A DNA stretch of 64,000 nucleotides. Origin: Natronococcus sp. A-GB1 (GTDB lineage: Archaea; Halobacteriota; Halobacteria; Halobacteriales; Natrialbaceae). Positions 1 through 64,000 of this stretch are shown piece after piece. The stretch is taken from NCBI RefSeq assembly GCF_029688845.1, contig NZ_JARUKW010000001.1, positions 186,001 through 250,000 on the forward strand, given 5' to 3'. Position 1 is the first letter of the stretch; every line of letters begins with the position of its first letter. A program made the translations under genes and the position numbers. The notes beneath the pieces were generated by a model. The model was given only the letters and a program-made list of their open reading frames with translations. It was not told where the DNA came from and did not search any database.

Positions 1-1
1 C

Positions 2-199
2 CTCGAGCCCGGCGGGGTCGTTCACTACCACGAGGCCGTCCCCGAGTCGCGACTGTGGGATCGCCCGCTCGAACGGCTCGAGGCGGGCGCCGAGGACGCG
101 GGCCGGGAGCTCGAGGTCCTCGAAAGGCGACGTGTCAAGAGCCACAGCGCGGGTATCGCCCACGTTGTCGTCGACGCCCGCTTCGGCGACGAAGCGTGA
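2..199 (+). CDS. C-terminal end of a Trm5/Taw2-type tRNA methyltransferase (partial)
   Basis: Only the last 65 codons are inside the window, so the frame runs in from the left edge and stops at 197-199. The final residues SHSAGIAHVVVDARF match the closing strand typical of archaeal class I methyltransferases of the Trm5/Taw2 family (a 'K-S-x-A-P-G-x-x-H-x-V-V-D' pattern). These act on G37 of tRNA-Phe, either methylating it or transferring the aminocarboxypropyl group during wyosine synthesis. The catalytic N-terminal part is not visible, so Trm5 and Taw2 cannot be told apart here. The following tiny gene starts 65 nt downstream with its own promoter-like sequence. Confidence 0.7.
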   Translation, partial: LEPGGVVHYHEAVPESRLWDRPLERLEAGAEDAGRELEVLERRRVKSHSAGIAHVVVDARFGDEA

Positions 200-264
200 A
201 TCGACACAGTTCGAGGCGTGAGTCGGGCGTGACATTCTTATTGTCGGGTTGACTGCGCGTACGT

Positions 265-351
265 ATGGACCGAAACCAGATCATCGCACTCCTGTTCGTC
301 GTCCTCATGGTGACCTCGATGGTCGCCTGGGGCGCGACGGCAGCGTTCTGA
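265..351 (+). CDS. 28-residue membrane peptide, conserved-type haloarchaeal small protein
   Basis: An ATG at 265 opens a 28-codon frame, MDRNQIIALLFVVLMVTS followed by MVAWGATAAF, that is almost one transmembrane helix (residues 5-27) preceded by a short charged N-terminus. The coding case rests on an AT-rich box around 233-240, which is the right distance upstream for a leaderless archaeal transcript starting at the ATG, and on the resemblance to tiny membrane peptides I recall from other haloarchaea. No function is known to me. It would be missed by length cut-offs. Confidence 0.6.
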   Translation: MDRNQIIALLFVVLMVTSMVAWGATAAF

Positions 352-574
352 CGTCGGCGTGCGGTACCGCCGTGGATTTCTTCCAGTGAGGATCGAACCA
401 ACGGAGCGGTTCACGGTGAACCGCTCTCGGACGATAGTACGGCTCGATGTTCAGCAATGGGTGAAACTCTCGGCCAGTGCGGATGAACGGGAGAGTGTAC
501 TGATCCAACCGGCCCCTCTCGAAACACACCCCACAAGAGGCGGGAATCCCATCAGATACGGACAGTCGTAGGTC

Positions 575-766
575 TCACTTCGAAATAGGCTCAAACTCGG
601 AGCCGCCGCACTTGCAGCCTCTCGGCAGACCGATGGGTTGAACCGTGTTGTCAGAAAACACCCATGCCGAGTAGACGCTACCGCACTCGCGACACTGCGC
701 GGCTACTTGCGTCCGACCCTCGGTCCGTTCAACGTCGTTTTCCTGAGTTTTTGAGGGAGTTGTCAC
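575..766 (-). CDS. Small zinc-ribbon-like protein (uncertain)
   Basis: A GTG at 766 would give a 63-residue acidic protein ending EFEPISK. It has one CxxC pair (CREC, about residue 25) and a second CxC pair (CKC, about residue 51) separated by about 24 residues, as in the short zinc-finger proteins frequent in haloarchaea. The same frame stays open far upstream but there it is the shadow of the 841-1503 gene, so only this C-terminal part is likely real. The start codon is a guess. It lies 74 nt downstream of the HTH-10 regulator on the same strand and could be co-transcribed. Confidence 0.4.
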   Translation of the reverse strand: MTTPSKTQENDVERTEGRTQVAAQCRECGSVYSAWVFSDNTVQPIGLPRGCKCGGSEFEPISK

Positions 767-840
767 ACGAACACGGCGAATCGCTTGGCGGAAAGCATAG
801 TGGGTTGTATACACCACATCGTTCTCAAACCACAGAGAGG

Positions 841-1503
841 CTATTGATCGTCCGGATGAGTGAACGTCAACGTACTCGTGATAAGATTCCTGTGTGCGGC
901 GTGGAAGCGCTTCGAGAGGGCCTGCTGAGAGACTCCCATGTCGTCCGCCAGTTCGCTCATCGAGATCCGCTGCGGAACCTCGTAGTACCCTTCCTCGAGC
1001 GCAGTCACCAAGGTTTCGCGCTGTTTCGTCGTGAGATCGTACTGTGCGCTCGCCATCGGCTGTTCTTGCTCTTGTAGCTGGTTGAGTTCGAACGAAATAC
1101 GGTTCTCCTTGCAGTAGTCTTCGAACTGCGAGAGCGCCTCTCGGTCGTCGAATCGCATCCGCAGCTCCCAGTATCGATCCCTTCCGACCGCGTCCATTAT
1201 CGTCGCTCCGAGCTCGACGTACGCATACACGATCGTTTCGACGTTTTTCGTCCACTCGGCGCGGTACAGGATGGCGTCGTCCGCCCGATCGATACGAGCG
1301 ACGCCGGTCACCGAACCGTCGTTTTGAAGTGCTTCCTCGAACTCCGCGTGATCGCCGCCGCTCACCCAGAAGTACGGCATCACTTTGTTTTCCATCGTCG
1401 CCACGACCTGCTCGATTTCGACGATCATGTGCGGGGCTTCCGTGAGCGAATGGCACAGCGCAAAGTCGTCGGACCTCACCGAAAACTCCGCAACGATGCT
1501 CAT
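841..1503 (-). CDS. HTH-10 (bacterio-opsin activator-type) transcription regulator
   Basis: A 220-residue protein. The C-terminal 55 residues (from LTTKQRETLVTALEEGYY to the end) form the HTH-10 domain of the haloarchaeal Bat family, with the typical 'L-T-x-x-Q-x-E-x-L-x-x-A-x-x-x-G-Y-Y-x-x-P-R' entry and a recognition region DMGVSQQALSKRFHAAHRNL. The N-terminal 150 residues are a ligand-sensing-type domain without recognised motif. The start MSIVAEFSV was chosen because the 21 residues upstream in the frame look non-coding. The protein probably binds DNA as a regulator of nearby or unlinked genes; the inducer is unknown. Confidence 0.8.
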   Translation of the reverse strand: MSIVAEFSVRSDDFALCHSLTEAPHMIVEIEQVVATMENKVMPYFWVSGGDHAEFEEALQNDGSVTGVARIDRADDAILYRAEWTKNVETIVYAYVELGATIMDAVGRDRYWELRMRFDDREALSQFEDYCKENRISFELNQLQEQEQPMASAQYDLTTKQRETLVTALEEGYYEVPQRISMSELADDMGVSQQALSKRFHAAHRNLITSTLTFTHPDDQ

Positions 1504-1620
1504 ACCGATGCTTGCTCCGGGATACCAAGAGACATGGGCCGGGAAGCGAAAGCAGAAGCTCGTCAAAACGACGCTCTCCGCTCTCGTCCCGCTGTTTGGA
1601 CCGGTCCGACACGACCACCG

Positions 1621-3450
1621 CTACCCGTCCGTATCCCAGACGTCCGCTAGCGGACTCGAGCCCGACGAGCGCCGCGACCGGGAACCGGAACTACCGCGGG
1701 CGCTGCTCGAGTTTCGACCCGAGCCGTTCCGGGAGCGACCGCCCGAACTCGAGCCCTCACTTACCGCCGCGCTCGGTTCGAACGCCGGCAGCTCCGGGCG
1801 CTCCATCCGATCGACCTGCGCTGCGAACCAGTCGGGCATGTCCGAGCGGGCGCGGTCGAAGACGTCGAGCAGGCTCGAGTCCGCGAGGTAGGTCGCGCCG
1901 TAGTCGTCGGGTGCGCGGACGACCCGGCCGCAGGCCTGGATGATCGTCCGCAGGGCGGTCCGGTAGTACCACGCCCACTGGCCCTCCTCAAGGCGGTGGG
2001 CGACCCTCGAGTCGCCAGTGTTGAGAAACGGCGCCTTGCAGAGCACCTGCCAGCGACAGAGGTCGCCCTTGAGGTCAAGTGCCTCCTCCATCTTCACCGA
2101 GAGAAAGACGTCGGGATCGTCGGTCGCTTTCCACTCCTCCAGGGCAGCGTCACGACTGTCTCGGTCGTGGACGCGGATTCGATCGCCGACGCCGAAGTCC
2201 CGCAGGAGGTCGGCCAGTCGCTCCTGGATGTCGTAGGAGTGGGCGTGGACCAGCCCCTTCTCGTCGGGGTGTTCCTGCATGACTCGGACGATCGTGCGGG
2301 CGAGCTTCGGCGTCGTCTCCGAGCGGTGTTCGTAGGTCATCTTCCCCTGCGTGACGTCGTACAGCGGGCGGTGCTCGACGGGGAACGTGTGCTCGACGTC
2401 GACCAGCGCGACGTCGGCGGGGTCGAGTCCGACCTGCCGACAGAAGGCGGCCTTGTTCAGGATCGTCGCCGACAGCAGCGCGAACTTGTTCCCCCGGTCC
2501 CAGACCGTGTGGCGGAGGTAGCGCTCGGGGTCCATCGGCTTGATCGTCAGCGGCCCGCCGAGCTTTTCGCCTTCCTCCTCGGAATCACCGCTGTCACCCT
2601 CGCTTCCGCTGGAGCGCGGATCGGACTGGTCGACTAACCACGTCGTCGCGCTCTGTGGATCCCGGTAGTCCGAGACGAACCAGTCGAGCTCGCCGATTAG
2701 CTCCTGGAGGCGGTCGCGCTGGCGGACCTCGCGGGGCGTGAGCGACTCCTGTGACAGTAGCTCGTCCTTCCGGCGGGTACAGATCTGGGCGACGTTTTCC
2801 GCGTACCGGACTGCCCGATCCAGACCGCCGACCTCCGGGACACGGAGGTCGTCCCAGAACGGCACCGTCCGCGGCCCGAGCTGGATCGTCGCGTACATCT
2901 CGGCCCACTCCGCCAGCCCGTGGGCCTCGTCGATCACGACGACGTCGCGCTTTCGAAAGACCTCGCTGCCGGCCGTCTGCATGAAGTAGGCCAGCGTCAT
3001 CGCCGCGATAGACCGGTTCGAGGCGATCGCCCGGTCGGAGAAGTACGGACAGCGGTGTTTGACCGAGCAGTCGTACCCCCGTTCGCGGACGCATGGGGCC
3101 TGGTTGACGGGCGTGTCGCGTTCGTCGGGAAGGATGCAGGTGTAGTTCGACTTCCCGCGGATGACGTTCAGATCGGCGAGCAGGTCGTCGGCCGCGACGT
3201 CGTCGAGTTGGGAGACTTGCGGGGTCGTGTAGTAGGCGCCCGTGGCCTCGCTGGGCTCGGCCTCCTCGACGGTCCGCGCGCAGCCGGCGACCGCGCGGGC
3301 GAGCAGGGACTTCCCGCTACCCGTCGGCGCGCGCACCAACACGACGTCGTTACCGGCCGCGAACGCGTCGCGAACGTCGCGGAGGGCCTGCTCCTGTGCC
3401 CCGCGGTAGCTCGGCGCGGGGAAGGCGTCGAAGATCCGCTCGGGGTTCAC
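1621..3450 (-). CDS. XPD/Rad3-like Fe-S ATP-dependent DNA helicase
   Basis: A 609-residue superfamily 2 helicase of the Rad3/XPD/DinG group. Walker A is APTGSGKS at residues 41-48 and the DEAH box is at 174-177. Four cysteines at 105, 120, 128 and 134 sit between motifs I and II exactly where XPD-family enzymes hold a 4Fe-4S cluster. The C-terminal helicase domain (about 330-540) is followed by a 70-residue Ser/Gly/Arg-rich tail that is probably disordered. The GTG at 3450 was chosen over the longer frame because the conserved N-terminus NPERIFDAFP begins there. The enzyme is expected to unwind DNA 5' to 3' in repair; a specific pathway cannot be assigned. Confidence 0.88.
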   Translation of the reverse strand: MNPERIFDAFPAPSYRGAQEQALRDVRDAFAAGNDVVLVRAPTGSGKSLLARAVAGCARTVEEAEPSEATGAYYTTPQVSQLDDVAADDLLADLNVIRGKSNYTCILPDERDTPVNQAPCVRERGYDCSVKHRCPYFSDRAIASNRSIAAMTLAYFMQTAGSEVFRKRDVVVIDEAHGLAEWAEMYATIQLGPRTVPFWDDLRVPEVGGLDRAVRYAENVAQICTRRKDELLSQESLTPREVRQRDRLQELIGELDWFVSDYRDPQSATTWLVDQSDPRSSGSEGDSGDSEEEGEKLGGPLTIKPMDPERYLRHTVWDRGNKFALLSATILNKAAFCRQVGLDPADVALVDVEHTFPVEHRPLYDVTQGKMTYEHRSETTPKLARTIVRVMQEHPDEKGLVHAHSYDIQERLADLLRDFGVGDRIRVHDRDSRDAALEEWKATDDPDVFLSVKMEEALDLKGDLCRWQVLCKAPFLNTGDSRVAHRLEEGQWAWYYRTALRTIIQACGRVVRAPDDYGATYLADSSLLDVFDRARSDMPDWFAAQVDRMERPELPAFEPSAAVSEGSSSGGRSRNGSGRNSSSARGSSGSRSRRSSGSSPLADVWDTDG

Positions 3451-3631
3451 CGTTCGATCCACGGGGCGGTCGCGTCCTAAAGGCTGCGAACCGTTACGCC
3501 GCGTGCGACTCCCGTCGTCCGTTTCGCTCCTTGCAACTCGAGAAATCAGCACCTATCGGATCGTAAGCGGTCGATACGATCCGGGTAGCAGGTCGATTAC
3601 GAATACGTTTCCCGTCCTCGGGTTCGAGTAC

Positions 3632-3720
3632 GGAAGGGTCGCTCAGCGGTAGAGCACCGCGGTGCCGTCAGGCCCGCGGCGGCCATCGTGCCTCGTGGCG
3701 TTCAAATCCCACCCCTTCCG
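3632..3720 (+). ncRNA. tRNA-like gene, degenerate or atypical
   Basis: The acceptor strands GGAAGGG (3632-3638) and CCCTTCC (3713-3719) pair fully. U8 is present, the D-arm GCTC-AGCGGTA-GAGC (3641-3655) is canonical and a TTCAAAT T-loop lies at 3701-3707. The T-stem pairs (GTGG and CCAC) only if C3699 is treated as an inserted base. The anticodon region does not form a normal 7-nt loop: 3657-3679 folds as a long hairpin with CCGCG/CGCGG and GCC/GGC stems and a GTCA tetraloop, followed by a second small hairpin (GGC/GCC). It could be a decayed tRNA, an intron-containing tRNA I cannot resolve, or a tRNA-like RNA. No anticodon is assigned. Confidence 0.45.
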
Positions 3721-3797
3721 CTCGCGGCGCCGGCTCGAACGACTGCGGTCGTGGTGGTGTGTCACACGATCTCTTCCCCTCGTCCTCCGGCGCCGCC

Positions 3798-4043
3798 TCA
3801 ACTCGGCTCGAGTCGCGACGTTTCCCCGTCGACCTTCTCGAGCCGAGCGACGTCCGCATCTGTCGGCTCGTCGGGCAGGGCGGCGATACAGGGGTAACAC
3901 AGCAGGTGGTCCGAGCCGTTCTCGAACTCCAGGGTCATCGCGGAGCCCTGGCTGCCGTCGTCCTCGCCGAACGTCCAGAGGTTGGCGATGCCGCCGGCGA
4001 CCGTCACCGTTCGGCCGCAGCCGTCGCAGGTGTCCCGCGCCAT
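3798..4043 (-). CDS. Small zinc-binding protein (DUF7561-like)
   Basis: An 81-residue acidic protein starting MARDTCDGCGRTV. The CDGC pair near the N-terminus and the CYPC pair about 45 residues later form a likely four-cysteine zinc knuckle, and the segment GGIANLWTFG is the recognisable family signature. An in-frame ATG eight codons upstream (4067) is possible, but relatives begin at the MARDTCDG methionine. The gene is divergent from the cysteine-cluster protein at 4125, with about 80 nt between the two starts. Function is unknown. Confidence 0.72.
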   Translation of the reverse strand: MARDTCDGCGRTVTVAGGIANLWTFGEDDGSQGSAMTLEFENGSDHLLCYPCIAALPDEPTDADVARLEKVDGETSRLEPS

Positions 4044-4124
4044 GTGCGGGTATCCGTCTCGAGCCATGAAAGTCGTTCCCCCGCGGCACAGCGGTTATGG
4101 CCACGACTGAGGTACCCGACGGAT

Positions 4125-5069
4125 ATGGAGGTGAACTGCCAGGGATGTGCAGGTTGCTGTCTCGACTGGCGGCCGCTGCTCGAGGGCAACGAGGAGCCGA
4201 AGGGAGGCCAGCACGCCCGATCCACACTACGCGACGGCGATGCCGAGCGCGAGCAGGCGTTCTCCGAGCGCGTGCCGCTGGGCGGCAGTTACAACTTCGT
4301 CGCGCTGACCCGCGACGAAATCCGGAGCTTCCTCGAGCGAGGCGCGGCCACGGCGCTGACGCCGCGATTCTGGACGGTAGAGGACGAACGCGAGGGCGTC
4401 GAGATCGGCAGCCGTCGCGTGGCTGCCGTCGCCGGTCGACCTGTCTTCTTCGTCGGGCTTCGAAAACCGCCGAAACCCGTTGCCCCCTTCGGCCGCGAGG
4501 AGGCGACGTGGCTGCCGACCTGCGTCTTCCTCGACCCGACGACGCTACAGTGTCGGATCCACGAGAGCGACCGCTTCCCCGACGAGTGCGGAACCTATCC
4601 CGAACAGACCATCGCACTGGGCGCCGAAACCGAGTGCGAGCGCGTGGAGGGTCGGTTCGGCGGAGAACGCCTGCTCGAGCGCGACCACGACGATCCGGAC
4701 GGGCTGCTGTTCGGTCCGCAGGCGCTGGGCGCGAAGCTGTTCTGTCACCCCCGCCCCGACGAACTCGAGGGGCTGCTCGACCGGGTCGAACGGGGCGAGC
4801 CGTCGTCGGCCGACCGAGCCGAGTGTATCGCCGTCGCCGCGGCCTCGAGTCCCGGCACCGTCGCCGTCTCGGAGCCCCACTACGAGCAAGCGCTCGAGCG
4901 ACTCGAGGCCGACGAAACGAACGGGGACGACGGGTGGATCGGTCCCGCGATCGAGGACTGGTACCGACGTCGGGATCGAACTCGGACCGAGGAGGCGGTT
5001 CCGGATCCCGGACTCGCGGCGGCGATCGAAGATCGACGCGGTGCCCCCGACACCCCGGGCTGGGAGTGA
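4125..5069 (+). CDS. YkgJ-family cysteine cluster protein
   Basis: A 314-residue protein that begins MEVNCQGCAGCCLDW, the metal-binding cysteine cluster (C-x2-C-x2-CC) of the YkgJ/CxxCxxCC family. Further cysteines occur in PTCVFLD, QCRIHE and PDECGTYP in the middle, as in this family, and probably bind Zn or Fe-S. The C-terminal third is acidic and poorly conserved. The ATG at 4125 sits just before the cysteine cluster; the frame is open upstream but reads as noise. The cellular role of the family is not established. Confidence 0.8.
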   Translation: MEVNCQGCAGCCLDWRPLLEGNEEPKGGQHARSTLRDGDAEREQAFSERVPLGGSYNFVALTRDEIRSFLERGAATALTPRFWTVEDEREGVEIGSRRVAAVAGRPVFFVGLRKPPKPVAPFGREEATWLPTCVFLDPTTLQCRIHESDRFPDECGTYPEQTIALGAETECERVEGRFGGERLLERDHDDPDGLLFGPQALGAKLFCHPRPDELEGLLDRVERGEPSSADRAECIAVAAASSPGTVAVSEPHYEQALERLEADETNGDDGWIGPAIEDWYRRRDRTRTEEAVPDPGLAAAIEDRRGAPDTPGWE

Positions 5070-5128
5070 CTCGAGGATAGAGCCGCTGCAACGCGACTCG
5101 TTAAGAACCGATCGTCCGTACCTATCGT

Positions 5129-6088
5129 ATGAACGTACTCGTGACGGGTGCAACCGGCTTCGTCGGGAGTCGCCTCGTCGCCGCGCTGCGTGCGACGACC
5201 GACCACGACGTGACGGTGCTCGTTCGGGACGCCGACGACTACGAGCCGCCCGACGATGGGATCACCGTCGCAGAGGGCGACGTCCTCGAGGAGGGAAGTT
5301 TCGAGGACGCGTTGGAGGGGATCGACGTCGCGTACTATCTGATCCACACGATGGGCAGCGGCGAGGAGGACCTGATTGCCCAGGACCGACGCGCCGCGCG
5401 GAACTTCGAGCGGGCGGCGACCGACGCCGACGTCGGGCGGATCGTCTACCTCAGCGGACTCGGCGACGAGGACGAGGAGCTATCGGAGCACCTGGCCTCG
5501 CGTCGGCTCGTCGAGTCCGAGCTGCAGGCCGGCAGCGCCGAGGTGACGGTGCTCCGGGCGGCGATCATCATCGGCGGCGAGAGCGCGAGCTTTCAGATCG
5601 TCCGCCAGCTCTCGAAGCGACTTCCCGTAATGGTGACCCCGCGATGGGTCCACGTCAACTGCCAGCCGATCGCCATCGACGACGTGATCGCGTACCTGCT
5701 CGCGGTCCTCGAGCGACCCGAGACCGCGGGCGAAACCTACGAGATCGGCGGACCGGACGTGCTCACCTACGGCGAGATGCTCCGGACGACCGCAAGGATC
5801 ATGCGGGGCTGGGAGCCGGTTATCGTTCCGGTTCCGGTGTTGACGCCGACGCTGTCGGCGTACTGGGTCGACCTCGTCACCGACGTCGACTCGCGGGTTG
5901 CCCACCGGCTGATCGAGGGGATGGTCAACCCGGTGGTCGTCGAGGACGACCGCCTGCGGGAGCTCGTCGGCGTCGATCCGACGCCGTTCGAGGACGCCGT
6001 CCGCAGCGCGCTCGCCGAGAAGGTAACCCTCGATGGGGACACCCTCGAGAGCGGGCTACCCGACGAGGGACGCCCGCTCGAGGAATGA
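5129..6088 (+). CDS. NAD(P)-binding SDR-family protein (NmrA-like)
   Basis: A 319-residue extended/atypical short-chain dehydrogenase. The Rossmann fingerprint TGATGFVGSRL lies at residues 6-16, followed by an acidic second strand region (VAEGDVLE), a YYLIHTMGSG stretch and a VYLSGLG strand. The usual catalytic YxxxK is not obvious, which fits the atypical NmrA-like or DUF2867-linked group that bind NAD(P) without a classical reaction. Its stop overlaps the start of the next gene (ATGA), so the two are translationally coupled. The substrate is unknown. Confidence 0.8.
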   Translation: MNVLVTGATGFVGSRLVAALRATTDHDVTVLVRDADDYEPPDDGITVAEGDVLEEGSFEDALEGIDVAYYLIHTMGSGEEDLIAQDRRAARNFERAATDADVGRIVYLSGLGDEDEELSEHLASRRLVESELQAGSAEVTVLRAAIIIGGESASFQIVRQLSKRLPVMVTPRWVHVNCQPIAIDDVIAYLLAVLERPETAGETYEIGGPDVLTYGEMLRTTARIMRGWEPVIVPVPVLTPTLSAYWVDLVTDVDSRVAHRLIEGMVNPVVVEDDRLRELVGVDPTPFEDAVRSALAEKVTLDGDTLESGLPDEGRPLEE

Positions 6089-6810
6089 CCCGGACTCCGG
6101 AGTACGGCGAGACGTGGGTCTACGAGAGCATCGTCGGCGCGCTGCCGGGGTTCGACCTCTCGGATCGGCTCGCCATTGGGATCCAGTTCGCGGTCTTCGA
6201 GGCGGCGCTGCTCGCGGTTGCGGCCGTCTACGGACTGTGGGAGGCGGTCGTTCCGGGAACCGTCGCCGTCTTCGTCGCGGCGGTCGGCAGCTGGCTCATG
6301 CTCCGGTACAGTCGCTCGGTTCGGGCGCTTCGCTCGCCCGACGGCTACCGACGCGTGCTGTTCGGCTCGAACATCGAGGTCGTCCTCGGGGTGATGGCGT
6401 TCGTCCTCCTGGTCACGTACCTGTTCGTCACCGATCCCCGGACCAGCGACGTGCCGTTGCTGACGGAGATCCTCGGCCCCGAGCCGCCGGCGCTGGCGGT
6501 TGCCCTGTTACTGCTGATCCTCTGGGACGTCGTCTACCGGATCGGCACCTGCTGGTGGGCGACCGTCGCCGGGCTTTGGCGATCGATCGTCTACGAGTTC
6601 GAACCGAAAACGACCCGGGAGTACGCCCGAACAGACGGACTCAACGTCGCGTTCGCGGGCGTCCAACTGCTGTTCGTTCCGTTCGTGCTCGATCATCCGA
6701 TCCTGGTTGGCGCGCTCGTCGGCCACGTGATCGCCGTTATCGCGGTGGCGACGCTGTCGGTACTGTTGCAGCGACGATCCCAGAAAGAATCCGGAGGGAC
6801 GATCCCCTAA
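6085..6810 (+). CDS. Multi-pass membrane protein (DUF7530-like)
   Basis: A 241-residue protein starting MTRTPEYGETWVYESIVG with about six hydrophobic segments (for example around residues 30-75, 100-120, 140-160 and 190-230). The start ATG at 6085 overlaps the preceding stop codon, indicating coupling with the dehydrogenase-like protein. The family is conserved in haloarchaea without a known role; the pairing suggests a membrane-associated function for the pair. Confidence 0.72.
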   Translation: MTRTPEYGETWVYESIVGALPGFDLSDRLAIGIQFAVFEAALLAVAAVYGLWEAVVPGTVAVFVAAVGSWLMLRYSRSVRALRSPDGYRRVLFGSNIEVVLGVMAFVLLVTYLFVTDPRTSDVPLLTEILGPEPPALAVALLLLILWDVVYRIGTCWWATVAGLWRSIVYEFEPKTTREYARTDGLNVAFAGVQLLFVPFVLDHPILVGALVGHVIAVIAVATLSVLLQRRSQKESGGTIP

Positions 6811-6980
6811 TCCGACTTCATCTCCTCAAACTGGCTCAGCAGCTCCTCGGCCGACTCGCCGGCGTCGTACTCGACCTTGCCGTGGTAGATCGTCCGCTCG
6901 TCGTCGAAATCCGCATCCACCCGCGAGGCCTGGGCCTCGCGCCGCTCGTGTTCGTCTTCGTCATAGGCACCCATTGACAT
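6807..6980 (-). CDS. DUF5786 family small acidic protein
   Basis: A 57-residue protein MSMGAYDEDEHERREAQAS followed by a segment ending EEMKSD. The signature 'MGAYDEDEHERRE...VDADFDDERT.YHG.VEYD' is that of a haloarchaeal family of unknown function. The start at 6980 (MSMG) is preferred over an upstream ATG because the extra 18 residues are not conserved. It converges on the membrane protein, its stop region overlapping that gene's end by 4 nt. Confidence 0.8.
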   Translation of the reverse strand: MSMGAYDEDEHERREAQASRVDADFDDERTIYHGKVEYDAGESAEELLSQFEEMKSD

Positions 6981-7060
6981 GGTAAGTATACACATTGTAG
7001 GGAGCTGATGCTTATCAATGTAACGGTGACCCACACTCCTGCCGTCGCGTCAGCGAACAG

Positions 7061-7066
7061 TATATA
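7061..7066 (+). promoter_or_regulatory. TATA box of the DUF5784 gene
   Basis: TATATA at 7061-7066 lies 27 nt upstream of the GTG at 7091, the spacing expected when the transcript starts at the start codon itself (leaderless). This supports 7091 as the start. Confidence 0.6.
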
Positions 7067-7090
7067 CCCACCCGGACACAATCTGTGGGC

Positions 7091-8098
7091 GTGGCACGGC
7101 CGCTTCGCTTTCGTTACTCGCCCGCCCGCTGGAGCGAGCAGCGAGTCCGACAGGAGATACTGGGGCCGCTGCGCTCGAACATCGGCGCTCGAGCCGCGAC
7201 CCCTCGATTCGACATCGGCGCAGACTGGGAGACACACCGGTTCGAGATGCAAAACGGCGACCTCGCGCTCTTTGCCCGCAACGGCGAGGAAGCCTACTGG
7301 ATGGGCAACACCGAGACCCCCTCCTCGCTGTGGAAGACCGACAAGTTCGGCTGGGAGGAGGTTCCCTACCACGTCGCCCGCTGGAACCAGCGGGAGCTGC
7401 TCGCGACGCTGCACGAAACCGACCCCTGGCTCGCGGACTACCCCTACCTCTCGTGGTTCTTCCTGCCCGTCTTCATGTCCAAGGACGGCCGGGACTCCAC
7501 GCGAGCCTTCTTCCGCGAGCACGCCGCCGGCTTTCCCGACACCGGTCGCCGCGAGGCGACCCGCTACTTCGAGGACTTCCTCGAGAGCGGCGTGCTCGAC
7601 GACTACCGGCCGACCATGGCCGGGAAGCTGGGCACCAGCAACCACGTCGACCGCGTCCGGATGAGCGCCGCGATGGGCGAGTTCATCGCCGCGAAGATCC
7701 TCACCGACGCGGGCTACGAGGTCACCCCGGAGATCGAGGTGACGACCGGCCACTCGCTCGATTACCGGGCCGAGGACGGGAGGACGAACCGCCTCGTCGA
7801 GGTGACCCGGCCCCAGCCCCCTGCGAACCGGGCCGCGGCTGGTCCCGTCGCCGCCGTACGCGACACCGCCGAGACGAAGACTGACGGCCAGCTCGCCGAA
7901 CACGGCGGCGGCGCCGTCCTGTTCGTCGACTGCTCGAGCTTCCGGGACGACGCCTGGGCCGCAGTTCGAGGTGAACAACCGGATCTGCGACACCGCCCCG
8001 CAGTCGTCTACCGCGCCCGCCCGAACGGCCACGTCGAGGGTTACCGGAAGGGGTCGGTCCCGCTCGAGTTCGGCGACGCGATCGAGTTCGTGAACTGA
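7091..8098 (+). CDS. DUF5784 family protein
   Basis: A 335-residue soluble protein beginning VARPLRFRYSPARWSEQRV (GTG start). The family is haloarchaea-specific and uncharacterised. The central part (residues 195-245: KILTDAGYEVTPEIEVTTG, then LDYRAEDG and LVEVTRP) has the spacing of a restriction-endonuclease-like fold core (E...D...ExT), which hints at a PD-(D/E)XK nuclease-type domain; this is inference from motif spacing only. A second GTG six nt upstream is possible, but the TATA box favours 7091. The C-terminus contains a 'GAVLFVDCSSF' strand. Confidence 0.78.
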   Translation: MARPLRFRYSPARWSEQRVRQEILGPLRSNIGARAATPRFDIGADWETHRFEMQNGDLALFARNGEEAYWMGNTETPSSLWKTDKFGWEEVPYHVARWNQRELLATLHETDPWLADYPYLSWFFLPVFMSKDGRDSTRAFFREHAAGFPDTGRREATRYFEDFLESGVLDDYRPTMAGKLGTSNHVDRVRMSAAMGEFIAAKILTDAGYEVTPEIEVTTGHSLDYRAEDGRTNRLVEVTRPQPPANRAAAGPVAAVRDTAETKTDGQLAEHGGGAVLFVDCSSFRDDAWAAVRGEQPDLRHRPAVVYRARPNGHVEGYRKGSVPLEFGDAIEFVN

Positions 8099-8269
8099 TC
8101 GTCCGTTTTCGACCCCGTTCTCGGTTCCGTCCTCGAGATCGGTCTTCTCCCGCGAATCAATGGCTCCCAGTAGTGTAGTGTGAATCGTGAGTCGAAATCA
8201 GCTGATTCGTTACGTAGAGCGTGCGAACGTCCCTTTTTGTCGTCGGATTCGCTCGCGTTGGTCGCTCAC

Positions 8270-8525
8270 CACTCTCTGCTCACGGGCGCGAAGCGCCCTC
8301 TGTTCACGGACGCGCAGCGTCCGTTCACACGGCATGCGAGACCGTTGGTCTCGCACTATTCGCATGGTCAGTGGGACCACCGGTCCTACTCGGCTTCAAA
8401 AATCTACGCTAAAAAGCCGCCTCCGCGGGCTTCGCCCGCTTCGGCGGGGAACCGCTCGCTTCGTCTTCGCGCGGCGTAGCCGCGCGAACGGTCCGCGGAA
8501 CGGATCGTTCCGCGCTACTCGCGGA
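8270..8525. repeat. Array of six perfect short-loop hairpins
   Basis: Six inverted repeats with 3-nt loops follow one another: GGGCGC-gaa-GCGCCC (8284-8298), CGGACGC-gca-GCGTCCG (8307-8323), GCGAGACC-gtt-GGTCTCGC (8336-8354), GCGGGC-ttc-GCCCGC (8425-8439), CGCGCGGC-gta-GCCGCGCG (8468-8486) and CGCGGAACG-gat-CGTTCCGCG (8494-8514). Stems differ completely in sequence yet pair without mismatch, and linkers such as ctgctcacg and ctgttcacg are alike. No gene is visible between 8099 and about 8590, so this array is the main content of that stretch. A terminator or RNA-structural role is possible. Confidence 0.75.
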
Positions 8526-8591
8526 TGCTGGCCGTGATATCTGCTTCACGTGTACGGAGCGGTCGTCGCTCTGAAGAGTGATTGGACCAGT

Positions 8592-9064
8592 GTACAGAGT
8601 TGACATCCTCCTCCGCCTGAAGGCGGAGGAATCCCGACCGAAGTTGGGATATTACGGTTTGGAGTCCACTACCTCTGCCCGAGGTTGGAATCCTCGGGAG
8701 AGGTGATGAAGGTAGACTCCGCTGTGTGCCATCACGAGCGGGTACCACCAGATTTGTCCGTACTCGGTGGCGTCGGTTTGCCGCAATCAGGCTCGTCTTG
8801 ATTCTCCCACTACTCTTTGAGCGATTGGTAGGAGTCCCATGTTTGGAGGGCTTTGCCGACGACCGCGCACTTGTTGTTTCGCAAAAAGTCGTCGCGGCCA
8901 ACTTCTCGTTGTATCTCGGTGCGGGTGTACCCTTGTTGTTTGAGGCGGATGGTGTCGTTGAATATCTCGCGTGAGGCGAGGCGGGCATTGTGAAGCCCCA
9001 ACCGTCCACCAGACGCTACGTGAAGGCGCGTCTGAATCGTTTTCGTGGCTTCCTCACCGATACT
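8592..9064 (-). pseudogene. tnpB: Remnant of a TnpB (IS200/IS605, IS1341-type) element
   Basis: On the minus strand, 9064 to 8810 encodes about 84 residues (GEEATKTIQTRLHV, then ASREIFNDTIRLKQQGYTRT and further) like the N-terminus of a haloarchaeal TnpB, ending in a stop at 8810. No start codon is left and the RuvC domain is missing. A 9-bp hairpin TCCTCCGCC-tgaa-GGCGGAGGA at 8609-8630, and another (CCCGAGG/CCTCGGG) near 8678-8699, correspond to the structured right end and guide-RNA scaffold of such elements. The middle of the element has been deleted. Full-length TnpB is around 400 residues. Confidence 0.6.
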
Positions 9065-9065
9065 T

Positions 9066-9776
9066 TTAGAACGCCGAACTCGTCACGATCACGTCGTGAT
9101 CGGCGACGTCGTCCGCCCGGTCGCGTCCGTTCCAGCGCCCCTCGAACGAGCGCGACTCCCCGTTCGGAACGTCCGCTTCGTTCGTCCAGACGTCGCCTAG
9201 AACGATCTCGGCGTCGTCGGACAGTAGTGCGATCACGTCGACGTTCGGCTGCTCTTCGCCCGTTCCGTTCCCGAAGCGGCCCGTCACGACGACCTCCTCG
9301 CCCTCGAGGTCGACGTCGCTCTCGAGGTCGACGTCGCTCTCGAGTACCTCGAGGCCGGAGGGGACGGGGAGCGGCTCGAAGTTGGCCCGTCCCTCGAGGG
9401 TGTAGTCCGCGATCAGTTCCGGTTCGGACCCGCTGTAGTACGCGCGCGCCCGCCAGCTCTGCCCCGGACCGAGGGTACCGAGGTGGGCGAGGTCGGTCTC
9501 GAGGCGTTCGTCGCGGGCGTCGATCCAGTCGACCTCGAGGGTGATCCAGCCCGCGGCGACGTCGCCGCCGTTCTCGACGGTCGCCGCGAGATAGGTTGCG
9601 TCGTCCGCGGCGACGAGCTCGTGGTCGGTGACCTCGAGAAGTGCCTCGTCGTCCGGGTCCGGATCCGAGTCCGAACGCTGGTCCCGATCCTGGCTCGCCG
9701 CCGTCGAGAGCGCGCCGCCCGAGAGCCCAGCTATTCCGAGCGCTCCCGTCGTCCCGAGAAACTCGCGCCGGTTCAT
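9066..9776 (-). CDS. Tat-exported FxLyD-type secreted protein
   Basis: A 236-residue protein. The N-terminus MNRREFLGTTGALGIAGLSG is a twin-arginine signal (RREFL plus hydrophobic stretch). After an acidic linker, residues 45-235 contain two beta-rich segments with the pattern of FxLyD/DUF-type immunoglobulin-like domains (YLAATVENGGDVAAGWITLE and VVVTGRFGNGTGEEQ). A short internal duplication LESDVDLESDVDLE lies near residue 145. The start at 9776 was chosen for the signal peptide. Probably a cell-surface or periplasm-like secreted protein; no enzymatic motif. Confidence 0.75.
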   Translation of the reverse strand: MNRREFLGTTGALGIAGLSGGALSTAASQDRDQRSDSDPDPDDEALLEVTDHELVAADDATYLAATVENGGDVAAGWITLEVDWIDARDERLETDLAHLGTLGPGQSWRARAYYSGSEPELIADYTLEGRANFEPLPVPSGLEVLESDVDLESDVDLEGEEVVVTGRFGNGTGEEQPNVDVIALLSDDAEIVLGDVWTNEADVPNGESRSFEGRWNGRDRADDVADHDVIVTSSAF

Positions 9777-10074
9777 CGAGCGAACCGAAGGCGGAGCGCG
9801 CTCTTGAGCCGTGGGTGGATCCTGACCGCCAACGGCGCGGAATCGGGTCGGTCGTCGGCGAAACGCCACGGGTCGCCGGAGACGACCTCGGATCGTTGCG
9901 GCCGTTCCGGCGCGGGCCGGCGGCTCCGTCGGTGTCGGAGCGAACCCATACGGCGTCGATCGGCCCGATCCTTCGTCGCCCTTCGTCGCCGGTTTTTGTA
10001 GCCGTTGCGCGGATGTTCGAGTAGCCTAGCGGCCGATCAGTCGGGATGGACAGCTAGGTACAGAGACCGAACAG

Positions 10075-11928
10075 ATGAGTCGAAAAATCATTGTTATCAC
10101 ATTCGTCGGTCTTCTCGTGTTAGCCGGTGCGGTCGGAGCGGGAGGCGTCCTCGGCGGCGACGCCAGCCCGGCCGCACTCAGCGCACAGGACACCGACCGA
10201 TGTGATTCGAGCGAACACGACGACGAAGAGAGCAGCTCCGCCGACGAATCGGACGAGAGCGAGAGCGACAGCGAGAGCGAGTCAGATCGATCCAGTAGCG
10301 ACGTCAGCGAGAGCGATAGCACGCGAGACGTCTCCGAGCGCGACAGCTCGAGCGACAGTTCGAGCGACCGTGAGGTCAGCGAGAGCGACGAGAGCGACAG
10401 CGCGAGCGACAGCGACAGCGACAGCGACAGCGAGGAGACCGACTCCGAGCTGAACGACCGCGACGAACAGCGCGACAGCTCGAGCGAGCGCGACGTCAGC
10501 GAGAGCGACGAGAGCGACCGCGAGGAAAGCGAGAGCGAGACCGACGAGACCGACGTCGAGAACGTCCAGGACGACCGCGACAGCGAGCGCGACGCCAGCG
10601 ACGCCTCCGACAGCGAGAGCGAGAGCGACAGCACGCACAGCGAGCGCGAGAGCTCAAACAACGACAGCAGCCTCGACGAGACGGAGGTCACGGCGAGCGA
10701 CAGCGACGAAAGCGCGAGCTCGAGCGACCGCGAGTCGAGCGAGAGCGAGCGCGACAGCTCCGACCGCGACGTCGACAGCGACAGCCTCGACCGCGAGGAG
10801 AGCGACCGCGACGCCAGCGACGAGAGCGACTCCGAGCGCGACGCCGCCTCGAGCTCCTTCGACCGCGAGGAGAGCGACCGCGACGCCAGCGACAGCGAGT
10901 CCACGGAAAGCGACTCCGAGAGCGACGAGAGCGACTCCGAGCTGACCGAGAGCGACGAGAGCGAGCGCGACGTCAGCGAGAGCGACTCCGAGCACGACGA
11001 GCGCGACCTCGTCGAGCGCAACGACGCCGACCGCGACAGCTTCGACGTCATCGACAGCGAGAGCGAGAGCGAGGAGAGCGAGTCCAGCTCGAGCGACCGC
11101 ACGGAGAGCGCCAGCGACAGCAGCGAGAGCGTCAGCGAGTCCAGCGACGTCGCGAGCGACGAGAGCGAATCGGACGAGAGCGAGCTCGACGACCGCGAGA
11201 GCGCCAGCGAGCGCGACAGCGCCGCGAGCGACGAGAGCGAACGCGACGTCAGCGAGTCCAGCGACCAGGGCTCCGAGAGCGAAAGCGAGGAGAGCGACCG
11301 CGACGCCAGCGAGAGCGACGCCGAGCGCGACAGCGCCGCGAGCAGCAGCGACGAGAGCGACCGCAGCGTGAGCGAGACGAACAACGACAACGCCGAGAGC
11401 GAACTCGAGACGTCGGACAGCGACGCCGAGCGCGACTCGAGCGAATCGGACGAGAGCGAGCGCAGCAGCTCCAGCCTCACCACGGAACGCGACGGCAGCA
11501 CCCACACCGCCGACGCCGACACGAGCGAGAGCGACCGTAGCGAGAGCTCCGAGTCCGAACTCGACACCGACAGCGAGAGCGACACCGGCGTCGACGAGAT
11601 CGAACGCTCCAGCTCCGACAGCGAGAGCAGCTCCGACAGCGAGAGCGAGTCGAGCGCCAGCGACCGGACCGAAAGCGAGAGCGACGACTCGAGCGACGCC
11701 GAGAGCGAACTCGACGAGAGCGAGAGCGACACCGACCGCGACGAGAGCGAGACGACCAGAACCAGCAGCGACGTCGAGAGCGACCGGGAGAGCTCCCAGT
11801 CGACGACCGAGGAGTCGAGTTCCTCCTCGGGCTCCGAGGACGACTGCGACTACTTCGACTCGGATCTCAACGCCTCGATGATGCCCGCGATGGCCACCGC
11901 AGCACTCGCGGCTGCAGCGGCGAACTGA
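10075..11928 (+). CDS. Ser/Asp/Glu-rich secreted low-complexity protein
   Basis: A 617-residue protein. Residues 1-38 form a clear Sec-type signal peptide (MSRKIIVITFVGLLVLAGAV). Residues from about 45 to 590 are almost only Ser, Asp, Glu and Arg in degenerate units such as SESD, RDSS, SDRD. The C-terminus has two cysteines bracketing the repeat domain (near residue 43 and in DDCDYFDSD) and ends in a hydrophobic Ala-rich stretch (AMATAALAAAAAN). The protein resembles serine-aspartate repeat stalks, is strongly negatively charged and may be an extended, glycosylated or cation-binding surface polymer. Codons are restricted to AGC, GAC, GAG and CGC, which also leaves the opposite strand open over long distances. 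Confidence 0.75.
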   Translation: MSRKIIVITFVGLLVLAGAVGAGGVLGGDASPAALSAQDTDRCDSSEHDDEESSSADESDESESDSESESDRSSSDVSESDSTRDVSERDSSSDSSSDREVSESDESDSASDSDSDSDSEETDSELNDRDEQRDSSSERDVSESDESDREESESETDETDVENVQDDRDSERDASDASDSESESDSTHSERESSNNDSSLDETEVTASDSDESASSSDRESSESERDSSDRDVDSDSLDREESDRDASDESDSERDAASSSFDREESDRDASDSESTESDSESDESDSELTESDESERDVSESDSEHDERDLVERNDADRDSFDVIDSESESEESESSSSDRTESASDSSESVSESSDVASDESESDESELDDRESASERDSAASDESERDVSESSDQGSESESEESDRDASESDAERDSAASSSDESDRSVSETNNDNAESELETSDSDAERDSSESDESERSSSSLTTERDGSTHTADADTSESDRSESSESELDTDSESDTGVDEIERSSSDSESSSDSESESSASDRTESESDDSSDAESELDESESDTDRDESETTRTSSDVESDRESSQSTTEESSSSSGSEDDCDYFDSDLNASMMPAMATAALAAAAAN

Positions 11929-12106
11929 CACCGTCCCGTAACGGACGCGAACCGACCACTCGTTTCCTTCTTTCTTCGAGCTGACCACCCTACCAGCGGG
12001 CGCCCGGGTCGGCGAGCAAGTTCGCCGCCGTCCCGGGTCGGCGAACCCCGATTCGACCCCATCTTTCACCGACCCTATAGGCTCCTCGCAGCCGTCCGTA
12101 CGGCCA

Positions 12107-13219
12107 ATGAAACGACGGACGTTCGTCGGCCTCGCCGGAGGAAGCCTCCTCGCGTTCGCGGGCTGTACGGGGACCCGCACGGAGACGGGTTCGGATGCCG
12201 ACGGAAGCGACGACTCGAGTCGGACGACCGACTCGACGGCACCGACGGACGAACGCGACGGTTCGGGGTCGGACGACACGAGTGATGACGATGATGACAC
12301 GGACGACGATGACGGGGACGGTGACGACGAAACGGGCGAGCGGACGGCCGCGGTCGGCGAACTCGTCGAGGGCGAGGAGCTGGAGTTCGTCGTCAGCGAC
12401 GTCAGCCGTCGGCGCTCCTTCGACGGACTCGTCGTGGACGAGGCGGATCGACCGCTGCTGGACGACGACGAGCGACGGCGGGCGAGCGCGGATGAGGAGT
12501 TCCTCGTCGTCGAGTTCGCCCTCAAGAACGCGGGCGACGAGTTCGTCTTCACGGGCGACGCGTTCGACCTGGTGCTCGAGGACGCCCAAGAGCGGACGTA
12601 CTCACAGGCTCGGTCGGTGAGCGAGACCGCACTCGCGGACGGCTCGCTTGCTCCCGGCGAGGTCGAACGCGGCGAGTTCGCCTACGAACTCCCGCGCGGC
12701 CGGGCCGTCTCGTCGCTGGCGATCGACGGCGAGGCTGCGGGGGCGTTCGAAGCCGACGGTGTCGTCGTCGACCTCGAGACCGAAGCCGACGAGGTCGCGA
12801 CTCTCGAGCAGGAGCTTCGGGTTCCGATCGCCGAGTTCGGGTCCGGGATCGACCGCGACGGGGTCGAGATCAGTGTCGATCGACTGGGCTCCGGGAACGA
12901 TCTCGGCCCGTTTTTCGAGCCCGAGGCGGACCACGAGTACGTCGTCGTCGGCGTCACCGTGAGGAACGACGCTGGCGGAGATCGGGAGTTCGAACTCGGC
13001 GACCGGACGCGACTCAAGGACGAAACCGGCTGGAGCTATCCCGCTGACCCCGACGCGCTGTCGTCGCTCGAGCGCTTCGACGAGACGGTCTCCCTCGCCG
13101 ACGGCGAGCAGTACGACGGGGCGATGGCCTACCACCTCGAGCGCGACCGGGAGGAGCTCTACTGGCTGCTCGAGCCGCCGGAGTGGGAGGGTGAGAAGGA
13201 GTTCTGGCGGCTGCGCTAG
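12107..13219 (+). CDS. Lipoprotein with two DUF4352-like domains
   Basis: A 370-residue protein starting MKRRTFVGLAGGSLLAFAGC: a twin-arginine signal with a lipobox (AFAGC), so it should be lipid-anchored outside the membrane. Residues 30-85 are an Asp/Ser/Thr-rich linker. Two beta-sandwich domains follow: about 85-225 (EFLVVEFALKNAGDEFVFTG) and 230-370 (YVVVGVTVRNDAGGDREFEL), both with the 'V-x-V-x-N' pattern of DUF4352/telokin-like domains. It lies downstream of, and on the same strand as, the Ser/Asp-rich secreted protein, but has 178 nt of intergenic sequence. Confidence 0.8.
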   Translation: MKRRTFVGLAGGSLLAFAGCTGTRTETGSDADGSDDSSRTTDSTAPTDERDGSGSDDTSDDDDDTDDDDGDGDDETGERTAAVGELVEGEELEFVVSDVSRRRSFDGLVVDEADRPLLDDDERRRASADEEFLVVEFALKNAGDEFVFTGDAFDLVLEDAQERTYSQARSVSETALADGSLAPGEVERGEFAYELPRGRAVSSLAIDGEAAGAFEADGVVVDLETEADEVATLEQELRVPIAEFGSGIDRDGVEISVDRLGSGNDLGPFFEPEADHEYVVVGVTVRNDAGGDREFELGDRTRLKDETGWSYPADPDALSSLERFDETVSLADGEQYDGAMAYHLERDREELYWLLEPPEWEGEKEFWRLR

Positions 13220-13259
13220 CCGGAACTCCTCGATCGAACCGCGATCAAAAACCTGCTCG

Positions 13260-13442
13260 CTACATCCGGGGACTGTGCCTGTTCACCTGCAGTCCGTCGG
13301 TGCCATCGGACTCGTACGTTGCCATCATTAGCCCGACGACCTCCGGGTTCGATGGCTCGTAGCCGAGCTGTTCCTCCATTCGGTGTTTGATCTCCTCGAA
13401 TCGGTCGCTCTTCGATCCGTACAGTTTGATGTGTGATGTCAT
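13260..13442 (-). CDS. Small haloarchaeal hypothetical protein
   Basis: A 60-residue protein MTSHIKLYGSKSDRFEEIKH followed by RMEEQLGYEPSNPEVVGLMM. The first half looks like a short helical, DNA- or protein-binding domain of a type seen repeatedly in haloarchaea; the last 15 residues are likely variable. There is no known function. It sits between the lipoprotein and the large sensor-regulator, on the minus strand. Confidence 0.55.
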   Translation of the reverse strand: MTSHIKLYGSKSDRFEEIKHRMEEQLGYEPSNPEVVGLMMATYESDGTDGLQVNRHSPRM

Positions 13443-13704
13443 CGGTCTCTCCTTTCGCGTTCGATCGGTGGGTCGACTGACCGCTGAGCCGCCTCGGTTG
13501 GTGGCTCGGAACGGGGCGGTCGGGAGTGCCCGCTCGTCCGATCACCGAGTACTCGAACGCCCCGAACGGCAAAGAACGGACGGCCTATGTAGTCGGACGT
13601 TCCCCAACCGACACCCTTCGGTACTGTTGTCGGTCGGCGTCCCATCCGTTGTCGGTCGTCACCCTCTACCCATCGTCGGTATCCGTGACCACTCGGAGCG
13701 CCGG

Positions 13705-16665
13705 TCAGTCGTCGGCGAACAGCACCGTCAGGAGCTTCCGCTGTGCGGCGTGGAGGTGGTGGTTGAACGTCGGCTGGGCGATGTCCAGCAGCGCGGCGAC
13801 CTCCGCGCCGCTGCTCTCGCGGGGTGTCTCGTAGTAGCCGCTGGCGTACGCGGTTCGCAACACCTCGTACTGTCTGTCAGTGAGCCGACGCTCGACTTCC
13901 GCCAGGAACTCGAACCGCGTCCGGGAGCGGCGGTCCTCGTGGCGGCGACGGGCGAGCTTCGCGCCGGGAAACGATGCCGAAATCGCGTCGACGACCCGTC
14001 GGACGTCGGCATCGCCTGGCAGTTCGGCGACGACCGTCGAACCGTCCGGATCGCTCTCCATCGACCGGACGGCGGCGCCGTACTCGAGCAGTCGCGAGAC
14101 GATACTGTCCCGGGTGAACAGACACGCGAACAGTCGCGTGTCGTCGCGCTCGGTGACGAACGAGGTCTCGGTTACCTCCGGTGCCCGGCCCGCGAGTTCG
14201 AGAACGCGCTCGACCGACGTTCCCTCGGCCGTGAACAGTCCACGGATCGAGCCGTCGCTCCGAGCGACGACGCTCTCGAGTTCGAGCCGGGCGTCCGCCT
14301 CGGCGGCCCACCGAACGAAGGCGAGGTCGGCGTCCCGCAGTTGGAACTCCAGCTCGACGACGTCGGTCGTCTCCAGCAGCGAGCGGGCCACTTCGAGGGC
14401 GTGAATCGCGTGGCCGAGCCGCTCGCCGATCGCCTCGAGCGCGCGCCGTTCCTCGGCACCGAACGCGTCGTGGCGGTCGGCGTAGACCGTCAGTCCGCCG
14501 TACCGGAGCTCCGCGTACCCGATCGGCACGCTCAGAGCCGACCGGTAGCCCCGTCTGGCTGCCTCGCGTCGCCAGCGTTCCGGACGGTCGCCGGCCAGGA
14601 GCCGCTCGCGGCACTGCGGCTTCCCCGTCCGAACTGTAGCGCCAGTCGGCTCCTGTTCGTCCGGCGGAGCGGTCGTGTCGATCGAGACGCTGTTGAGGTA
14701 GCTTCGCTCGGCGCCGGCCCACGCCCGAGGCTCGATCGTCTCCCCGACGGCGTCGTACGCGCCGACCCAGGCGAACGCGATCCGCTCGTGGTCGACCAGT
14801 CGATCGCACGCTGCCGCTTCGAGCTCCGCGCGCGAGGCGGCGGTGGCGACCGCCCCGTCGATCCGGCGCTCGAGGGCGACGCTCGCCCCGAACCGCTCGA
14901 GGCGTTTCGCCTGAGCGCCGATCGTCTCCTCGCGAGCCGCCAGCAACCGCTCGCCTTCGCGCCGTTCCAGCGCTGCCCGTGCGATCGAGGTGGCGGTTGC
15001 GAGCGGCTCGAGGAGCTCGTTGACGCCGTCGACCGCCGCGACGAGAACCCCGTGTTCCCCGAGCGGGAGGACGACGCCACGACCGAGTCCCGGCTCCGAG
15101 ACCGCCCCGCCGGGCTCCGGCGCGACTTCGCGGACGAGCGTCCGCTCTCGGTCAACGAACGCTCGCCAAGCCGGCCCTCCCTCGAGCGTTGACGCTGGCT
15201 GACCGTCGGCCTCGGTGAACGTTCCGGCGCGGGCAGAGCGCTCGAGCGCGTCCTCGCACTCGTCGTACAGGTAGCCCGTCGCGGCCGAGACGCCGGGGAT
15301 CTCGGCAAGCGCGTCGACGGTTCGGCGGGCAATGTCGAGGGACGACTCGCCGCGGCGAGCCTCGGTCTGGAGTGCGACGACGATTTCCCACGCCGCGTCC
15401 GTCCGATCGCGCTCGGTGCGGGCGCCGAGCAGCGACGTTACGCCCCGGACGAATGCGATTTCGGCGGCCGAGAAGTCCCGGCGCACCGCCGTGTAGACCC
15501 CGAGGAACCCCCACGGTCGGTCGGCGATGGTTCCAACGGGAACCTCGAAACCGTCCTCGATCCCGTGCTCGCGCAACAGCGAGGACAGCGCGGAGCGGTC
15601 GTCGGCTTCCCAATCGAAGAACGCCACGGAGTCGCCGGCTCGCGCCTTTCGACTCGGGTGCGGTTGAGTCGTCGGCCGACCGACGAGTCGGTCGACACCG
15701 TCCCGCCAGCCCGTGCCGGCCCGGAGAACGACCGCATCCGGGTGCGATTCGAACAGCCCACAGTAGTCGGCACCGACCGCGTCCGCGACCGCGGTCGCGA
15801 CGCTCCCGAAGAACGCCGCCGAATCGGACTCCTCGCGGAGTTCCCTCGAGAGTGCCGCGAGCGCGCGCTGTCGGCGCGCGTCCCGTTCGATCGGAACGCT
15901 CCCCCTGTCGGTTCCGCTGAGATCCAGCACGCTACACAGGTACGTTTCCGAGTCGGTCGCCGTCACCGACCGCTGTACGGGGATCGCGCGGCCGTCCGTC
16001 CGTACGCCGAGCGCGTCGTCGATCGTCGACCCTCGGCGGTCGATCGTCGCGCGGACGGTCTCGGCCGTCTGCGGACCCCGATCGGCCGGAAACAGCACGG
16101 TCCAGGGTTCGCCGAGCAGCGCGTCCGGCTCGTAGCCGTACAGGTTCGCAAACAGCTCGCTGACCTCGATCACGCGAAGTCGGTCGTCGAACAGGCAGCT
16201 CCCGCCCGCCGCCGGAAGGGACCCTTCGTCCGTGCTGTCGCCGCCGGGCGCGATCCCGAGGTCCCGCTCGTCGACCAGCGACGCGATACGCGACGCAAGC
16301 CATCGTCCCCGCGTCGCGTCCTCCTTTCGCAGGACGTCGGTCGCGCCCGCCGTCCGCGCCCGGTCGACGGTCGCGTCGTCCGCCGTGCGGACGAGCAAGA
16401 CGACGGGGAGATCGGACCGACGCTCGCGGACGGCCTCGAGCAGGTCGACGCCGTCCCGTCCGGGGAGGTCGGTGTCGGTCACGAGACAGTCGAACCCGCC
16501 GTCGGTGAGCCGCTCGAGCGCGTCACCCGCCCCCGTCGCCATCGTCACGTCTATCGGCCCGCTCGCCTCGAGCGCGCTCGCCATCGTGGCAGCCGCCTCG
16601 CGGTCCGGATCGACGTAGAGCAACCGAACGGGGCGACTCGACTGCGGGCTCGTGTGCGGTGCCAT
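13705..16665 (-). CDS. Multidomain sensor-regulator: receiver, PAS, GAF and HTH-10 (Bat-like)
   Basis: A 986-residue protein. Residues 12-125 form a response-regulator receiver domain (VRLLYVDPDRE, VTDTDLPGRDG with the phospho-acceptor Asp). About 145-260 is a PAS domain (FDDRLRVIEVSELFANLYGY). Two GAF-type domains follow (about 285-430 and 445-600), then a Bat-type GAF region and a C-terminal HTH-10 domain (LTDRQYEVLRTAYASGYY, ending near the C-terminus). The start MAPHTSPQSS is immediately before the receiver fold. Such proteins act as one-component regulators that sense redox, light or small ligands; the signal and targets here are unknown. Confidence 0.85.
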   Translation of the reverse strand: MAPHTSPQSSRPVRLLYVDPDREAAATMASALEASGPIDVTMATGAGDALERLTDGGFDCLVTDTDLPGRDGVDLLEAVRERRSDLPVVLLVRTADDATVDRARTAGATDVLRKEDATRGRWLASRIASLVDERDLGIAPGGDSTDEGSLPAAGGSCLFDDRLRVIEVSELFANLYGYEPDALLGEPWTVLFPADRGPQTAETVRATIDRRGSTIDDALGVRTDGRAIPVQRSVTATDSETYLCSVLDLSGTDRGSVPIERDARRQRALAALSRELREESDSAAFFGSVATAVADAVGADYCGLFESHPDAVVLRAGTGWRDGVDRLVGRPTTQPHPSRKARAGDSVAFFDWEADDRSALSSLLREHGIEDGFEVPVGTIADRPWGFLGVYTAVRRDFSAAEIAFVRGVTSLLGARTERDRTDAAWEIVVALQTEARRGESSLDIARRTVDALAEIPGVSAATGYLYDECEDALERSARAGTFTEADGQPASTLEGGPAWRAFVDRERTLVREVAPEPGGAVSEPGLGRGVVLPLGEHGVLVAAVDGVNELLEPLATATSIARAALERREGERLLAAREETIGAQAKRLERFGASVALERRIDGAVATAASRAELEAAACDRLVDHERIAFAWVGAYDAVGETIEPRAWAGAERSYLNSVSIDTTAPPDEQEPTGATVRTGKPQCRERLLAGDRPERWRREAARRGYRSALSVPIGYAELRYGGLTVYADRHDAFGAEERRALEAIGERLGHAIHALEVARSLLETTDVVELEFQLRDADLAFVRWAAEADARLELESVVARSDGSIRGLFTAEGTSVERVLELAGRAPEVTETSFVTERDDTRLFACLFTRDSIVSRLLEYGAAVRSMESDPDGSTVVAELPGDADVRRVVDAISASFPGAKLARRRHEDRRSRTRFEFLAEVERRLTDRQYEVLRTAYASGYYETPRESSGAEVAALLDIAQPTFNHHLHAAQRKLLTVLFADD

Positions 16666-16884
16666 TGGTTTTTCGTAGCGCGGGCGCTCCTTGCTCGAGG
16701 ACTCTCGGCGCGATCGGCCGTTTCGCGAGAACGGGACTGACATTCCCCGCGAGCGAACGACGATCCGCGGACGTTGGCTCGAGCCGGAACCGTCCGAACT
16801 CCTCGGAACGGAGTCTGTACTAGACGTGGATTTCACCGGCAGGCTCGAGAAAGGAGGGCCTTCGATCGTTGAACGGCGGGACCG

Positions 16885-17130
16885 ATGTGGCTAGCCTGGC
16901 TGCCACCGACCGATACCGAGGATCGGTCGCCAACCCTGACGAACCCGCGAGGGTTGGGCCGAATGGGGTACTCGGTAGTCGCGACGGCAGCTACCGTCGC
17001 CAACGCGCTACCCGCCGACGCGCTACCGACGTACGTGCCGTACTACTGGTCGATGGCGCCGCATGCGGGGGGCTACTCATTCAGTTATCCCGTTTTCCCG
17101 TTCGCGGCGCTACTACCGAGTAGAGCCTGA
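16885..17130 (+). CDS. Possible 81-residue hypothetical protein
   Basis: An open frame from ATG 16885 ends only 2 nt before the start of the next gene (ATG 17133), as in an operon. The protein is aromatic-rich (MWLAWLPP, YVPYYWSMAPHAGGYSFSY) and not acidic, unlike its neighbours, so it may be chance. No domain is recognised. Listed because of its spacing to the next gene. Confidence 0.3.
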   Translation: MWLAWLPPTDTEDRSPTLTNPRGLGRMGYSVVATAATVANALPADALPTYVPYYWSMAPHAGGYSFSYPVFPFAALLPSRA

Positions 17131-17132
17131 GG

Positions 17133-17603
17133 ATGACGACAGATCGCCACACCGACGCGAACCCGGTTGCCGGAGCGGACGAACTGCCGACTGCGATCGC
17201 CGCAGTAATTCGGGAGTTTACCGAGGCACGGACCGCCGTGTCGGGCGGTTCGAGCGGGCTCCCGGCTCCCGTCGACCCCGCCGACCAGCTATCGGATCTC
17301 GGCGGACGTGTGCCCCGTCTCGAGGAAGCGGTTCCGCTCTCGGAGCCCGTACCCGGCGTCGTCTTCCTCTGTTCCGTGGACTCGCTCTCGGCCCCGGCCC
17401 GAAACGAGGCGGCGGTGCGCTCGCGCTCGGCGTTCGCCGCGTCGGCCCAGCGACTCGTCTCGGAGGCGTGTCGGAACGGCGTCGACGTCCGCGGGAGCTG
17501 GTCGCTGCGGACCGAGGAAACGTTCCCCGACTTCGAACTCGAGATCCTCGAGGTCGAGAAGCCGGTCCGGAGCGACGACTCGTCGTCAGCTACCCGTGAG
17601 TGA
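17133..17603 (+). CDS. Hypothetical acidic protein
   Basis: A 156-residue protein MTTDRHTDANPVAGADELPT onwards. It has haloarchaeal acidic composition and good codon use but no domain I recognise. A stretch GVVFLCSVDSLSAPARNEA suggests one buried strand-helix unit. A TATA-like sequence (gtatataa) overlaps its end near 17603-17610, pointing to a downstream promoter whose transcript would enter the left end of the TnpB element. Confidence 0.55.
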   Translation: MTTDRHTDANPVAGADELPTAIAAVIREFTEARTAVSGGSSGLPAPVDPADQLSDLGGRVPRLEEAVPLSEPVPGVVFLCSVDSLSAPARNEAAVRSRSAFAASAQRLVSEACRNGVDVRGSWSLRTEETFPDFELEILEVEKPVRSDDSSSATRE

Positions 17604-17892
17604 GTATATAAGCCTGGGAATAAATGAGAGGAGTGTAAACACAAAACTCCCTCCGAAATCATTTCGATTCTGGTGTCTCGCTGGACCGGTTTCGGCCAGA
17701 CATCGTACCCTCGAGCGGCGACGGAACGACTTCTCCCCTCCGTTTCTCCATTTCATTTCGACGGAGTGTGGCCCGACTTTTCATAGGTTGAGCAGCGCGG
17801 AAGCCCACGACGTTAGTCGTGGGAGGAAGCGCGTTCGGTTGACTATGCTACTGGCGACGGTGGCAAACTGACTTCCTCACCGTACATTAACG

Positions 17893-17902
17893 TTTAAGTA
17901 TA
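17893..17902 (+). promoter_or_regulatory. TATA-like box ahead of tnpB
   Basis: TTTAAGTATA centres about 26 nt upstream of the third in-frame ATG (17923). This argues for a leaderless start there rather than at 17902 or 17917. Confidence 0.4.
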
Positions 17903-17922
17903 TGTGTGTTGTCATTATGTGT

Positions 17923-19158
17923 ATGGGGGCCCGCCGAACGATCCCGGTCAAGCTCGACGTGACCGACAGCGACGCGGACCTTCTTCACGAAACGGTTCAA
18001 CAGTTCCTCGACGCTGCTAACTACGTCGTCGATGCTGCGTACGACGGTGAGTGGATCGAGACGCGGAAGTCAGTATTGAACGACAAAACGTACGACGACG
18101 TGCGCGACCGAACGGAGTTGCATAGCAACCACGTTCAGTCCGCCCGTGATCGTGCGGTGGACGCGCTCAAGTCCACCGTCGCGAAGTGGGAGCGGGATAA
18201 AGAAGCGTCGTTGCCGACGTTTACCTCGCCGTTCGTCGAGTACAACCAACGGAACGCGACATTCCACGACGATCACGCGACGCTCTCGACTGTCGATGGG
18301 CGCATCACCGCCGAGTACGTATTGCCCGACGAAAACCGCGATACGCCCCACTCCAAGTACCTGTTTTCCGACGACTACGAGACGACTGGCGCAACGGTTC
18401 ACTATCGCGAAACTACTGACGAGTTCTACCTTCACGTCCGAACAAAGGCGGACGTGGGCGATCCCGAACCGCCCGAGAACGGAACGGTTCTCGGTGTGGA
18501 CCTCGGGGTCGAGAACATCGCCGTCACGTCGACCGGCGTATTCTGGGCTGCTGATGAGCTCGATCACTGGCATCGCGAGTATGAGAAGCGCCGCGCGTCC
18601 ATGCACCAACGCGGAACGCGGTACGCCCACGAGGCGATCCAGCGCGTCGGCGAAACCGAGACGGGTCGGTTCGAGCAGGTGTTTCACTGCATCGCGAATG
18701 AGATTCTCGACGAGGCTGACGACCGGGGGTGTTCGTACATCGCTTTCGAAGACTTGACCGATATCCGCGAGCGGATGCCCGGTGCGAAGCGTCTCCACGC
18801 ATGGGCGTTTCGCCGTCTCTATGAGTATGTCGAATATAAGGCTGAAGAGCGCGGGATCGTCGTTAAACAGGTCAACCCAGCGAACACGTCGCAGCGATGT
18901 TCCTCATGTGGTCATACGGCTAAGGACAACCGGCCGACACAGGACTCCTTTGAGTGTCAGTCGTGTGGCTACGCGAATCACGCGGACTACAACGCTGCGA
19001 AGAACGTCGGCTATCGACTCCTCCAGAACCAAACTGGGGCTGGGGGAGGCGCACCCGTAGGCGTGCGCTTGAACACCGGGATGTTGAACGCGAACGGGGT
19101 CAAATCCGTACCTGATTCGGTTAGAGCGGGAGTCCATGGTGAAAGCCCACGGCTTTAG
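17923..19158 (+). CDS. tnpB: TnpB RNA-guided endonuclease
   Basis: A 411-residue TnpB. The RuvC catalytic residues are visible: Asp193 in [11 protein letters not shown], Glu276 in [13 protein letters not shown] and Asp355 in [11 protein letters not shown] four-cysteine zinc ribbon (CSSCGHT at 326-329, CQSCGY at 345-348) is inserted as expected. All catalytic positions are intact, so the nuclease is likely active with a guide RNA made from the 3' end of its own transcript and the flanking right end. In-frame ATGs at 17902 and 17917 would add up to seven residues. TnpB proteins cut DNA beside a short transposon-adjacent motif and help retain the element. Confidence 0.88.
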
Positions 19159-19170
19159 CCGTGGGTTAGC

Positions 19171-20024
19171 TTACTTCGATTACGGTGTTCTCGTCTCGAT
19201 GATGACCTCTCCACTTCGATACCGGTACTACACTCGTCTCATTCTAGGGTTGGCGTCTTTGTCTCGAGAACTGGGCTCTTCGTGGAACATAGTAGAACCG
19301 TTGAAACGATTCGCTCACCGACTGCACTCGAGTGGCCAGATCGGTCGTGGTGGCCGCTGATTCGCGACCCGAAGCGTAATAACGCTCTACATGTAGCTCG
19401 ACCGGTCTTTGCACTTCAGAGCCGATTCCTCACCGATCGCAGCCTGTGGTCACTCGCTGCGTTACCACGTACAGCATCGCACTTCACCCACCCGTCTACG
19501 GCCAGTGTGGGCGCTGATGGGCCGTGCTCGGTCCCCTCGAGCGAAACCGATAACCGCCATCTTACCGCCCAAATCGGTCGAAACGGAGTGTTTCCGTTCG
19601 ATAACCCTCGGTTGCTCGAGCCCGGGGCCGATACGGATAGCCCTGCCCTCGAGCAGGGGCTATCCAAACAGCTACCACCGCTTTGTGGGTCGCTCCAAAT
19701 GCACCGAATAGCGACGAATCGGGTCGGATGTCGAAGAAACGACGACGATCGCCCCGTGCGAGCGGACCCGTCGGATCGGCCGACGGTTCGATCGCCGGGA
19801 GCGATCGACGGAGACCAGCGCCCATGAGACTATCGAACCAAGCGACGCGTCGGCCCCACGACCACCGAGTGATGGCCACCCCCGGCGCTCGAGCCCCCGC
19901 TCGCCACGATCGCATCAGCGCGGACGGCCTCAAGCAACGCGATCCTGACCGCGGCCGTCTGTATCGTCGCGGTTCCGGGGCGTCTCGGGACCGGCTCCGT
20001 TTCCACTCCACTTCACACTGAACG
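19171..20024. other. Gene-poor intergenic region
   Basis: No convincing coding frame in about 850 nt; open frames on both strands lack haloarchaeal composition. One strong hairpin is present at 19635-19665: GGATAGCCCTGC pairs with GCAGGGGCTATCC through 12 bp with one bulged base. The rest looks like decayed sequence next to the TnpB element. Confidence 0.5.
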
Positions 20025-22481
20025 ATGATCCCCACCAACTTTTCGCGTCGAGACGTGCTCAAGACGATGGCAAGCACCCCGGTCGCCGGCTCCGGTATCG
20101 GAGCGGCCGCGGGAGACGACTCCGACGACGACTGCCACCGGTACGTCGTCGGAACGTCGCCTGACGCTTCGACGAGATCGATCTCGAGCGACGCCGTCGC
20201 GGTCCACCGAACGCTTTCGTTCGGTTCGGCCGGCGGTGCGACGGTCTGTACGTGTACCGACGACGTCGCCGCCAAGTACGAGACGCGAAGCGACGTACGG
20301 TACGTCGTTCCCGACTACCGCAGACACGCGATCGGTCCCGCCGCGGTCTCGAGCGGGCGAGCGAGTACCGCGCTCGAGCCCGGTCCGGGCGACGACCAGG
20401 TCGTCCCCTGGGGAATCGAGCGGCTCGGCGTCGACTCGCTCCCGTCGAAAACCGACTCGAGTCGCGAGTCGACCATTGCCGTTCTGGACACCGGGATCGA
20501 CCCGGACCACGAGAGCCTCGAGGTCGACGACGGCGCCTCGTTCGTCGACTGCGAGGACGGCTGTGACGACGACTGGGAGGACGACGGTACCCACGGCACC
20601 CACATTGCCGGGACGGCGGCGGCCGCGGACAACGACGTCGGCGTCGTCGGGGTCACTCCCGACGCCGAACTGTGCGCCGTCAAGGTGCTCGACGGCGACG
20701 GCGGGGGACGTGACTCCGAGATCGCCGCGGCCATCGAGTGGTGTGCCGACGAGGGGCTCGAGATCCTCACGCTGAGTCTGGGCGGGCCCGAGCCGGGGCC
20801 GATCCTCGAGGACGCCATCGAATACGCCTACGAGAACGGCACCCTCGTTTTCGCGGCCGCGGGCAACGCCGGGCCCGACGAGGGCACCGTCGACTACCCC
20901 GCCGCGTACGACACCTGCATCGCCGTCGGGGCGACCGACTCCCGCGACGAGATCGCGGACTTCTCCGCTCGCGGGGCGGGTCTCGAGCTGGTCGCCCCCG
21001 GCGTCGACGTCGTGTCGACGACGCCGGGCGACGACTACGAGACTATGGACGGGACGTCGATGGCCGTGCCCCACGTCGCGGGGCTCGCGGCGCGACTGCT
21101 CGAGGCCGGCGTTCCCCACGCCGAGAATACGGGCGATCCGGACGATCCGGGTGGGGTCCGCGGTATCCTTCGGAAGACCGCCGAGGACCTGGGCGTCGAC
21201 GAGACCGAACAGGGGTACGGACTGGTCGACGCCGCGAGCGCGGCCGAAGCGATCGAGGCCGTCGCCACGGAGGGGGCGACGGCGGTGCGGGCCTCGAGGG
21301 CGACGCTCACCGGAGCGGTCCGGTCGCTCGAGGACGACGGGACCGCCGACGGGTTCTTCGAGTGGCGACCGGCGGACGGAGACGACTGGTCCGAGACCGA
21401 CTCGCAGGCTGTCGAAGAGGACGAGACGTTCGAGGCGACCGTCGAGGACCTCGAGGCCGAGACCGAGTACGAGTTCCGGGCCGTCGTCGAGTCGGACTCC
21501 GGAAACGAAACCGGTGAGGCCGCGGCGTTTACCACCGGCGCCGACTCGCTGGCGGTCGAAACCGACGACGCGAGTCCCGTCGATCACGGCTCGCTGCACT
21601 GCGTCGGCTCCCTCGAGGGGGTCGCCGACGCCGACGCCGTCGAGGCGGGGTTCCAGCGGCGGGCGGCCGACGGCGACGACGACTCCTGGACCGATACTGA
21701 GCGATCCGAACGGGCCGGCATCGGCGAGTTCGAGGAGGAGCTGTCAGGGCTCGAGCCCGAGACCGTCTACGAGGTTCGCGCCGTCGTGGTGGACGACGAC
21801 GAGACCGCGACGGGCGACGCTGTCTCCGTCGAGACCGAGCCCGAGCCCGGGGTCCCCGAACTCGAGGCGTTCGAGGTGTCGGACAACAGCTCGCAGAACT
21901 CGGTCGGGGCGTCGGTTCAGTGGACGGTCACCGACCGGGACGGCGACCTGTCTGAGATCACCTCCGAACTCCGGTACGCCGACGACGAGGAGGTGCTCCA
22001 CAGCGCGACCTCGGAGCTCGAGGGCGGCGAGGAGAGCGGAACGCACACCCTCAGAAACACCGACCGGATCGAGGGGGCCGGCGAGGAGTACGAGATCGCG
22101 ATCAGGGCGACCGACCACGAGGACAACGCGGTCGACGCGAGCGAGGAGGTCATGCTCGACGAGCGGTCTCCGGCGCCCTCGATCGACTCCTTCGAGGTCG
22201 AGGCGACGGACTTCCTCGGAACGCCCGCCGCCGATGTCGAGTGGGAAGTCTCGGACGAGGGCGGCGAGCTCTGGGACCTCGAGCTCGAGTTGCGCCTCGC
22301 GGACGACGAGGAGGTGCTCGACGACGCGAGTTCGATGGCCAGAGGGGAGGAAGACGCCGGAGACCACCGCCTCACCGGAACCGACGACGGTGCGGGCCGG
22401 GAGCACGAGGTCACGATCACGGTCACCGACTACTTCGAGCAGACTACGACCGAGACCAAGCGGGTGACGCTCGACGTCTAG
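20025..22481 (+). CDS. Halolysin-like subtilase (S8) with Fn3-like C-terminal domains
   Basis: An 818-residue secreted protease. The N-terminus has a twin-arginine signal (SRRDVLKTMAS). A propeptide covers about 35-125. The catalytic domain spans about 130-420 with Asp155 (AVLDTGID), His190 (DGTHGTHIAGT), the oxyanion Asn281 (AAGNAGP) and Ser345 (DGTSMAVPHVAG), so the triad is complete. After residue 425 come two fibronectin type III-like modules (YEFRAVVESDSGNETGEA and YEVRAVVVDDDETATGDA) and two further similar repeats (RYADDEEVLHSATSELEGGE and RLADDEEVLDDASSMARGEE), each ending in an Asp/His-rich strand. Likely exported by Tat, active at high salt, with C-terminal binding modules longer than in classical halolysins. 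Confidence 0.9.
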   Translation: MIPTNFSRRDVLKTMASTPVAGSGIGAAAGDDSDDDCHRYVVGTSPDASTRSISSDAVAVHRTLSFGSAGGATVCTCTDDVAAKYETRSDVRYVVPDYRRHAIGPAAVSSGRASTALEPGPGDDQVVPWGIERLGVDSLPSKTDSSRESTIAVLDTGIDPDHESLEVDDGASFVDCEDGCDDDWEDDGTHGTHIAGTAAAADNDVGVVGVTPDAELCAVKVLDGDGGGRDSEIAAAIEWCADEGLEILTLSLGGPEPGPILEDAIEYAYENGTLVFAAAGNAGPDEGTVDYPAAYDTCIAVGATDSRDEIADFSARGAGLELVAPGVDVVSTTPGDDYETMDGTSMAVPHVAGLAARLLEAGVPHAENTGDPDDPGGVRGILRKTAEDLGVDETEQGYGLVDAASAAEAIEAVATEGATAVRASRATLTGAVRSLEDDGTADGFFEWRPADGDDWSETDSQAVEEDETFEATVEDLEAETEYEFRAVVESDSGNETGEAAAFTTGADSLAVETDDASPVDHGSLHCVGSLEGVADADAVEAGFQRRAADGDDDSWTDTERSERAGIGEFEEELSGLEPETVYEVRAVVVDDDETATGDAVSVETEPEPGVPELEAFEVSDNSSQNSVGASVQWTVTDRDGDLSEITSELRYADDEEVLHSATSELEGGEESGTHTLRNTDRIEGAGEEYEIAIRATDHEDNAVDASEEVMLDERSPAPSIDSFEVEATDFLGTPAADVEWEVSDEGGELWDLELELRLADDEEVLDDASSMARGEEDAGDHRLTGTDDGAGREHEVTITVTDYFEQTTTETKRVTLDV

Positions 22482-22655
22482 ACGCCGACGAAGAGGGTAC
22501 CGTCTCGGTACCGGACTAGATCGGTCCCGGTCGACTACGACTGACGTCCGTCGGTTCTGCCGATCGAACGGCGTCGGTGGAGAGCTAAAGTGGCCGGAGC
22601 GAGTAGGAAGAGTAGATGATCCGATTCGACGACACGATCACGGGGGTGGGCTGAC

Positions 22656-22985
22656 GTGAGCGCTGACGGTCGAGCCGGAACCGAGAGCCGGCGAGTTGGG
22701 GAGCCGGACCCCGGTACGCCGGCTCGGTCCCGTCGATCCGCGACCGACGCGGCGGACCCGTCGCTCTCCAGGGGTCGAACCGAGGACGCGAGCGAGCCGC
22801 CGACGGGCTCGAGGAACCTCGGGGGACGCTGTCCTCGCTGTCGGGAACGACTCGAGAGTCGACTCAAGGTTCGCTACGACGACGAACTGAGCGCTCGGCT
22901 CCTCCTCGAGGGGTACTGTCGAAGCTGTACGTACTACGTCGAGGGCGGGATGGTCACGTTCGCGATGGGCGAAGTACGGTTCTGA
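22656..22985 (+). CDS. Small zinc-finger-like protein
   Basis: A 109-residue protein from a GTG start. The first 55 residues are low complexity and may be untranslated if a later start is used. The second half has two CxxC pairs (CPRC and CRSC, about 30 residues apart) around a stretch RLESRLKVRYDDELSARLLL, typical of haloarchaeal zinc-knuckle proteins. It lies downstream of the protease on the same strand, 174 nt away. Function unknown. Confidence 0.6.
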   Translation: MSADGRAGTESRRVGEPDPGTPARSRRSATDAADPSLSRGRTEDASEPPTGSRNLGGRCPRCRERLESRLKVRYDDELSARLLLEGYCRSCTYYVEGGMVTFAMGEVRF

Positions 22986-23065
22986 GTCCGTCCGATACGT
23001 CAGGCATCGACCGAGGCTCGAGGACGTAGGCGTACCGCCGAAGCCGGTATCCGAGGTCCGGATCG

Positions 23066-23236
23066 TCACTCGACCTCGCCGAGCGAGAGGGCGTACGTCG
23101 AACTGATCCACGCCTCGGTGCGGTTCTCGTCGTAGATGACGGTCTCGTCGTCCTGCGTATTGTAGGTCCCGATCGCGGAGGAAGGGCCGGGAAGCTCCGG
23201 ATCGGCGTCGGCGGATGGGGGAGTGGACGTTGACAT
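23066..23236 (-). CDS. DUF7331 family small protein
   Basis: A 56-residue protein MSTSTPPSADADPELPGPSS, then ending AWISSTYALSLGEVE. The C-terminal pattern 'Y.....E.VIYDE...AWI.ST.AL.L' is a recurring haloarchaeal small-protein family. The ATG at 23236 follows a non-coding-looking upstream extension. Role unknown. Confidence 0.7.
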   Translation of the reverse strand: MSTSTPPSADADPELPGPSSAIGTYNTQDDETVIYDENRTEAWISSTYALSLGEVE

Positions 23237-23373
23237 AGGTTCGATTCCTTGGTTTCCTACATGAACCCACGCGCCGGCGGGGAAAGAAACCGGAGCCGAG
23301 ACACCTCTCCGTCGGCGACCGAGCCACGTTGACTGCTCGCATTTGCCGAACCCGTGTTTCTCCCGGTCCGATC

Positions 23374-23775
23374 TCACCTACCGGCCGAGCGATCGTGTCT
23401 GCCCAGCGGGACGAGCGAGTGGTGGACGTGTTCGACGCCCTCGATCGCCCGCAGCTTCTCGATGAACGAGGCGATCGCGTCGGTCTCGGCCTCGAGTACG
23501 AACAGATCGAGACAGTAGTCGGCAACGTGGCTGTGATCGGTGGCCGCGATCACGTCGTCGAACTCGTGGCGAAGCGCCGCGACGCGGCGCTCGATACGCT
23601 GCGTTCCGAAGTCGTAGCGCACGGTGACGGTTCCCGCGAGGGCTCCCTCCTCGAACCGGTCGTCCTCGAACGCCTCGAGTAACGACCGCGTCCCCTCCCG
23701 GACGACCTCGCTTCGACCCGAGTACTCGTGATCCGACGCGTGGTCGTCGAGTCGCTCGAGCAGTTCCTCGGGCAT
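23374..23775 (-). CDS. nikR: NikR-family ribbon-helix-helix metal-responsive regulator
   Basis: A protein of at least 133 residues: an N-terminal ribbon-helix-helix (MPEELLERLDDHASDHEYSG, then RSEVVREGTRSLL) and a C-terminal ACT-like metal-binding domain (ATDHSHVADYCLDLFVLE with His, His and Cys at the NikR ligand positions). Relatives begin several residues earlier with a strand of the type AVVSLS before MPEELL. That strand is encoded here (IAVVSLS) but opens with an ATA codon at the place where a start codon would be expected, so either a non-standard start is used or the DNA-binding strand is lost. It is divergent from the CobW pair, which may be its target. Confidence 0.75.
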   Translation of the reverse strand: MPEELLERLDDHASDHEYSGRSEVVREGTRSLLEAFEDDRFEEGALAGTVTVRYDFGTQRIERRVAALRHEFDDVIAATDHSHVADYCLDLFVLEAETDAIASFIEKLRAIEGVEHVHHSLVPLGRHDRSAGR

Positions 23776-23900
23776 CGAGAGGCTGACGACGGCTATATAT
23801 TAAAATACAGGATTAAATTAATATTATTTGTTATCCAGACTCGGGCAGGGATATAATAACTAACATTAACAAGACACCGGACCGTATTCACAACGCGTCT
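23776..23900. promoter_or_regulatory. Divergent AT-rich control region between nikR and the CobW pair
   Basis: The 125-nt spacer is far more AT-rich than its surroundings. It holds TATATATT at 23793-23800 next to the regulator, a TTAATATTA-like symmetrical element around 23817-23828 and a second TATA-like box (GATATAATAA, about 23850-23859) about 45 nt upstream of the first CobW start. An operator for the adjacent metal regulator is plausible; no classical NikR palindrome is visible. Confidence 0.45.
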
Positions 23901-25106
23901 ATGAGCAACGAACGCATCCCGGTGACCGTGCTGAGCGGCAGCCTCGGTGCCGGCAAGACGACCGTACTCAACCACGTGCTAACCGCGGACCACGGCCTCG
24001 AGGTCGCCGTCGTCGTCAACGATATGGGCGACGTCAACGTCGACGCTGAACACGTCACCCAGCAGTCGGACCTGGGGGGCGAGGAGGAGATCATCGAGAT
24101 GTCCAACGGCTGCATCTGCTGTCGGCTTCGCGGGGACATGCTCGACGAGGTCGGGCGGCTCGCGGATCGACGGGAGTTCGACTACCTGCTGGTCGAGTCT
24201 TCGGGAATCTCGGAGCCAATTCCGGTGGCTCAGACGTTCGCCATGGGGTTCGAGGACGCGGAATTCGATCCGACTGACACCTACGAACTCGACACGATGG
24301 TGACGGTCGCGAACGCTCACAGCTTCTGGGAGTCGTTCGACTCCGGGGAGGCGCTGGCGGCGGAGGTTCCTACTGGGGAGTCGGGTCGGGTTCCGGAGAC
24401 GGTGCTCCTCGATCAGATCGAGTTCTGTGACGTCCTCCTGTTGAACAAGTGCCATCTCGTCCCCGACGACGCCCTCGAGGAGATCGAGGCCGTCCTCGAA
24501 CGGCTGCAGCCGCGCGCGAAGATCGTCCGCACCGAGTTCGGTAACGTCGACCCCGACGAGATTCTCGGCACCGAGCGGTTCGACTTTCAGAACGCCTCGA
24601 ACTCGGCGGGCTGGAAACACGAGCTCCAGCACGACCACCACCACGACCCCCAGGAGGAACACGGCGTCACCTCCTTCGTCTACGAGCGCGATCGGCCGTT
24701 CCACCCCGAACGGATCGCACAGCTACTCTCGGAGCTGCCCGACGAGTTGATCCGCGCGAAGGGCTTTTTCTGGAGCGCCGGCCGGGAGGACGTCGCGATG
24801 GGTGTCGACAAGGCCGGTACCTCCGTTCGCGCGGGACCGTCGGGACAGTGGCTCGCGAACCTCCCCGAGGCCGAACGCGAACAGTACTTCGCCGCCCGAC
24901 CCGGCCTCGAGGAAGACTGGGACGAGGAGTGGGGCGACCGGATGACCCGCCTCGTCTTCATCGGTCGGGAGTTCGACGGCGAGACGCTGATCGAGCGACT
25001 CGACGACTGTCTGCTAACTGACGCAGAGATGGACGACGACTGGTCGACGTACACCGATCCGTTCGAACCGGAAGAACGACGTGAGCTCGCGCTCGCGAAC
25101 GAGTAA
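23901..25106 (+). CDS. CobW/COG0523 family GTPase (metallochaperone), copy 1
   Basis: A 401-residue G3E GTPase. Walker A GSLGAGKTT is at 13-21 and the metal-binding CICC motif at 71-74. Residues around 240-255 form a His-rich loop (HELQHDHHHDPQEEHG). The C-terminal CobW_C domain runs from about 255. The base-recognition motif that is normally NKxD reads NKCH (LLLNKCHLVPDD), so nucleotide preference may be altered. The last base of its stop codon is the first base of the next gene's ATG, so the two CobW proteins are translated together. Family members hand zinc, nickel or cobalt to client enzymes under metal scarcity. Confidence 0.85.
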   Translation: MSNERIPVTVLSGSLGAGKTTVLNHVLTADHGLEVAVVVNDMGDVNVDAEHVTQQSDLGGEEEIIEMSNGCICCRLRGDMLDEVGRLADRREFDYLLVESSGISEPIPVAQTFAMGFEDAEFDPTDTYELDTMVTVANAHSFWESFDSGEALAAEVPTGESGRVPETVLLDQIEFCDVLLLNKCHLVPDDALEEIEAVLERLQPRAKIVRTEFGNVDPDEILGTERFDFQNASNSAGWKHELQHDHHHDPQEEHGVTSFVYERDRPFHPERIAQLLSELPDELIRAKGFFWSAGREDVAMGVDKAGTSVRAGPSGQWLANLPEAEREQYFAARPGLEEDWDEEWGDRMTRLVFIGREFDGETLIERLDDCLLTDAEMDDDWSTYTDPFEPEERRELALANE

Positions 25107-26392
25107 TGGCCGTTCCGGTTACCATCCTCTGTGGCGAGCTCGGCGCCGGGAAAACGACGCTGCTCTCGAGGCTGCTCGAGACCGCGGACAGCGAGATTGC
25201 CGTCCTGGTCAACGACGTCGGCGAGGTCAACGTCGACGCCAATCTCGTGGAAGCGCGCACCGATCTCGAAACCGGCGACGAGGTCGTCGCCCTCGAGAAC
25301 GGCTGCATCTGCTGTAGCCTGGGGGGCGAGCTCTCCCGTGCCGTCATCCGGCTCTGGAAGGAACACGAGTTCGACCACCTCGTCGTCGAGGCGTCGGGCG
25401 TCGGCGAGCCCGAACCGATCGCCCGCCAGTTCGTCCGCGGTCCAGCGGGCGGTCCCTACGACCTCGAGGCCGTCGTCACCGTCGTCGACGCGCGACGGTT
25501 CCACGACCGGTTCGCCGACGGCGACGACGTGCCAGTCCAGCAGGGAGCCGACGAGGAGGGCACGCGTCCCCTCTCGGATCTGGTCCTCGAGCAGGTGGAG
25601 TTCTGTGACCTGCTAGTCGTCAACAAGTGCGACCTCGTCAGCGGCGAGGAACGCGACCGGGTCGTCGCCCTGCTCGAGACGCTTCAGCCGCGTGCCGAGA
25701 TCATGATGAGCGAGTACGGCGATCTCGAGCCCGAAACGTTACTCGGAAGCGAGCGCTTCGAGCTCGAGACGGTCCGTGACTCGGCGGGCTGGAAGCGCCA
25801 GATCGAGGCCGACGCGGAGACGGGCGAGCAAGACCACGATGGTCATGATGAGAAACACGCCCACAATCACGACGGCGAAGACGGCGACGAAAACGACCCC
25901 GCTCACGACCACGCCCACCCCCCAGAACGGTACGGGATCGAGGTCGAGGGCTACCACCGCCGTCGGCCGTTCCACCCCGAGCGGTTCGCCGAGCTACTGC
26001 GGTCGCTACCCGACGGACTGGTTCGCGCGAAGGGGCTCACGTGGATCGCCGGCCGCGAGAAGCAGGCGATCACGACGAGCACCGCTGGCACCGAGACCAC
26101 GCTCGAGGTGACCGGGCGCTGGATCGCCAGCTTCTCCGAAGAGCGCCAGGAGACGTACCGCCAGGGCCAGCCCGACCTCGCGTGGGACGACGAACACGGC
26201 GACCGGGAGATCCGGCTGGCACTCATCGGTCGCGACGTCGACTGGACGGCCCTCGAGTCCCGGCTCGACGACTGTCTGCTGACCGACGAGGAGATGGGCA
26301 CGGACTGGAGCAAGTACGAGAACCCCGCCCCGACGGGAATGGGCGAGACGGTGGCGATCTCGAGTGTCTCCGATCCGGAGGCGTCGAGCTGA
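25106..26392 (+). CDS. CobW/COG0523 family GTPase (metallochaperone), copy 2
   Basis: A 428-residue G3E GTPase, a diverged duplicate of the preceding gene. Walker A GELGAGKTT, CICC metal motif (CICCSLGGEL), an intact NKCD guanine motif and a C-terminal CobW_C domain are present. Between the GTPase and C-terminal domains is a long His/Asp-rich insertion (EQDHDGHDEKHAHNHDGEDG, then DPAHDHAHPP) that can bind several divalent metal ions. The overlap with copy 1 and the divergent NikR-like gene point to a metal-responsive operon for zinc, nickel or cobalt handling. Confidence 0.86.
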   Translation: MAVPVTILCGELGAGKTTLLSRLLETADSEIAVLVNDVGEVNVDANLVEARTDLETGDEVVALENGCICCSLGGELSRAVIRLWKEHEFDHLVVEASGVGEPEPIARQFVRGPAGGPYDLEAVVTVVDARRFHDRFADGDDVPVQQGADEEGTRPLSDLVLEQVEFCDLLVVNKCDLVSGEERDRVVALLETLQPRAEIMMSEYGDLEPETLLGSERFELETVRDSAGWKRQIEADAETGEQDHDGHDEKHAHNHDGEDGDENDPAHDHAHPPERYGIEVEGYHRRRPFHPERFAELLRSLPDGLVRAKGLTWIAGREKQAITTSTAGTETTLEVTGRWIASFSEERQETYRQGQPDLAWDDEHGDREIRLALIGRDVDWTALESRLDDCLLTDEEMGTDWSKYENPAPTGMGETVAISSVSDPEASS

Positions 26393-26400
26393 CCCGGCAG

Positions 26401-27849
26401 CTAGTGGGGGTCGGGATACGCCCGCTTCCAGGCCTCGCACAGGATGGGTACGACGAACGCCAGTCCGAACCCGATGTAGAGGGCGGTGAGGACCGGCGGC
26501 CACGGTCCAACCGCGACCGCGACGACGACGCCGACGGGCGCCGCCGCGGCCACGAGCACACCGGTCCGTCGGTCGATCGGCCCCAGTTCGGTCGTCCGGA
26601 CGGGCAGATCGATGGCCCCGACGAACGCGTCGGCGTCACGGACGGGACCGAGTTCGCGCCTCGTCTTCGAGCCACCCCATCCCGTCTGTGCCTTGAACGT
26701 CCGGGTGCCGAACACCCGATCCGGCAGTCGGTCAGTGACGAGCGTCGCGTCACGAATCTCGGCGAGCGGAACGTTCCACTGGGCCGTTTCGACCCACGTA
26801 TCGTAGGCGACGAGGCGGTCGTCGTACCGGCGGTACTCGAGCAGGCCGTACTCAAGGACGTGCTCAGCGGTCTTGACGGCCAGAAACCCCACGAATGCCA
26901 GAACCGCGCCGACGGTGCTGACGGCCGTCAGCGCGAGGCCGACCCCGTCGTTGCCGCCGACCACGCCGAGGGTGACGACCCACGCGAGGAGCACGATCAG
27001 GGCGTAGAACGGCGCCGGCTTCACTAGCGTGTGGAGGGCTCCAGTGAGTACCACCGTGGGCGCGTGCGTCTCGAACGTGGTATCCGGATCGCCGTCTGGA
27101 ACCGGCGGCGGATCCGGCACCTCTCCATCGTCGTCCGGTCCGGTGAACCAGCCGCTGAGTCGTCCGCCGTCGCCGCTGGTCGCACGGAACGCCGACCAGT
27201 CGACGAGTAGTTTGACCGCGACGAACGCGCCGAGTACGATCACACCGGTCGTCTCCGCGACGGCTATCAGGACGAACAGCAGAAAGAACGCCTGTCGCGC
27301 CGGCGTCTCGACCACTGCGTACGGCGAGGTCGTCTCGTAGCGCCCGTCGCGGACGTAGTCGCGCCAGGTCTCGACGCCCTGTCCGACGACCAAGCCCGTG
27401 ACCCCGAGCCAGACCTCCGGGCGTGCGAGTGCCTCGCCGACCGCGAGTTCGGCCAGAGCAGCCACGACGAACAGGACGACCCAGACGGTCACAAAGAAGA
27501 TCGAGCCGACGAACGGCAGGTTCCGCGGATACACCGGTGGGAGCCACGAGACGAGCCTGACGCTCCCGCGTTTTCGGGCGAGGTCGAGGTTCGCGACGTC
27601 GATCACGCTCGAGTCACCGCCGCTCTCGTCGTCCTCCAGCTCCTCGATCCGTGGTGGCCGTCCGGCGAACAGCGCCTTCGCTGCCGCCAGAGGGAGCGCG
27701 AGTATCACCTCGAGCGCGTAGATGACCACCACCGTCGACGCTTCCCAGCCGTAGGCGAGGACGCCGACGAGCGGTATCAGATTGGCCAGGAGGATCGGCA
27801 GAAACCGGACGGCCGACGGAACTCCGTCGGTGACGTCGCGAACGACCAT
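26401..27849 (-). CDS. DUF6498-type multi-pass membrane protein
   Basis: A 482-residue protein with about nine hydrophobic segments. The first two (residues 15-60) carry the DUF6498 pattern (LANLIPLVGVLAYGWEASTV, then YALEVILALPLAAAKALFAG). A second membrane cluster lies at 130-225 and 280-330. A cytoplasmic-type domain (about 330-420, YDTWVETAQWNVPLAEIRDA) resembles PH-like domains that follow such helices, then two helices end the protein. Function is unknown. It converges on the CobW operon. Confidence 0.72.
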   Translation of the reverse strand: MVVRDVTDGVPSAVRFLPILLANLIPLVGVLAYGWEASTVVVIYALEVILALPLAAAKALFAGRPPRIEELEDDESGGDSSVIDVANLDLARKRGSVRLVSWLPPVYPRNLPFVGSIFFVTVWVVLFVVAALAELAVGEALARPEVWLGVTGLVVGQGVETWRDYVRDGRYETTSPYAVVETPARQAFFLLFVLIAVAETTGVIVLGAFVAVKLLVDWSAFRATSGDGGRLSGWFTGPDDDGEVPDPPPVPDGDPDTTFETHAPTVVLTGALHTLVKPAPFYALIVLLAWVVTLGVVGGNDGVGLALTAVSTVGAVLAFVGFLAVKTAEHVLEYGLLEYRRYDDRLVAYDTWVETAQWNVPLAEIRDATLVTDRLPDRVFGTRTFKAQTGWGGSKTRRELGPVRDADAFVGAIDLPVRTTELGPIDRRTGVLVAAAAPVGVVVAVAVGPWPPVLTALYIGFGLAFVVPILCEAWKRAYPDPH

Positions 27850-27939
27850 CTGCGATAGAGGTAGGACAACGACCAGTAAAACGTTCCGGCGGCGGCCCTA
27901 ACGCGACAGCTTATTGAACTCGACTGTAGACACCTACCC

Positions 27940-28527
27940 ATGACAGTCGACCGAAGCGACCGACGGAGCACCGACGACCACGGCCACGACGTTATCGATC
28001 CACTGTACGTTGGGATCGTCACGGTCTCGAGTTCCCGCGCTGCGGAGGCCGATGCCGACCCCGACGACCCGGGCGGTGACACGATTCAAGAGTGTTTCGA
28101 GAGCGAGGGTCACGAGGTCCAAGAGCGCGTGCTGGTCCGCGACGACTACTCCGCGATCCGTACCGCGGTTCGGGGCCTCGTCGCTCGCCAGGATATCGAC
28201 GTCGTCTGTACGACTGGCGGCACCGGTGTCACGGCCGACGACGTCTCGCCCGAGGCGACGTCGTCGCTGTTCGAGCGCGAACTGCCGGGCTTCGGCGAAC
28301 TGTTCCGCTCGCTGTCCTGGGACGAAGTCGGCACTCGAGCGATGGCCTCGCGGGCGACCGCGGGGATCGCCGTCGACACGCCCGTCTTCTGTCTTCCCGG
28401 GAGTACGGGCGCCTGTAGTACGGCCTGCGAGGAACTGATCGTTCCCGAAACGCCCCACCTCGCGGGGCTGGCGACGCGCCACCGCGCGGGGACGACCGAG
28501 CAGACGCTCGACGACTACGAGGAGTAG
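27940..28527 (+). CDS. moaB: MoaB/Mog molybdenum cofactor biosynthesis protein
   Basis: A 195-residue protein of the MogA/MoaB fold. The signature VVCTTGGTGVTADDVSPEAT is the molybdopterin-binding GGTG motif, and PVFCLPGSTGAC is the second conserved loop. The first 20 residues are a polar leader. The enzyme adenylates molybdopterin before metal insertion (Mog role); in archaea MoaB does this. It stands alone; users of the cofactor in this window include the sulfite oxidase at 52123-53370. Confidence 0.88.
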   Translation: MTVDRSDRRSTDDHGHDVIDPLYVGIVTVSSSRAAEADADPDDPGGDTIQECFESEGHEVQERVLVRDDYSAIRTAVRGLVARQDIDVVCTTGGTGVTADDVSPEATSSLFERELPGFGELFRSLSWDEVGTRAMASRATAGIAVDTPVFCLPGSTGACSTACEELIVPETPHLAGLATRHRAGTTEQTLDDYEE

Positions 28528-28627
28528 CGCCTCCCATCCCGATGTTGTTATTTCGAGCGCGTTCGCTAGCAGTCGTCGGAACGCCTGAATAGCCCTTATT
28601 GACGCTCGGATCCCAGTATTCGATGCT

Positions 28628-28756
28628 ATGTGCCATCACTTCGAATCCGTCGACGAACTCGACGCCGAGGAACGGACGGACGTGCTCGAGTCCCACACCG
28701 ACGAGGAACTCGAAGCGGAGCTGAGCGAGGCTGAACTCGAGGCGCTGACCGCGTAG
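28628..28756 (+). CDS. 42-residue acidic protein (MCHHF family)
   Basis: The ATG at 28628 gives MCHHFESVDELDAEERTDVL followed by a glutamate-rich helix ending EALTA. The MCHHF start is a recurrent feature of tiny haloarchaeal proteins and may bind a metal through Cys and two His. An overlapping ATG five bases upstream is in another frame. It lies 72 nt upstream of the tRNA-Ile gene. Confidence 0.6.
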   Translation: MCHHFESVDELDAEERTDVLESHTDEELEAELSEAELEALTA

Positions 28757-28828
28757 TCCAACCGCTGCTTTTCGCAGACAAAACAGACAGCAAGCGTTAA
28801 CTATTGTGACCGGGTTCGTTCGACTCGA

Positions 28829-28903
28829 GGGCCCTTAGCTCAGTCTGGTTAGAGCGCTCGGCTCATAACCGAGTGGTCGATGGTTCGAATCCGTCAGGGC
28901 CCA
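28829..28903 (+). tRNA. tRNA-Ile (CAT anticodon, Ile2)
   Basis: 75 nt with all arms pairing: acceptor GGGCCCT/AGGGCCC, D-arm GCTC/GAGC, anticodon stem CTCGG/CCGAG with loop CTCATAA (anticodon CAT at 28864-28866), T-loop TTCGAAT, discriminator A. The CAT anticodon with this acceptor is the archaeal AUA-reading tRNA-Ile whose C34 becomes agmatidine, not a methionine tRNA. No 3' CCA is needed beyond the encoded bases. Its 3' end is repeated downstream (see satellite). Confidence 0.93.
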
Positions 28904-29109
28904 TTGAACGCCGTGAGCGATGTGAACGGCGTGAGATGATTCCTGCAGATTCGAACCAGACTGAGGTTCTGCGAGTAACGCGAGCAGGTTCTCGGGCGAG
29001 GTACGAATCTGTCAGGGCCCATCTACCTCGTGGCGAACAGTCCGTGAGCCGCGAGTACGGGATCACTGGTGGATTCGAATCGGACGACGGCTCGCTTCGC
29101 TCGCCGTCG
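28904..29109 (+). repeat. tRNA-Ile satellite: hairpins plus inverted and direct copies of the tRNA 3' end
   Basis: Directly after the tRNA: hairpin ACGCCGT-GAGCGATGTGA-ACGGCGT (28908-28932); an inverted copy of the T-loop region, GATTCGAACC (28949-28958); hairpin CTGAG-gtt-CTGC-GAGTAACGCGA-GCAG-gtt-CTCGG (28961-28995); then a direct copy of the last 23 nt of the tRNA (28999-29021, 20 of 23 identical). A second, incomplete unit follows: hairpin CTCGTGGC-GAACAGTCCGTGA-GCCGCGAG (29027-29055), GATTCGAATC (29072-29081) and hairpin CGACGGC/GCCGTCG with an 11-nt loop (29085-29109). The inverted and direct copies can pair, placing the inner hairpin on top of a tRNA-derived stem. Confidence 0.8.
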
Positions 29110-29252
29110 CTGTAGCCACTATCGCTGAACTATATAACTCATAACGGCAGTAATGTCGGCGAGACCGCGTTCGATGGCTAACGGTGCGACGACGGGTGGG
29201 AACGCTTCCACCGCGTTTGCTCGCGCCGCGGTCGCCGGCGCGGGACACAGCT

Positions 29253-29690
29253 ATGGATTCGAACGCATCTACACGGAGCGAACGCGGTATCGAAGACGAA
29301 CGAGCGGTCTCGCCGGTCATCGGGGTCGTGCTCATGGTCGCGGTGACAGTCGTCCTCTCGGCAGTGATCGCGGGATTCGTGATGGAGATGGGCGACGGGA
29401 TGGAGGACTCGCTGGAGGCCACCGGCGCGGCGTCGTTCGATTTCGACGCGGACGAGGGCGCGATGACGGTCTCGCTCGTCTCCGAAGGGAACGCGGACGA
29501 GTGGGAGGTTGTCGGTGATGTTGAGGACGACCCGATCGAAGTAGATGGGGCCGGCGACGCTGTTACGCTCACATGCGGCGACGGCAATCTAGATGGAACT
29601 GGGACGGTCAGCGTCACGGCTTCGACCGACGGCGGTAGCTCTACCGTAATCGGGAGCGGAGAGTACGACTGTAGCGACGCCAACGACTAG
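29253..29690 (+). CDS. Type IV pilin-like protein (archaeal PilA/DUF1628)
   Basis: A 145-residue protein. Residues 14-27 (RGIEDERAVSPVIG) contain the class III signal peptide with the cleavage site before AVSPVIG, followed by the hydrophobic helix VVLMVAVTVVLSAVIAGFVM. The remainder is an acidic beta-rich head with two Cys (LTCGDG and EYDCSD), possibly a disulfide. The ATG at 29253 is chosen as it gives the normal short positively charged leader. It should be processed by a prepilin peptidase and assembled into a surface pilus. Confidence 0.85.
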   Translation: MDSNASTRSERGIEDERAVSPVIGVVLMVAVTVVLSAVIAGFVMEMGDGMEDSLEATGAASFDFDADEGAMTVSLVSEGNADEWEVVGDVEDDPIEVDGAGDAVTLTCGDGNLDGTGTVSVTASTDGGSSTVIGSGEYDCSDAND

Positions 29691-29811
29691 TAGTCTCGTT
29701 CGATACCCCGATCCCGTCCCATCTCGAGACCACCCATTGGGATCGCGAATTAGGACGCGATCGGATACCACATCGGTAGTCGGTGTGATAGCCGACAAGT
29801 ATCGCTGGGAT

Positions 29812-30075
29812 TCACGAACACACTGCTGTCCGAGCCCGGCTCGCCAAGGGATCCGTCCGAATCGCTACTCGGATCTCGTCTCGAGTGAGTCGCTTTCCCT
29901 CCGAGAGTTTCTCGAGAACTGTCTCGCAGAACCGCTCGAAGTCCGAGTCGAGTTGCTCGACCGTCCCGCTGCATCGGTGGCGGCGGTTCGGCGAACTCGT
30001 CCTTCGCTGCCTTCCGGTGACGAAAGATTTCGACCTCGGTCCGTCGGGGATCAGTAGAGTCCTTCTCCGGACGTA
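29812..30075 (-). pseudogene. Possible frameshifted remnant of a small gene
   Basis: On the minus strand one frame reads RRTEVEIFRHRKAAKDEFAE and then loses coding character near 29970, where another frame continues LDSDFERFCETVLEKLSEGK and on to a stop at 29812. Both parts have haloarchaeal acidic composition, suggesting one gene interrupted by a frameshift, and no good start codon is visible. No family recognised. The rest of the 29691-30197 interval holds nothing I can identify. Confidence 0.3.
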
Positions 30076-30197
30076 GCGAGGATGCGAACGCTACAAGCGT
30101 CGGCCGTTACAACCGCTGGGCCTGCTCGAGGTCGGCTATCAGTCGACGAGAGAGTGACCCCTCTAGGATCCCTCCGAAGCCGCCGGCACCGATCGCA

Positions 30198-30473
30198 TCA
30201 GGTATCGACGTACTGTGATTCCCAATCGCGTCGGTTCTCGATCGCCTCGTAGCCCTCGTCGCTGATCGCGTAGTAGTTCGTTCGGCGATCGAGTTCTCCC
30301 TTCTCGACGAGTTCCTTGTTGACAAGGGTGTCGAGGTTCGGATACAATCGTCCGTGATTGATGTCGCTACTGTAGTACGTCTCGATCTCTTCTTTGATGT
30401 CCTGGCCGGATGGCTGGTCCGCCCCTGCGATGACGTACAGGAGATCACGCTGGAAGCCGGTCAAATCGTCCAT
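30198..30473 (-). CDS. PadR-family transcription regulator
   Basis: A 91-residue winged-helix protein: MDDLTGFQRDLLYVIAGADQ, then PSGQDIKEEIETYY, GRLYPNLDTLVNKELVEKGE and DRRTNYYAISDEGYEAIE. The 'G-x-L-Y-P-x-L-x-x-L' and 'R-x-x-x-Y-x-I-x-x-x-G' motifs define PadR. It is of the short type without the C-terminal coiled coil. A near palindrome at 30769-30790 in the upstream intergenic region could be a regulatory site but is 300 nt away. Confidence 0.88.
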   Translation of the reverse strand: MDDLTGFQRDLLYVIAGADQPSGQDIKEEIETYYSSDINHGRLYPNLDTLVNKELVEKGELDRRTNYYAISDEGYEAIENRRDWESQYVDT

Positions 30474-30881
30474 AGGTTACCTATCAACCCCTACCAGAAA
30501 CACTCTATTTGTTATCAATCACGTATTACGTCCGTTGCAGCGGTTGGTGATGCACTAGGCCGTTTGCAACTGGCGTGATGGTGGCTATACGCTCCGTAAT
30601 CGGACGATACACCGAACGTTTCCGTCACGTCCCTTCTCTTGACGAATTGCGCTATATATTCCTCAATACACCCAAATACGGTACCTTGGACTTCGAAACA
30701 GTCACTTAGCAATGTTTTATCGCTGTTGCAGATGGTTCGACACTCGAGACTGTTTGCGTAAATCGAACGATACCGAATATATTTGGTATCTCGATGATGT
30801 TCGGCTCCCGCGAGGATCGAACCGCGGAACGCGGACGACGAGACGGTACCGTTTAGCGTTCCGACTCGAGAGGTGTCACGT
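30474..30881. other. AT-rich intergenic region with a near palindrome
   Basis: No convincing gene. The region is AT-rich compared with its neighbours. At 30769-30790 the sequence GATACC-gaatatattt-GGTATC is an almost perfect 22-nt inverted repeat centred on ATATAT, with the look of an operator overlapping a TATA box. It lies about 95 nt ahead of the transporter start at 30882. Confidence 0.4.
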
Positions 30882-31601
30882 ATGGACGACCGTCGTGGAG
30901 CGCCGTCGATCGCCCAGGTTTCGCTGATCGGGCTGTTCGTCGCGGCACTCGTTACCGCTCAGCTGACGGCATCGAAGGTGCTCGCGTTCGACCTTCCCGT
31001 CGCCTTTCCCGTGACGGGTGCGGAACTCGTCCTCCCCGGTGCGGCTCTCGCCTACGCGCTTACCTTTCTCGCAAGCGACTGCTACACCGAGCTGTACGGT
31101 CGCCGCGCGGCTCAGATCGTCGTCAACGTCGCGTTCGCGCTCAACTTCGTCGTGCTGGCGCTGGTCTGGTCGACCATCGCGGCGCCGGCGGCCGAAACGA
31201 GCGTCGACCCCGACGCGTTCGCAACGGCGCTCGGCGCCTCGACCAACGTCGTGCTCGGCAGCCTGCTCGCCTACCTCGTCAGCCAGAACTGGGACGTCTG
31301 GCTCTTCCACCGGATTCGGGATCGGACGGGCCGCCAGAAGCTCTGGCTGCGCAACCTCGTCTCGACCGGAACCAGCCAGGCCATCGACACCGTCATCTTC
31401 GTCTCGATCGCCTTCGCGATCGCGCCCGCCGCTCTCGGCGTCGGCGAGGTGCTCCCGCTCGAGGTGTTGGCCGCGCTCGCGGTCGGTCAGTACCTGCTCA
31501 AGCTCGCGATCGCGGTGCTCGATACGCCGATCGTCTACGCCGTCGTCGCGCTCGTTCGATCACGGGAGTCCCACGACGCCGAGGACTCACACGTAGTCTG
31601 A
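30882..31601 (+). CDS. Queuosine precursor transporter (QPTR/YhhQ family)
   Basis: A 239-residue membrane protein with about six helices. The motifs FLASDCYTELYGRRAAQIVV and the later RNLVSTGTSQAIDTVIFVSI are the signatures of the YhhQ/QPTR (vitamin uptake-like) family that imports 7-deazaguanine precursors. In archaea such precursors feed archaeosine synthesis in tRNA. The ATG at 30882 is preferred to a GTG three codons upstream. No other archaeosine gene is in the window. Confidence 0.85.
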   Translation: MDDRRGAPSIAQVSLIGLFVAALVTAQLTASKVLAFDLPVAFPVTGAELVLPGAALAYALTFLASDCYTELYGRRAAQIVVNVAFALNFVVLALVWSTIAAPAAETSVDPDAFATALGASTNVVLGSLLAYLVSQNWDVWLFHRIRDRTGRQKLWLRNLVSTGTSQAIDTVIFVSIAFAIAPAALGVGEVLPLEVLAALAVGQYLLKLAIAVLDTPIVYAVVALVRSRESHDAEDSHVV

Positions 31602-31649
31602 TCGCCCGGAACGAAGGGGATTTAGTAGCCCGCGATCCAGCCTCGGAAT

Positions 31650-32750
31650 ATGGACGAACGCATCCGCGAACACGCCGCGGTGCTGGTCGAGTGGAGCGCC
31701 CGCGTCGAGGCCGACGACGACGTCGTGCTCTCGGTCGGCCCGGACGCCCACGAGCTGGCGGTCGCGGTCGCCGAGGAGCTGGGCGAACGCGACGCGAACC
31801 TGCTCGCAACGTATGACTCCGGAGAGGTCACGCGGGCGTATCTCCGGGCTCACGACGCCGAGTTCGAGGAGCCGGCCCACGAGCGGGCACTGCTCGAGGA
31901 GACCGACGTCTACCTCTCGCTGGGCGGCGGACGAAACACGAGCGCGACAGCCGACGTCCCCGGAGAGACCCGCCAGGCCTATCGCAGCGCACGGACGGCC
32001 GTTCGCGAGGCGCGATACGACACGCGCTGGGTGTCGACCGTACATCCGACCCGATCGCTCGCCCAGCAGGCCAACATGAGCTACGAGGAGTACCGCGAAT
32101 TCGCCTACGACGCGATTCTCCGGGACTGGGAGTCGCTGGCCGAGGAGATGGATCGGCTCAAGGAGTTGTTCGACGACGGATCCGAGGTCCGACTGGTTTC
32201 GCCGGGGACCGACCTCACGATGCGGATCGATGGCCGAACCGCCGTCAACAGCGCGGCCTCCGTCGCCTACGACTCGCACAACCTCCCCAGCGGCGAGGTA
32301 TTTACTGCGCCGTACGGTACCCAGGGAGAGGTCACCTTCGACGTTCCGATGACGATTCGCGGGGAACCGGTCAGGAACGTCCGTCTCGAGTTCGCCGACG
32401 GCGAGGTTGTCGACCACGACGCCGAGCAGGGAGCGGCGGTAATCGAAGAGGTCCTCGAGACCGACGGCGGCGCTCGGCGACTAGGCGAACTCGGCGTCGG
32501 GATGAACCGCGGAATCGACCGTTACACGGACAACATCCTCTTCGACGAGAAGATGGGTGAGACGGTTCACCTCGCCGTTGGGCGGGCTTACGACGCCTGT
32601 CTCCCCGACGGCGAGTCGGGCAACGACTCGGCCGTCCACGTCGATCTGATCACCGACGTCGGCGAGGAGTCCCGACTCGAGATCGACGGCGAGGTCGTCC
32701 AGCGGAACGGCAGCTTCCGCTGGGAGGACGGATTCGAGGAACGTCGGTAG
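31650..32750 (+). CDS. M29-family aminopeptidase
   Basis: A 366-residue metallo-aminopeptidase of the AmpS/PepS type. The family regions LPSGEVFTAPYG (metal-binding Glu), ELGVGMNRGIDRYTDNILFD and EKMGETVHLAVGRAYDA are present, with His and Asp ligands near the C-terminus (AVHVDLITDV). Length is that of archaeal members (about 365). It probably acts in cytosolic peptide turnover with Co or Zn. It follows the transporter by 48 nt on the same strand. Confidence 0.85.
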   Translation: MDERIREHAAVLVEWSARVEADDDVVLSVGPDAHELAVAVAEELGERDANLLATYDSGEVTRAYLRAHDAEFEEPAHERALLEETDVYLSLGGGRNTSATADVPGETRQAYRSARTAVREARYDTRWVSTVHPTRSLAQQANMSYEEYREFAYDAILRDWESLAEEMDRLKELFDDGSEVRLVSPGTDLTMRIDGRTAVNSAASVAYDSHNLPSGEVFTAPYGTQGEVTFDVPMTIRGEPVRNVRLEFADGEVVDHDAEQGAAVIEEVLETDGGARRLGELGVGMNRGIDRYTDNILFDEKMGETVHLAVGRAYDACLPDGESGNDSAVHVDLITDVGEESRLEIDGEVVQRNGSFRWEDGFEERR

Positions 32751-33023
32751 TGCGGGTATAACTCCCTATTATCGGCCGTTAGGTATCCATTAGCATCGTT
32801 ACTTCCGTCAGATCGGACCAGAAGCAACCGCATAATAAATATCTCCGCTGTCGTTCGATTCGAGTACCGCCATAACCGGTGGCGGCAGTAACCGGTTGGG
32901 GCGATCGCTGCACGTCCCGATCTCCGCTTGTCACAGTTGTCTGCCCGCCCCGCCGGAGGCGGAACGTATCCGGCCACTCACCGCTTTCGTGACGTTGACA
33001 CCCTTCGAGTCCCTACTGGAGTT

Positions 33024-33641
33024 ATGCGCGATCGGCTCCGAGCCGGCGCCGCGATCTACAACGACGGCTACTACCACGCGGCACACGACGCCTGGGAAGA
33101 GCGCTGGCTCGAACTCGAGGACGGAACCGACGACGAGTTGCTGCTTCACGGGCTGATCCAGTATACCGCCGCCGTCTACCACGCCCGCAACCGCAACTGG
33201 GAGGGAGCGGTCGGACTCGCCGAGAGCGCCCTCGAGTACCTGTCCGGACTGCCGGCCGACTACCGGGACGTTCGCCTCGAGCCGATTCGACGCGCCCTGG
33301 AGATGCTCGCCGACGATCCGTCCATCCTCGAGCGTCGGTCGCCGCCGCCGATCGAACACGAGGGGAGCGCGCCGAAACTCGCTGCGTTGGATCTCGACGC
33401 GACGGCGGTCGCGGCAGTCGTCCTCGCCGAAGAACTCGGCTTCGATCCGGAACCGGTCGACCGGGCCCGGACGTACGCACGACGGGACCTGGAAGCGGGC
33501 GACGACGACAGCCGATTTATTTCGCTGCTGTTCGACTTCGTGCGCGAGGACGACCACCGCGGACTCGTCTACCGACGGTTGTCTCAACACGCCGAGCGAC
33601 GGCAAGCTCGAGAAGCGGACGTCGACGGACTGTTTGAGTAG
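33024..33641 (+). CDS. DUF309 domain protein
   Basis: A 205-residue protein. The N-terminal helical domain carries the DUF309 pattern: YNDGYYHAAHDAWEERWLEL and LLHGLIQYTAAVYHARNRNW, with the conserved 'F/Y-x-x-x-H-x-x-W-E' helix pair. The C-terminal half is an acidic helical extension. The start at 33024 follows a long GC-poor stretch that reads as non-coding. The biochemical role of DUF309 is unknown. Confidence 0.82.
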   Translation: MRDRLRAGAAIYNDGYYHAAHDAWEERWLELEDGTDDELLLHGLIQYTAAVYHARNRNWEGAVGLAESALEYLSGLPADYRDVRLEPIRRALEMLADDPSILERRSPPPIEHEGSAPKLAALDLDATAVAAVVLAEELGFDPEPVDRARTYARRDLEAGDDDSRFISLLFDFVREDDHRGLVYRRLSQHAERRQAREADVDGLFE

Positions 33642-34400
33642 CTACGCCGACGGATCGTCGTCGTGGTGTGCGGAGTTGTCCCGCGGCTCGTAGCCGAGGA
33701 CCTCGCGGGCGCGGTCGATCGAATAGTACTTGCGGTCGTTGTCGGAGATGCCGTAGACGATCTCGTAGTCGTACTCGGCCCGGATACAGCGGTCGAACAG
33801 GTGCGCACAGTCGCGGTAGGAGAGCCACATCGCCTGGCCGCGCTCGTAGTCGATCGGCGGGTGACCCTGCGTGAGGTTTCCGATCCGAACGCAGACGACC
33901 GAGAGCCCGTGCTCGTCGTGGTAGTATCGGCCGAGGGATTCGCCGGCGGCCTTCGAGACGCCGTAGAGGTTACCCGGCCGCGGCAGCTCGGTGCCGTCGA
34001 GCAGGTAGTCGTCGTGGGGTTGGTACATCTCGGGCGTGCGGTCCTCGGTTTCGTACGCCCCGACGGCGTGGTTCGACGAGGCGAACGCGACCTTCTCGAC
34101 GCCCGCGTTCGCCGCGGCCTCGAGTACGGTCTGGGTGCCGTCGATGTTGTTCGTCAGTACGCTGTCCCACGGCGCCTCCGGGCGTGGGTCGCCCGCGAGA
34201 TGGATCACGACGTCGATCCCCTCCATCGCCTCTCGGACCGTCTTCTCGTCGGTGACGTCTCCGACGACGAACTCACCGGGATGGTCGTCCGTCGGCGGAT
34301 CGCGATCCATCAGCCGCCACTCGTGCTCGTCGGCGAGGTCTCCTAGGACGGCCTGTCCGACTCGCCCCGCAGCCCCCGTCAGCAGGACCGACTGTGCCAT
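33642..34400 (-). CDS. azf: NAD-dependent glucose-6-phosphate dehydrogenase (Azf)
   Basis: A 252-residue extended SDR. The Rossmann motif TGAAGRVGQAVLG is at residues 7-19, HLAGDPRPEAPWDS follows, and the catalytic Tyr-x-x-x-Lys is in NLYGVSKAAGESLGRYY. The protein has the characteristic stretches FASSNHAVGAYETEDRTPEM, YERGQAMWLSYRDCAHLF and YGISDNDRKYYSIDRAREVL of the haloarchaeal Azf dehydrogenase that starts the oxidative pentose phosphate pathway. It converges on the DUF309 gene with no gap. Confidence 0.87.
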   Translation of the reverse strand: MAQSVLLTGAAGRVGQAVLGDLADEHEWRLMDRDPPTDDHPGEFVVGDVTDEKTVREAMEGIDVVIHLAGDPRPEAPWDSVLTNNIDGTQTVLEAAANAGVEKVAFASSNHAVGAYETEDRTPEMYQPHDDYLLDGTELPRPGNLYGVSKAAGESLGRYYHDEHGLSVVCVRIGNLTQGHPPIDYERGQAMWLSYRDCAHLFDRCIRAEYDYEIVYGISDNDRKYYSIDRAREVLGYEPRDNSAHHDDDPSA

Positions 34401-34501
34401 TCGTTCGGTGTGAGGGAAAGCGTCGATAAGTAACGTGCGGTTCACTCCGCACCGACGGATCGATCGCAACCCCCTTCTCGCCCGCGCTCGACCCGTCCCG
34501 T

Positions 34502-34864
34502 ATGGCAGACTCGACGCCGACGGACGCGGAGGCCGCGTGTTTCGAGGCCGGCATCAAGTTCGGTTCGCTGTACCACCAGTTCGCGGGAACGCCGCTGTCG
34601 CTCGAGAGCGCAGCCAGCCTCGAGACGGCTATCGAGGAGTCGATCGAGAACCAACCGCACTGCGCGGAGGTGACCGTCGAGATCCAGCGCGAGGACCTCG
34701 AGGCCGAGCTCGCCGAATCGTCTGCCGACTACACGGAGCTGACGGGACGATTCCTCGAGGTCGAGATCGTCGTCGACTACGAGGGTCGCGAGGTCGTCAC
34801 CCGGATGGCGATGGAAGACGGCTATCCGCTGATGAAACTCGAGTCGGTTCGCGACACCACCTGA
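34502..34864 (+). CDS. mptD: Archaeal dihydroneopterin aldolase (MptD family)
   Basis: A 120-residue protein with the archaeal dihydroneopterin aldolase pattern: CFEAGIKFGSLYHQFAGTPL near the N-terminus and IENQPHCAEVTVEI in the middle. The family makes 6-hydroxymethyl-dihydropterin for folate or methanopterin-type cofactors and is unrelated in sequence to bacterial FolB. It stands divergent from azf, 101 nt away. Confidence 0.78.
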   Translation: MADSTPTDAEAACFEAGIKFGSLYHQFAGTPLSLESAASLETAIEESIENQPHCAEVTVEIQREDLEAELAESSADYTELTGRFLEVEIVVDYEGREVVTRMAMEDGYPLMKLESVRDTT

Positions 34865-34993
34865 TCCCGCCACGTTCGGAGGACCTTCCTTTCGAAATTC
34901 GGCCGCCGTTTCGTCGGTACCGGCCTACCAGCCCCCGTTTTCACTTTCACTTTCGGGCTACCTTTTAAACGCGACGCCGGTGAAGTGGACGAC

Positions 34994-35491
34994 ATGAGTC
35001 AAGCGACGCTCGGTGACGACGAGGAACTGTTCGGCGAAGCGGCCAGCGAGATGCGCGAGGACGTCGAGTCCTCGCTCGAGCAGGCCTGGAGCGAGCTGCC
35101 GGCGGCCGACGACGTCTGGGAGACCGACGCCGACAACGCGCTCGGCGTGCTCAACGGACTCAAGTCCGCACTCGACGCCGGCGACGCCGAGGCCCACCTC
35201 CGGGATGCGAAGAAGTGGTACACGATGGGCCAGCGCGCCGACGCCTTCGAGGACGCCGACGATCTCGAGGCCGAGATCGAGGAACTCGAGGAGACGATCG
35301 CCGACGTCTCTGCGGCCGGCGAACAGGTCGGTGATCTCGCCTCGACGATCCCGGCGCTTCGCGGCGCGCTCCAGGAGGCCGAAACCGAGTCCGAAGCGGA
35401 GGCGGACGAGGCGAGCGACGAGACGGACGACGAGGACGGTGAGGACGATGCCGACGAGACGGCTGCAGACGACGACGAAAGCGAGGAGTAA
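34994..35491 (+). CDS. DUF5790 family acidic protein
   Basis: A 165-residue protein. Residues 1-85 (MSQATLGDDEELFGEAASEM through KKWYTMGQRADAFED) are the conserved helical domain; residues 85-115 look like a coiled coil; the last 45 are an Asp/Glu tail. The ATG at 34994 is preferred over one three codons upstream. The family is restricted to haloarchaea and uncharacterised. Confidence 0.78.
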   Translation: MSQATLGDDEELFGEAASEMREDVESSLEQAWSELPAADDVWETDADNALGVLNGLKSALDAGDAEAHLRDAKKWYTMGQRADAFEDADDLEAEIEELEETIADVSAAGEQVGDLASTIPALRGALQEAETESEAEADEASDETDDEDGEDDADETAADDDESEE

Positions 35492-35512
35492 TCGATATCG
35501 CAGGTCGCTGTC

Positions 35513-36250
35513 CTATCGCCGCTCCGGGCGCGAGACGTCCCGCTCGGCGACGGCCTCGAGGAGTCGATCAAGGGCGTCGGCAGCTAGCTCGAGCAGTTCT
35601 TCGCCCCGCCGTTCGTCGCCGTCGGTCGGATCACCGACGACGCCGTTGTCCGTAAACTCCGCCGAGTCGTACGCCAGATTCGCGTAGCTGGTCCACTCCC
35701 CCCAGCCATCGGCGCCACCGTCGCGAGCATCCTCGAGTCGGTCCTCGTGAACGAGATCCGGGTTGACGTGACGAACCAGTGCCGTCTCGAGGGGACCGCC
35801 GTGACCCATGTCGCTCGAGTGGTCGCCGACGGCCCCGAACCAGGTGAACGGAACGGCGTAGGCCTCGCCGCTTCGCGTCAGCCGACCGCCGACCTCCCGA
35901 AGCGCGTCGATGTTTCCGCCGTGTCCGTTGACGAGGACGACGCGATCGAAGCCGTGATGTGCGAGACTCTCGACTGACTCCCGGACGTAGCTTCGAAAGG
36001 TATCCTCGGAGACCCACATCGTTCCCGGAAACTGCCGGTGTTCCTCGGCGATCCCGACGGGGATCGCAGGCGCCCGGACCACTTCGCGATCGCTTCGCTC
36101 GAGCGCCGCGTCGGCGACCGCTTCGGCGGTCAGTACGTCGGTTCCGAGCGGGGCGTGCGGGCCGTGCTGTTCGGTGCTGCCGACGGGAACGACCGCGAGA
36201 TCGGTCTCGAGCTCCCGTACCTCCGTCCACGTCGCCTCCGAGAGATGCAT
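35513..36250 (-). CDS. Creatininase-family amidohydrolase
   Basis: A 245-residue protein. The N-terminus MHLSEATWTEVRELETDLAV leads into VVPVGSTEQHGPHAPLGTDV, the metal-binding creatininase signature (Glu, His, Asp), followed by VLVNGHGGNIDAL and DMGHGGPLETALV with further ligands. Archaeal relatives include ArfB, the deformylase of riboflavin/F420 synthesis; the family also includes creatininases, and I cannot separate these by reading. The start at 36250 precedes the family core directly. Confidence 0.82.
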   Translation of the reverse strand: MHLSEATWTEVRELETDLAVVPVGSTEQHGPHAPLGTDVLTAEAVADAALERSDREVVRAPAIPVGIAEEHRQFPGTMWVSEDTFRSYVRESVESLAHHGFDRVVLVNGHGGNIDALREVGGRLTRSGEAYAVPFTWFGAVGDHSSDMGHGGPLETALVRHVNPDLVHEDRLEDARDGGADGWGEWTSYANLAYDSAEFTDNGVVGDPTDGDERRGEELLELAADALDRLLEAVAERDVSRPERR

Positions 36251-36390
36251 ACCGAACCGAACCGAGCGTGCGGCCATGAAACTCCCGGTGACGGAAGCGC
36301 GGAGCCGGTCTCGAACGCGGTGACGCCCGGCAAACTGCCGTGGCGTACGCAGGGTCAACTTGTTTGCAGCGCGTGGCGTACTGTTCGAGT

Positions 36391-36735
36391 ATGACCGATG
36401 AAAGCCGCGAACTCGGAGTCGACCTGAGCGACGTCGAAGAGGATCTCGAGGACCTCGACTACCCGATCGAACAGGACGAACTTCTCGAGGAGTACGGCGA
36501 GGAGGAGATCGACATGGGCGAGGAATCCGCGACGCTCGAGGAGCTGCTCGAGCCGCTCAACGAGGACGAGTACGGCTCCTACGACGAGGTCGAGCAGGCG
36601 ATCATGAACATGGTCGGCGACGACGCGATCGGCCGGAAGAACTACAGCGACCGAACGCCTCCGGCGGCGGGCGAACAGCGCCAGGAGGAAGGTGGCCCCG
36701 ATCAGGACGGGCAGAGCGAGCAGGAGTCGTTCTAG
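36391..36735 (+). CDS. DUF5789-like (DUF2795-type) acidic protein
   Basis: A 114-residue protein MTDESRELGVDLSDVEEDLE onwards, with a central helical core (DYPIEQDELLEEYGEEEIDM, then LEELLEPLNEDEYGSYDEVE) like the haloarchaeal DUF5789/DUF2795 proteins and a variable tail. The last 4 nt overlap the end of the convergent ABC transporter gene. Function unknown. Confidence 0.75.
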   Translation: MTDESRELGVDLSDVEEDLEDLDYPIEQDELLEEYGEEEIDMGEESATLEELLEPLNEDEYGSYDEVEQAIMNMVGDDAIGRKNYSDRTPPAAGEQRQEEGGPDQDGQSEQESF

Positions 36736-38678
36736 TCGTCGTCCGCGTCGACGTCGACCTCGGTACGGGCCTGCCGACGCTGGGCCCGTTCGATAAATTC
36801 TTGCGGTAGTTCGTCTATCTCGCCGGCCTGTACGCCCCAGAGGTGTGCGTACAGACCGTCGCTCGCGAGCAGCTCCTCGTGCGTGCCGCGCTCGACGATC
36901 TGGCCGTCCTCCAGGACGACGATCTGGTCGGCGTCCTTGATCGTCGAGAGGCGGTGGGCGATGGCGAACGTGGTCCGTTCTTCCGTCAGCTCGTCGAGCG
37001 AGCGCTGGATGAGCATCTCGGTCTCGGTGTCGACGTCGCTGGTCGCCTCGTCGAGGATCAGGATCTCCGGATCCTTCAGGATCGATCGAGCGATGGCGAC
37101 CCGCTGGCGCTGGCCACCCGAGAGCTTGACGCCTCGTTCGCCGACCATCGTGTCATAGCCGTCGGGAAGGTTCTGAATGAACTCGTGGGCCTCGGCGGCC
37201 TTCGCGGCCGCGACGATCTCCTCGCGGTCGGCCTCGAACGTGCCGTAGGTGATGTTCTCCTCGACGCTCCCGTAGAACAGGAACGAGTCCTGGCCGACGT
37301 ACCCCATCGATCGGCGCAGACTCGCCAGAGAGACGGCCCTGACGTCCTGATCGTCGACCCGGATCGCGCCGTCGTCGACGTCGTACAGCCGGAGCAGCAG
37401 TTTGAGCACGGTCGACTTTCCGGCCCCCGTCGGTCCGACCAGCGCGACGGTCTCGCCGCCCTCGACGTCGATGCTGATCTCGTCGATGATGCGCTCGCTG
37501 TCGTCGTAGCCGAAGACGACGTCGTCGTACTCGACGCTGCCCTCCCGCACCTCGAGTTCGTCGGCGTCCTCGTCGCGCTCGATGCGGCCCTCCTCGTCCA
37601 TCAGCCCGAAGATGCGCTCGCTCGAGGCTTCGGCGCGCTGGTACATGTTGATCACCTGGCCGAACTGCGCCATCGGCCAGACCAGCTGCTGGGTGTAGAG
37701 GATGAAGGCGACGAAGGTTCCAGTCTGGAGCGTTCCCGTAAGCGGCCCGGGCCCAGTTCCGGTAAAGACCCAGTAGCCGCCGATGAGGAAGGTAAGGACG
37801 AAGCCGATCCCCGAGATCAGCTGCAGGCTGGGGAAGAACTTGATCCGCAGGTCGATCGCCTCCCAGTTCGTGTCGTAGTACTTCTCCGAGACGTCCTCGA
37901 CGCGGTCGGACTCGAACTCCTCGGTGTTCGAGGACTTGATGACCCCGATTCCGCCGAGGTTGTTCTCCAAGCGGGAGTTGACCTTGCCGACCGACGATCG
38001 CACAGCGGCGTACTTCGGCTGGATCTTCTTGACGAACACGTAAGTGAAGATCGCGATCAACGGAACCGGGGTCAGCGAGACCAGCGCCAGCTGCGGGTTA
38101 AGCCAGAACAGCAGGAACGTGATTCCGACGACCATCACGATCAGCCGGGTCGCCGAGTTCATCCCCTCGTTGAGAAACCGTTCGAGCTGGTTGACGTCGT
38201 TGCTCAGTACCGACATCATCTCGCCGGTCTGCTTGTTCGCGAAGAACTCCATATCTAGGCGCTGCATCTTGTCGTAGGTTGCGGTCCGGACATCGTGTTG
38301 GACGTGCTGGGAGAAGGCGTTGAATCCCCAGTTTCGCAGCCAGTGAAACAGCGCCCCTAGCGCGAACGAGCCCGCGATGACCACGACGACGAACCAGAAC
38401 TGCTCCTCGGGGGACGTGGGGAGCCACGCGTCCGGGAGCACCGACAGCGGAACCTGCTCGGAGAAGACGGCGTCGTTAAAGATCGCGTCGATCGCGACCG
38501 CCAGCATCAGGGCAGGCAGCAGATCCAGCGCCCGGGCGAAGACGCTCGAGATGAGGCCGATCGTCACCGAGAACCAGTAGGGACGACCGAAATCGAAGAT
38601 CAACCGGCGCATCGGGCTCTCGACCTGCTCCCGTTGCTCCTCGAAGGGGTCGTCTTTCTCCCAGTCGACGCTACTCAT
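36732..38678 (-). CDS. ABC exporter, fused permease and ATPase (ABCB/MsbA type)
   Basis: A 648-residue half transporter. Residues 30-340 form the six-helix ABC exporter membrane domain. The nucleotide-binding domain holds Walker A GPTGAGKS (about 413-420), the Q-loop GYVGQDSFLF, the ABC signature LSGGQRQRVAIARS (about 517), Walker B ILILDEATSDVD and the H-loop AHRLSTI. All catalytic residues are present, so it should export lipids or drugs as a homodimer. The N-terminal MSSVDWEKDDPFEEQREQVE is a soluble elbow region. Confidence 0.92.
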   Translation of the reverse strand: MSSVDWEKDDPFEEQREQVESPMRRLIFDFGRPYWFSVTIGLISSVFARALDLLPALMLAVAIDAIFNDAVFSEQVPLSVLPDAWLPTSPEEQFWFVVVVIAGSFALGALFHWLRNWGFNAFSQHVQHDVRTATYDKMQRLDMEFFANKQTGEMMSVLSNDVNQLERFLNEGMNSATRLIVMVVGITFLLFWLNPQLALVSLTPVPLIAIFTYVFVKKIQPKYAAVRSSVGKVNSRLENNLGGIGVIKSSNTEEFESDRVEDVSEKYYDTNWEAIDLRIKFFPSLQLISGIGFVLTFLIGGYWVFTGTGPGPLTGTLQTGTFVAFILYTQQLVWPMAQFGQVINMYQRAEASSERIFGLMDEEGRIERDEDADELEVREGSVEYDDVVFGYDDSERIIDEISIDVEGGETVALVGPTGAGKSTVLKLLLRLYDVDDGAIRVDDQDVRAVSLASLRRSMGYVGQDSFLFYGSVEENITYGTFEADREEIVAAAKAAEAHEFIQNLPDGYDTMVGERGVKLSGGQRQRVAIARSILKDPEILILDEATSDVDTETEMLIQRSLDELTEERTTFAIAHRLSTIKDADQIVVLEDGQIVERGTHEELLASDGLYAHLWGVQAGEIDELPQEFIERAQRRQARTEVDVDADDD

Positions 38679-38735
38679 TGCTTCGTCTCCGTGACCGTCG
38701 CCAATAAGCGTTCCCTACGAATCGAAATACGTCGC

Positions 38736-39230
38736 TCAGTCGTCGGACCCGATCTCGACCTCGTCGCCGGGTTCGATCCCGTTCTCGTCGGCGTACCCGA
38801 TCGGGACCTCGAGGACCCACTGTGCATCGCCGGTGTACTCCTGATCCGCGCCGTCCTCGTCGGGGCCGGGTTCGGGGGCGCTGTGGATCGTCGTGATCTC
38901 GCGATCGGCACCGATGAAGACGATGTCGATGCCGAAGTCCATGTCCCGCATCACGTACGTGCGCTCGCCCTCGCTGTCGTGGACGAACAGCATCCCCTCG
39001 CCGTCCTCGAGCGCGTCGTGATCGCTCAGGCCGGTGTAGCGCTCGCCCGGCGTATCCGCGATCTCGGCGTCGATCGTCGCCTTCGGCTCGCCGTCGTCGT
39101 CGAGCACCCGGACTTCGGTCCGGTCGTCGCTCCAGGGCGCCCCGACCACGCCGAGCTGGACGAGCAACAGCGCGACGACGCCCACTGCTGCAACGACGAG
39201 CAGCCCCTTCCAGACTCGCTCGAGAGCCAT
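38736..39230 (-). CDS. DUF192 family membrane-anchored protein
   Basis: A 164-residue protein with one N-terminal transmembrane anchor (residues 9-28) and a DUF192 beta-barrel domain: IADTPGERYTGLSDHDALED, GMLFVHDSEGERTYVMRDMD and FIGADREITTIH are the conserved segments. The domain faces outward. Family function is unknown. Confidence 0.85.
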   Translation of the reverse strand: MALERVWKGLLVVAAVGVVALLLVQLGVVGAPWSDDRTEVRVLDDDGEPKATIDAEIADTPGERYTGLSDHDALEDGEGMLFVHDSEGERTYVMRDMDFGIDIVFIGADREITTIHSAPEPGPDEDGADQEYTGDAQWVLEVPIGYADENGIEPGDEVEIGSDD

Positions 39231-39290
39231 ACTGGGGATCCGACTCGAGAAAGTAAAGGTTATTCGGACGGGGCCACTGATTTCGGATAC

Positions 39291-39364
39291 GGGCTCGTGG
39301 TCTAGCTGGTTATGACGCGGCCTTTACAAGGCCGAGGTCGGTGGTTCGAACCCGCCCGAGCCCA
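39291..39364 (+). tRNA. tRNA-Val (TAC)
   Basis: 74 nt: acceptor GGGCTCG/CGAGCCC, anticodon stem CGGCC/GGCCG with loop TTTACAA (anticodon TAC at 39325-39327), T-arm GGTGG-TTCGAAC-CCGCC (one G-T pair), discriminator A39364. Sequence and features match archaeal tRNA-Val. Its last 24 nt recur downstream (see satellite). Confidence 0.93.
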
Positions 39365-39587
39365 CTACGATTCTGCGACGAACAAACGTGAGGAGTGAAT
39401 CGTAGCGCGAGGCGGGTTCTAATCAGGGAGCAGCGTTGCTGCGACCGTGGTTCGAACCCGCCCGAGCCCATTTCTCTGGCGAACAATCCGTGAGCCAGAG
39501 AAATGTATACGAGGGCGGTTCGAATGAGACGAGACGCGCGCAGCGAAGCGAGCACGTCTTGGCGTAGTTCGAACCTGCTCGAGCCCA
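39365..39587 (+). repeat. tRNA-Val satellite: two units with copies of the tRNA 3' end
   Basis: Unit 1: hairpin CTACGATTC/GAATCGTAG (39365-39405) whose loop holds GACGAACAAACGTGAGGAG; an inverted T-arm copy GGCGGGTTCTAATC (39411-39424); short hairpin GCAGC-gtt-GCTGC (39430-39442); direct copy of the tRNA's last 24 nt, all identical (39447-39470). Unit 2: hairpin TTTCTCTGGC-GAACAATCCGTGA-GCCAGAGAAA (39471-39503, 10 bp perfect); inverted copy GGGCGGTTCGAA (39514-39525); hairpin AGACG/CGTCT (39527-39559); direct copy again (39564-39587, 21 of 24 identical). The rest of the intergenic sequence to 39849 shows nothing I recognise. Confidence 0.82.
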
Positions 39588-39849
39588 TGCCTGGTGCTCG
39601 AGGACCATTTCCGATGTGCCGTTTCCACAGTGGGTGGTCGCACATACTGGATTTGCCCGTCCCGAGCCGGCGACTCGAACAACTGTCGGCCGCCGAGAGA
39701 GTGTCGAAACCAACTCTCCCATCGTCGAAACTCGAGCGGGAACGCCGGATCCGAAACGAGGAAAACAGTCAGGCTGCGGGATCGGAACGCGGTCTCCGTC
39801 GCCCCTAGCCGAGGGTTGGCCGGAGTAGCGCGAGCATAGGATCGAGAAG

Positions 39850-40296
39850 TCAGTGCTTGAGTCGGGCGACGTTCTCCCGGATCTGATTCAGGATTCCCTC
39901 GCCGGAGTCGGCGTCGAGGGCCGCGTAGAGCGTCGAATCTTCCGGCTCGTCCTTGACGACGACCCGGAGGTACGGCTCGAGCTGTTCGAAGTTGTCCGAG
40001 AGGACGACGGTGTGGTTATCCTCGTCGTGATCGACGACACCCGAGTCGGCCAGCTTCGGCACGTGACACTGTACCGAGGAGACGTACACGCTCTTGTACT
40101 CGTTTTTGGCGACCTCGTCCGGGGGAACGTCGTGCTCCCAGCCGGCGACCTGCTCGGCGACTCTCGAGAGCTCGATCGGTCCCTCCCGACCACGGAGCGC
40201 GTACAGGAGGTATCGTCGCCGACGGTTTGCCAGCAACTCGAGAATCGTGTCTGCTGACAGTTCTTGAGCGTCCCGATCCGAGCCAAGCGCTTCCAT
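39850..40296 (-). CDS. DUF7344 winged-helix protein
   Basis: A 148-residue protein starting MEALGSDRDAQELSADTILE. The DUF7344 winged-helix core is seen in LLANRRRRYLLYALRGREGP, IELSRVAEQVAGWE and KSVYVSSVQCHVPKLADSGV. Such proteins are abundant haloarchaeal transcription regulators with unknown ligands. It reads toward tRNA-Val on the opposite strand. Confidence 0.82.
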   Translation of the reverse strand: MEALGSDRDAQELSADTILELLANRRRRYLLYALRGREGPIELSRVAEQVAGWEHDVPPDEVAKNEYKSVYVSSVQCHVPKLADSGVVDHDEDNHTVVLSDNFEQLEPYLRVVVKDEPEDSTLYAALDADSGEGILNQIRENVARLKH

Positions 40297-40507
40297 AACA
40301 CACTGTTACCCGCCGGAGCGGAAAAGGGTGTCTTGAATATCCGAAAAACCAATACTCAGTGGTAAACGGATGGTATACTCGGTATTATTCTCTCCATTAC
40401 TGTTTGTTCTTTTCTCTCGGATAGAATCGGGTAGACGAGATCGACGACCGACCTCGCTCAAGTCGATTCGAAATCCTTTTTTATATCATGGGCGGAGATA
40501 GGGGTAA

Positions 40508-40581
40508 GCCGCCTTAGCTCAGACTGGGAGAGCACTCGACTGAAGATCGAGCTGTCCCCGGTTCAAATCCGGGAGGCGGCA
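40508..40581 (+). tRNA. tRNA-Phe (GAA)
   Basis: 74 nt: acceptor GCCGCCT/AGGCGGC, D-arm GCTC/GAGC, anticodon stem CTCGA/TCGAG with loop CTGAAGA (anticodon GAA at 40542-40544), T-arm CCCGG-TTCAAAT-CCGGG, discriminator A40581. All stems pair. It is followed by a satellite unit that repeats its 3' end. Confidence 0.94.
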
Positions 40582-40707
40582 TGTTTCAAAACCGCGAGCG
40601 TAGCGAGCGGGTGCGGAAACTGGCGCCGAACGGATTTGAACTAGACTGAGGTTCTGCGAGCAACGCGAGCAGGTTCTCAGGCGTAGTTCACAATCCGGGA
40701 GGCGGCG
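40582..40707 (+). repeat. tRNA-Phe satellite unit
   Basis: Hairpin with outer stem GTTTC/GAAAC and inner CCGC-GAGCGTAGCGA-GCGG (40583-40620); inverted T-loop copy GGATTTGAAC (40632-40641), the exact reverse complement of the tRNA's GTTCAAATCC; hairpin CTGAG-gtt-CTGC-GAGCAACGCGA-GCAG-gtt-CTCAG (40646-40680); direct copy of the last 20 nt of the tRNA with one inserted C (40686-40706). The second hairpin is nearly identical to the one at tRNA-Ile (28961-28995), although the tRNA-derived parts differ. Confidence 0.82.
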
Positions 40708-40765
40708 TCCCGATTTCACGCGATTCTCGCTCGAGCAGGTGTTACGTTTGAAACTTGAGGAGAAA

Positions 40766-40787
40766 GCCCACGACTTCAGCCGTGGGA
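40766..40787. mobile_element. Solo terminal hairpin of an IS1341-type element
   Basis: AAAGCCCACGACTTCAGCCG and the following TGGGAGAACG resemble the left end of the TnpB element at 17797-17830 (hairpin CCCACG/CGTGGG, same flanks). No tnpB sequence adjoins it, so this is a leftover end or an excision scar. Confidence 0.5.
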
Positions 40788-40944
40788 GAACGTCAGTACA
40801 GCTGTCGGCTTGAGCGAAAGTCGAGCCACCCGCCACCACTGGACCGATCGAGACTGCCCGTTGCTACCAAACCATGGGGCTGTGGCCTCGTGAGTCCGTT
40901 CATGGCCAAGATACTTACTCCGGCCACGGATAGGATCGGGCCCC

Positions 40945-42051
40945 TTGATATCCGACGATACCACGTTTTCTGAGCGGTTCGAAACGATATCCAATGTGGA
41001 TGCCGACGGCGAACAGCTCGTTTCGGTTTCGGTCCCGCCGACGGAACCGGTCGACGAAATGCGCCAGCGAGTCGAAGAGGACCACGCCGAGGCGGAGTAC
41101 CTGAACGACCGCGAAGAGGTCCGAAAGCCCCTCAAACAGGCACTTGAAGAGACACGGCGAATTCTCCACGAGTACGACGAGACGCCCGAGAACGGCCTCG
41201 CAGTCTACGTCGGTACTGTCGGTGACGACCTCGTCGAGGTCGTCTTCGACGACCCGCCGGCTCCGATCGGTGACCGAACCTACGGCTATGCTAACGAGTT
41301 CGATACGACGCCGCTCGAGCCCAGTGCGAGCGGCACGGCGACTCACGGACTGTTGATCGTCGCACGCGAGAGCGCGACGCTCGGTCGCTACGACGGGGAG
41401 ACGATCGAACAGGTCGAGTCGATCGAAAGCGACGTCCCGAGCAAGCAGGACGCCACGGGCCGCGACGAGGATCGGTTCCAGGGCCGGAGCGAAGAGCGCC
41501 GAACGGAGTTCTTCGACTCGGTCGGCGACGCGGTCGAGCGGGTGTTCCTCGACTCCCCTCCCGAAGGGGAAGAGCCTGCCAGTCACGATCTCGAAGGGCT
41601 ATTGCTCGGCGGGAGCGAGGTCACCGCCGAACCGTTCCACGACGGCGATCACCTGCCCGAGACCCTCGCTGACGAGGTTCTCGGCCCGTTCAACGTAGAG
41701 TACGCCGCCGAGACGGGACTTCGTCAGCTCGTGGACGCGGCCGAGGCGGCGGGTAAACTCGAGGCGACCGACGCACGCGAGGCGCTCAACCGATTCTTCG
41801 ACGCGCTCGACGACGAGGACGAGCCCGCGGCGGGCGGGGTCGAAGACGTCGAGGAAGCCCTCGAGTACGGCGCCGTCGAAACGCTGTTGCTCGCGGAGTC
41901 ACTCTCTGCGGAGGAGGCCCAGACCCTCGAGGCTCGGGCCGAAGAAGAGGGAGCGAGCACGATCATCGTCCCGACGGGACTCGATCGCGCCGAACAGCTT
42001 CAGGAAGCCTTCAACGGCGTGGCTGCACTCCTTCGATTCCCGGTCGAGTGA
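40945..42051 (+). CDS. aRF1/eRF1-family paralogue without NIKS and GGQ motifs
   Basis: A 368-residue protein with the three-domain layout of archaeal release factor 1. In domain 1 the position of NIKS reads YLND (residues 52-55, in AEYLNDREEVRKPLKQALEE). In domain 2 the GGQ loop is replaced by ATGRDEDRFQ (170-179), followed by the usual helix RRTEFFDSVGDAVERVF. Domain 3 is present (YGAVETLLLAESLSAEEAQT). It is therefore unlikely to decode stops or hydrolyse peptidyl-tRNA itself; a ribosome-rescue or regulatory role is inferred. The start is a TTG at 40945, supported by a TATA-like sequence (AGATACTTACT) about 27 nt upstream; a GTG near 40993 is the alternative. Confidence 0.7.
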   Translation: MISDDTTFSERFETISNVDADGEQLVSVSVPPTEPVDEMRQRVEEDHAEAEYLNDREEVRKPLKQALEETRRILHEYDETPENGLAVYVGTVGDDLVEVVFDDPPAPIGDRTYGYANEFDTTPLEPSASGTATHGLLIVARESATLGRYDGETIEQVESIESDVPSKQDATGRDEDRFQGRSEERRTEFFDSVGDAVERVFLDSPPEGEEPASHDLEGLLLGGSEVTAEPFHDGDHLPETLADEVLGPFNVEYAAETGLRQLVDAAEAAGKLEATDAREALNRFFDALDDEDEPAAGGVEDVEEALEYGAVETLLLAESLSAEEAQTLEARAEEEGASTIIVPTGLDRAEQLQEAFNGVAALLRFPVE

Positions 42052-42193
42052 CGTCCCGTCAGCTGGCTCGAGTGTCCTCGACTGACGACCGAGCGGTCCC
42101 CGACCTGTGACCGGAGGGAGACAATCGCTTTCTTTGTTTCACAGACCAGAGAGACTCTTTGCCGCGAGCAGGGTCCGATCGGTTCGTTTCCAC

Positions 42194-43210
42194 TCAGTGC
42201 ACGCGGCTACCGCCGACGAACTCCTCGGCGGTTCGCTCGCCGGACGCGAACTCGATCGCTCGCGCATCGACCGTTTCCGTGTCGAGGTCGGTCTGGGTGA
42301 CTAGCAGCCGCTCCAGTGCTGCCTGCCACTGCTTGTAGTACGTCCGTTCGGTCGCGTCGGCGTCCCCCCAGTCGACGCCGTCGGCATCGGTGGGCGTCGC
42401 CTCGACCTCGTCGATCAATCGCTCCTGAAACGCCGACCAGTCGAACCCCGAATCGTTCTCGTACAGGGCGACCGTCACCCCGAATGCGCGTGCCTGCCAC
42501 GGAGCGGCGAACGTCGGCTCCGTCTCGAGGCCGAGCAGCTCCGCGAACGGCGCGTCGCCCTCGTCGCTGCCGCCGTCGGTCACCCGCTCGGTGGACGCCG
42601 ACGAGGACGCGTCGAGTCGCTCGACGCCGATCATCGCGTCGCGAGTGACGAGGTCGATGAGGTCGGCCTCGTCGTACCCCGCAGTCCCGTCTGGACGTTG
42701 TGGGAGCACCATGTACCGGATCTCCGAACTCGAGTCCCAGACGTCGACGGTGACGTCCTCGTCGAGTTCGAGCCCGAACTCGGTGAGGACGGATCGCGGC
42801 TCCCGGACCATCCGTGATCGGTACGACGGCGTCTTGTACCACGTCGGCGGCAGGCCGAGCAGCGACCACGGATAGCAGGAACAGAGCGTACAGACGACCG
42901 AGTTGTGTACGTTGTCGGTGTTCTCCTTTACCTCGATGTGTTGCATCCCGACGTCGAAATCAAACGAGTCGAGTGCGGCCTCCGCGTCGGCGAGCAAGCG
43001 ACGCTTGAACTCGGCGTCGGTCCAGGCCCGGGTGACGACGCGTGCGCCGTTCTGTGGACCGACGTCCCGCTCGTACGCGGAGATGGCCTCGTCGATCGCG
43101 TCCGTCGAGACGATCCCCTTCTCGACGAGCAACGACTGGATGGCCCGGACACGAGGACGCGGGTCCGTGGCCGTCTCGTCGTCGTGGCCGTGATCGTGAC
43201 CGTCACTCAT
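42194..43210 (-). CDS. nthA: Nitrile hydratase alpha subunit fused to its activator domain
   Basis: A 338-residue protein. Residues 1-200 are the alpha subunit; the metal site VCTLCSCYPW has Cys107, Cys110 and Cys112, and the CTLC spacing with Thr is that of cobalt-type enzymes. LVTRDAMIGVERL ends the alpha part. Residues 220-338 are a nitrile hydratase accessory/activator domain (FAAPWQARAFGVTVALYEND, then YYKQWQAALERLL), usually a separate gene. The His-rich N-terminus (SDGHDHGHDDE) may bind metal. The start overlaps the end of the beta subunit gene by 8 nt. The enzyme hydrates nitriles to amides. Confidence 0.88.
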   Translation of the reverse strand: MSDGHDHGHDDETATDPRPRVRAIQSLLVEKGIVSTDAIDEAISAYERDVGPQNGARVVTRAWTDAEFKRRLLADAEAALDSFDFDVGMQHIEVKENTDNVHNSVVCTLCSCYPWSLLGLPPTWYKTPSYRSRMVREPRSVLTEFGLELDEDVTVDVWDSSSEIRYMVLPQRPDGTAGYDEADLIDLVTRDAMIGVERLDASSSASTERVTDGGSDEGDAPFAELLGLETEPTFAAPWQARAFGVTVALYENDSGFDWSAFQERLIDEVEATPTDADGVDWGDADATERTYYKQWQAALERLLVTQTDLDTETVDARAIEFASGERTAEEFVGGSRVH

Positions 43211-43922
43211 CCATGCCACCCCCGACGGGTCGCAGGTACGGTTCCCAGAGGTCGACGTTGACCGTGTCGTCGGGGCTCTCGGCGTCGGGGCCCCACAGCT
43301 CGGTCGCCTCGAACGCGACGGTGTACAGCGGTTCGGCGCGGTCCTTTCCCTCGACCCTCGCGTCGGGGAAGACGTGTCGGTCGTGGACCTCCCGTACCAC
43401 GCCGGACGTACGCCGAACGTACCGCGGACAGCGCGTGTGCCCCTCCGGGTGAGCGTTCCGGACCCGGACGCGGTCTCCCTCGGCGAACGATGGCTCCCCT
43501 CCCGACCGGTCGAACGACGCCGGCTGCGCGAACGCGTCGCGGATGCGGGCGGCGAGTTCGGGGTCCTCGCCTTCGGGGACGAGGTCGCCCGGCTTCTCGA
43601 GGTCGCGGGCACGCTCATAAGCAGCTTCGATCTCCGCCTCGGTGAGGACCTCCGCTTCGACGAGATTGCGCTCGAGACTGGTCAGCCACCGCTCGAAGTA
43701 CGAGGCCGATAGATACTCGGCCGGAGGCATTCGCTCGATTCCGTATCGACTCTCGTCGATGTTATACACACCTTGTGGGCGTACCGTCCGAACCAACCCG
43801 AAGACGATCCGTTCCCACTCCGCATGAAACTGGACGTCGTCCTCGACGGGGACGCGGCCGAAGCCGTGCATCCCACCCATGTCGTGGATACCGTTCACGA
43901 TAATCGTGTTGGCAATACTCAT
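43203..43922 (-). CDS. nthB: Nitrile hydratase beta subunit
   Basis: A 239-residue protein. It starts MSIANTIIVNGIHDMGGMHG, the typical beta-subunit opening (NGIHDMGGM-GFG), and contains FHAEWERIVFGLVRTV and, at the C-terminus, the barrel segment GDRVRVRNAHPEGHTRCPRY with TVNVDLWEPYLRP. It is transcribed before the alpha-activator fusion on the minus strand; the order beta-alpha-activator is that of cobalt-type operons. Confidence 0.9.
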   Translation of the reverse strand: MSIANTIIVNGIHDMGGMHGFGRVPVEDDVQFHAEWERIVFGLVRTVRPQGVYNIDESRYGIERMPPAEYLSASYFERWLTSLERNLVEAEVLTEAEIEAAYERARDLEKPGDLVPEGEDPELAARIRDAFAQPASFDRSGGEPSFAEGDRVRVRNAHPEGHTRCPRYVRRTSGVVREVHDRHVFPDARVEGKDRAEPLYTVAFEATELWGPDAESPDDTVNVDLWEPYLRPVGGGMDE

Positions 43923-44108
43923 GCAAGTAGCTTTGCCCCGCTGACTCTCCGTTCGAGGATCGTTCGACGCAAACGAGTCGGTTCACACCAACCGGCGGTT
44001 CCCGCGTCCGCGCGATCGACGTGCAAACGCGCATCAATCGCCCACGTCGATGATTCGAGAACGGTCCCGTGTAGACTCTGATTCGAGCTCCGACCGTGGC
44101 GTAGCTGG

Positions 44109-44276
44109 CTACTCCTCGACGAACACCGTCTTCAGACGAGTCCCGCAGTTCGGACAGCAGAGCGTCTGCCACCGCATCGGATCGAGACCGCCCATCGTCT
44201 CCGTTCGGATCGCGTCCTCACGGTCGATCGCGGTGGTACAGCTCGAACACTCGAGGCTGTCGTCGGAACCGGGCAT
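44109..44276 (-). CDS. 55-residue CxxC zinc-finger protein
   Basis: The ATG at 44276 gives MPGSDDSLECSSCTTAIDRE and ends CCPNCGTRLKTVFVEE. Two cysteine pairs (CSSC, CPNC) 33 residues apart with MGGLDPMRWQTL between them form a zinc ribbon of the small haloarchaeal CPxCG class. Upstream is the nitrile hydratase operon on the same strand, downstream in genome order; a link is not shown. Confidence 0.65.
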   Translation of the reverse strand: MPGSDDSLECSSCTTAIDREDAIRTETMGGLDPMRWQTLCCPNCGTRLKTVFVEE

Positions 44277-44398
44277 CGACATCGACTATGCGCCACTCTC
44301 ACGTAGGTGTTGCTTCCGTTGGACCAACTCGTTCGCGCTCGAGCACCGACACGGCTGCAAGCCCAACACTGGTCGCCGCTGCGGACGTCGGCGGACTC

Positions 44399-44788
44399 GT
44401 GTCCAACGATCAGTCACCCGAAGCCGGCGAACCGGCCATCGACGACGACGTACTCGCACGGGTCGCGGACCGTTCGGACGCCGACGAGACCGCGATCGCC
44501 GACGGGCTCGTCGTTCTCCACTCGACGCTGATCGGCCGCCACGCCGAGCTCGAGCGAGAGCACGACTATGCTACCGTCGACGGAACGCGAGCGTACCGCG
44601 TTCCGGCGGCCGTCTGGGACGAACTGCTCGCGGAGTTCGAGTTCGACGACGAGGTCGCGACGGCACTCGAGTCCGCTCACACCGAACAGGCACAGCTCGT
44701 CTTCGCCGACGCCGTCGACGTCGACGAGCGCTTTGCGGACGACGACTGCGGCGTCGTCGTCGGTATCGACACCGCCGAGGAGTTCTGA
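44399..44788 (+). CDS. Conserved haloarchaeal acidic protein
   Basis: A 129-residue protein from GTG 44399 (VSNDQSPEAGEPAIDDDVLA). The body contains LVVLHSTLIGRHAELEREHD and ends in a possible C-terminal helix-rich unit AVWDELLAEFEFDDEVATAL. The frame is open upstream to 44288 but that part is not acidic. No domain recognised. Confidence 0.6.
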   Translation: MSNDQSPEAGEPAIDDDVLARVADRSDADETAIADGLVVLHSTLIGRHAELEREHDYATVDGTRAYRVPAAVWDELLAEFEFDDEVATALESAHTEQAQLVFADAVDVDERFADDDCGVVVGIDTAEEF

Positions 44789-44960
44789 CCCGAAGCGTCG
44801 ATCCGTATCCGACAAAATCTGACGGAACCCGGCGTAGCCCGCGCTCGCTGCCTCCGAGCTCCGGACCGCGACGATGCGGGCGAGCATCCCGGAGCTCTGG
44901 TACCGTCCGCCCTGAACAGAAACATATACGCTTATTTCCGGATGAACGAGATCAATTCGC

Positions 44961-45353
44961 ATGCCACGCGACTACGACCGATCGGAGATTCCGTCGGTGT
45001 ACAATCTCGAGAGTATCGAACCCTACCGCGACGAGCCCGGCTTCCAGCAGGTGGTCTTTCGCGGCATCGACCAGCTGATCGGCTTCTCGCAGATCGGCCC
45101 GGAAAAGCCCGACGGCAAGCCACACACCCATCCCTACGAGCAGATGAACATGCTCGTCGAGGGCCGGCTCGACTTCCTCGTCGACGGCGAGCGGGTCGAA
45201 CTCGAGCCCTACGACACGCTGGCGATCCCGCCCGAGATTCCCCACACGTCGCGGGCGCTCGAGGGAGAGACGGCGACGCTGCTCGCTTTCTGGCCGCTGC
45301 GGGAGGACCGACTCGACGGCACGGAGTATCAGCGGGAGTTTCCCGAACTCTGA
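44961..45353 (+). CDS. Cupin-domain protein
   Basis: A 130-residue single-domain cupin. The metal site follows the cupin pattern: HTHPYEQMNMLVEGRLDFLV (His, His, Glu) and PPEIPHTSRALEGE (His). A metal-dependent small enzyme or ligand sensor is expected; the substrate is unknown. It precedes the aldo-keto reductase by 88 nt. Confidence 0.82.
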   Translation: MPRDYDRSEIPSVYNLESIEPYRDEPGFQQVVFRGIDQLIGFSQIGPEKPDGKPHTHPYEQMNMLVEGRLDFLVDGERVELEPYDTLAIPPEIPHTSRALEGETATLLAFWPLREDRLDGTEYQREFPEL

Positions 45354-45441
45354 GCGCCGTTCGATTTCGGCTCGTAACCGATGCCCCCGACCGGCAGGCG
45401 CGCCCTCAATAATTAACCGCTCGGTTCCGATACTGAAATCC

Positions 45442-46287
45442 GTGACCCAGAACGAAAGCGATACGTTCGAGATCGGCTCGAGGACTGTCCATCGACTCGG
45501 ATTCGGCGCGATGCGCCTCTGCGGCGAGGAGATCATCGGCCCGCCCGAGGACGAAGACGGCGCCCGCGAACTGGTTCGGACCGCCGTCGAGCAGGGGATC
45601 GACTTCATCGACACCGCAGACTCCTACGGCCCGGGCGTCAGCGAACGGCTCATCGGTGAAGCGCTCGACGATTCCGACGACGTCCTCGTCGCCTCGAAGG
45701 CGGGCCTGCTGCGCAACCGCGAGGGCGAGTGGCTCCGCCACGGCGAGCCCGACTACATCCGCAACCAGGTCCTCTGTTCGCTCGATCGGCTCCGGGCCGA
45801 CACGATCGATCTCTATCAGTTCCATAGTCCCGATCCCGACACACCGTTCGAGGATTCCGTCCAGGCGTTTGCCGAGTTGAAAGACGAGGGGCTCGTCGAA
45901 CAGGTTGGGGTGAGCAACGTCTCCGTCGACCAACTCGAGACGGCCCGCGAGCACGTCGACGTCGCGACGGTCCAGAACCGGTTCAACGTCGGCGATCGTT
46001 CGGAGGCCGACGTGCTCGAGGCCTGCGAGGAGTACGGGATCGGCTTCATCCCGTGGGCACCGATCAACGGCGACGACCTCGCAACCCACGGCGAGACGCT
46101 CGACGAGATCGCCGAGAACCACGACGCGACCCGTCGTCAGGTCGCGCTGGCGTGGCTGCTCGAGCGATCCGAGGTGATCCTCCCGATTCCGGGCACCTCC
46201 GATCCCGACCACCTCGAGTCCAACCTCCGGGCATCGCAGCTCTCGCTGTCCGGCGACGAGGTCGCCCGAGTTACGGACCTCGAGTAA
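45442..46287 (+). CDS. Aldo/keto reductase
   Basis: A 281-residue TIM-barrel NADP-dependent oxidoreductase. The catalytic tetrad is visible: Asp and Tyr in FIDTADSYGPGVSERLIGEA, Lys in VLVASKAGLL, His in LYQFHSPDPDTPFEDSVQAF. The C-terminal NADP-binding region includes LPIPGTSDPDHLESNLRASQ. The start codon is a GTG. It reduces aldehydes, ketones or sugars; substrate unknown. It lies between two cupin genes on the same strand. Confidence 0.88.
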   Translation: MTQNESDTFEIGSRTVHRLGFGAMRLCGEEIIGPPEDEDGARELVRTAVEQGIDFIDTADSYGPGVSERLIGEALDDSDDVLVASKAGLLRNREGEWLRHGEPDYIRNQVLCSLDRLRADTIDLYQFHSPDPDTPFEDSVQAFAELKDEGLVEQVGVSNVSVDQLETAREHVDVATVQNRFNVGDRSEADVLEACEEYGIGFIPWAPINGDDLATHGETLDEIAENHDATRRQVALAWLLERSEVILPIPGTSDPDHLESNLRASQLSLSGDEVARVTDLE

Positions 46288-46333
46288 CCGCCCCTCGGTA
46301 TCTTTTTGCTCTCCGATGATAGACGACACGCGC

Positions 46334-46672
46334 ATGGGCTATGATACCGCGTCGAAGACGGACGTCGAGTCGGTCGTTCCCGAGGAGTACGGCGGTATGT
46401 GGTTCTTCAAGGACGCCCTCGAAACCGACGAACTTGGCTTGACGGTGCTCGAACTCGAGCCGGGTGGGAAGGGCAAAGAACACGACGAGACACACACCGG
46501 ACAGGAAGAGGTGTACTACGTCGTCGAGGGCAGCATCAACGTCGAGGTAGACGGCGAAACGATGTCCCTCGAGGGTGGTGACGCGATCCGCCTCGGCTCC
46601 GAGGAAACGCGCCAGATCCACAACAGCGGGGACGAGCGAGCGACGCTCGTGCTGGCCGGCGCGCCACTGTAA
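46334..46672 (+). CDS. Cupin-domain protein
   Basis: A 112-residue cupin starting MGYDTASKTDVESVVPEEYG. The metal-binding motif is HDETHTGQEEVYYVVEGSIN and a second half QIHNSGDERATLVLAGAPL. An upstream ATG (46316) would add six residues. It is 46 nt from the aldo-keto reductase and may form an operon with it. Confidence 0.8.
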   Translation: MGYDTASKTDVESVVPEEYGGMWFFKDALETDELGLTVLELEPGGKGKEHDETHTGQEEVYYVVEGSINVEVDGETMSLEGGDAIRLGSEETRQIHNSGDERATLVLAGAPL

Positions 46673-46999
46673 CGTCGTGAGACGGCCGCCTGGCAGATCC
46701 CTGAACGAGTTCCGTTTTGCTGGTGATTGCGGTGGCGCGTGCTGAACTGCAGTGAGCCGACGACGAACTGCGGTTCGAACCCGCGCGAGGGAGGAGTGAG
46801 TAAGCGGTCGAAGACCGCGAACGAACGAGTCGGCTGGGGAGGGCGTGGCGATCCCGTGTGTTCGGCTCGAGGGAGAGAGCGAACGATATTCTTCCGGAAT
46901 CCCGAGACCAATAGCGGTTTTCCGCTGTTCTCGAAGGAGACACCAGCTTCGATCGAAGCTCCGAGGACTTGCCTAGTCCTTGCCCGCTTTGTCATCACA
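46673..46999. other. Intergenic region with decayed tRNA-satellite-like pieces
   Basis: No gene is visible. A perfect hairpin GCGGTC-gaa-GACCGC lies at 46804-46818. At about 46771-46786 the minus strand reads CGCGCGGGTTCGAACCG, resembling the T-arm of the nearby tRNA-His, so the segment may hold further decayed satellite copies. Confidence 0.35.
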
Positions 47000-47115
47000 A
47001 GATTCGGGTGCGAGAATCGAAATCCGCCGAGACGTGCTCGCTCGCTGCGCGCGACTCGTCTAGTTCGATTCTCTCCTGGGAATTTTCGCTCCTCACGTCC
47101 GTTCGTCGCGAAAAA
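47000..47115 (-). repeat. tRNA-His satellite unit
   Basis: Reading away from the tRNA on the minus strand: hairpin TTTTCGC/GCGAAAA (47083-47114) with loop GACGAACGGACGTGAGGA, almost the same loop as at tRNA-Val; an inverted T-arm copy GAGAATCGAA (47063-47072); hairpin AGACG/CGTCT (about 47030-47061) with a GCGCGCAGCGAGCGAGCACG core like Val unit 2; then a direct copy of the tRNA 3' part (47002-47021, 17 consecutive identical bases at 47005-47021). The inverted and direct copies pair over 10 bp. Confidence 0.8.
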
Positions 47116-47188
47116 GTCCGGGTGCGAGAATCGAACCCGCGTCTCAGCCTCCACAAGGCTGAAGGATAACCACTACCCCAACCCGGAC
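47116..47188 (-). tRNA. tRNA-His (GTG)
   Basis: 73 nt on the minus strand. The acceptor pairs G-TCCGGGT with ACCCGGA-C, so the extra G at position -1 that identifies tRNA-His is encoded opposite C73. Anticodon GTG reads at 47154-47152 in a CAGCC/GGCTG stem; T-loop TTCGATT. Followed on its own strand by the satellite at 47000-47115. Confidence 0.93.
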
Positions 47189-47340
47189 ACGCTTACACCT
47201 ATTCCTACACGCGGTTGGCCTGAAATACGTTACGACTCGAGGACGGGAACGTGCGACTCCGTGTCGTGCGTTTTCGACCACCACGCTTCGGATTGCGGTT
47301 CGGCTTCGTCCTGTTCGGTTTCGTCTTCTTAGTTCTCCCC

Positions 47341-47440
47341 GCGCACGCTCGCGGGCCACTTCGTTCCCTGTCTGCTCGCGGGCGCCAAGCGCCCGCTCGC
47401 ACGGTCCGCGGGACCGTTGGTCCCGCGCCACTCGCCGTTC
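47341..47440. repeat. Hairpin pair related to the 8.3-kb array
   Basis: Two perfect hairpins with 3-nt loops: GCGGGCGC-caa-GCGCCCGC (47378-47396) and CGCGGGACC-gtt-GGTCCCGCG (47407-47427). The preceding linker (ctgctcgc) and the second loop (gtt) correspond to those of the array at 8284-8354. Confidence 0.7.
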
Positions 47441-47680
47441 GCGGTTCCCACTCACTCCGTTCACTCACGGGTCACGTTCGTTCCCCGTTCGTGTTCCGCG
47501 GTTCTCACTCACTCCGTTCACTCACGGGTCACGTTCGTTCCCCGTTCGTGTTCTGCGGTTCCCACTCACTCCGTTTGTTCCGAACCGCGCTCGCTCCGAA
47601 CCGCGCTCGCTCCGAACCGCGCTCGCTCCGAACCGCGCTCGCTCCGAACCGCGCTCGCTCCGAACCGCGCAACCGAGACG
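47441..47680. repeat. Tandem repeats: 57-nt and 16-nt units
   Basis: A 57-nt unit starting GCGGTTCCCACTCACTCCGT occurs at 47441 and 47498 with a partial third at 47555. From 47581 a 16-nt unit CGAACCGCGCTCGCTC is repeated five times plus a partial sixth, ending near 47670. The repeats run up to about 45 nt before the start of the following gene and contain no coding signal of their own. Confidence 0.85.
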
Positions 47681-47715
47681 CTTTTCGGCCGACCGCCCCT
47701 ACCTCGAGCAACGCC

Positions 47716-48171
47716 GTGGCTATCACCGACAAGATCTACGTCAAGAACCACCGCCAACTCGCCTCTCAGCTCGAGACGAACATCCCGAAGGGGGCGTTCA
47801 AGGGCGCGACGCTGGACATCCTCTTTCAGGGTGAGGGCCTCGAGAAACTCGACGAGGCCACCCAAGAGCGAGTCCTCGACTTCTCGAGTGACTTCCTCGA
47901 CTGCGGTTGCGACAACAACCCCTACTGTGGCTGTCCCGAGCGGAAGTTCGTCCGCTACCTGCTCGAGCTTCGTGCCCAGGGGCTCGGTCCCGACGCCATC
48001 GTTGACGTGATGACCGACGACTACATGGTCTATGCGTACTCCGGCGACGTCCTCTCGTTTCTGGACAGCGGCATCCGAACCCTCGAGGCCGCGGAAGGAC
48101 TCGCGGAGGTCGAGGGAACGCAGGAGACCCAGGAGAAGATCCGGCGATCGAAGCGGGATCTCGCGAGGTAG
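47716..48171 (+). CDS. DUF5814 domain protein
   Basis: A 151-residue protein from GTG 47716 (VAITDKIYVKNHRQLASQLE). It contains a cysteine cluster FLDCGCDNNPYCGCPERKFV typical of the DUF5814 domain, which in other archaea is found alone or at the end of DEAD-box helicases. The four cysteines probably bind zinc. The frame is open far upstream but runs through tandem repeats, so the GTG is the likely start. Confidence 0.75.
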   Translation: MAITDKIYVKNHRQLASQLETNIPKGAFKGATLDILFQGEGLEKLDEATQERVLDFSSDFLDCGCDNNPYCGCPERKFVRYLLELRAQGLGPDAIVDVMTDDYMVYAYSGDVLSFLDSGIRTLEAAEGLAEVEGTQETQEKIRRSKRDLAR

Positions 48172-48252
48172 TCAGACGGTCTGCTGTACCACTGTACCGA
48201 TGTAACCGCAGGGCAGTCGCGGTTGCACCGGCATGAGTTACAGTAGGCCGTA

Positions 48253-48654
48253 TCAGCGCAGCTGCGAGGGTTCGTCGGCGTCGTCCAGATCGTCCAGCAG
48301 GAGCACCTCGTCCTCGCCTTCGAGGCGGTCCTGCAGCTCGGTGACGTAGGACTTGTACTCATCTAGCTGTTCGCGGAGGTGATCGGCCTCGAGCTCGAGG
48401 CGTTCGTGTTCGCGGATGAAGCTTTTGGGCACCTCGACGGTCGGGGGAAAGGCGAGCTCCTCGTCTCCCTCGGCGCGGTCCTCGAGGTCGGCCTCGGGAA
48501 CGACGGCGACCTGGCCGTCGTGGTCGACGAGCTGGTCGACGTAGTCCCGGAAGACGGCGGACAACGAGATGTCGCGCTCCTCGGCGATCTCCTGGAGCGA
48601 CTCGAAGGCGTCCTCGCTCACGCGAAACGAGATCGTTTTGTTCTTGTTGCCCAT
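48253..48654 (-). CDS. Ribbon-helix-helix (CopG-type) regulator with coiled coil
   Basis: A 133-residue protein. MGNKNKTISFRVSEDAFESL, then QEIAEERDISLSAVFRDYVD is a ribbon-helix-helix DNA-binding domain. Residues 90-120 (ERLELEADHLREQLDEYKSY) form a coiled coil, and the tail is acidic. The ATG at 48654 starts directly at the ribbon strand. Targets unknown. Confidence 0.8.
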   Translation of the reverse strand: MGNKNKTISFRVSEDAFESLQEIAEERDISLSAVFRDYVDQLVDHDGQVAVVPEADLEDRAEGDEELAFPPTVEVPKSFIREHERLELEADHLREQLDEYKSYVTELQDRLEGEDEVLLLDDLDDADEPSQLR

Positions 48655-48787
48655 CGCTCCATACTTGTCGGCCGCGATACTTAACGATTCGTCAGACGAG
48701 CGATCGGTTTGCCAGTACTGGGCACACCGCTGACGCAGGGGCGAACGACCGCGAGGGCTATCAGCACCGCCCTCGAACCCTCGAGCG

Positions 48788-49774
48788 ATGCTCACCGACA
48801 CGCCCGGGCTCCACCACGTGACCGGAATCGTCGGCGACGGACAGGCGTCGATCGACTTCTACGCCGGGGTGCTCGGACTCGAGCTCTCGGCGGTGACGGT
48901 GAACTTCGAGGACATCCTCCAGCACCACCTCTACTTCGGCGACGAGCGGGGCTCGCCCGGAACGGTGTTCACCTGCTTCCCCGACTCCCACGCCGATTCG
49001 GGACGGATCGGGACGCCCCAGGTTGCCTCGGTCGCGTTCGCCGTTTCCGAGGGCAGCCTCGAGTACTGGCAGGGGCGACTCGAGAGCTACGACGTCGCGG
49101 TCGAGGGGCCGTCGAAACGATTCGGTGAGCGGGCGCTCGAGTTTCGGGATCCGTCGGGAACGCGGCTCGAGCTGGTCGCGGGCTCCGACGGCGACGGCCG
49201 AAAAGCGATAGCGTCGACCGGCGAGCGCTCGCGACTCGAGGCGACGATCCCCGACGTTGCTGCGATCCGGGAACTCCACGGCGTCTCGCTGCTGTCGGTC
49301 AACCCGTACGCGACGGCGGGCACGCTCGAGACGCTCGGCTTCGACGCCGTCGGCGAGGAGGGCGACCGCGTGCGCTACCGTGCGTCGGGGTCGCGAGCGA
49401 CCGTCGTCGACGTGCTCGCTCGAGACGCTCCGTTCGGCCGCGAGGGTCCGGGGACGATCCACCACGTCGCGGTCCGGGTTCCCGACGAGGAACAGCTCCA
49501 CGAGTGGCGCGAGCTCTTCGCCGACCGGAACCACGACGTCTCCCGGGTGAAGGACAGACACCTCTTTCACTCGCTGTACGTCCGCGAACCGGGCGGACTC
49601 CTGTTCGAGCTGGCGACGGAGACCGACGGCGTCGCCGTCGAGGACTCCCCCTCGGAGCCGTCGCTGTACCTGCCCGACTGGTTCGAGCCGGACCGCGACC
49701 TGATCGAGAGCCAGCTGCCGGCGCTGACGGGGCCCGAACCGGAACCGATCGGGACCGACTCGAGCGACCGATGA
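48788..49774 (+). CDS. Two-domain VOC dioxygenase (MhqO-like)
   Basis: A 328-residue protein with two glyoxalase/VOC modules (about 1-145 and 155-310). Metal ligands are likely in GLHHVTGIVGD (His), TIHHVAVRVPDEEQ (His) and LLFELATE (Glu). The layout resembles ring-cleaving dioxygenases such as MhqO. Its stop overlaps the next gene's start (ATGA), pairing it with an esterase as in bacterial quinone-detoxification operons. Confidence 0.83.
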   Translation: MLTDTPGLHHVTGIVGDGQASIDFYAGVLGLELSAVTVNFEDILQHHLYFGDERGSPGTVFTCFPDSHADSGRIGTPQVASVAFAVSEGSLEYWQGRLESYDVAVEGPSKRFGERALEFRDPSGTRLELVAGSDGDGRKAIASTGERSRLEATIPDVAAIRELHGVSLLSVNPYATAGTLETLGFDAVGEEGDRVRYRASGSRATVVDVLARDAPFGREGPGTIHHVAVRVPDEEQLHEWRELFADRNHDVSRVKDRHLFHSLYVREPGGLLFELATETDGVAVEDSPSEPSLYLPDWFEPDRDLIESQLPALTGPEPEPIGTDSSDR

Positions 49775-50430
49775 CGGAACCGAACCCCCACGGACCGGGT
49801 CCGCACGCGGATCAACCGCTGGTTACCGCGGGAGCACCGGCCGCGGCGGCCGACGTCGCCGTCGTCGCCTGCCACGGCCGCGGCGCGACGGCACAGGGGA
49901 TGGTGAACCTGCTCGAGCCGGTCTACCGCCACGGCGTCGCCTTCCTCGCGCCGCAGGCTCGCCACAACAGCTGGTATCCGCGGCCCGCGACCGCGCCGCG
50001 AGCGGCCAACGAGCCGGCGCTCTCCTCGAGCGTCGAGTCGGTCGGTGCCGCCCTCGAGTCGGCCCGCGAGATCGGAATCCCCGACGAGCGGTCGGTGCTC
50101 GTCGGATTCTCCCAGGGAGCCTCGGTCGTCGCGGAGTTCGTCCGCCGTCGGCCGGGGCGGTACGGCGGCGTGTTCCTCCTCTCGGGCGGGATGCCGGGTG
50201 GCCCGGAGGACGAGCTGGCGGTGGCGGGGCAACTCGAGGGAATGTCCGCGTTCGTCGGCTACGGCGCGGACGACTCCCGGATCGACCTCGACCGCGTCGT
50301 CGAAACGGGGCGTGCGCTCGAGGACGCTGGCGCCGAGGTCACCGAGCGACGCTACTCCGGGGTGGGACACGAGGTCACCGACGACGAGTTCGAGGCGGTC
50401 GGCGCGCTGCTCGAGTCGCTGTCGTCGTAA
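49771..50430 (+). CDS. Alpha/beta-hydrolase, carboxylesterase/phospholipase type (MhqD-like)
   Basis: A 219-residue hydrolase. The HGRG oxyanion region is ACHGRGATAQG, the nucleophile elbow GFSQGASV, the Asp in YGADDSRIDL and the catalytic His in YSGVGHEVTDD. The protein is coupled by a 4-nt overlap to the VOC dioxygenase, suggesting joint action on quinones or aromatic compounds; the true substrate is unknown. Confidence 0.83.
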   Translation: MTEPNPHGPGPHADQPLVTAGAPAAAADVAVVACHGRGATAQGMVNLLEPVYRHGVAFLAPQARHNSWYPRPATAPRAANEPALSSSVESVGAALESAREIGIPDERSVLVGFSQGASVVAEFVRRRPGRYGGVFLLSGGMPGGPEDELAVAGQLEGMSAFVGYGADDSRIDLDRVVETGRALEDAGAEVTERRYSGVGHEVTDDEFEAVGALLESLSS

Positions 50431-50454
50431 AAACCGGAGACGGCTACGAACCGA

Positions 50455-51090
50455 TCAGGCCGTCGCTTCGGCGTCCTCGACGTTCTCGAGGCTCTCTAGG
50501 GCTTGGATCACGTCGCGGCGGTAGTTCTCGACTGGCGAGTCGTAGCGCTCGCGGGCCATCTGGGCGTACTCGTTGGTCGGCGCCGTCGAGCCGCTCTCGG
50601 GGGCTTCCTGCTCGTCCTGCCAGGCCTCGAACTCCTCGATGCGATCGAGGGTGCGCTCGGCGGTCTCGACGACCCAGCGGTCGCGGGTCGCCTCGTCGAC
50701 GATCGAGATCGTCTCCGGGCGAACCGAGACGTTGACCGTGCCGTCCTCGGTCTCGTACGTTCGTGGTTTGCCGACGACCGAGACGTACGCCGGCGGCTCC
50801 GTGTCCCGGAGGACGGAGGCGGCCTCGGGCTGGTACTGGCCGGCGTAGACGAAGAACGTTCCCGTCGGATCGACGACGCGACCGCGCCAGTACTCGCTGT
50901 CCTCGCCGACGTCCTCGGTTTCGGTCAGCGTCCCGACGGCGAACACGCGGTTGGCCCGGTCGCCCGTCGGCAACAGGGCGTAGTTGGGGGCGCGCTCGTC
51001 GTCGCTTTCTTTGAACGTGTACGTCGAGTCGTTGAATTCGGAGGCGAAGACGCGACGCGCGACTTCGCGGGTGAGTTCTGCCTGAGACAT
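50455..51090 (-). CDS. rpap3: RPA-associated protein (RPAP3 type)
   Basis: A 211-residue protein. Residues 35-135 form an OB-fold (DRANRVFAVGTLTETEDVGE, then WRGRVVDPTGTFFVYAGQYQ). The C-terminal third is helical. The ATG follows the RPA stop codon directly (no gap), as in haloarchaeal rpa3-rpap3 operons where both products form the single-strand-binding complex. Confidence 0.88.
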   Translation of the reverse strand: MSQAELTREVARRVFASEFNDSTYTFKESDDERAPNYALLPTGDRANRVFAVGTLTETEDVGEDSEYWRGRVVDPTGTFFVYAGQYQPEAASVLRDTEPPAYVSVVGKPRTYETEDGTVNVSVRPETISIVDEATRDRWVVETAERTLDRIEEFEAWQDEQEAPESGSTAPTNEYAQMARERYDSPVENYRRDVIQALESLENVEDAEATA

Positions 51091-52020
51091 TTACATCGAC
51101 CTCGCTTTGATCAGCAGCTGTTCGGCATCGGCTGGCCCGTCGAGCTCCTCGACGTCGTCGGCCAGGACGTAGCGCCCGAACGTCGGCCCCTCAATGCGGT
51201 AGTAGGTACCGACGACCAGGTCGCGGATCTCGTCGGCGACGACGGTCGTGTCGAGCGCATCCATCGCCATGTCCTTGGCTTCCTCTAAGCTGATCCCGGT
51301 CAGGTTCTCGGTGGCGTCCTTGTCGAAGATGACCTCGTGGGCGTCGATTCCGTCGTCGACGACGGCCTTGATTCGCAGGTCGAACTCCCCTTCGACCTCG
51401 CCGTGTTCGTTACAGCGGCCGTTCTGGAGGACGCGGGTGCAGTCCTCCTTCGGACAGCGCTTGATCAGCCCGCTGCCGCTTTGCATGTCAACGAGCGCGC
51501 CTTCGATCACGCTCGTGTCGTCGCCGACCTCGAGCTCCTCGTCGAGCTCCTCGATGACGGTCGTCGAGTTGAGCTTGACGGAGTAGCGGCCCTCGTACTC
51601 GTCGGTGACGACGTTGCGAAGTTCGTAGACGCCGCCCTCGTCGAGGGTGGGAAGCTCGGATTTGGCCCACTTGGTGAACTTGATCGTCCCCGTCGGGTCG
51701 CCGAGCAGGCCGACCTGTGCGACCGAATCGCTGCGGGGCTCCCACAGCTCGATGACCTTGGCTGTGATGTCGATCCACTGCTCGGGCTCGTCGACGTCCT
51801 CGATCTTGGCCGCCTCGCTCGAGCCGCCCGCGAGATCATCGCGGTCGAGGCCGGCCTCCTCGAGGTAGTGGTTGGTGACGCTCCGGCGCGCCTCGTCGAT
51901 CGGGACCTTGTACTCGTCGACGAGGGTCGTCAATCGATCCTCGACGTCGTCGACCGAGACGTCGATGTGGTCCGAAAACTGGTCGTGTATGTCGTCCGCG
52001 TGCTGTCGTACGTCGCTCAT
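51091..52020 (-). CDS. rpa3: Single-stranded DNA-binding protein RPA (RPA3 type)
   Basis: A 309-residue RPA. An N-terminal helical region (1-75) precedes one OB-fold (about 80-175, WIDITAKVIELWEPRSDSVA, VGLLGDPTGTIKFTKWAKSE) and a zinc-finger domain (RCPKEDCTRVLQNGRCNEHG). The single OB-fold plus zinc finger and the following RPAP gene identify the RPA3 type. The start MSDVRQHADD at 52020 is chosen over a longer frame. Role: coating single-stranded DNA in replication and repair. Confidence 0.9.
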   Translation of the reverse strand: MSDVRQHADDIHDQFSDHIDVSVDDVEDRLTTLVDEYKVPIDEARRSVTNHYLEEAGLDRDDLAGGSSEAAKIEDVDEPEQWIDITAKVIELWEPRSDSVAQVGLLGDPTGTIKFTKWAKSELPTLDEGGVYELRNVVTDEYEGRYSVKLNSTTVIEELDEELEVGDDTSVIEGALVDMQSGSGLIKRCPKEDCTRVLQNGRCNEHGEVEGEFDLRIKAVVDDGIDAHEVIFDKDATENLTGISLEEAKDMAMDALDTTVVADEIRDLVVGTYYRIEGPTFGRYVLADDVEELDGPADAEQLLIKARSM

Positions 52021-52122
52021 TGTGTCACGCCTCCTCTTTGTTTCACTGGGAGGCATACCGACGTTCGCTCCCGATCGTATTTAAACTGCCGGCACCGGAG
52101 CGAAAGTGTTCTCGTCGGGCGG

Positions 52123-53370
52123 TTACGGCGATCGGACCTCGAGCTCGAGGGCGTTCGGCAGGACGGCGTTTGCGGCGTACCCGCCCTCGTTCCAGGGGAA
52201 CTCGTCGTCGTCGAGCGCGTCGCGCCACGCGTCGGGGTTCGAGATCCGCATCGGCTGGCGTCGCCCTCGGTCGTCGGTCGCGCGGGAAGCCAGCACGTAC
52301 TCGCCGGGCGTCGCCGCCCAGTCGTACCGGAACAGCCGCCACGCGCCAGCGTAGTCGGGGCCGAACAGCTCCGCCTCCGCCCAGCTGTCGCCGCCGTCGG
52401 TCGACACCTCGACGCTCGCGACGTCGTCGTCGCCGGCCCACGCGACGCCCGTAATCTCGACCGTTCCGTCCTCGGGGACGGTGACGGCCGACTCGCCGTC
52501 GGGTTCGCCGATGACCGACATTACGGTCTGATCGAAGGTGTAAGGGTGGGCGGGCTCGCCGTCCTCGAGCTGGTCCCAGGTGTCGCCCGTCTCGACGGTC
52601 TCGTTGACCGCTGGCTCGACCCCTTCGGGGTGGATCCGGTAGGCCTCCTGTTGCCAGTAGGCGTGGTCGCCGGGGCGATCCAGCGAGTCCGCGGTAACCA
52701 TCTCGTCCATCACGCGGAGCTCGTCGAGCCACTTGACGCTGTTGACGCCGTACCAGCCGGGAACGATCAGCCGGATCGGAAAGCCGTGCTCGCGGGGCAG
52801 CACCTGCCCGTTCATCTCGTAGGCGAGGATGCAGTCGTCGACCGCCTTCGAGAGCGGGATCGAACGCGCGAAGACGTCCTCTCCGTCCGATGGGTCGCCG
52901 CCGACCGCCGTGAGCCACGCGTCGTCGGGAACGTCCTCGAGGTCCCCGCGAAGCACGGCGCTCAGCGGCGTTCCCGACCAGACCGCGGTCCCAGCGGCCT
53001 CGTACCCCCACTGGACGCTGCCGGTCTCCGGGCGGTGCTGGCCGCGACCGTTACCCGCACACTCCATCGTGTGTGCGACCGCGACCGTCGGGAACTCCTC
53101 TCTGATCTCGGCGACCGAGTACGTGTTCTCGAGATAGCCCGTCAGCGAGACCGTCCACTCGCCGTCCCCGTCGGCCTCCGGCATGTCGTTGCGGTGGCAG
53201 ACGAAGTGCTCCTCGATCGGCGTCAGCCAGTTCGCGTACGTCTTCCTGTTCGCCGCGCCGACGACGGTGTACTTGTCGGCGTCGTCTCTGGCTTCCTCGG
53301 CGCCGCCCTTCCGCTCGAGGATCGCGTCGATCTCGTCGTGACGGCTCGCTCGAGACTGTTCCGTGCCCAT
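52123..53370 (-). CDS. Sulfite oxidase-family molybdoenzyme
   Basis: A 415-residue protein. The molybdopterin domain includes EEHFVCHRNDMPEADGDGEW and the metal-ligand cysteine Cys104 in AHTMECAGNGRGQHRPETGS, with GYEAAGTAVWSGTPL and GFPIRLIVPGWYGVNSVKWL. The C-terminal dimerisation domain begins about residue 280 (VTVPEDGTVEITGVAWAGDD). There is no signal peptide, so it should be cytoplasmic. It may oxidise sulfite or act on another S- or N-oxide. Confidence 0.9.
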   Translation of the reverse strand: MGTEQSRASRHDEIDAILERKGGAEEARDDADKYTVVGAANRKTYANWLTPIEEHFVCHRNDMPEADGDGEWTVSLTGYLENTYSVAEIREEFPTVAVAHTMECAGNGRGQHRPETGSVQWGYEAAGTAVWSGTPLSAVLRGDLEDVPDDAWLTAVGGDPSDGEDVFARSIPLSKAVDDCILAYEMNGQVLPREHGFPIRLIVPGWYGVNSVKWLDELRVMDEMVTADSLDRPGDHAYWQQEAYRIHPEGVEPAVNETVETGDTWDQLEDGEPAHPYTFDQTVMSVIGEPDGESAVTVPEDGTVEITGVAWAGDDDVASVEVSTDGGDSWAEAELFGPDYAGAWRLFRYDWAATPGEYVLASRATDDRGRRQPMRISNPDAWRDALDDDEFPWNEGGYAANAVLPNALELEVRSP

Positions 53371-53484
53371 AGCTTCCGTGCGACACGAATCGAAAAAACG
53401 GTTCCCCCTGATTCGAGACCGGAGTCGGTTCGACGGTGGATACCGGCGACGGGACTATGTGTCCGCCCACCTAACCGAACGACG

Positions 53485-53796
53485 ATGTCGGATCGCCGTC
53501 GACTCGAGCGGTTCCTCCGGACGAAGCTCCGGGAGGCCGGCGAGCAGTACGAGGAGCTCCGGGACTCGACGGACGGTCAGCTGGGAGAGGCCCGCGAGGC
53601 CTACCAGTCGGCCAGAAACGCCCGCGGGCTGCCGACCGACGAGCGGGACCGCGCGAAAATCGTCTGTCGACGTTACGCCGAGCGACGGGCTGCGCTACTC
53701 GACGAGGAGTACCGCCCGGCCTGCTACGAGGCCGGCCATCCCGACTGCGAGGGCTGCGTTGAGGACGTTCGCGAGGGTCGAATCGAGACCTGGTAG
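53485..53796 (+). CDS. Small protein, DUF7091-like
   Basis: A 103-residue protein MSDRRRLERFLRTKLREAGE onwards: a long helical N-terminal half and a C-terminal part with three cysteines (VCRRYAER, ACYEAGHPDCEGCVEDVREG) that may bind zinc. The ATG at 53485 is divergent from the sulfite oxidase, about 114 nt away. Unknown role, haloarchaea-specific family. Confidence 0.72.
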   Translation: MSDRRRLERFLRTKLREAGEQYEELRDSTDGQLGEAREAYQSARNARGLPTDERDRAKIVCRRYAERRAALLDEEYRPACYEAGHPDCEGCVEDVREGRIETW

Positions 53797-53807
53797 GGGA
53801 GAACCGT

Positions 53808-54026
53808 TCAGTTTTCGCTCGAGACGTCCCCCTCGGTCGTCTTCCCGTCTCCGTTCTCGGGGAGAAACGCCCAGACGAGGATCACGACGACGAGGACGGC
53901 GCCGACGACCGCGGTCTCGAGAACGGTCAGCTCGACGTTCACCCAGGACAGCACCGTCCGTAGCTCGACGAGCAGTGGGGCGAGCAGCGCCAGGACGACT
54001 AACAGCCCGGCCTTCGAGATTCGCAC
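53808..54026 (-). CDS. cbaC: CbaC-like small membrane subunit of ba3 oxidase operon
   Basis: A 72-residue protein from a GTG start (MRISKAGLLVVLALLAPLLV when translated). It has two transmembrane helices (about 5-22 and 34-55) and an acidic tail. Its first base overlaps the stop codon of the oxidase subunit I gene, so it is part of the cba operon, in the position of CbaC in haloarchaeal ba3 operons. Confidence 0.75.
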   Translation of the reverse strand: MRISKAGLLVVLALLAPLLVELRTVLSWVNVELTVLETAVVGAVLVVVILVWAFLPENGDGKTTEGDVSSEN

Positions 54027-55801
54027 TACCGGTTCACCCCCAGCCAGGCGATCGACTCGAGCGTCCCGGTGACGTGGGACTCGAGGACGAACGCGAGGAG
54101 GTGGACGGTCTCGAGGCTAACCGGGAGCGGGTTGATATCGGGACCGAACAGCCCGCCGCGGTCGACGATCGACAGCAGCGGGAACGTGTACGCGAAGATC
54201 ACGAGCACGACTGCGATGGCGGTCCACAGCTTGAGGTTGTCGAGCACGAGCGGGGCGTCCTCGGGACCCGAGAGCGTGCCGGCGTACTCGTTGGCCGGAA
54301 GCTCGTCGCTGCGCCCGTTGAGGGCAGTTCCGAAGACGTTCGCGAAGAACAGGACGAGCGAGAGCGTCAGCAGGATCCCGCCCAGCGCGATCTGGGCCTG
54401 GAGCTCGCCCATGCTTCCGACGGCGGCCTCGAACTCGAACCCGTCGTACTGGGGTTCGGCCGTTCGGCGAGGGACGCCCAGCAGACCACCGCGGTGCATC
54501 GCGTTCGACATGAACGTCATGCCGACGAACCAGAGCACGACCTGTCCCAGTGCAACGGAACGACTCCACAGCGCCCGCCCGGTTATCTGCGGGAGGAACC
54601 AGTAGGTGACCGCCATGAACGTCAGCGCGACGGCCGTACCCACGGTGAGGTGGAAGTGGCCGACGACCCAGAACGTGTTGTGCACGAGGTAGTTGATGTT
54701 CATCCCCGCGTTGATCATCCCCGAGAAGCCGGCGGCGGCGAACATCAGTCCAGCCAGCGCCATCCCGGTAAAGACGGGGTCGCGCCACGGCAGCGCCGTC
54801 AGCCAGCCGAAGTAGCCCTCGCCGCCGCGCTGGCGAGCGCCGTGTTCCATGCTGGCGACGACGGTAAAGGCGGTCAGCAGACTTGGTAACAACAGGAACA
54901 TCGTGTTCGTCATCGCAATGAACTTGAAGCCCTCCGCGATGCCGGGATCGAGATACTGGTGGTGGATTCCCGTCGGCACCGAGAGAATCAGAAACAGGAC
55001 GAAGACGACCCGTGCGAGGGGGTCGCTGAACAGTTTCCCGCCCGAGACCTTCGGTAGCAAAACGTACCACATCATGTACGCCGGCATCAGCCAGAAGTAG
55101 ACGACCGGGTGGCCGAAGAACCAGAACAGCGTTCTGGTCAGCAGCGGGTTGACGGAGTCGACCAGTCCGAGCGACCACGGCAGCAAGAACAGCAGGATCG
55201 CCGCAGCGACCCCCAGGGTCGCGATGTACCACATCAACATCGTCGTCAGCACCATGAACGTCGGCAGCGGGATTCGCGAATCGGGATTTTCCTGTTTCCA
55301 GGCCCACCACGAGCGGAACCAGTCGGCGCCCGCGAGCCAGGTGCCGACGACGAACAGGACGAGCCCAAGATAGAACATCGGGTGTGCCTGCAGCGGCGCG
55401 TAGAACGTAAAGAGGACGGACGCGCTGATATCGGTCGCGTCGGTGAAGCCGGCCAGAATCGCGACGCCGCTCAGCGTGATCCCAGTCGCCATCAGTCCGT
55501 ACCAGCCCCAGCTAAATCGGAGGTCCTCGACACCCCGGTCGAGACTGGTCGTTATCGCCCACGTGAACACGCCGACGAGGAAGAAGATCGTAAACGAAAT
55601 TACGAGGAAGACGCCGTGGGCGGTCAGGACGGTGTAGTAGTCCGCTGAATCGATAAACCGGTAGTAGCCGGTCCGGTGAAGTGTCTGGATGATCCCGAAC
55701 ACGCCGCCCAGCGCGAGCGCGAGGAACGAACTGTAGAAGGCCGTCCGGACCAGCTTCGCCTCTGCCGGGAAGTCGTCGATGTACGCGTTACTCATCGTCA
55801 T
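54026..55801 (-). CDS. cbaA: Cytochrome ba3 oxidase subunit I (CbaA)
   Basis: A 591-residue heme-copper oxidase catalytic subunit with 13 or so helices. Visible motifs: HGVFLVISFTIFFLVGVFTW (heme ligand His), WFFGHPVVYFWLMPAYMMWY (CuB His and the covalent Tyr region), IHHQYLDPGIAEG (CuB His pair) and VHNTFWVVGHFHLTVGTAVA (heme ligands). The lack of typical A-type D-channel residues and the gene order point to a B-type (ba3) enzyme. It follows cbaB with a 14-nt overlap. Confidence 0.92.
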   Translation of the reverse strand: MTMSNAYIDDFPAEAKLVRTAFYSSFLALALGGVFGIIQTLHRTGYYRFIDSADYYTVLTAHGVFLVISFTIFFLVGVFTWAITTSLDRGVEDLRFSWGWYGLMATGITLSGVAILAGFTDATDISASVLFTFYAPLQAHPMFYLGLVLFVVGTWLAGADWFRSWWAWKQENPDSRIPLPTFMVLTTMLMWYIATLGVAAAILLFLLPWSLGLVDSVNPLLTRTLFWFFGHPVVYFWLMPAYMMWYVLLPKVSGGKLFSDPLARVVFVLFLILSVPTGIHHQYLDPGIAEGFKFIAMTNTMFLLLPSLLTAFTVVASMEHGARQRGGEGYFGWLTALPWRDPVFTGMALAGLMFAAAGFSGMINAGMNINYLVHNTFWVVGHFHLTVGTAVALTFMAVTYWFLPQITGRALWSRSVALGQVVLWFVGMTFMSNAMHRGGLLGVPRRTAEPQYDGFEFEAAVGSMGELQAQIALGGILLTLSLVLFFANVFGTALNGRSDELPANEYAGTLSGPEDAPLVLDNLKLWTAIAVVLVIFAYTFPLLSIVDRGGLFGPDINPLPVSLETVHLLAFVLESHVTGTLESIAWLGVNR

Positions 55802-56576
55802 CCTCCTCGAGCTCGTCGGCCACGGTCAGCGTCCCGCTGTCCTCGTAGTCGTCGACGGTAACGGTCCAGTCGTGGTCACCCTCGCCGAGGTCCGCGGAGT
55901 CGATCGTAAACGTCGTCGTCTCGGCCTCGCCGCCGTCGATCGTAACGTCCTCCTCGAGCGTCTCGTCGCCGATCTCGAGCGCGACGGTCGTCTCGAGGGC
56001 CTCGAGCATGCGGTTCTCGACCTCGACCTCGATCGTCGCCTCGTCGCCGGTTTCGACCTCGTCGTCGGCCTCGACGGAGAGTTCGGTCATGTCGAACTCC
56101 TCGTCGGGGACGACGTGGAGTTCTCCCTCCATCGTGTGGTGGCCGGAGCCGCAGTACTCGTTACAGACAACGCCGTACTCGCCGGGCTCGTCGAACTCGA
56201 CGGTCATCGCCGCCACCTCGCCGGGAATGACCATCGTGTTGACGTTCGTTCCGACGATGCTGAAGCTGTGGATCACGTCCGGGCTCGTCACGTAAAAGGT
56301 CACTTCGCTACCGGCCGGCACCTCGATCGGATCGGGCTGGAAGATGAACGTCTGGGCGACGACGTAGGCCTCGTACTCGTTCTCGCCGACCTGCTCGACA
56401 CGCGGATCCGCGAAGCGCTCGTCCTCGTCCAGCTCGCTCGGCTCGATGGTCTCCTCGCTGTCGTCGACCATCGCGATGCCGAGGCCGACGGAGCCGTAGG
56501 TAATCGTCACGATGAAGCCGACGATCAGGACCATCGCTCCGATCAGCCACACCTTTTCGTAGGTGTGGACGTTCAT
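55788..56576 (-). CDS. cbaB: Cytochrome ba3 oxidase subunit II (CbaB)
   Basis: A 262-residue protein. One N-terminal helix (about 8-30) anchors the CuA cupredoxin domain: DVIHSFSIVGTN (His) and VVCNEYCGSGHHTMEG (two Cys, His, Met) are the CuA ligands. Residues 170-262 add an extra immunoglobulin-like domain (VETGDEATIEVEVENRMLEA), not found in minimal subunit II, that may interact with an electron donor such as a blue-copper protein. The start MNVHTYEK overlaps the cbaD stop codon. Confidence 0.9.
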   Translation of the reverse strand: MNVHTYEKVWLIGAMVLIVGFIVTITYGSVGLGIAMVDDSEETIEPSELDEDERFADPRVEQVGENEYEAYVVAQTFIFQPDPIEVPAGSEVTFYVTSPDVIHSFSIVGTNVNTMVIPGEVAAMTVEFDEPGEYGVVCNEYCGSGHHTMEGELHVVPDEEFDMTELSVEADDEVETGDEATIEVEVENRMLEALETTVALEIGDETLEEDVTIDGGEAETTTFTIDSADLGEGDHDWTVTVDDYEDSGTLTVADELEEDDDE

Positions 56577-56770
56577 GCGAGCCCCACCACCGTCAGAAAC
56601 GTCCCGACGACGGTCGGCTCGTTTCCGAGGAACTCGACGAAGTACATGAACACCCACAGCAACGCGATGATGAGAAAGTACACCGTTATCAGCGCCAGCG
56701 TTCCGACGGGATCGTACTCGTCGTGGCCGATCTCCCGCCGTTGTTCTGACTCATCCGTCATCGCACACAT
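56573..56770 (-). CDS. cbaD: CbaD-like small membrane subunit of ba3 oxidase
   Basis: A 65-residue protein: a polar N-terminus (MTDESEQRREIGHDEYDPVG) and one or two helices (TLALITVYFLIIALLWVFMY, then a short hydrophobic end). It is the first gene of the operon, as CbaD is in haloarchaea. The start at 56770 fits a leaderless transcript from the TATA box at 56791-56800; a second ATG at 56761 is also possible. Confidence 0.75.
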   Translation of the reverse strand: MCAMTDESEQRREIGHDEYDPVGTLALITVYFLIIALLWVFMYFVEFLGNEPTVVGTFLTVVGLA

Positions 56771-56790
56771 GCGCTCGGATAAGGAGGCCG

Positions 56791-56800
56791 TTATATAATC
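56791..56800 (-). promoter_or_regulatory. TATA box of the cba operon
   Basis: TTATATAATC (plus-strand reading) lies 21-30 nt upstream of the cbaD start at 56770 on the minus strand, consistent with a leaderless transcript of cbaD-B-A-C. No other promoter-like sequence is seen before the following cba genes, which overlap. Confidence 0.55.
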
Positions 56801-56868
56801 GACCGCGCCGATTCTCATCCCGTAGGAACGGGGGTTATTATTAACCTGAGCTGTCCCCGAGTGCGGGT

Positions 56869-57072
56869 ATGGATCTCGAGGCGCTCTCTCCGCGGGCCGC
56901 GCTCGTCGTCGGCTTGCTCGCGCTCCTGCCGGTCACCTGGTATGGTCTCGGCAGTTCGCTCTCGGCCGGCGTCGTCTCCGCGATCAACGTCGTGATCATC
57001 ATCGCCTGTCTCTACGTGGCGTTCACGCCGGTTCCGGGCGGTCACGGCCACGACTCGAGCGAGACGTCGTAG
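56869..57072 (+). CDS. Small membrane protein, ba3 oxidase-associated
   Basis: A 67-residue protein with two transmembrane helices (LVVGLLALLPVTWYGLG and SAINVVIIIACLYVAF) and a His-rich acidic C-terminus (GGHGHDSSETS). It lies divergent from the cba operon; the His tail and location suggest an assembly or copper-handling role. Annotated relatives are called ba3 oxidase subunits. Confidence 0.65.
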   Translation: MDLEALSPRAALVVGLLALLPVTWYGLGSSLSAGVVSAINVVIIIACLYVAFTPVPGGHGHDSSETS

Positions 57073-57159
57073 CTCGCTCCCGGTTTCCGTCGAGTCCGTG
57101 TTCCTGTGACTCGAGCCGTGTCACTCCCCGTACCCCACGCGATATCGTTTCCCGCCCCC

Positions 57160-59589
57160 ATGACTTCCTCACACGCCCGCTCCGACGCGGTCGGAGCCGA
57201 TTCAGTTCGCGATCCCGCCGGTAGTTCTCTCGAGAGTGGTGCGTGTACGCTCTGTGAGCTACCGACGCCGGCCGATCCCGTTACCGACGCCGACGTCGAT
57301 GGCGCCTTCTGCTGTCGAGGCTGTCTCGACGTCCACCGAGCGCTCGGGGCGGTCGACGACACGGACCCCGAGTCCGTTCGCGACCGCCTCGAGCGCGAGT
57401 CGCCGTCGCTCGACGACCTCGAGGGTGAAGACGCCTTTCTCGCGGTCGAGGGGATGCACTGTGGGACCTGTGAGGCTTTTCTCGAATCCCGGGCGACCGA
57501 CGCCGAGGGTATCCGTGGGGCGGAAGCGAGCTACGCCACGGACACGCTTCGACTTGTCTACGATCCTGACGCGGTCGAGCCAGAACACCTGCCCGAGGCC
57601 GTCTCGGGCTACGGCTACGAGGCCCGGGAGCGGGGCGAGGGTCGGGACGAGGAGCCTCGCGACGCCGCCCTCGTGAAGTTCCTGATCGGCGGCGGGATGT
57701 TCGGTATGATGGTGATGATCTGGTACGCGGTCTTCCTCTACCCCACCTACTTCGGCTACGAGGCACTCGCCGACTTCGGGAGCTACGACGGCTACTACGT
57801 CGCCGTCAACATCTGGCTCATGACGACGTTCGTCCTCTTCTACACCGGCCTGCCGATCCTTCGGGGCGCCTACGTCAGCCTCAGGGCAGGGATGCCGAAC
57901 ATGGACCTGCTGGTCTCGCTGGCCGCCCTCGGTGCCTACGCCTACAGCACCCTCGCGATGGGGCTCGGTCGAACCGACCTCTACTTCGACGTCTCGGTCG
58001 CGGTCGTCCTCGCGGTCACCGCTGGAAGCTACTACGAGGGACGGATCAAGCGCCGCGCGGCCGGCCTGCTCTCGGATCTCACCGAGTCGCAGGTCGACGA
58101 GGCCCGCCGCGCCGACACCGGCGACACCGTGCCGATCTCCGCCGTCGATCCAGGCGATCGCCTGCTCGTTCGTCCGGGCGAGCGCGTTCCGCTCGACGGC
58201 ACCGTCCGCGAGGGTCGGGCCGCCGTCGACGAGTCGTTGGTCACGGGCGAATCCCTCCCCGTCGAGAAGGAGACCGGCGATCCCCTCCGTGGGGGAACCG
58301 TCGTTACCGACACTCCGCTCGTCCTCGAGGTCGGCGACGATGCCGAGAGCACCCACGATCGACTCGTCTCGCTGCTCTGGTCGATCCAGAGCTCGAGGCC
58401 GGGAGCCCAGCGACTCGCCGACAAACTCGCGACGATCTTCGTGCCGCTGGTCCTCGCCCTCGCGACCGTTGCCACCGTCCTCTTGCTTGCGACCGGCTCG
58501 GCGGTCTCGACGGCATTTCTCGTCGGCCTGACGGTCGTGATCGTCTCCTGTCCCTGCGCGCTCGGGCTCGCGACGCCGCTGGCGATCGCCTCTGGGGTCC
58601 AGAACGCGGCCCGACGCGGGATCGTCGTCGCTGCGGAGACCATCTTCGAGGAGGCGCCCGAGATCGACGTCGTCGTCCTCGACAAGACGGGCACCCTCAC
58701 GGAGGGAACGATGTCGGTCGACGCCGTCCACACCGTCGGCGGGATCGACGCTGACGACCTCCTCCGACGGGCCGCGGCCGTCGAGTCGCTCTCGGAGCAT
58801 CCGATCGGTGCCGCCGTCGTCGACGCGGTCGAAGCCGACGGCGAATCCGGGCTCGTACCCGCCGCCGTCGACGGCTTCGAACGCCACTCTCGAGGCGTGA
58901 GCGCTCGCGTCGACGGCGACCGCGTCGTCGCCGGCCACCCCGACTGCTGTCGGGACCTCGAGGAGTCGATCCCGTCCCAACTCGAGTCCCGGATCGACTC
59001 GATTCGCGAGAGTGGCGCCGTCCCGGTCGTCGTCGCCTGGAACGGCCGCGCTCGCGGCGTGATCGCTGTCGGCGACGCGCCCCGTGAGGAGTGGCAGGAG
59101 GCGGTCGCGACCCTCGCCGACAGCCGGGAGGTCGTCGTCCTCACCGGCGACGAGGGCGCCGCGGCGGACCAGTTTCGGGACGTCGACGGCGTCGGCGAGG
59201 TCTTCGCTGGCGTCCCGCCCGAGGCGAAAGCCGAGACGGTTCGACGGCTCCGCTCGAGAGGGTCGGTCGCGATGGTCGGCGACGGGAGCAACGATGCGCC
59301 GGCGCTCGCCGCCGCCGACGTCGGTATCGCACTGGGTAGCGGTACCGAACTGGCGACGGACGCCGCCGACGCCGTCGTCGTCGACGATGACCTCGAGCGG
59401 GTCGCGGAGACGTTCGACGTCGCGGCCGCCACCAACCAGCGCATTCGCCAGAACCTCGGCTGGGCGTTCGTCTACAACGCTGTCGCGATCCCCCTGGCGA
59501 TCACCGGGCTGCTCAACCCGTTGTTTGCCGCTGTCGCGATGGCGACGAGCAGTCTGCTCGTCGTCCTGAACTCGGCTCGCTCGCTCTGA
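57160..59589 (+). CDS. Copper-type P1B ATPase (CopA2/FixI-like)
   Basis: An 809-residue P-type ATPase. An N-terminal metal-binding domain (CTLCELPTPAD, FCCRGCLDVHRAL) is followed by an HMA domain with Cys101 and Cys104 (GMHCGTC). Eight helices are predicted; CPC is at 464-466, DKTGT at 508-512 with the phosphorylated Asp508, and GDGSND at 707-712. The extra cysteine-rich N-domain is typical of CopA2/FixI pumps that supply copper to respiratory oxidases, and the gene stands beside the ba3 cluster. ATG 57160 is preferred to the GTG at 57106. Confidence 0.9.
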   Translation: MTSSHARSDAVGADSVRDPAGSSLESGACTLCELPTPADPVTDADVDGAFCCRGCLDVHRALGAVDDTDPESVRDRLERESPSLDDLEGEDAFLAVEGMHCGTCEAFLESRATDAEGIRGAEASYATDTLRLVYDPDAVEPEHLPEAVSGYGYEARERGEGRDEEPRDAALVKFLIGGGMFGMMVMIWYAVFLYPTYFGYEALADFGSYDGYYVAVNIWLMTTFVLFYTGLPILRGAYVSLRAGMPNMDLLVSLAALGAYAYSTLAMGLGRTDLYFDVSVAVVLAVTAGSYYEGRIKRRAAGLLSDLTESQVDEARRADTGDTVPISAVDPGDRLLVRPGERVPLDGTVREGRAAVDESLVTGESLPVEKETGDPLRGGTVVTDTPLVLEVGDDAESTHDRLVSLLWSIQSSRPGAQRLADKLATIFVPLVLALATVATVLLLATGSAVSTAFLVGLTVVIVSCPCALGLATPLAIASGVQNAARRGIVVAAETIFEEAPEIDVVVLDKTGTLTEGTMSVDAVHTVGGIDADDLLRRAAAVESLSEHPIGAAVVDAVEADGESGLVPAAVDGFERHSRGVSARVDGDRVVAGHPDCCRDLEESIPSQLESRIDSIRESGAVPVVVAWNGRARGVIAVGDAPREEWQEAVATLADSREVVVLTGDEGAAADQFRDVDGVGEVFAGVPPEAKAETVRRLRSRGSVAMVGDGSNDAPALAAADVGIALGSGTELATDAADAVVVDDDLERVAETFDVAAATNQRIRQNLGWAFVYNAVAIPLAITGLLNPLFAAVAMATSSLLVVLNSARSL

Positions 59590-59838
59590 TTACTCGTCGC
59601 TTCCGTCGGCGTCCTCGCGGGTTACGACCCGCTCGACGACCGACCGCTCGCCGTCGTCGTCGTAGACGTACGTCGTCGCTTCTTCCTCGTCGCCCGTCCG
59701 ACGGTGGCTGCCGTCACAGAACGGAAACGACGCCGAGAGTCCGCACTGGCAGACCGCGACGTCGCCCTTTTCGTCGTCGATATCCGACGGCTCGAGCTTT
59801 CGCGGCCCGTTCGCCTCGAGTTCGACCAGTCGTGTCAT
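59590..59838 (-). CDS. CDGSH iron-sulfur domain protein
   Basis: An 82-residue protein. The CDGSH motif CQCGLSASFPFCDGSHRRTG provides three Cys and one His for a 2Fe-2S cluster. A short N-terminal strand and an acidic C-terminal extension flank it. It converges directly on the copper ATPase gene with adjacent stop codons. Small electron-transfer or sensor protein. Confidence 0.88.
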   Translation of the reverse strand: MTRLVELEANGPRKLEPSDIDDEKGDVAVCQCGLSASFPFCDGSHRRTGDEEEATTYVYDDDGERSVVERVVTREDADGSDE

Positions 59839-59980
59839 CGGTAGCGATGCGAACTCGAGCGAGGAAAGCGTTCCCCTCGGATCGATCGGGAGTTACGACT
59901 GTCGCCGATCGGAGAGAGTCACGGCTCCCTGCAGTCTCCTGCGGTGGCTATTCCCACACAGCATCCGATGGTTTCGACGC

Positions 59981-60223
59981 ATGTGTGCAACGTTCACCCA
60001 GGAGGACGAAGGTAAGGACGTCGTCAACGCCAACGGCGACCAGATCGGAATCGTCAGCGAGGTCGATGCGGGAACCGCCTACGTGAACCCGGACCCGGGT
60101 ATGACGGACACGCTCAAATCCCAGCTCGGCTGGGGTGACGCGGACGACGAGAAGTCGTATCCGATCGACAACAACAACGTAAAGGCGGTTACCGATCGGG
60201 AGATCCGCTTGAAACGAACCTAG
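59981..60223 (+). CDS. PRC-barrel-like small protein
   Basis: An 80-residue protein MCATFTQEDEGKDVVNANGD onwards. The pattern GKDVVNANGDQIGIVSEVDA plus AYVNPDPG is a PRC-barrel-type beta core, used in RNA- or protein-binding haloarchaeal proteins. Unknown role. Confidence 0.7.
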   Translation: MCATFTQEDEGKDVVNANGDQIGIVSEVDAGTAYVNPDPGMTDTLKSQLGWGDADDEKSYPIDNNNVKAVTDREIRLKRT

Positions 60224-60353
60224 TTCCGGTCGGACACCGAATCCGATCGGCCGACGAACCGCTTTCGCCGCCACTCGCTCTTCCTGAGTTCGGAACCTGC
60301 TGCTTGCGCGTGCCACCGCCGTTCATTTCCACCGGACGGCCCACTGTTCGAGC

Positions 60354-61853
60354 ATGCCACTGCGGGTACCGACGGAAGACGTTTTCGCGGAGCTGGGGGA
60401 GGATCTGTTTCTCGATCTCACCGACGAGGAGTTAGAGTTCTTCGTCGAGATGGCCGAGGAGAAGATGGGTTCGTACGAGACGGTCATGTCGTACGATCCG
60501 AAGCCGCGGCTGGGCGGCGACGAGAACCGAACACGAAACGCGGGCCGGCGCGTAACCAGCGAGGAGGACCCACACAACGCCTGGGTGACCCAGTGTTTCG
60601 TCGGCGGCGACGACGACGGCGACCTCGACGGCTGGGAGATCGGCATCAAGGACAACGTCTCCGTCGCGGGCGTCGAGATGACCTGTGGCTCCTACGTCGT
60701 CGAGGGTTACGTCCCGAACCGGGACGCGACGGTCACCACGCGCCTGCTGGAGGCGGGCGCCGACATCGTCGGGAAGACGAACATGGACGACATGGCGATG
60801 ACCTCGACCGGTCACAGCGCGTTCGGTCCCGTCTTCCATCCCGACGACGACGACTACCTCGCGGGGGGCTCGAGCGGCGGGAGCGCGGTCGCCGTCGCGA
60901 GAAACCAGGTCGACGTCGCGATCGGCTCCGATCAGGGCGGCAGCGTCCGCGTCCCAGCGGCCTTCTGCGGGATCGTCGGTCACAAGCCCACCTACGGCCT
61001 GGTTCCCTACACCGGCTGCATCGGGATCGAGCACGCGATCGACCATCCGGGGCCGATGGGGCCCGACGTCGAGAGCGTCGCACGAACCCTCACGGTGATC
61101 GCGGGGAGCAACGAACGGGATCTCCGGAACCACAGCCCCGTCCCCGTCGAACAGTACGAAGAGCAACTGAACGGCGACGTCTCCGACCTCTCGATCGGCG
61201 TGCTCGAGGAAGGGTTCGACCGCGAGGGCGCCAACGAGAAGGTTCTCGACACCACGCGGGACGCGATCGATCGACTCGAGGCCGAGGGCGCCTCCGTCGA
61301 GGAGGTCTCGATACCGATGCACCTCGACGCGAAGGACATCCACGACGTCTGTACCTCCGAGGGACTGCTCGACGCCATCTCCGGGGAGGGGCTCGGTCAC
61401 GGCTGGAAGGCGTGGTACAACCGCTCGTGGATCGAATCGTTCGGCAAGTACCGACGGGCTCAGAGCGACGACTTCCCGCCACGGCTCAAGCTCCTGTTGC
61501 TGATGGGGTCGTACACCAACACCGAGTACCACTCCCGGTACTACGCCCGCGCGATGAACCTCGTCGTCGATCTCACCGAACGGTACGACGCGGCCCTCGA
61601 GGAGTACGACCTGCTGGCGATGCCGACGGCGGTGACGAAACCGCCCGAACACCAGCCCGAACGGGACCAACACGAGCGCCTGCGGGAGAGCGACATCGTC
61701 CACAACGCGACGCCGTTCAACCGAACCGGTCACCCCGGTGTCAGCGTCCCCGCCGGCGAGGTCGACGGGCTTCCGGTCGGACTGATGCTCGTCTCCTCGA
61801 GGTTCGACGACGCCACGGCGCTGAACGCGGCCTACGCTCTCGAGCAGGCCTGA
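60354..61853 (+). CDS. Amidase signature-family hydrolase
   Basis: A 499-residue amidase. The Lys-Ser-Ser catalytic triad is visible: Lys99 (IGIKDNVSVAG), Ser173/174 (GGSSGGSAVAVA) and Ser197 (GSDQGGSVRVPA). The length and the C-terminal part match stand-alone amidases and GatA-like enzymes. No GatB or GatC neighbours occur, so a nitrile- or amide-degrading role is more likely than tRNA amidation. Nitrile hydratase products would be amides, but the genes are 17 kb apart. Confidence 0.9.
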   Translation: MPLRVPTEDVFAELGEDLFLDLTDEELEFFVEMAEEKMGSYETVMSYDPKPRLGGDENRTRNAGRRVTSEEDPHNAWVTQCFVGGDDDGDLDGWEIGIKDNVSVAGVEMTCGSYVVEGYVPNRDATVTTRLLEAGADIVGKTNMDDMAMTSTGHSAFGPVFHPDDDDYLAGGSSGGSAVAVARNQVDVAIGSDQGGSVRVPAAFCGIVGHKPTYGLVPYTGCIGIEHAIDHPGPMGPDVESVARTLTVIAGSNERDLRNHSPVPVEQYEEQLNGDVSDLSIGVLEEGFDREGANEKVLDTTRDAIDRLEAEGASVEEVSIPMHLDAKDIHDVCTSEGLLDAISGEGLGHGWKAWYNRSWIESFGKYRRAQSDDFPPRLKLLLLMGSYTNTEYHSRYYARAMNLVVDLTERYDAALEEYDLLAMPTAVTKPPEHQPERDQHERLRESDIVHNATPFNRTGHPGVSVPAGEVDGLPVGLMLVSSRFDDATALNAAYALEQA

Positions 61854-61909
61854 CCGGCGTCTCGCAAGTTGCAACAGTTATCCGACTGTACGTTCAAGCC
61901 TTCGTCACG

Positions 61910-62278
61910 ATGAGACCGACGATAGAGGAACTCGACCTGCAGCACGAACTGGTTCAGCTACTCGCCCACGAGGCGGTCCGCGCGGCAATGGAGACGCCGC
62001 TACAGGAGCCGATCCTCGAGGCCGTCGAGGGTTCGGTCGACGAGTCAGCCCCGACGGCCGACGATGCGCTCGAGGGCAGCGAGGACGAGTTCGAGATCGA
62101 CGAGGGCGGCGAGGGCGGCGAGGACGAGCGTCCGGCTGATGAGGACGACGAGACCGAAGCCGAAACCGAGGCCGACGGGAAGAGCGCGTTCGCGAAGGCC
62201 ACACAGGGACTACTCACGTTCCTCGTGATGTTCGCCGTTCTCTACGTCCTCTTCAGACGACTTGGCGGCGGCGACTGA
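61910..62278 (+). CDS. Tail-anchored acidic protein
   Basis: A 122-residue protein starting MRPTIEELDLQHELVQLLAH. A helical N-terminus, an Asp/Glu-rich linker (residues 45-90) and a single C-terminal transmembrane helix (TFLVMFAVLYVLFRRLG) make it tail-anchored with its bulk in the cytoplasm. Separated from the amidase by 56 nt. Unknown function. Confidence 0.7.
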   Translation: MRPTIEELDLQHELVQLLAHEAVRAAMETPLQEPILEAVEGSVDESAPTADDALEGSEDEFEIDEGGEGGEDERPADEDDETEAETEADGKSAFAKATQGLLTFLVMFAVLYVLFRRLGGGD

Positions 62279-62459
62279 ACTCGCCTCGTCTCGAGACCGT
62301 CCCAAGATTCTCGCCTTTTGCACCAACGGATCTCGGGTAGAGTTTGCTGAACCGGTCCCGTGCCCGACTTCTTCCAGCGCTAGGACCGGCCGCTTCTCTG
62401 CTGTTCCGTCACATTACTGTAAGAAGAGCCGTCTCGGTCTCTCCGAGAGCGACGGTTCG

Positions 62460-62579
62460 CTACACCACGAACGTCAGGACGAAGGCGCCGACGACCACGA
62501 GTCCGATCCACAGTCCGAAAACGATCGCCGCGTGCTTTCCAGTGAGTGCCTCGCCGTCGAGGAATTCGTTCGTTTCCAT
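62460..62579 (-). CDS. 39-residue single-helix membrane protein
   Basis: ATG at 62579 gives METNEFLDGEALTGKHAAIV and then FGLWIGLVVVGAFVLTFVV, one membrane helix after a short polar N-terminus. Good haloarchaeal codon use supports coding, but there is no recognised family. Below usual annotation length limits. Confidence 0.5.
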   Translation of the reverse strand: METNEFLDGEALTGKHAAIVFGLWIGLVVVGAFVLTFVV

Positions 62580-62727
62580 CAGTCGAGAGTGAGGGGACCG
62601 TCGGTAGTGAACTGCAACCCGATTCTCGATTCTCTGGAATCGTCGATAGCGATACGAACGGTGACCGACGCGTCGTTCGTGGCGATGGTCGACGCGTTCT
62701 CGAGCGGTCCGATCGATCGCCGCGTGG

Positions 62728-63144
62728 CTACCGGACGACCGTCACCGGAACCTGTGCGCGTCGCACGACCTGTTCCGCGACGCTTCCCAGCAGGACGCGC
62801 GAGACGCCCGACCGACCGTGGCTACCGAGGACGATGCCGTCGACGTCGTGCTCCTCGGCAAACTCGACGATCCCTCGAGGCGGCGAGCCGACGACGGTTT
62901 CGGTCTCGACCGACCGACCGTGCTCATCGGCGACTTCGTGGGCCATCTCGAACAGCCCCTCGGCTTTCTCTTCCTCGAGCTCGACGGCTCGCGGAAAGTT
63001 GTAGGGTGCGTCGTTTCGGTACGCGGAGACGGACGGGTTGACGACGTGCAACGCCGTGACGTCGGCCTCCGGAAACGTTTCGAACGCGTGCTCGAGTGCT
63101 GCCCGTGCCGGTTCGGAGTCGTCGAGCGGAACGAGAATCCTCAT
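62728..63144 (-). CDS. Universal stress protein (UspA)
   Basis: A 138-residue UspA-fold protein. MRILVPLDDSEPARAALEHA is the entry strand-helix, and VLGSHGRSGVSRVLLGSVAE with QVPVTVV carries the ATP-binding G-x2-G-x9-G-S/T motif. Haloarchaea have many such genes. Probably an ATP-binding, dimeric stress protein. Confidence 0.9.
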   Translation of the reverse strand: MRILVPLDDSEPARAALEHAFETFPEADVTALHVVNPSVSAYRNDAPYNFPRAVELEEEKAEGLFEMAHEVADEHGRSVETETVVGSPPRGIVEFAEEHDVDGIVLGSHGRSGVSRVLLGSVAEQVVRRAQVPVTVVR

Positions 63145-63382
63145 GCAACATCGTTCGACTGCACAGCCCATATAGGGAGCCGTCGGTTCTCGAACGCTGG
63201 GAGGAGACAAAGACACCTGTGGAGAGATGGATTGACGCACGACGTACGCGACGCTCGCCAGAACTGTCCGATCACTGCCGGAAGCCGGGTGAACGATAGC
63301 GAGGACGAGTCCGATTCGTCCCAAACGATCCACGCTGAAGGACAGTCCCAACGGTTTTCGTGGATCCTTGCGTACGTATACC

Positions 63383-64000
63383 ATGGTACCCAATACCGGT
63401 TGGGGCCGGACAGCAGACTCGCCGATCGGTGACATCGCGTATCTCGCCCGGTCGGAACACCGTATTCCGGCTCTCGCTGCGCTGACGGAACGCCCTCGGA
63501 GGCGGTCCGAACTCTGCGAGGAGACCGGCGTTTCCTCCTCTACGATACGGCGGACGGTGAACGAGTTCGAAGATCGGGGCTGGATCCGTAAGGACGGCCA
63601 CCAGTACGTGGCAACCCCGCCGGGAGAAGAGATCGTATCCGTGATGCAAGACGCGATCGATCGAGTCGAAACCGAACGGGAGTTGCGCGACGTCTGGCAC
63701 CGGCTTCCCGACGTTGTGGGCGAACTCCCAACCGAGACGTGGTCGGAGCTGACCGTCACCGTCGCCGACCCCGAACTCCCGTACCGGCCGGTAAACCGCT
63801 TTGAGTCGCTTCTCGAGCGGACGACCACGCTGCGTTTCGTTCGGCCCGAGGTCGCGCTGATGGACCCCTGCCTCGACCGTCTCCACGAACGGGTCGACAG
63901 CGGTGTGGACGTGACGCTGATCGACCGCCCGAACTGCCATCTGTACTTTCTTACGACGTACCCGGAGCGCAGCGCCGAACTGCTGCGACGGACCAACTTC
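63383..64000 (+). CDS. HTH transcription regulator (N-terminal part)
   Basis: The first 206 codons of a gene that continues beyond the window. A winged-helix DNA-binding domain (ERPRRRSELCEETGVSSSTI, then RRTVNEFEDRGWIRKDGHQY) is followed by a region VADPELPYRPVNRFESLLER, TTTLRFVRPEVALMDPCLDR of the DUF1724/FilR1 type found in haloarchaeal regulators. The effector is unknown. Confidence 0.8.
   Translation, partial: MVPNTGWGRTADSPIGDIAYLARSEHRIPALAALTERPRRRSELCEETGVSSSTIRRTVNEFEDRGWIRKDGHQYVATPPGEEIVSVMQDAIDRVETERELRDVWHRLPDVVGELPTETWSELTVTVADPELPYRPVNRFESLLERTTTLRFVRPEVALMDPCLDRLHERVDSGVDVTLIDRPNCHLYFLTTYPERSAELLRRTNF

Follow-up and report, generated by a model that had tools for sequence, protein, structure and literature searches.

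More than half of the tRNA genes in Natronococcus sp. A-GB1 are followed by short units in which two hairpins alternate with inverted and direct copies of the 3' end of the adjoining tRNA gene. Alignments of orthologous sites in close relatives establish, as far as sequence comparison can, that whole units have been gained or lost exactly, with the tRNA gene left intact, and that the two hairpin slots are replaced independently of each other.

In the window (the whole stretch of 64,000 nucleotides analyzed here), a sequence-only reading had noted two nearly identical hairpins next to different tRNA genes and had interpreted them as a shared element that adopts the local tRNA sequence. The near-identity was borne out: 33 of 35 positions match between the hairpins at 40646-40680 and 28961-28995. 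Their shared 29-base core has exactly two exact matches in the window, and none was found in any of 100 shuffles with three mismatches allowed. In both cases the flanks are an inverted and a direct copy of the local tRNA sequence, namely CGGATTTGAAC ... AATCCGGGAGGCGGC for tRNA-Phe and GATTCGAACC ... GGTACGAATCTGTCAGGGCCCA for the tRNA with anticodon CAT. Folding of the whole Phe unit and the whole CAT-tRNA unit gave z-scores of -5.2 and -5.1, each surpassing 200 of 200 dinucleotide shuffles. The coordinates of both tRNA genes were confirmed by ARAGORN and Rfam; the CAT-anticodon tRNA is labeled Met by ARAGORN, and the Ile (Ile2, CAU) of the sequence-only reading is possible. A scan of the window at Rfam gathering thresholds returned tRNAs only.

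Hairpin B, the shared hairpin, is one module of a larger unit. Its anatomy was derived by reading 3' of all 44 Rfam tRNA genes of the 4.5-Mb genome, where the tRNA, ending in a first copy T+1, is followed by hairpin A, T-, hairpin B and T+2, in some cases repeatedly. T+ denotes a direct copy of tRNA positions 54-73, and T- denotes the T-loop and 3' T-stem copied in inverted orientation. The units are gene-less, measure about 90-200 bp and start T-rich immediately 3' of the tRNA; some tRNAs carry two to four in tandem, and the period over 217 units has a median of 123 bp (5-95% range 88-198). The direct copy starts sharply at T54 and ends at N73, with an identity of at least 0.83 and mostly above 0.9 over these positions, and positions 49-52 of the T-stem 5' strand are not copied. 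T- tracks the local tRNA at the variable positions 57, 59, 60 and 62-65 (z 3.5-13.6 against permuted tRNAs). These values are inflated by descent, because related units were counted together, and the effect spans many tRNA types. Unusual T-loops are mirrored in the arms as well, as in the tRNA-Lys of Halovenus (TTCAACT; L203). The features of the window are listed in Table 1; as a unit is also present at tRNA-His, all four of its tRNA genes carry units.

Table 1. Host tRNA genes and unit modules in the window
Feature	Coordinates	Strand	Support or remark
tRNA-Phe(GAA), host gene; positions 54-73 are the first T+ copy	40508..40581	+	ARAGORN, Rfam
Phe unit, module A: T-rich/A-rich hairpin and spacer	40582..40630	+	
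Phe unit, T-: inverted T-loop and 3' T-stem of tRNA-Phe	40631..40641	+	
Phe unit, module B, class 1 hairpin (includes 40646-40680)	40642..40686	+	
Phe unit, T+: tRNA-Phe 54-73 in direct orientation, with one base inserted in the T-loop	40687..40706	+	
CAT-anticodon tRNA (ARAGORN: Met; possibly Ile2)	28829..28903	+	ARAGORN, Rfam
CAT-tRNA unit, module A	28904..28945	+	
CAT-tRNA unit, T- inverted arm	28946..28957	+	
CAT-tRNA unit, module B, class 1 (includes 28961-28995)	28958..29001	+	
CAT-tRNA unit, T+ direct copy	29002..29021	+	
CAT-tRNA second, decayed unit (A, T-, B; right T+ lost)	29022..29109	+	ortholog in L110
tRNA-Val(TAC) unit 1, missing from close relative G003	39365..39470	+	
tRNA-Val(TAC) unit 2, common to G003 (98% identical)	39471..39587	+	
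tRNA-His(GTG) unit; T- and T+ both carry the His T-loop variant TTCGATT	47005..47115	-	

Several side observations accompany this inventory. The hairpin A of the decayed CAT-tRNA unit is joined to a class 1 B in genome G007. In unit 1 of tRNA-Pro(TGG) (L016), hairpin B contains an extra palindromic insert of about 85 bp, perhaps a MITE. On the 3' side of tRNA-Phe in several genera (L082, L090, L097, L100, L301) there is a conserved partial tRNA-Phe copy, which runs from the anticodon arm to the T-stem 5' strand, is split at about G53 by two hairpins and then continues from the T-loop to the acceptor end. Apart from the units, an open reading frame on the minus strand (42194-43618) combines matches to the nitrile hydratase alpha chain and to the beta N-terminal domain, an apparent fusion within one frame.

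The units are specific to the tRNA that they follow. Scored against its downstream DNA, the tail of a tRNA itself reached a mean of 14.3 and the tails of other tRNAs 7.7, with foreign tails matching at the unit-calling threshold in 2.3% of cases. Chance similarity as the source of the hairpin and flank matches is rejected by these scores together with the shuffles and the arm covariation. According to ARAGORN-based counts, at least one unit is present at 25 of 40 tRNAs in this genome, 27 of 38 in its closest relative G003, 23 of 38 in G002 and 21 of 41 in G007; the unit counts in these four Natronococcus genomes include a few tandem whole tRNA genes, for example for Asp and Thr. Small samples from other families yielded 7/12, 6/12, 2/12, 1/12 (G049) and 0/14 (G045) tRNAs with a unit, and the trait is therefore widespread but uneven.

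The genome-wide search for the hairpin and its flanks that the sequence-only reading had proposed supports a shared hairpin wearing the local tRNA sequence. In relatives, class 1 hairpin B lay 3' of a tRNA with matching flanks at 33 of 33 re-read loci, with Phe, Leu, Ser, Trp, Val, Arg, Gly, Lys and Pro as hosts; seven further fetched loci failed the stricter hairpin B motif and were excluded from this score. Among 84,980 bacterial and archaeal species in GTDB there were 29 exact matches to hairpin B, all of them haloarchaeal; for 27 of these, an intact tRNA lies no more than 800 nt upstream. Another has a tRNA-Phe tail across a 3.5-kb integrated element, which brings the tRNA-flanked matches to 28 of 29, and the last is cut by the edge of its sequence. 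A common occurrence without tRNA flanks, which would have refuted the earlier interpretation, was not seen in the relatives or in the GTDB collection. In the genome of A-GB1 itself, a hairpin A motif was located at eight places, each of them close to a tRNA.

Comparison with G003 reveals both occupied and empty sites. Ile(GAT) and Lys(TTT) have a unit in A-GB1 and none in G003, and Pro(GGG) and Thr(TGT) have one in G003 and none here; across these empty-site comparisons both genomes keep an intact tRNA, and the flanking 60 nt show 88-98% identity. At Val(TAC) the additional unit of A-GB1 is the tRNA-proximal one, and its second unit corresponds to the sole unit of G003. Modules also differ within units. 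In Ser(TGA) unit 1 and in Arg(TCT), hairpin A and the arms are kept and B is different from that of G003. The CAT tRNA has an A of 93% and a B of 48% identity to G003, whereas tRNA-Phe has an A of 50% and a B of 100% identity; compared with G002, the Phe values are 94% for A and 52% for B.

The two modules differ in how far they travel, with B moving between tRNA types and hairpin A largely not doing so. Among the unit pairs with at least 90% identity, A yielded 0 across types and 47 within a type, and B yielded 21 and 98, respectively (Fisher p = 0.001). Units were collected for this set regardless of their hairpin B, type refers to amino-acid type, and the test was made on pairs, which are not independent events. 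The contrast could stem in part from faster evolution of A. The pattern fits an exchange bounded by the universal T-loop, in which B could be swapped while the arms stay in place. Inverted copies of B were found in 0 of 76 class 1 and 0 of 28 class 3 cases; T- and T+ therefore do not act as freely inverting sites, and site-specific inversion of B was rejected. T+ decays with distance from the tRNA, the first copy being the better one in 30 arrays and the second in 10 (p = 4e-4). Such decay is expected if new units enter beside the tRNA, but refreshing by gene conversion would look identical. Proximal entry is not a strict rule in any case, because the extra unit is distal in some orthologous arrays, for example at Gly(TCC) and Leu(TAG).

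In this genome, integrase elements identify the T-arm as a site of recombination. There is no proximal unit at tRNA-Val(CAC), Arg(CCG) and Arg(TCG), and exact copies of their positions 54-73 lie elsewhere, directly at or before a unit (C8:115311, C5:9181 and C10:32274). Each of these distal att sites adjoins a tyrosine-recombinase gene (PF00589); two of the recombinase reading frames (L406, L407) pass the Pfam threshold, and another recombinase gene (L408) is located about 550 bp 3' of tRNA-Arg(TCG). The candidate integrases occupy L406:5913-6929, L407:4858-5895 and L408:6845-7966. Our integrase listing comprises general PF00589 matches only. The displaced units at the far att sites were recorded at L406 (G000:C8), L407 (G000:C5) and L409 (G000:C10). 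As the assembly is in contigs, the joins between tRNA, element and displaced unit are inferred. Each of the three integrase elements separates a tRNA precisely from the unit that it displaced, which indicates that recombination at the T-arm is live in this genome. In Halovivax sp. KZCA124 (L191), two near-identical copies of the Phe unit lie on either side of a 3.5-kb stretch that holds a broken integrase gene and, near its far end, an Mrr-type restriction nuclease gene, as if the element had carried the unit along with the attachment site. The integrases act on the T-arm site near the units, which themselves are gene-less, and no movement of a unit by an integrase, or by any other enzyme, has been shown. 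Viral vehicles were considered and dropped, as neither a phage collection nor three pattern scans of viral contigs yielded a unit; plasmid records gave one hit only, a partial one in N. bangense that covers 44% of the query.

We posit that the units are gene-less cassettes, zero to four per tRNA, which are moved by T-arm recombination, exchange B via the T-loop and have their arms corrected by template switching, a proposal that could equally well turn out to be wrong. An array would read T+ (tRNA 54-73), A, T-, B, repeated and closed by a last T+. As we infer from the comparisons above, recombination at the T+ and T- sites would add and remove units and transfer them between genomes, probably with tRNA-targeting tyrosine integrases as the catalysts and alternative T+ copies as their substrates. 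B may be exchangeable between tRNAs because the T-loop that bounds it is universal, and A may not be, because a foreign acceptor strand would then enter the tRNA. Mismatches between T- and T+ would be corrected by hairpin-templated (template-switch) repair, which would explain why the arms match the local tRNA; template switching is known to homogenize the arms of inverted repeats (PMC8604942, PMC8794818). The apparent adoption of local sequence is better explained by T-loop recombination plus arm matching than by a single mobile piece that copies its target. Most likely the cassettes are selfish or neutral passengers of tRNA attachment sites, and any function remains unproven.

The units resemble integron cassette arrays (attC) in outline, as both are tandem arrays with folded inverted half-sites, a G/TT junction and older copies at the distal end. 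Unlike integron arrays, the units lack genes, have a different site sequence and occupy many target loci. We can only tentatively raise the possibility of a dedicated haloarchaeal cassette system, in which a recombinase recognizing folded T-arm half-sites would insert, remove and exchange the gene-less hairpin cassettes of most tRNA genes. Crossover would take place in the universal T-loop, and essential tRNAs would repeatedly be rebuilt with a replaced 3' end.

The closest known architecture is that of the tyrT/tyrV 178-bp repeats of Escherichia coli (rttR / tpr region). In strain MG1655, direct copies of the tRNA-Tyr 3' end recur at a spacing of 178 nt (AATCCTTCCCCCACCACCA), one in each downstream repeat, and in each tyrV repeat (L385) an inverted, tRNA-derived arm (GGGGAAGGAT) pairs with the direct copy over about 11 bp around a GC-rich hairpin, as in the haloarchaeal units. 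The E. coli repeats differ from the latter in being restricted to one bacterial locus, including the CCA, forming a longer unit and containing an annotated sRNA and a small ORF, and no sequence homology was shown between the two. Given this layout the architecture is not unique to haloarchaea, and the new part is the tRNA-wide arrays together with modular exchange. We found no description of these units in the open literature, only provirus-linked tRNA duplications; the subscription literature was mostly not covered, and an earlier description is not excluded.

The annotated RttR RNA of the E. coli region also lends support to a reading of the units as functional, structured 3' trailers, in which the tRNA transcript would run into A and the T-/B/T+ hairpin, serving tRNA maturation control or as a small RNA, with the arms matched by compensatory selection. 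The fixed orientation relative to the tRNA, the strong folds, the arm covariation and the T-rich start right behind the tRNA are all consistent with it, and since no inverted B was seen and folding of the units is strong, a transcribed trailer function is still possible. Yet about 40% of the tRNAs have no unit, orthologous tRNAs differ in unit number and content between close species, and some haloarchaea (G045, G049) showed almost no units in the small samples. We regard a trailer function as the basis of the units as unlikely.

Tyrosine-integrase attL/attR sites in tRNA genes share with the units an exact 3' duplication that flanks the insert and leaves the tRNA intact, and the same T-arm is used here. 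The units could accordingly be nothing but footprints of ordinary tRNA-targeting elements, each a dead remnant between two att copies without any exchange system; the integrase elements of this genome, the duplicated unit of Halovivax and the provirus-related tRNA 3' duplications known in haloarchaea (PMC3119063) would all be in line with this. However, units differ from attL/attR in being short and gene-less, with an inverted half-site and two hairpins, in tandem and at most tRNAs. The same hairpin module at many tRNA types and genera, the regular inverted arm, the narrow size and the independent replacement of A and B would be unexpected from random remnants, and we consider footprints alone improbable.

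Still more doubtful, in our assessment, is that replication template switching and slippage at palindromes make and reshuffle the units without any recombinase. Template switching at quasi-palindromes perfects inverted arms and can use microhomology (PMC7202029, PMC8794818, PMC8604942), but it would hardly import a near-identical B module from a distance or insert exact units at the tRNA end.

Haloarchaeal MITEs, PATEs and SMRs are short, non-coding, palindromic mobile repeats (PMC3119063), and the units are like them in these respects. They are unlike them in their tRNA-matched arms and in that class 1 hairpin B was found only at tRNAs. The units do not fit the definition of a MITE by terminal inverted repeats of a known transposon at varied genomic sites, class 1 B and, in this genome, the hairpin A motif being linked to tRNAs only. 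A single mobile hairpin with simple target-site duplication fails to explain the tRNA-matched inverted arm and the difference between A and B. A retrotransposed or tRNA-primed origin of the inverted 3' copy was dropped on inspection, as T- spans the T-loop and no consistent CCA complement is present.

tRNA genes are classical integration targets, and a turnover that repeatedly replaces the 3' ends of essential tRNAs with exact copies, with arrays at the majority of the tRNA genes in one genome, is undescribed in the open literature searched. With it, the tyrT repeats of E. coli turn from an old oddity into an instance of a general pattern. The T-loop as a recombination site, the harmless spread of small elements between tRNAs and the upkeep of matched inverted arms have now become testable.
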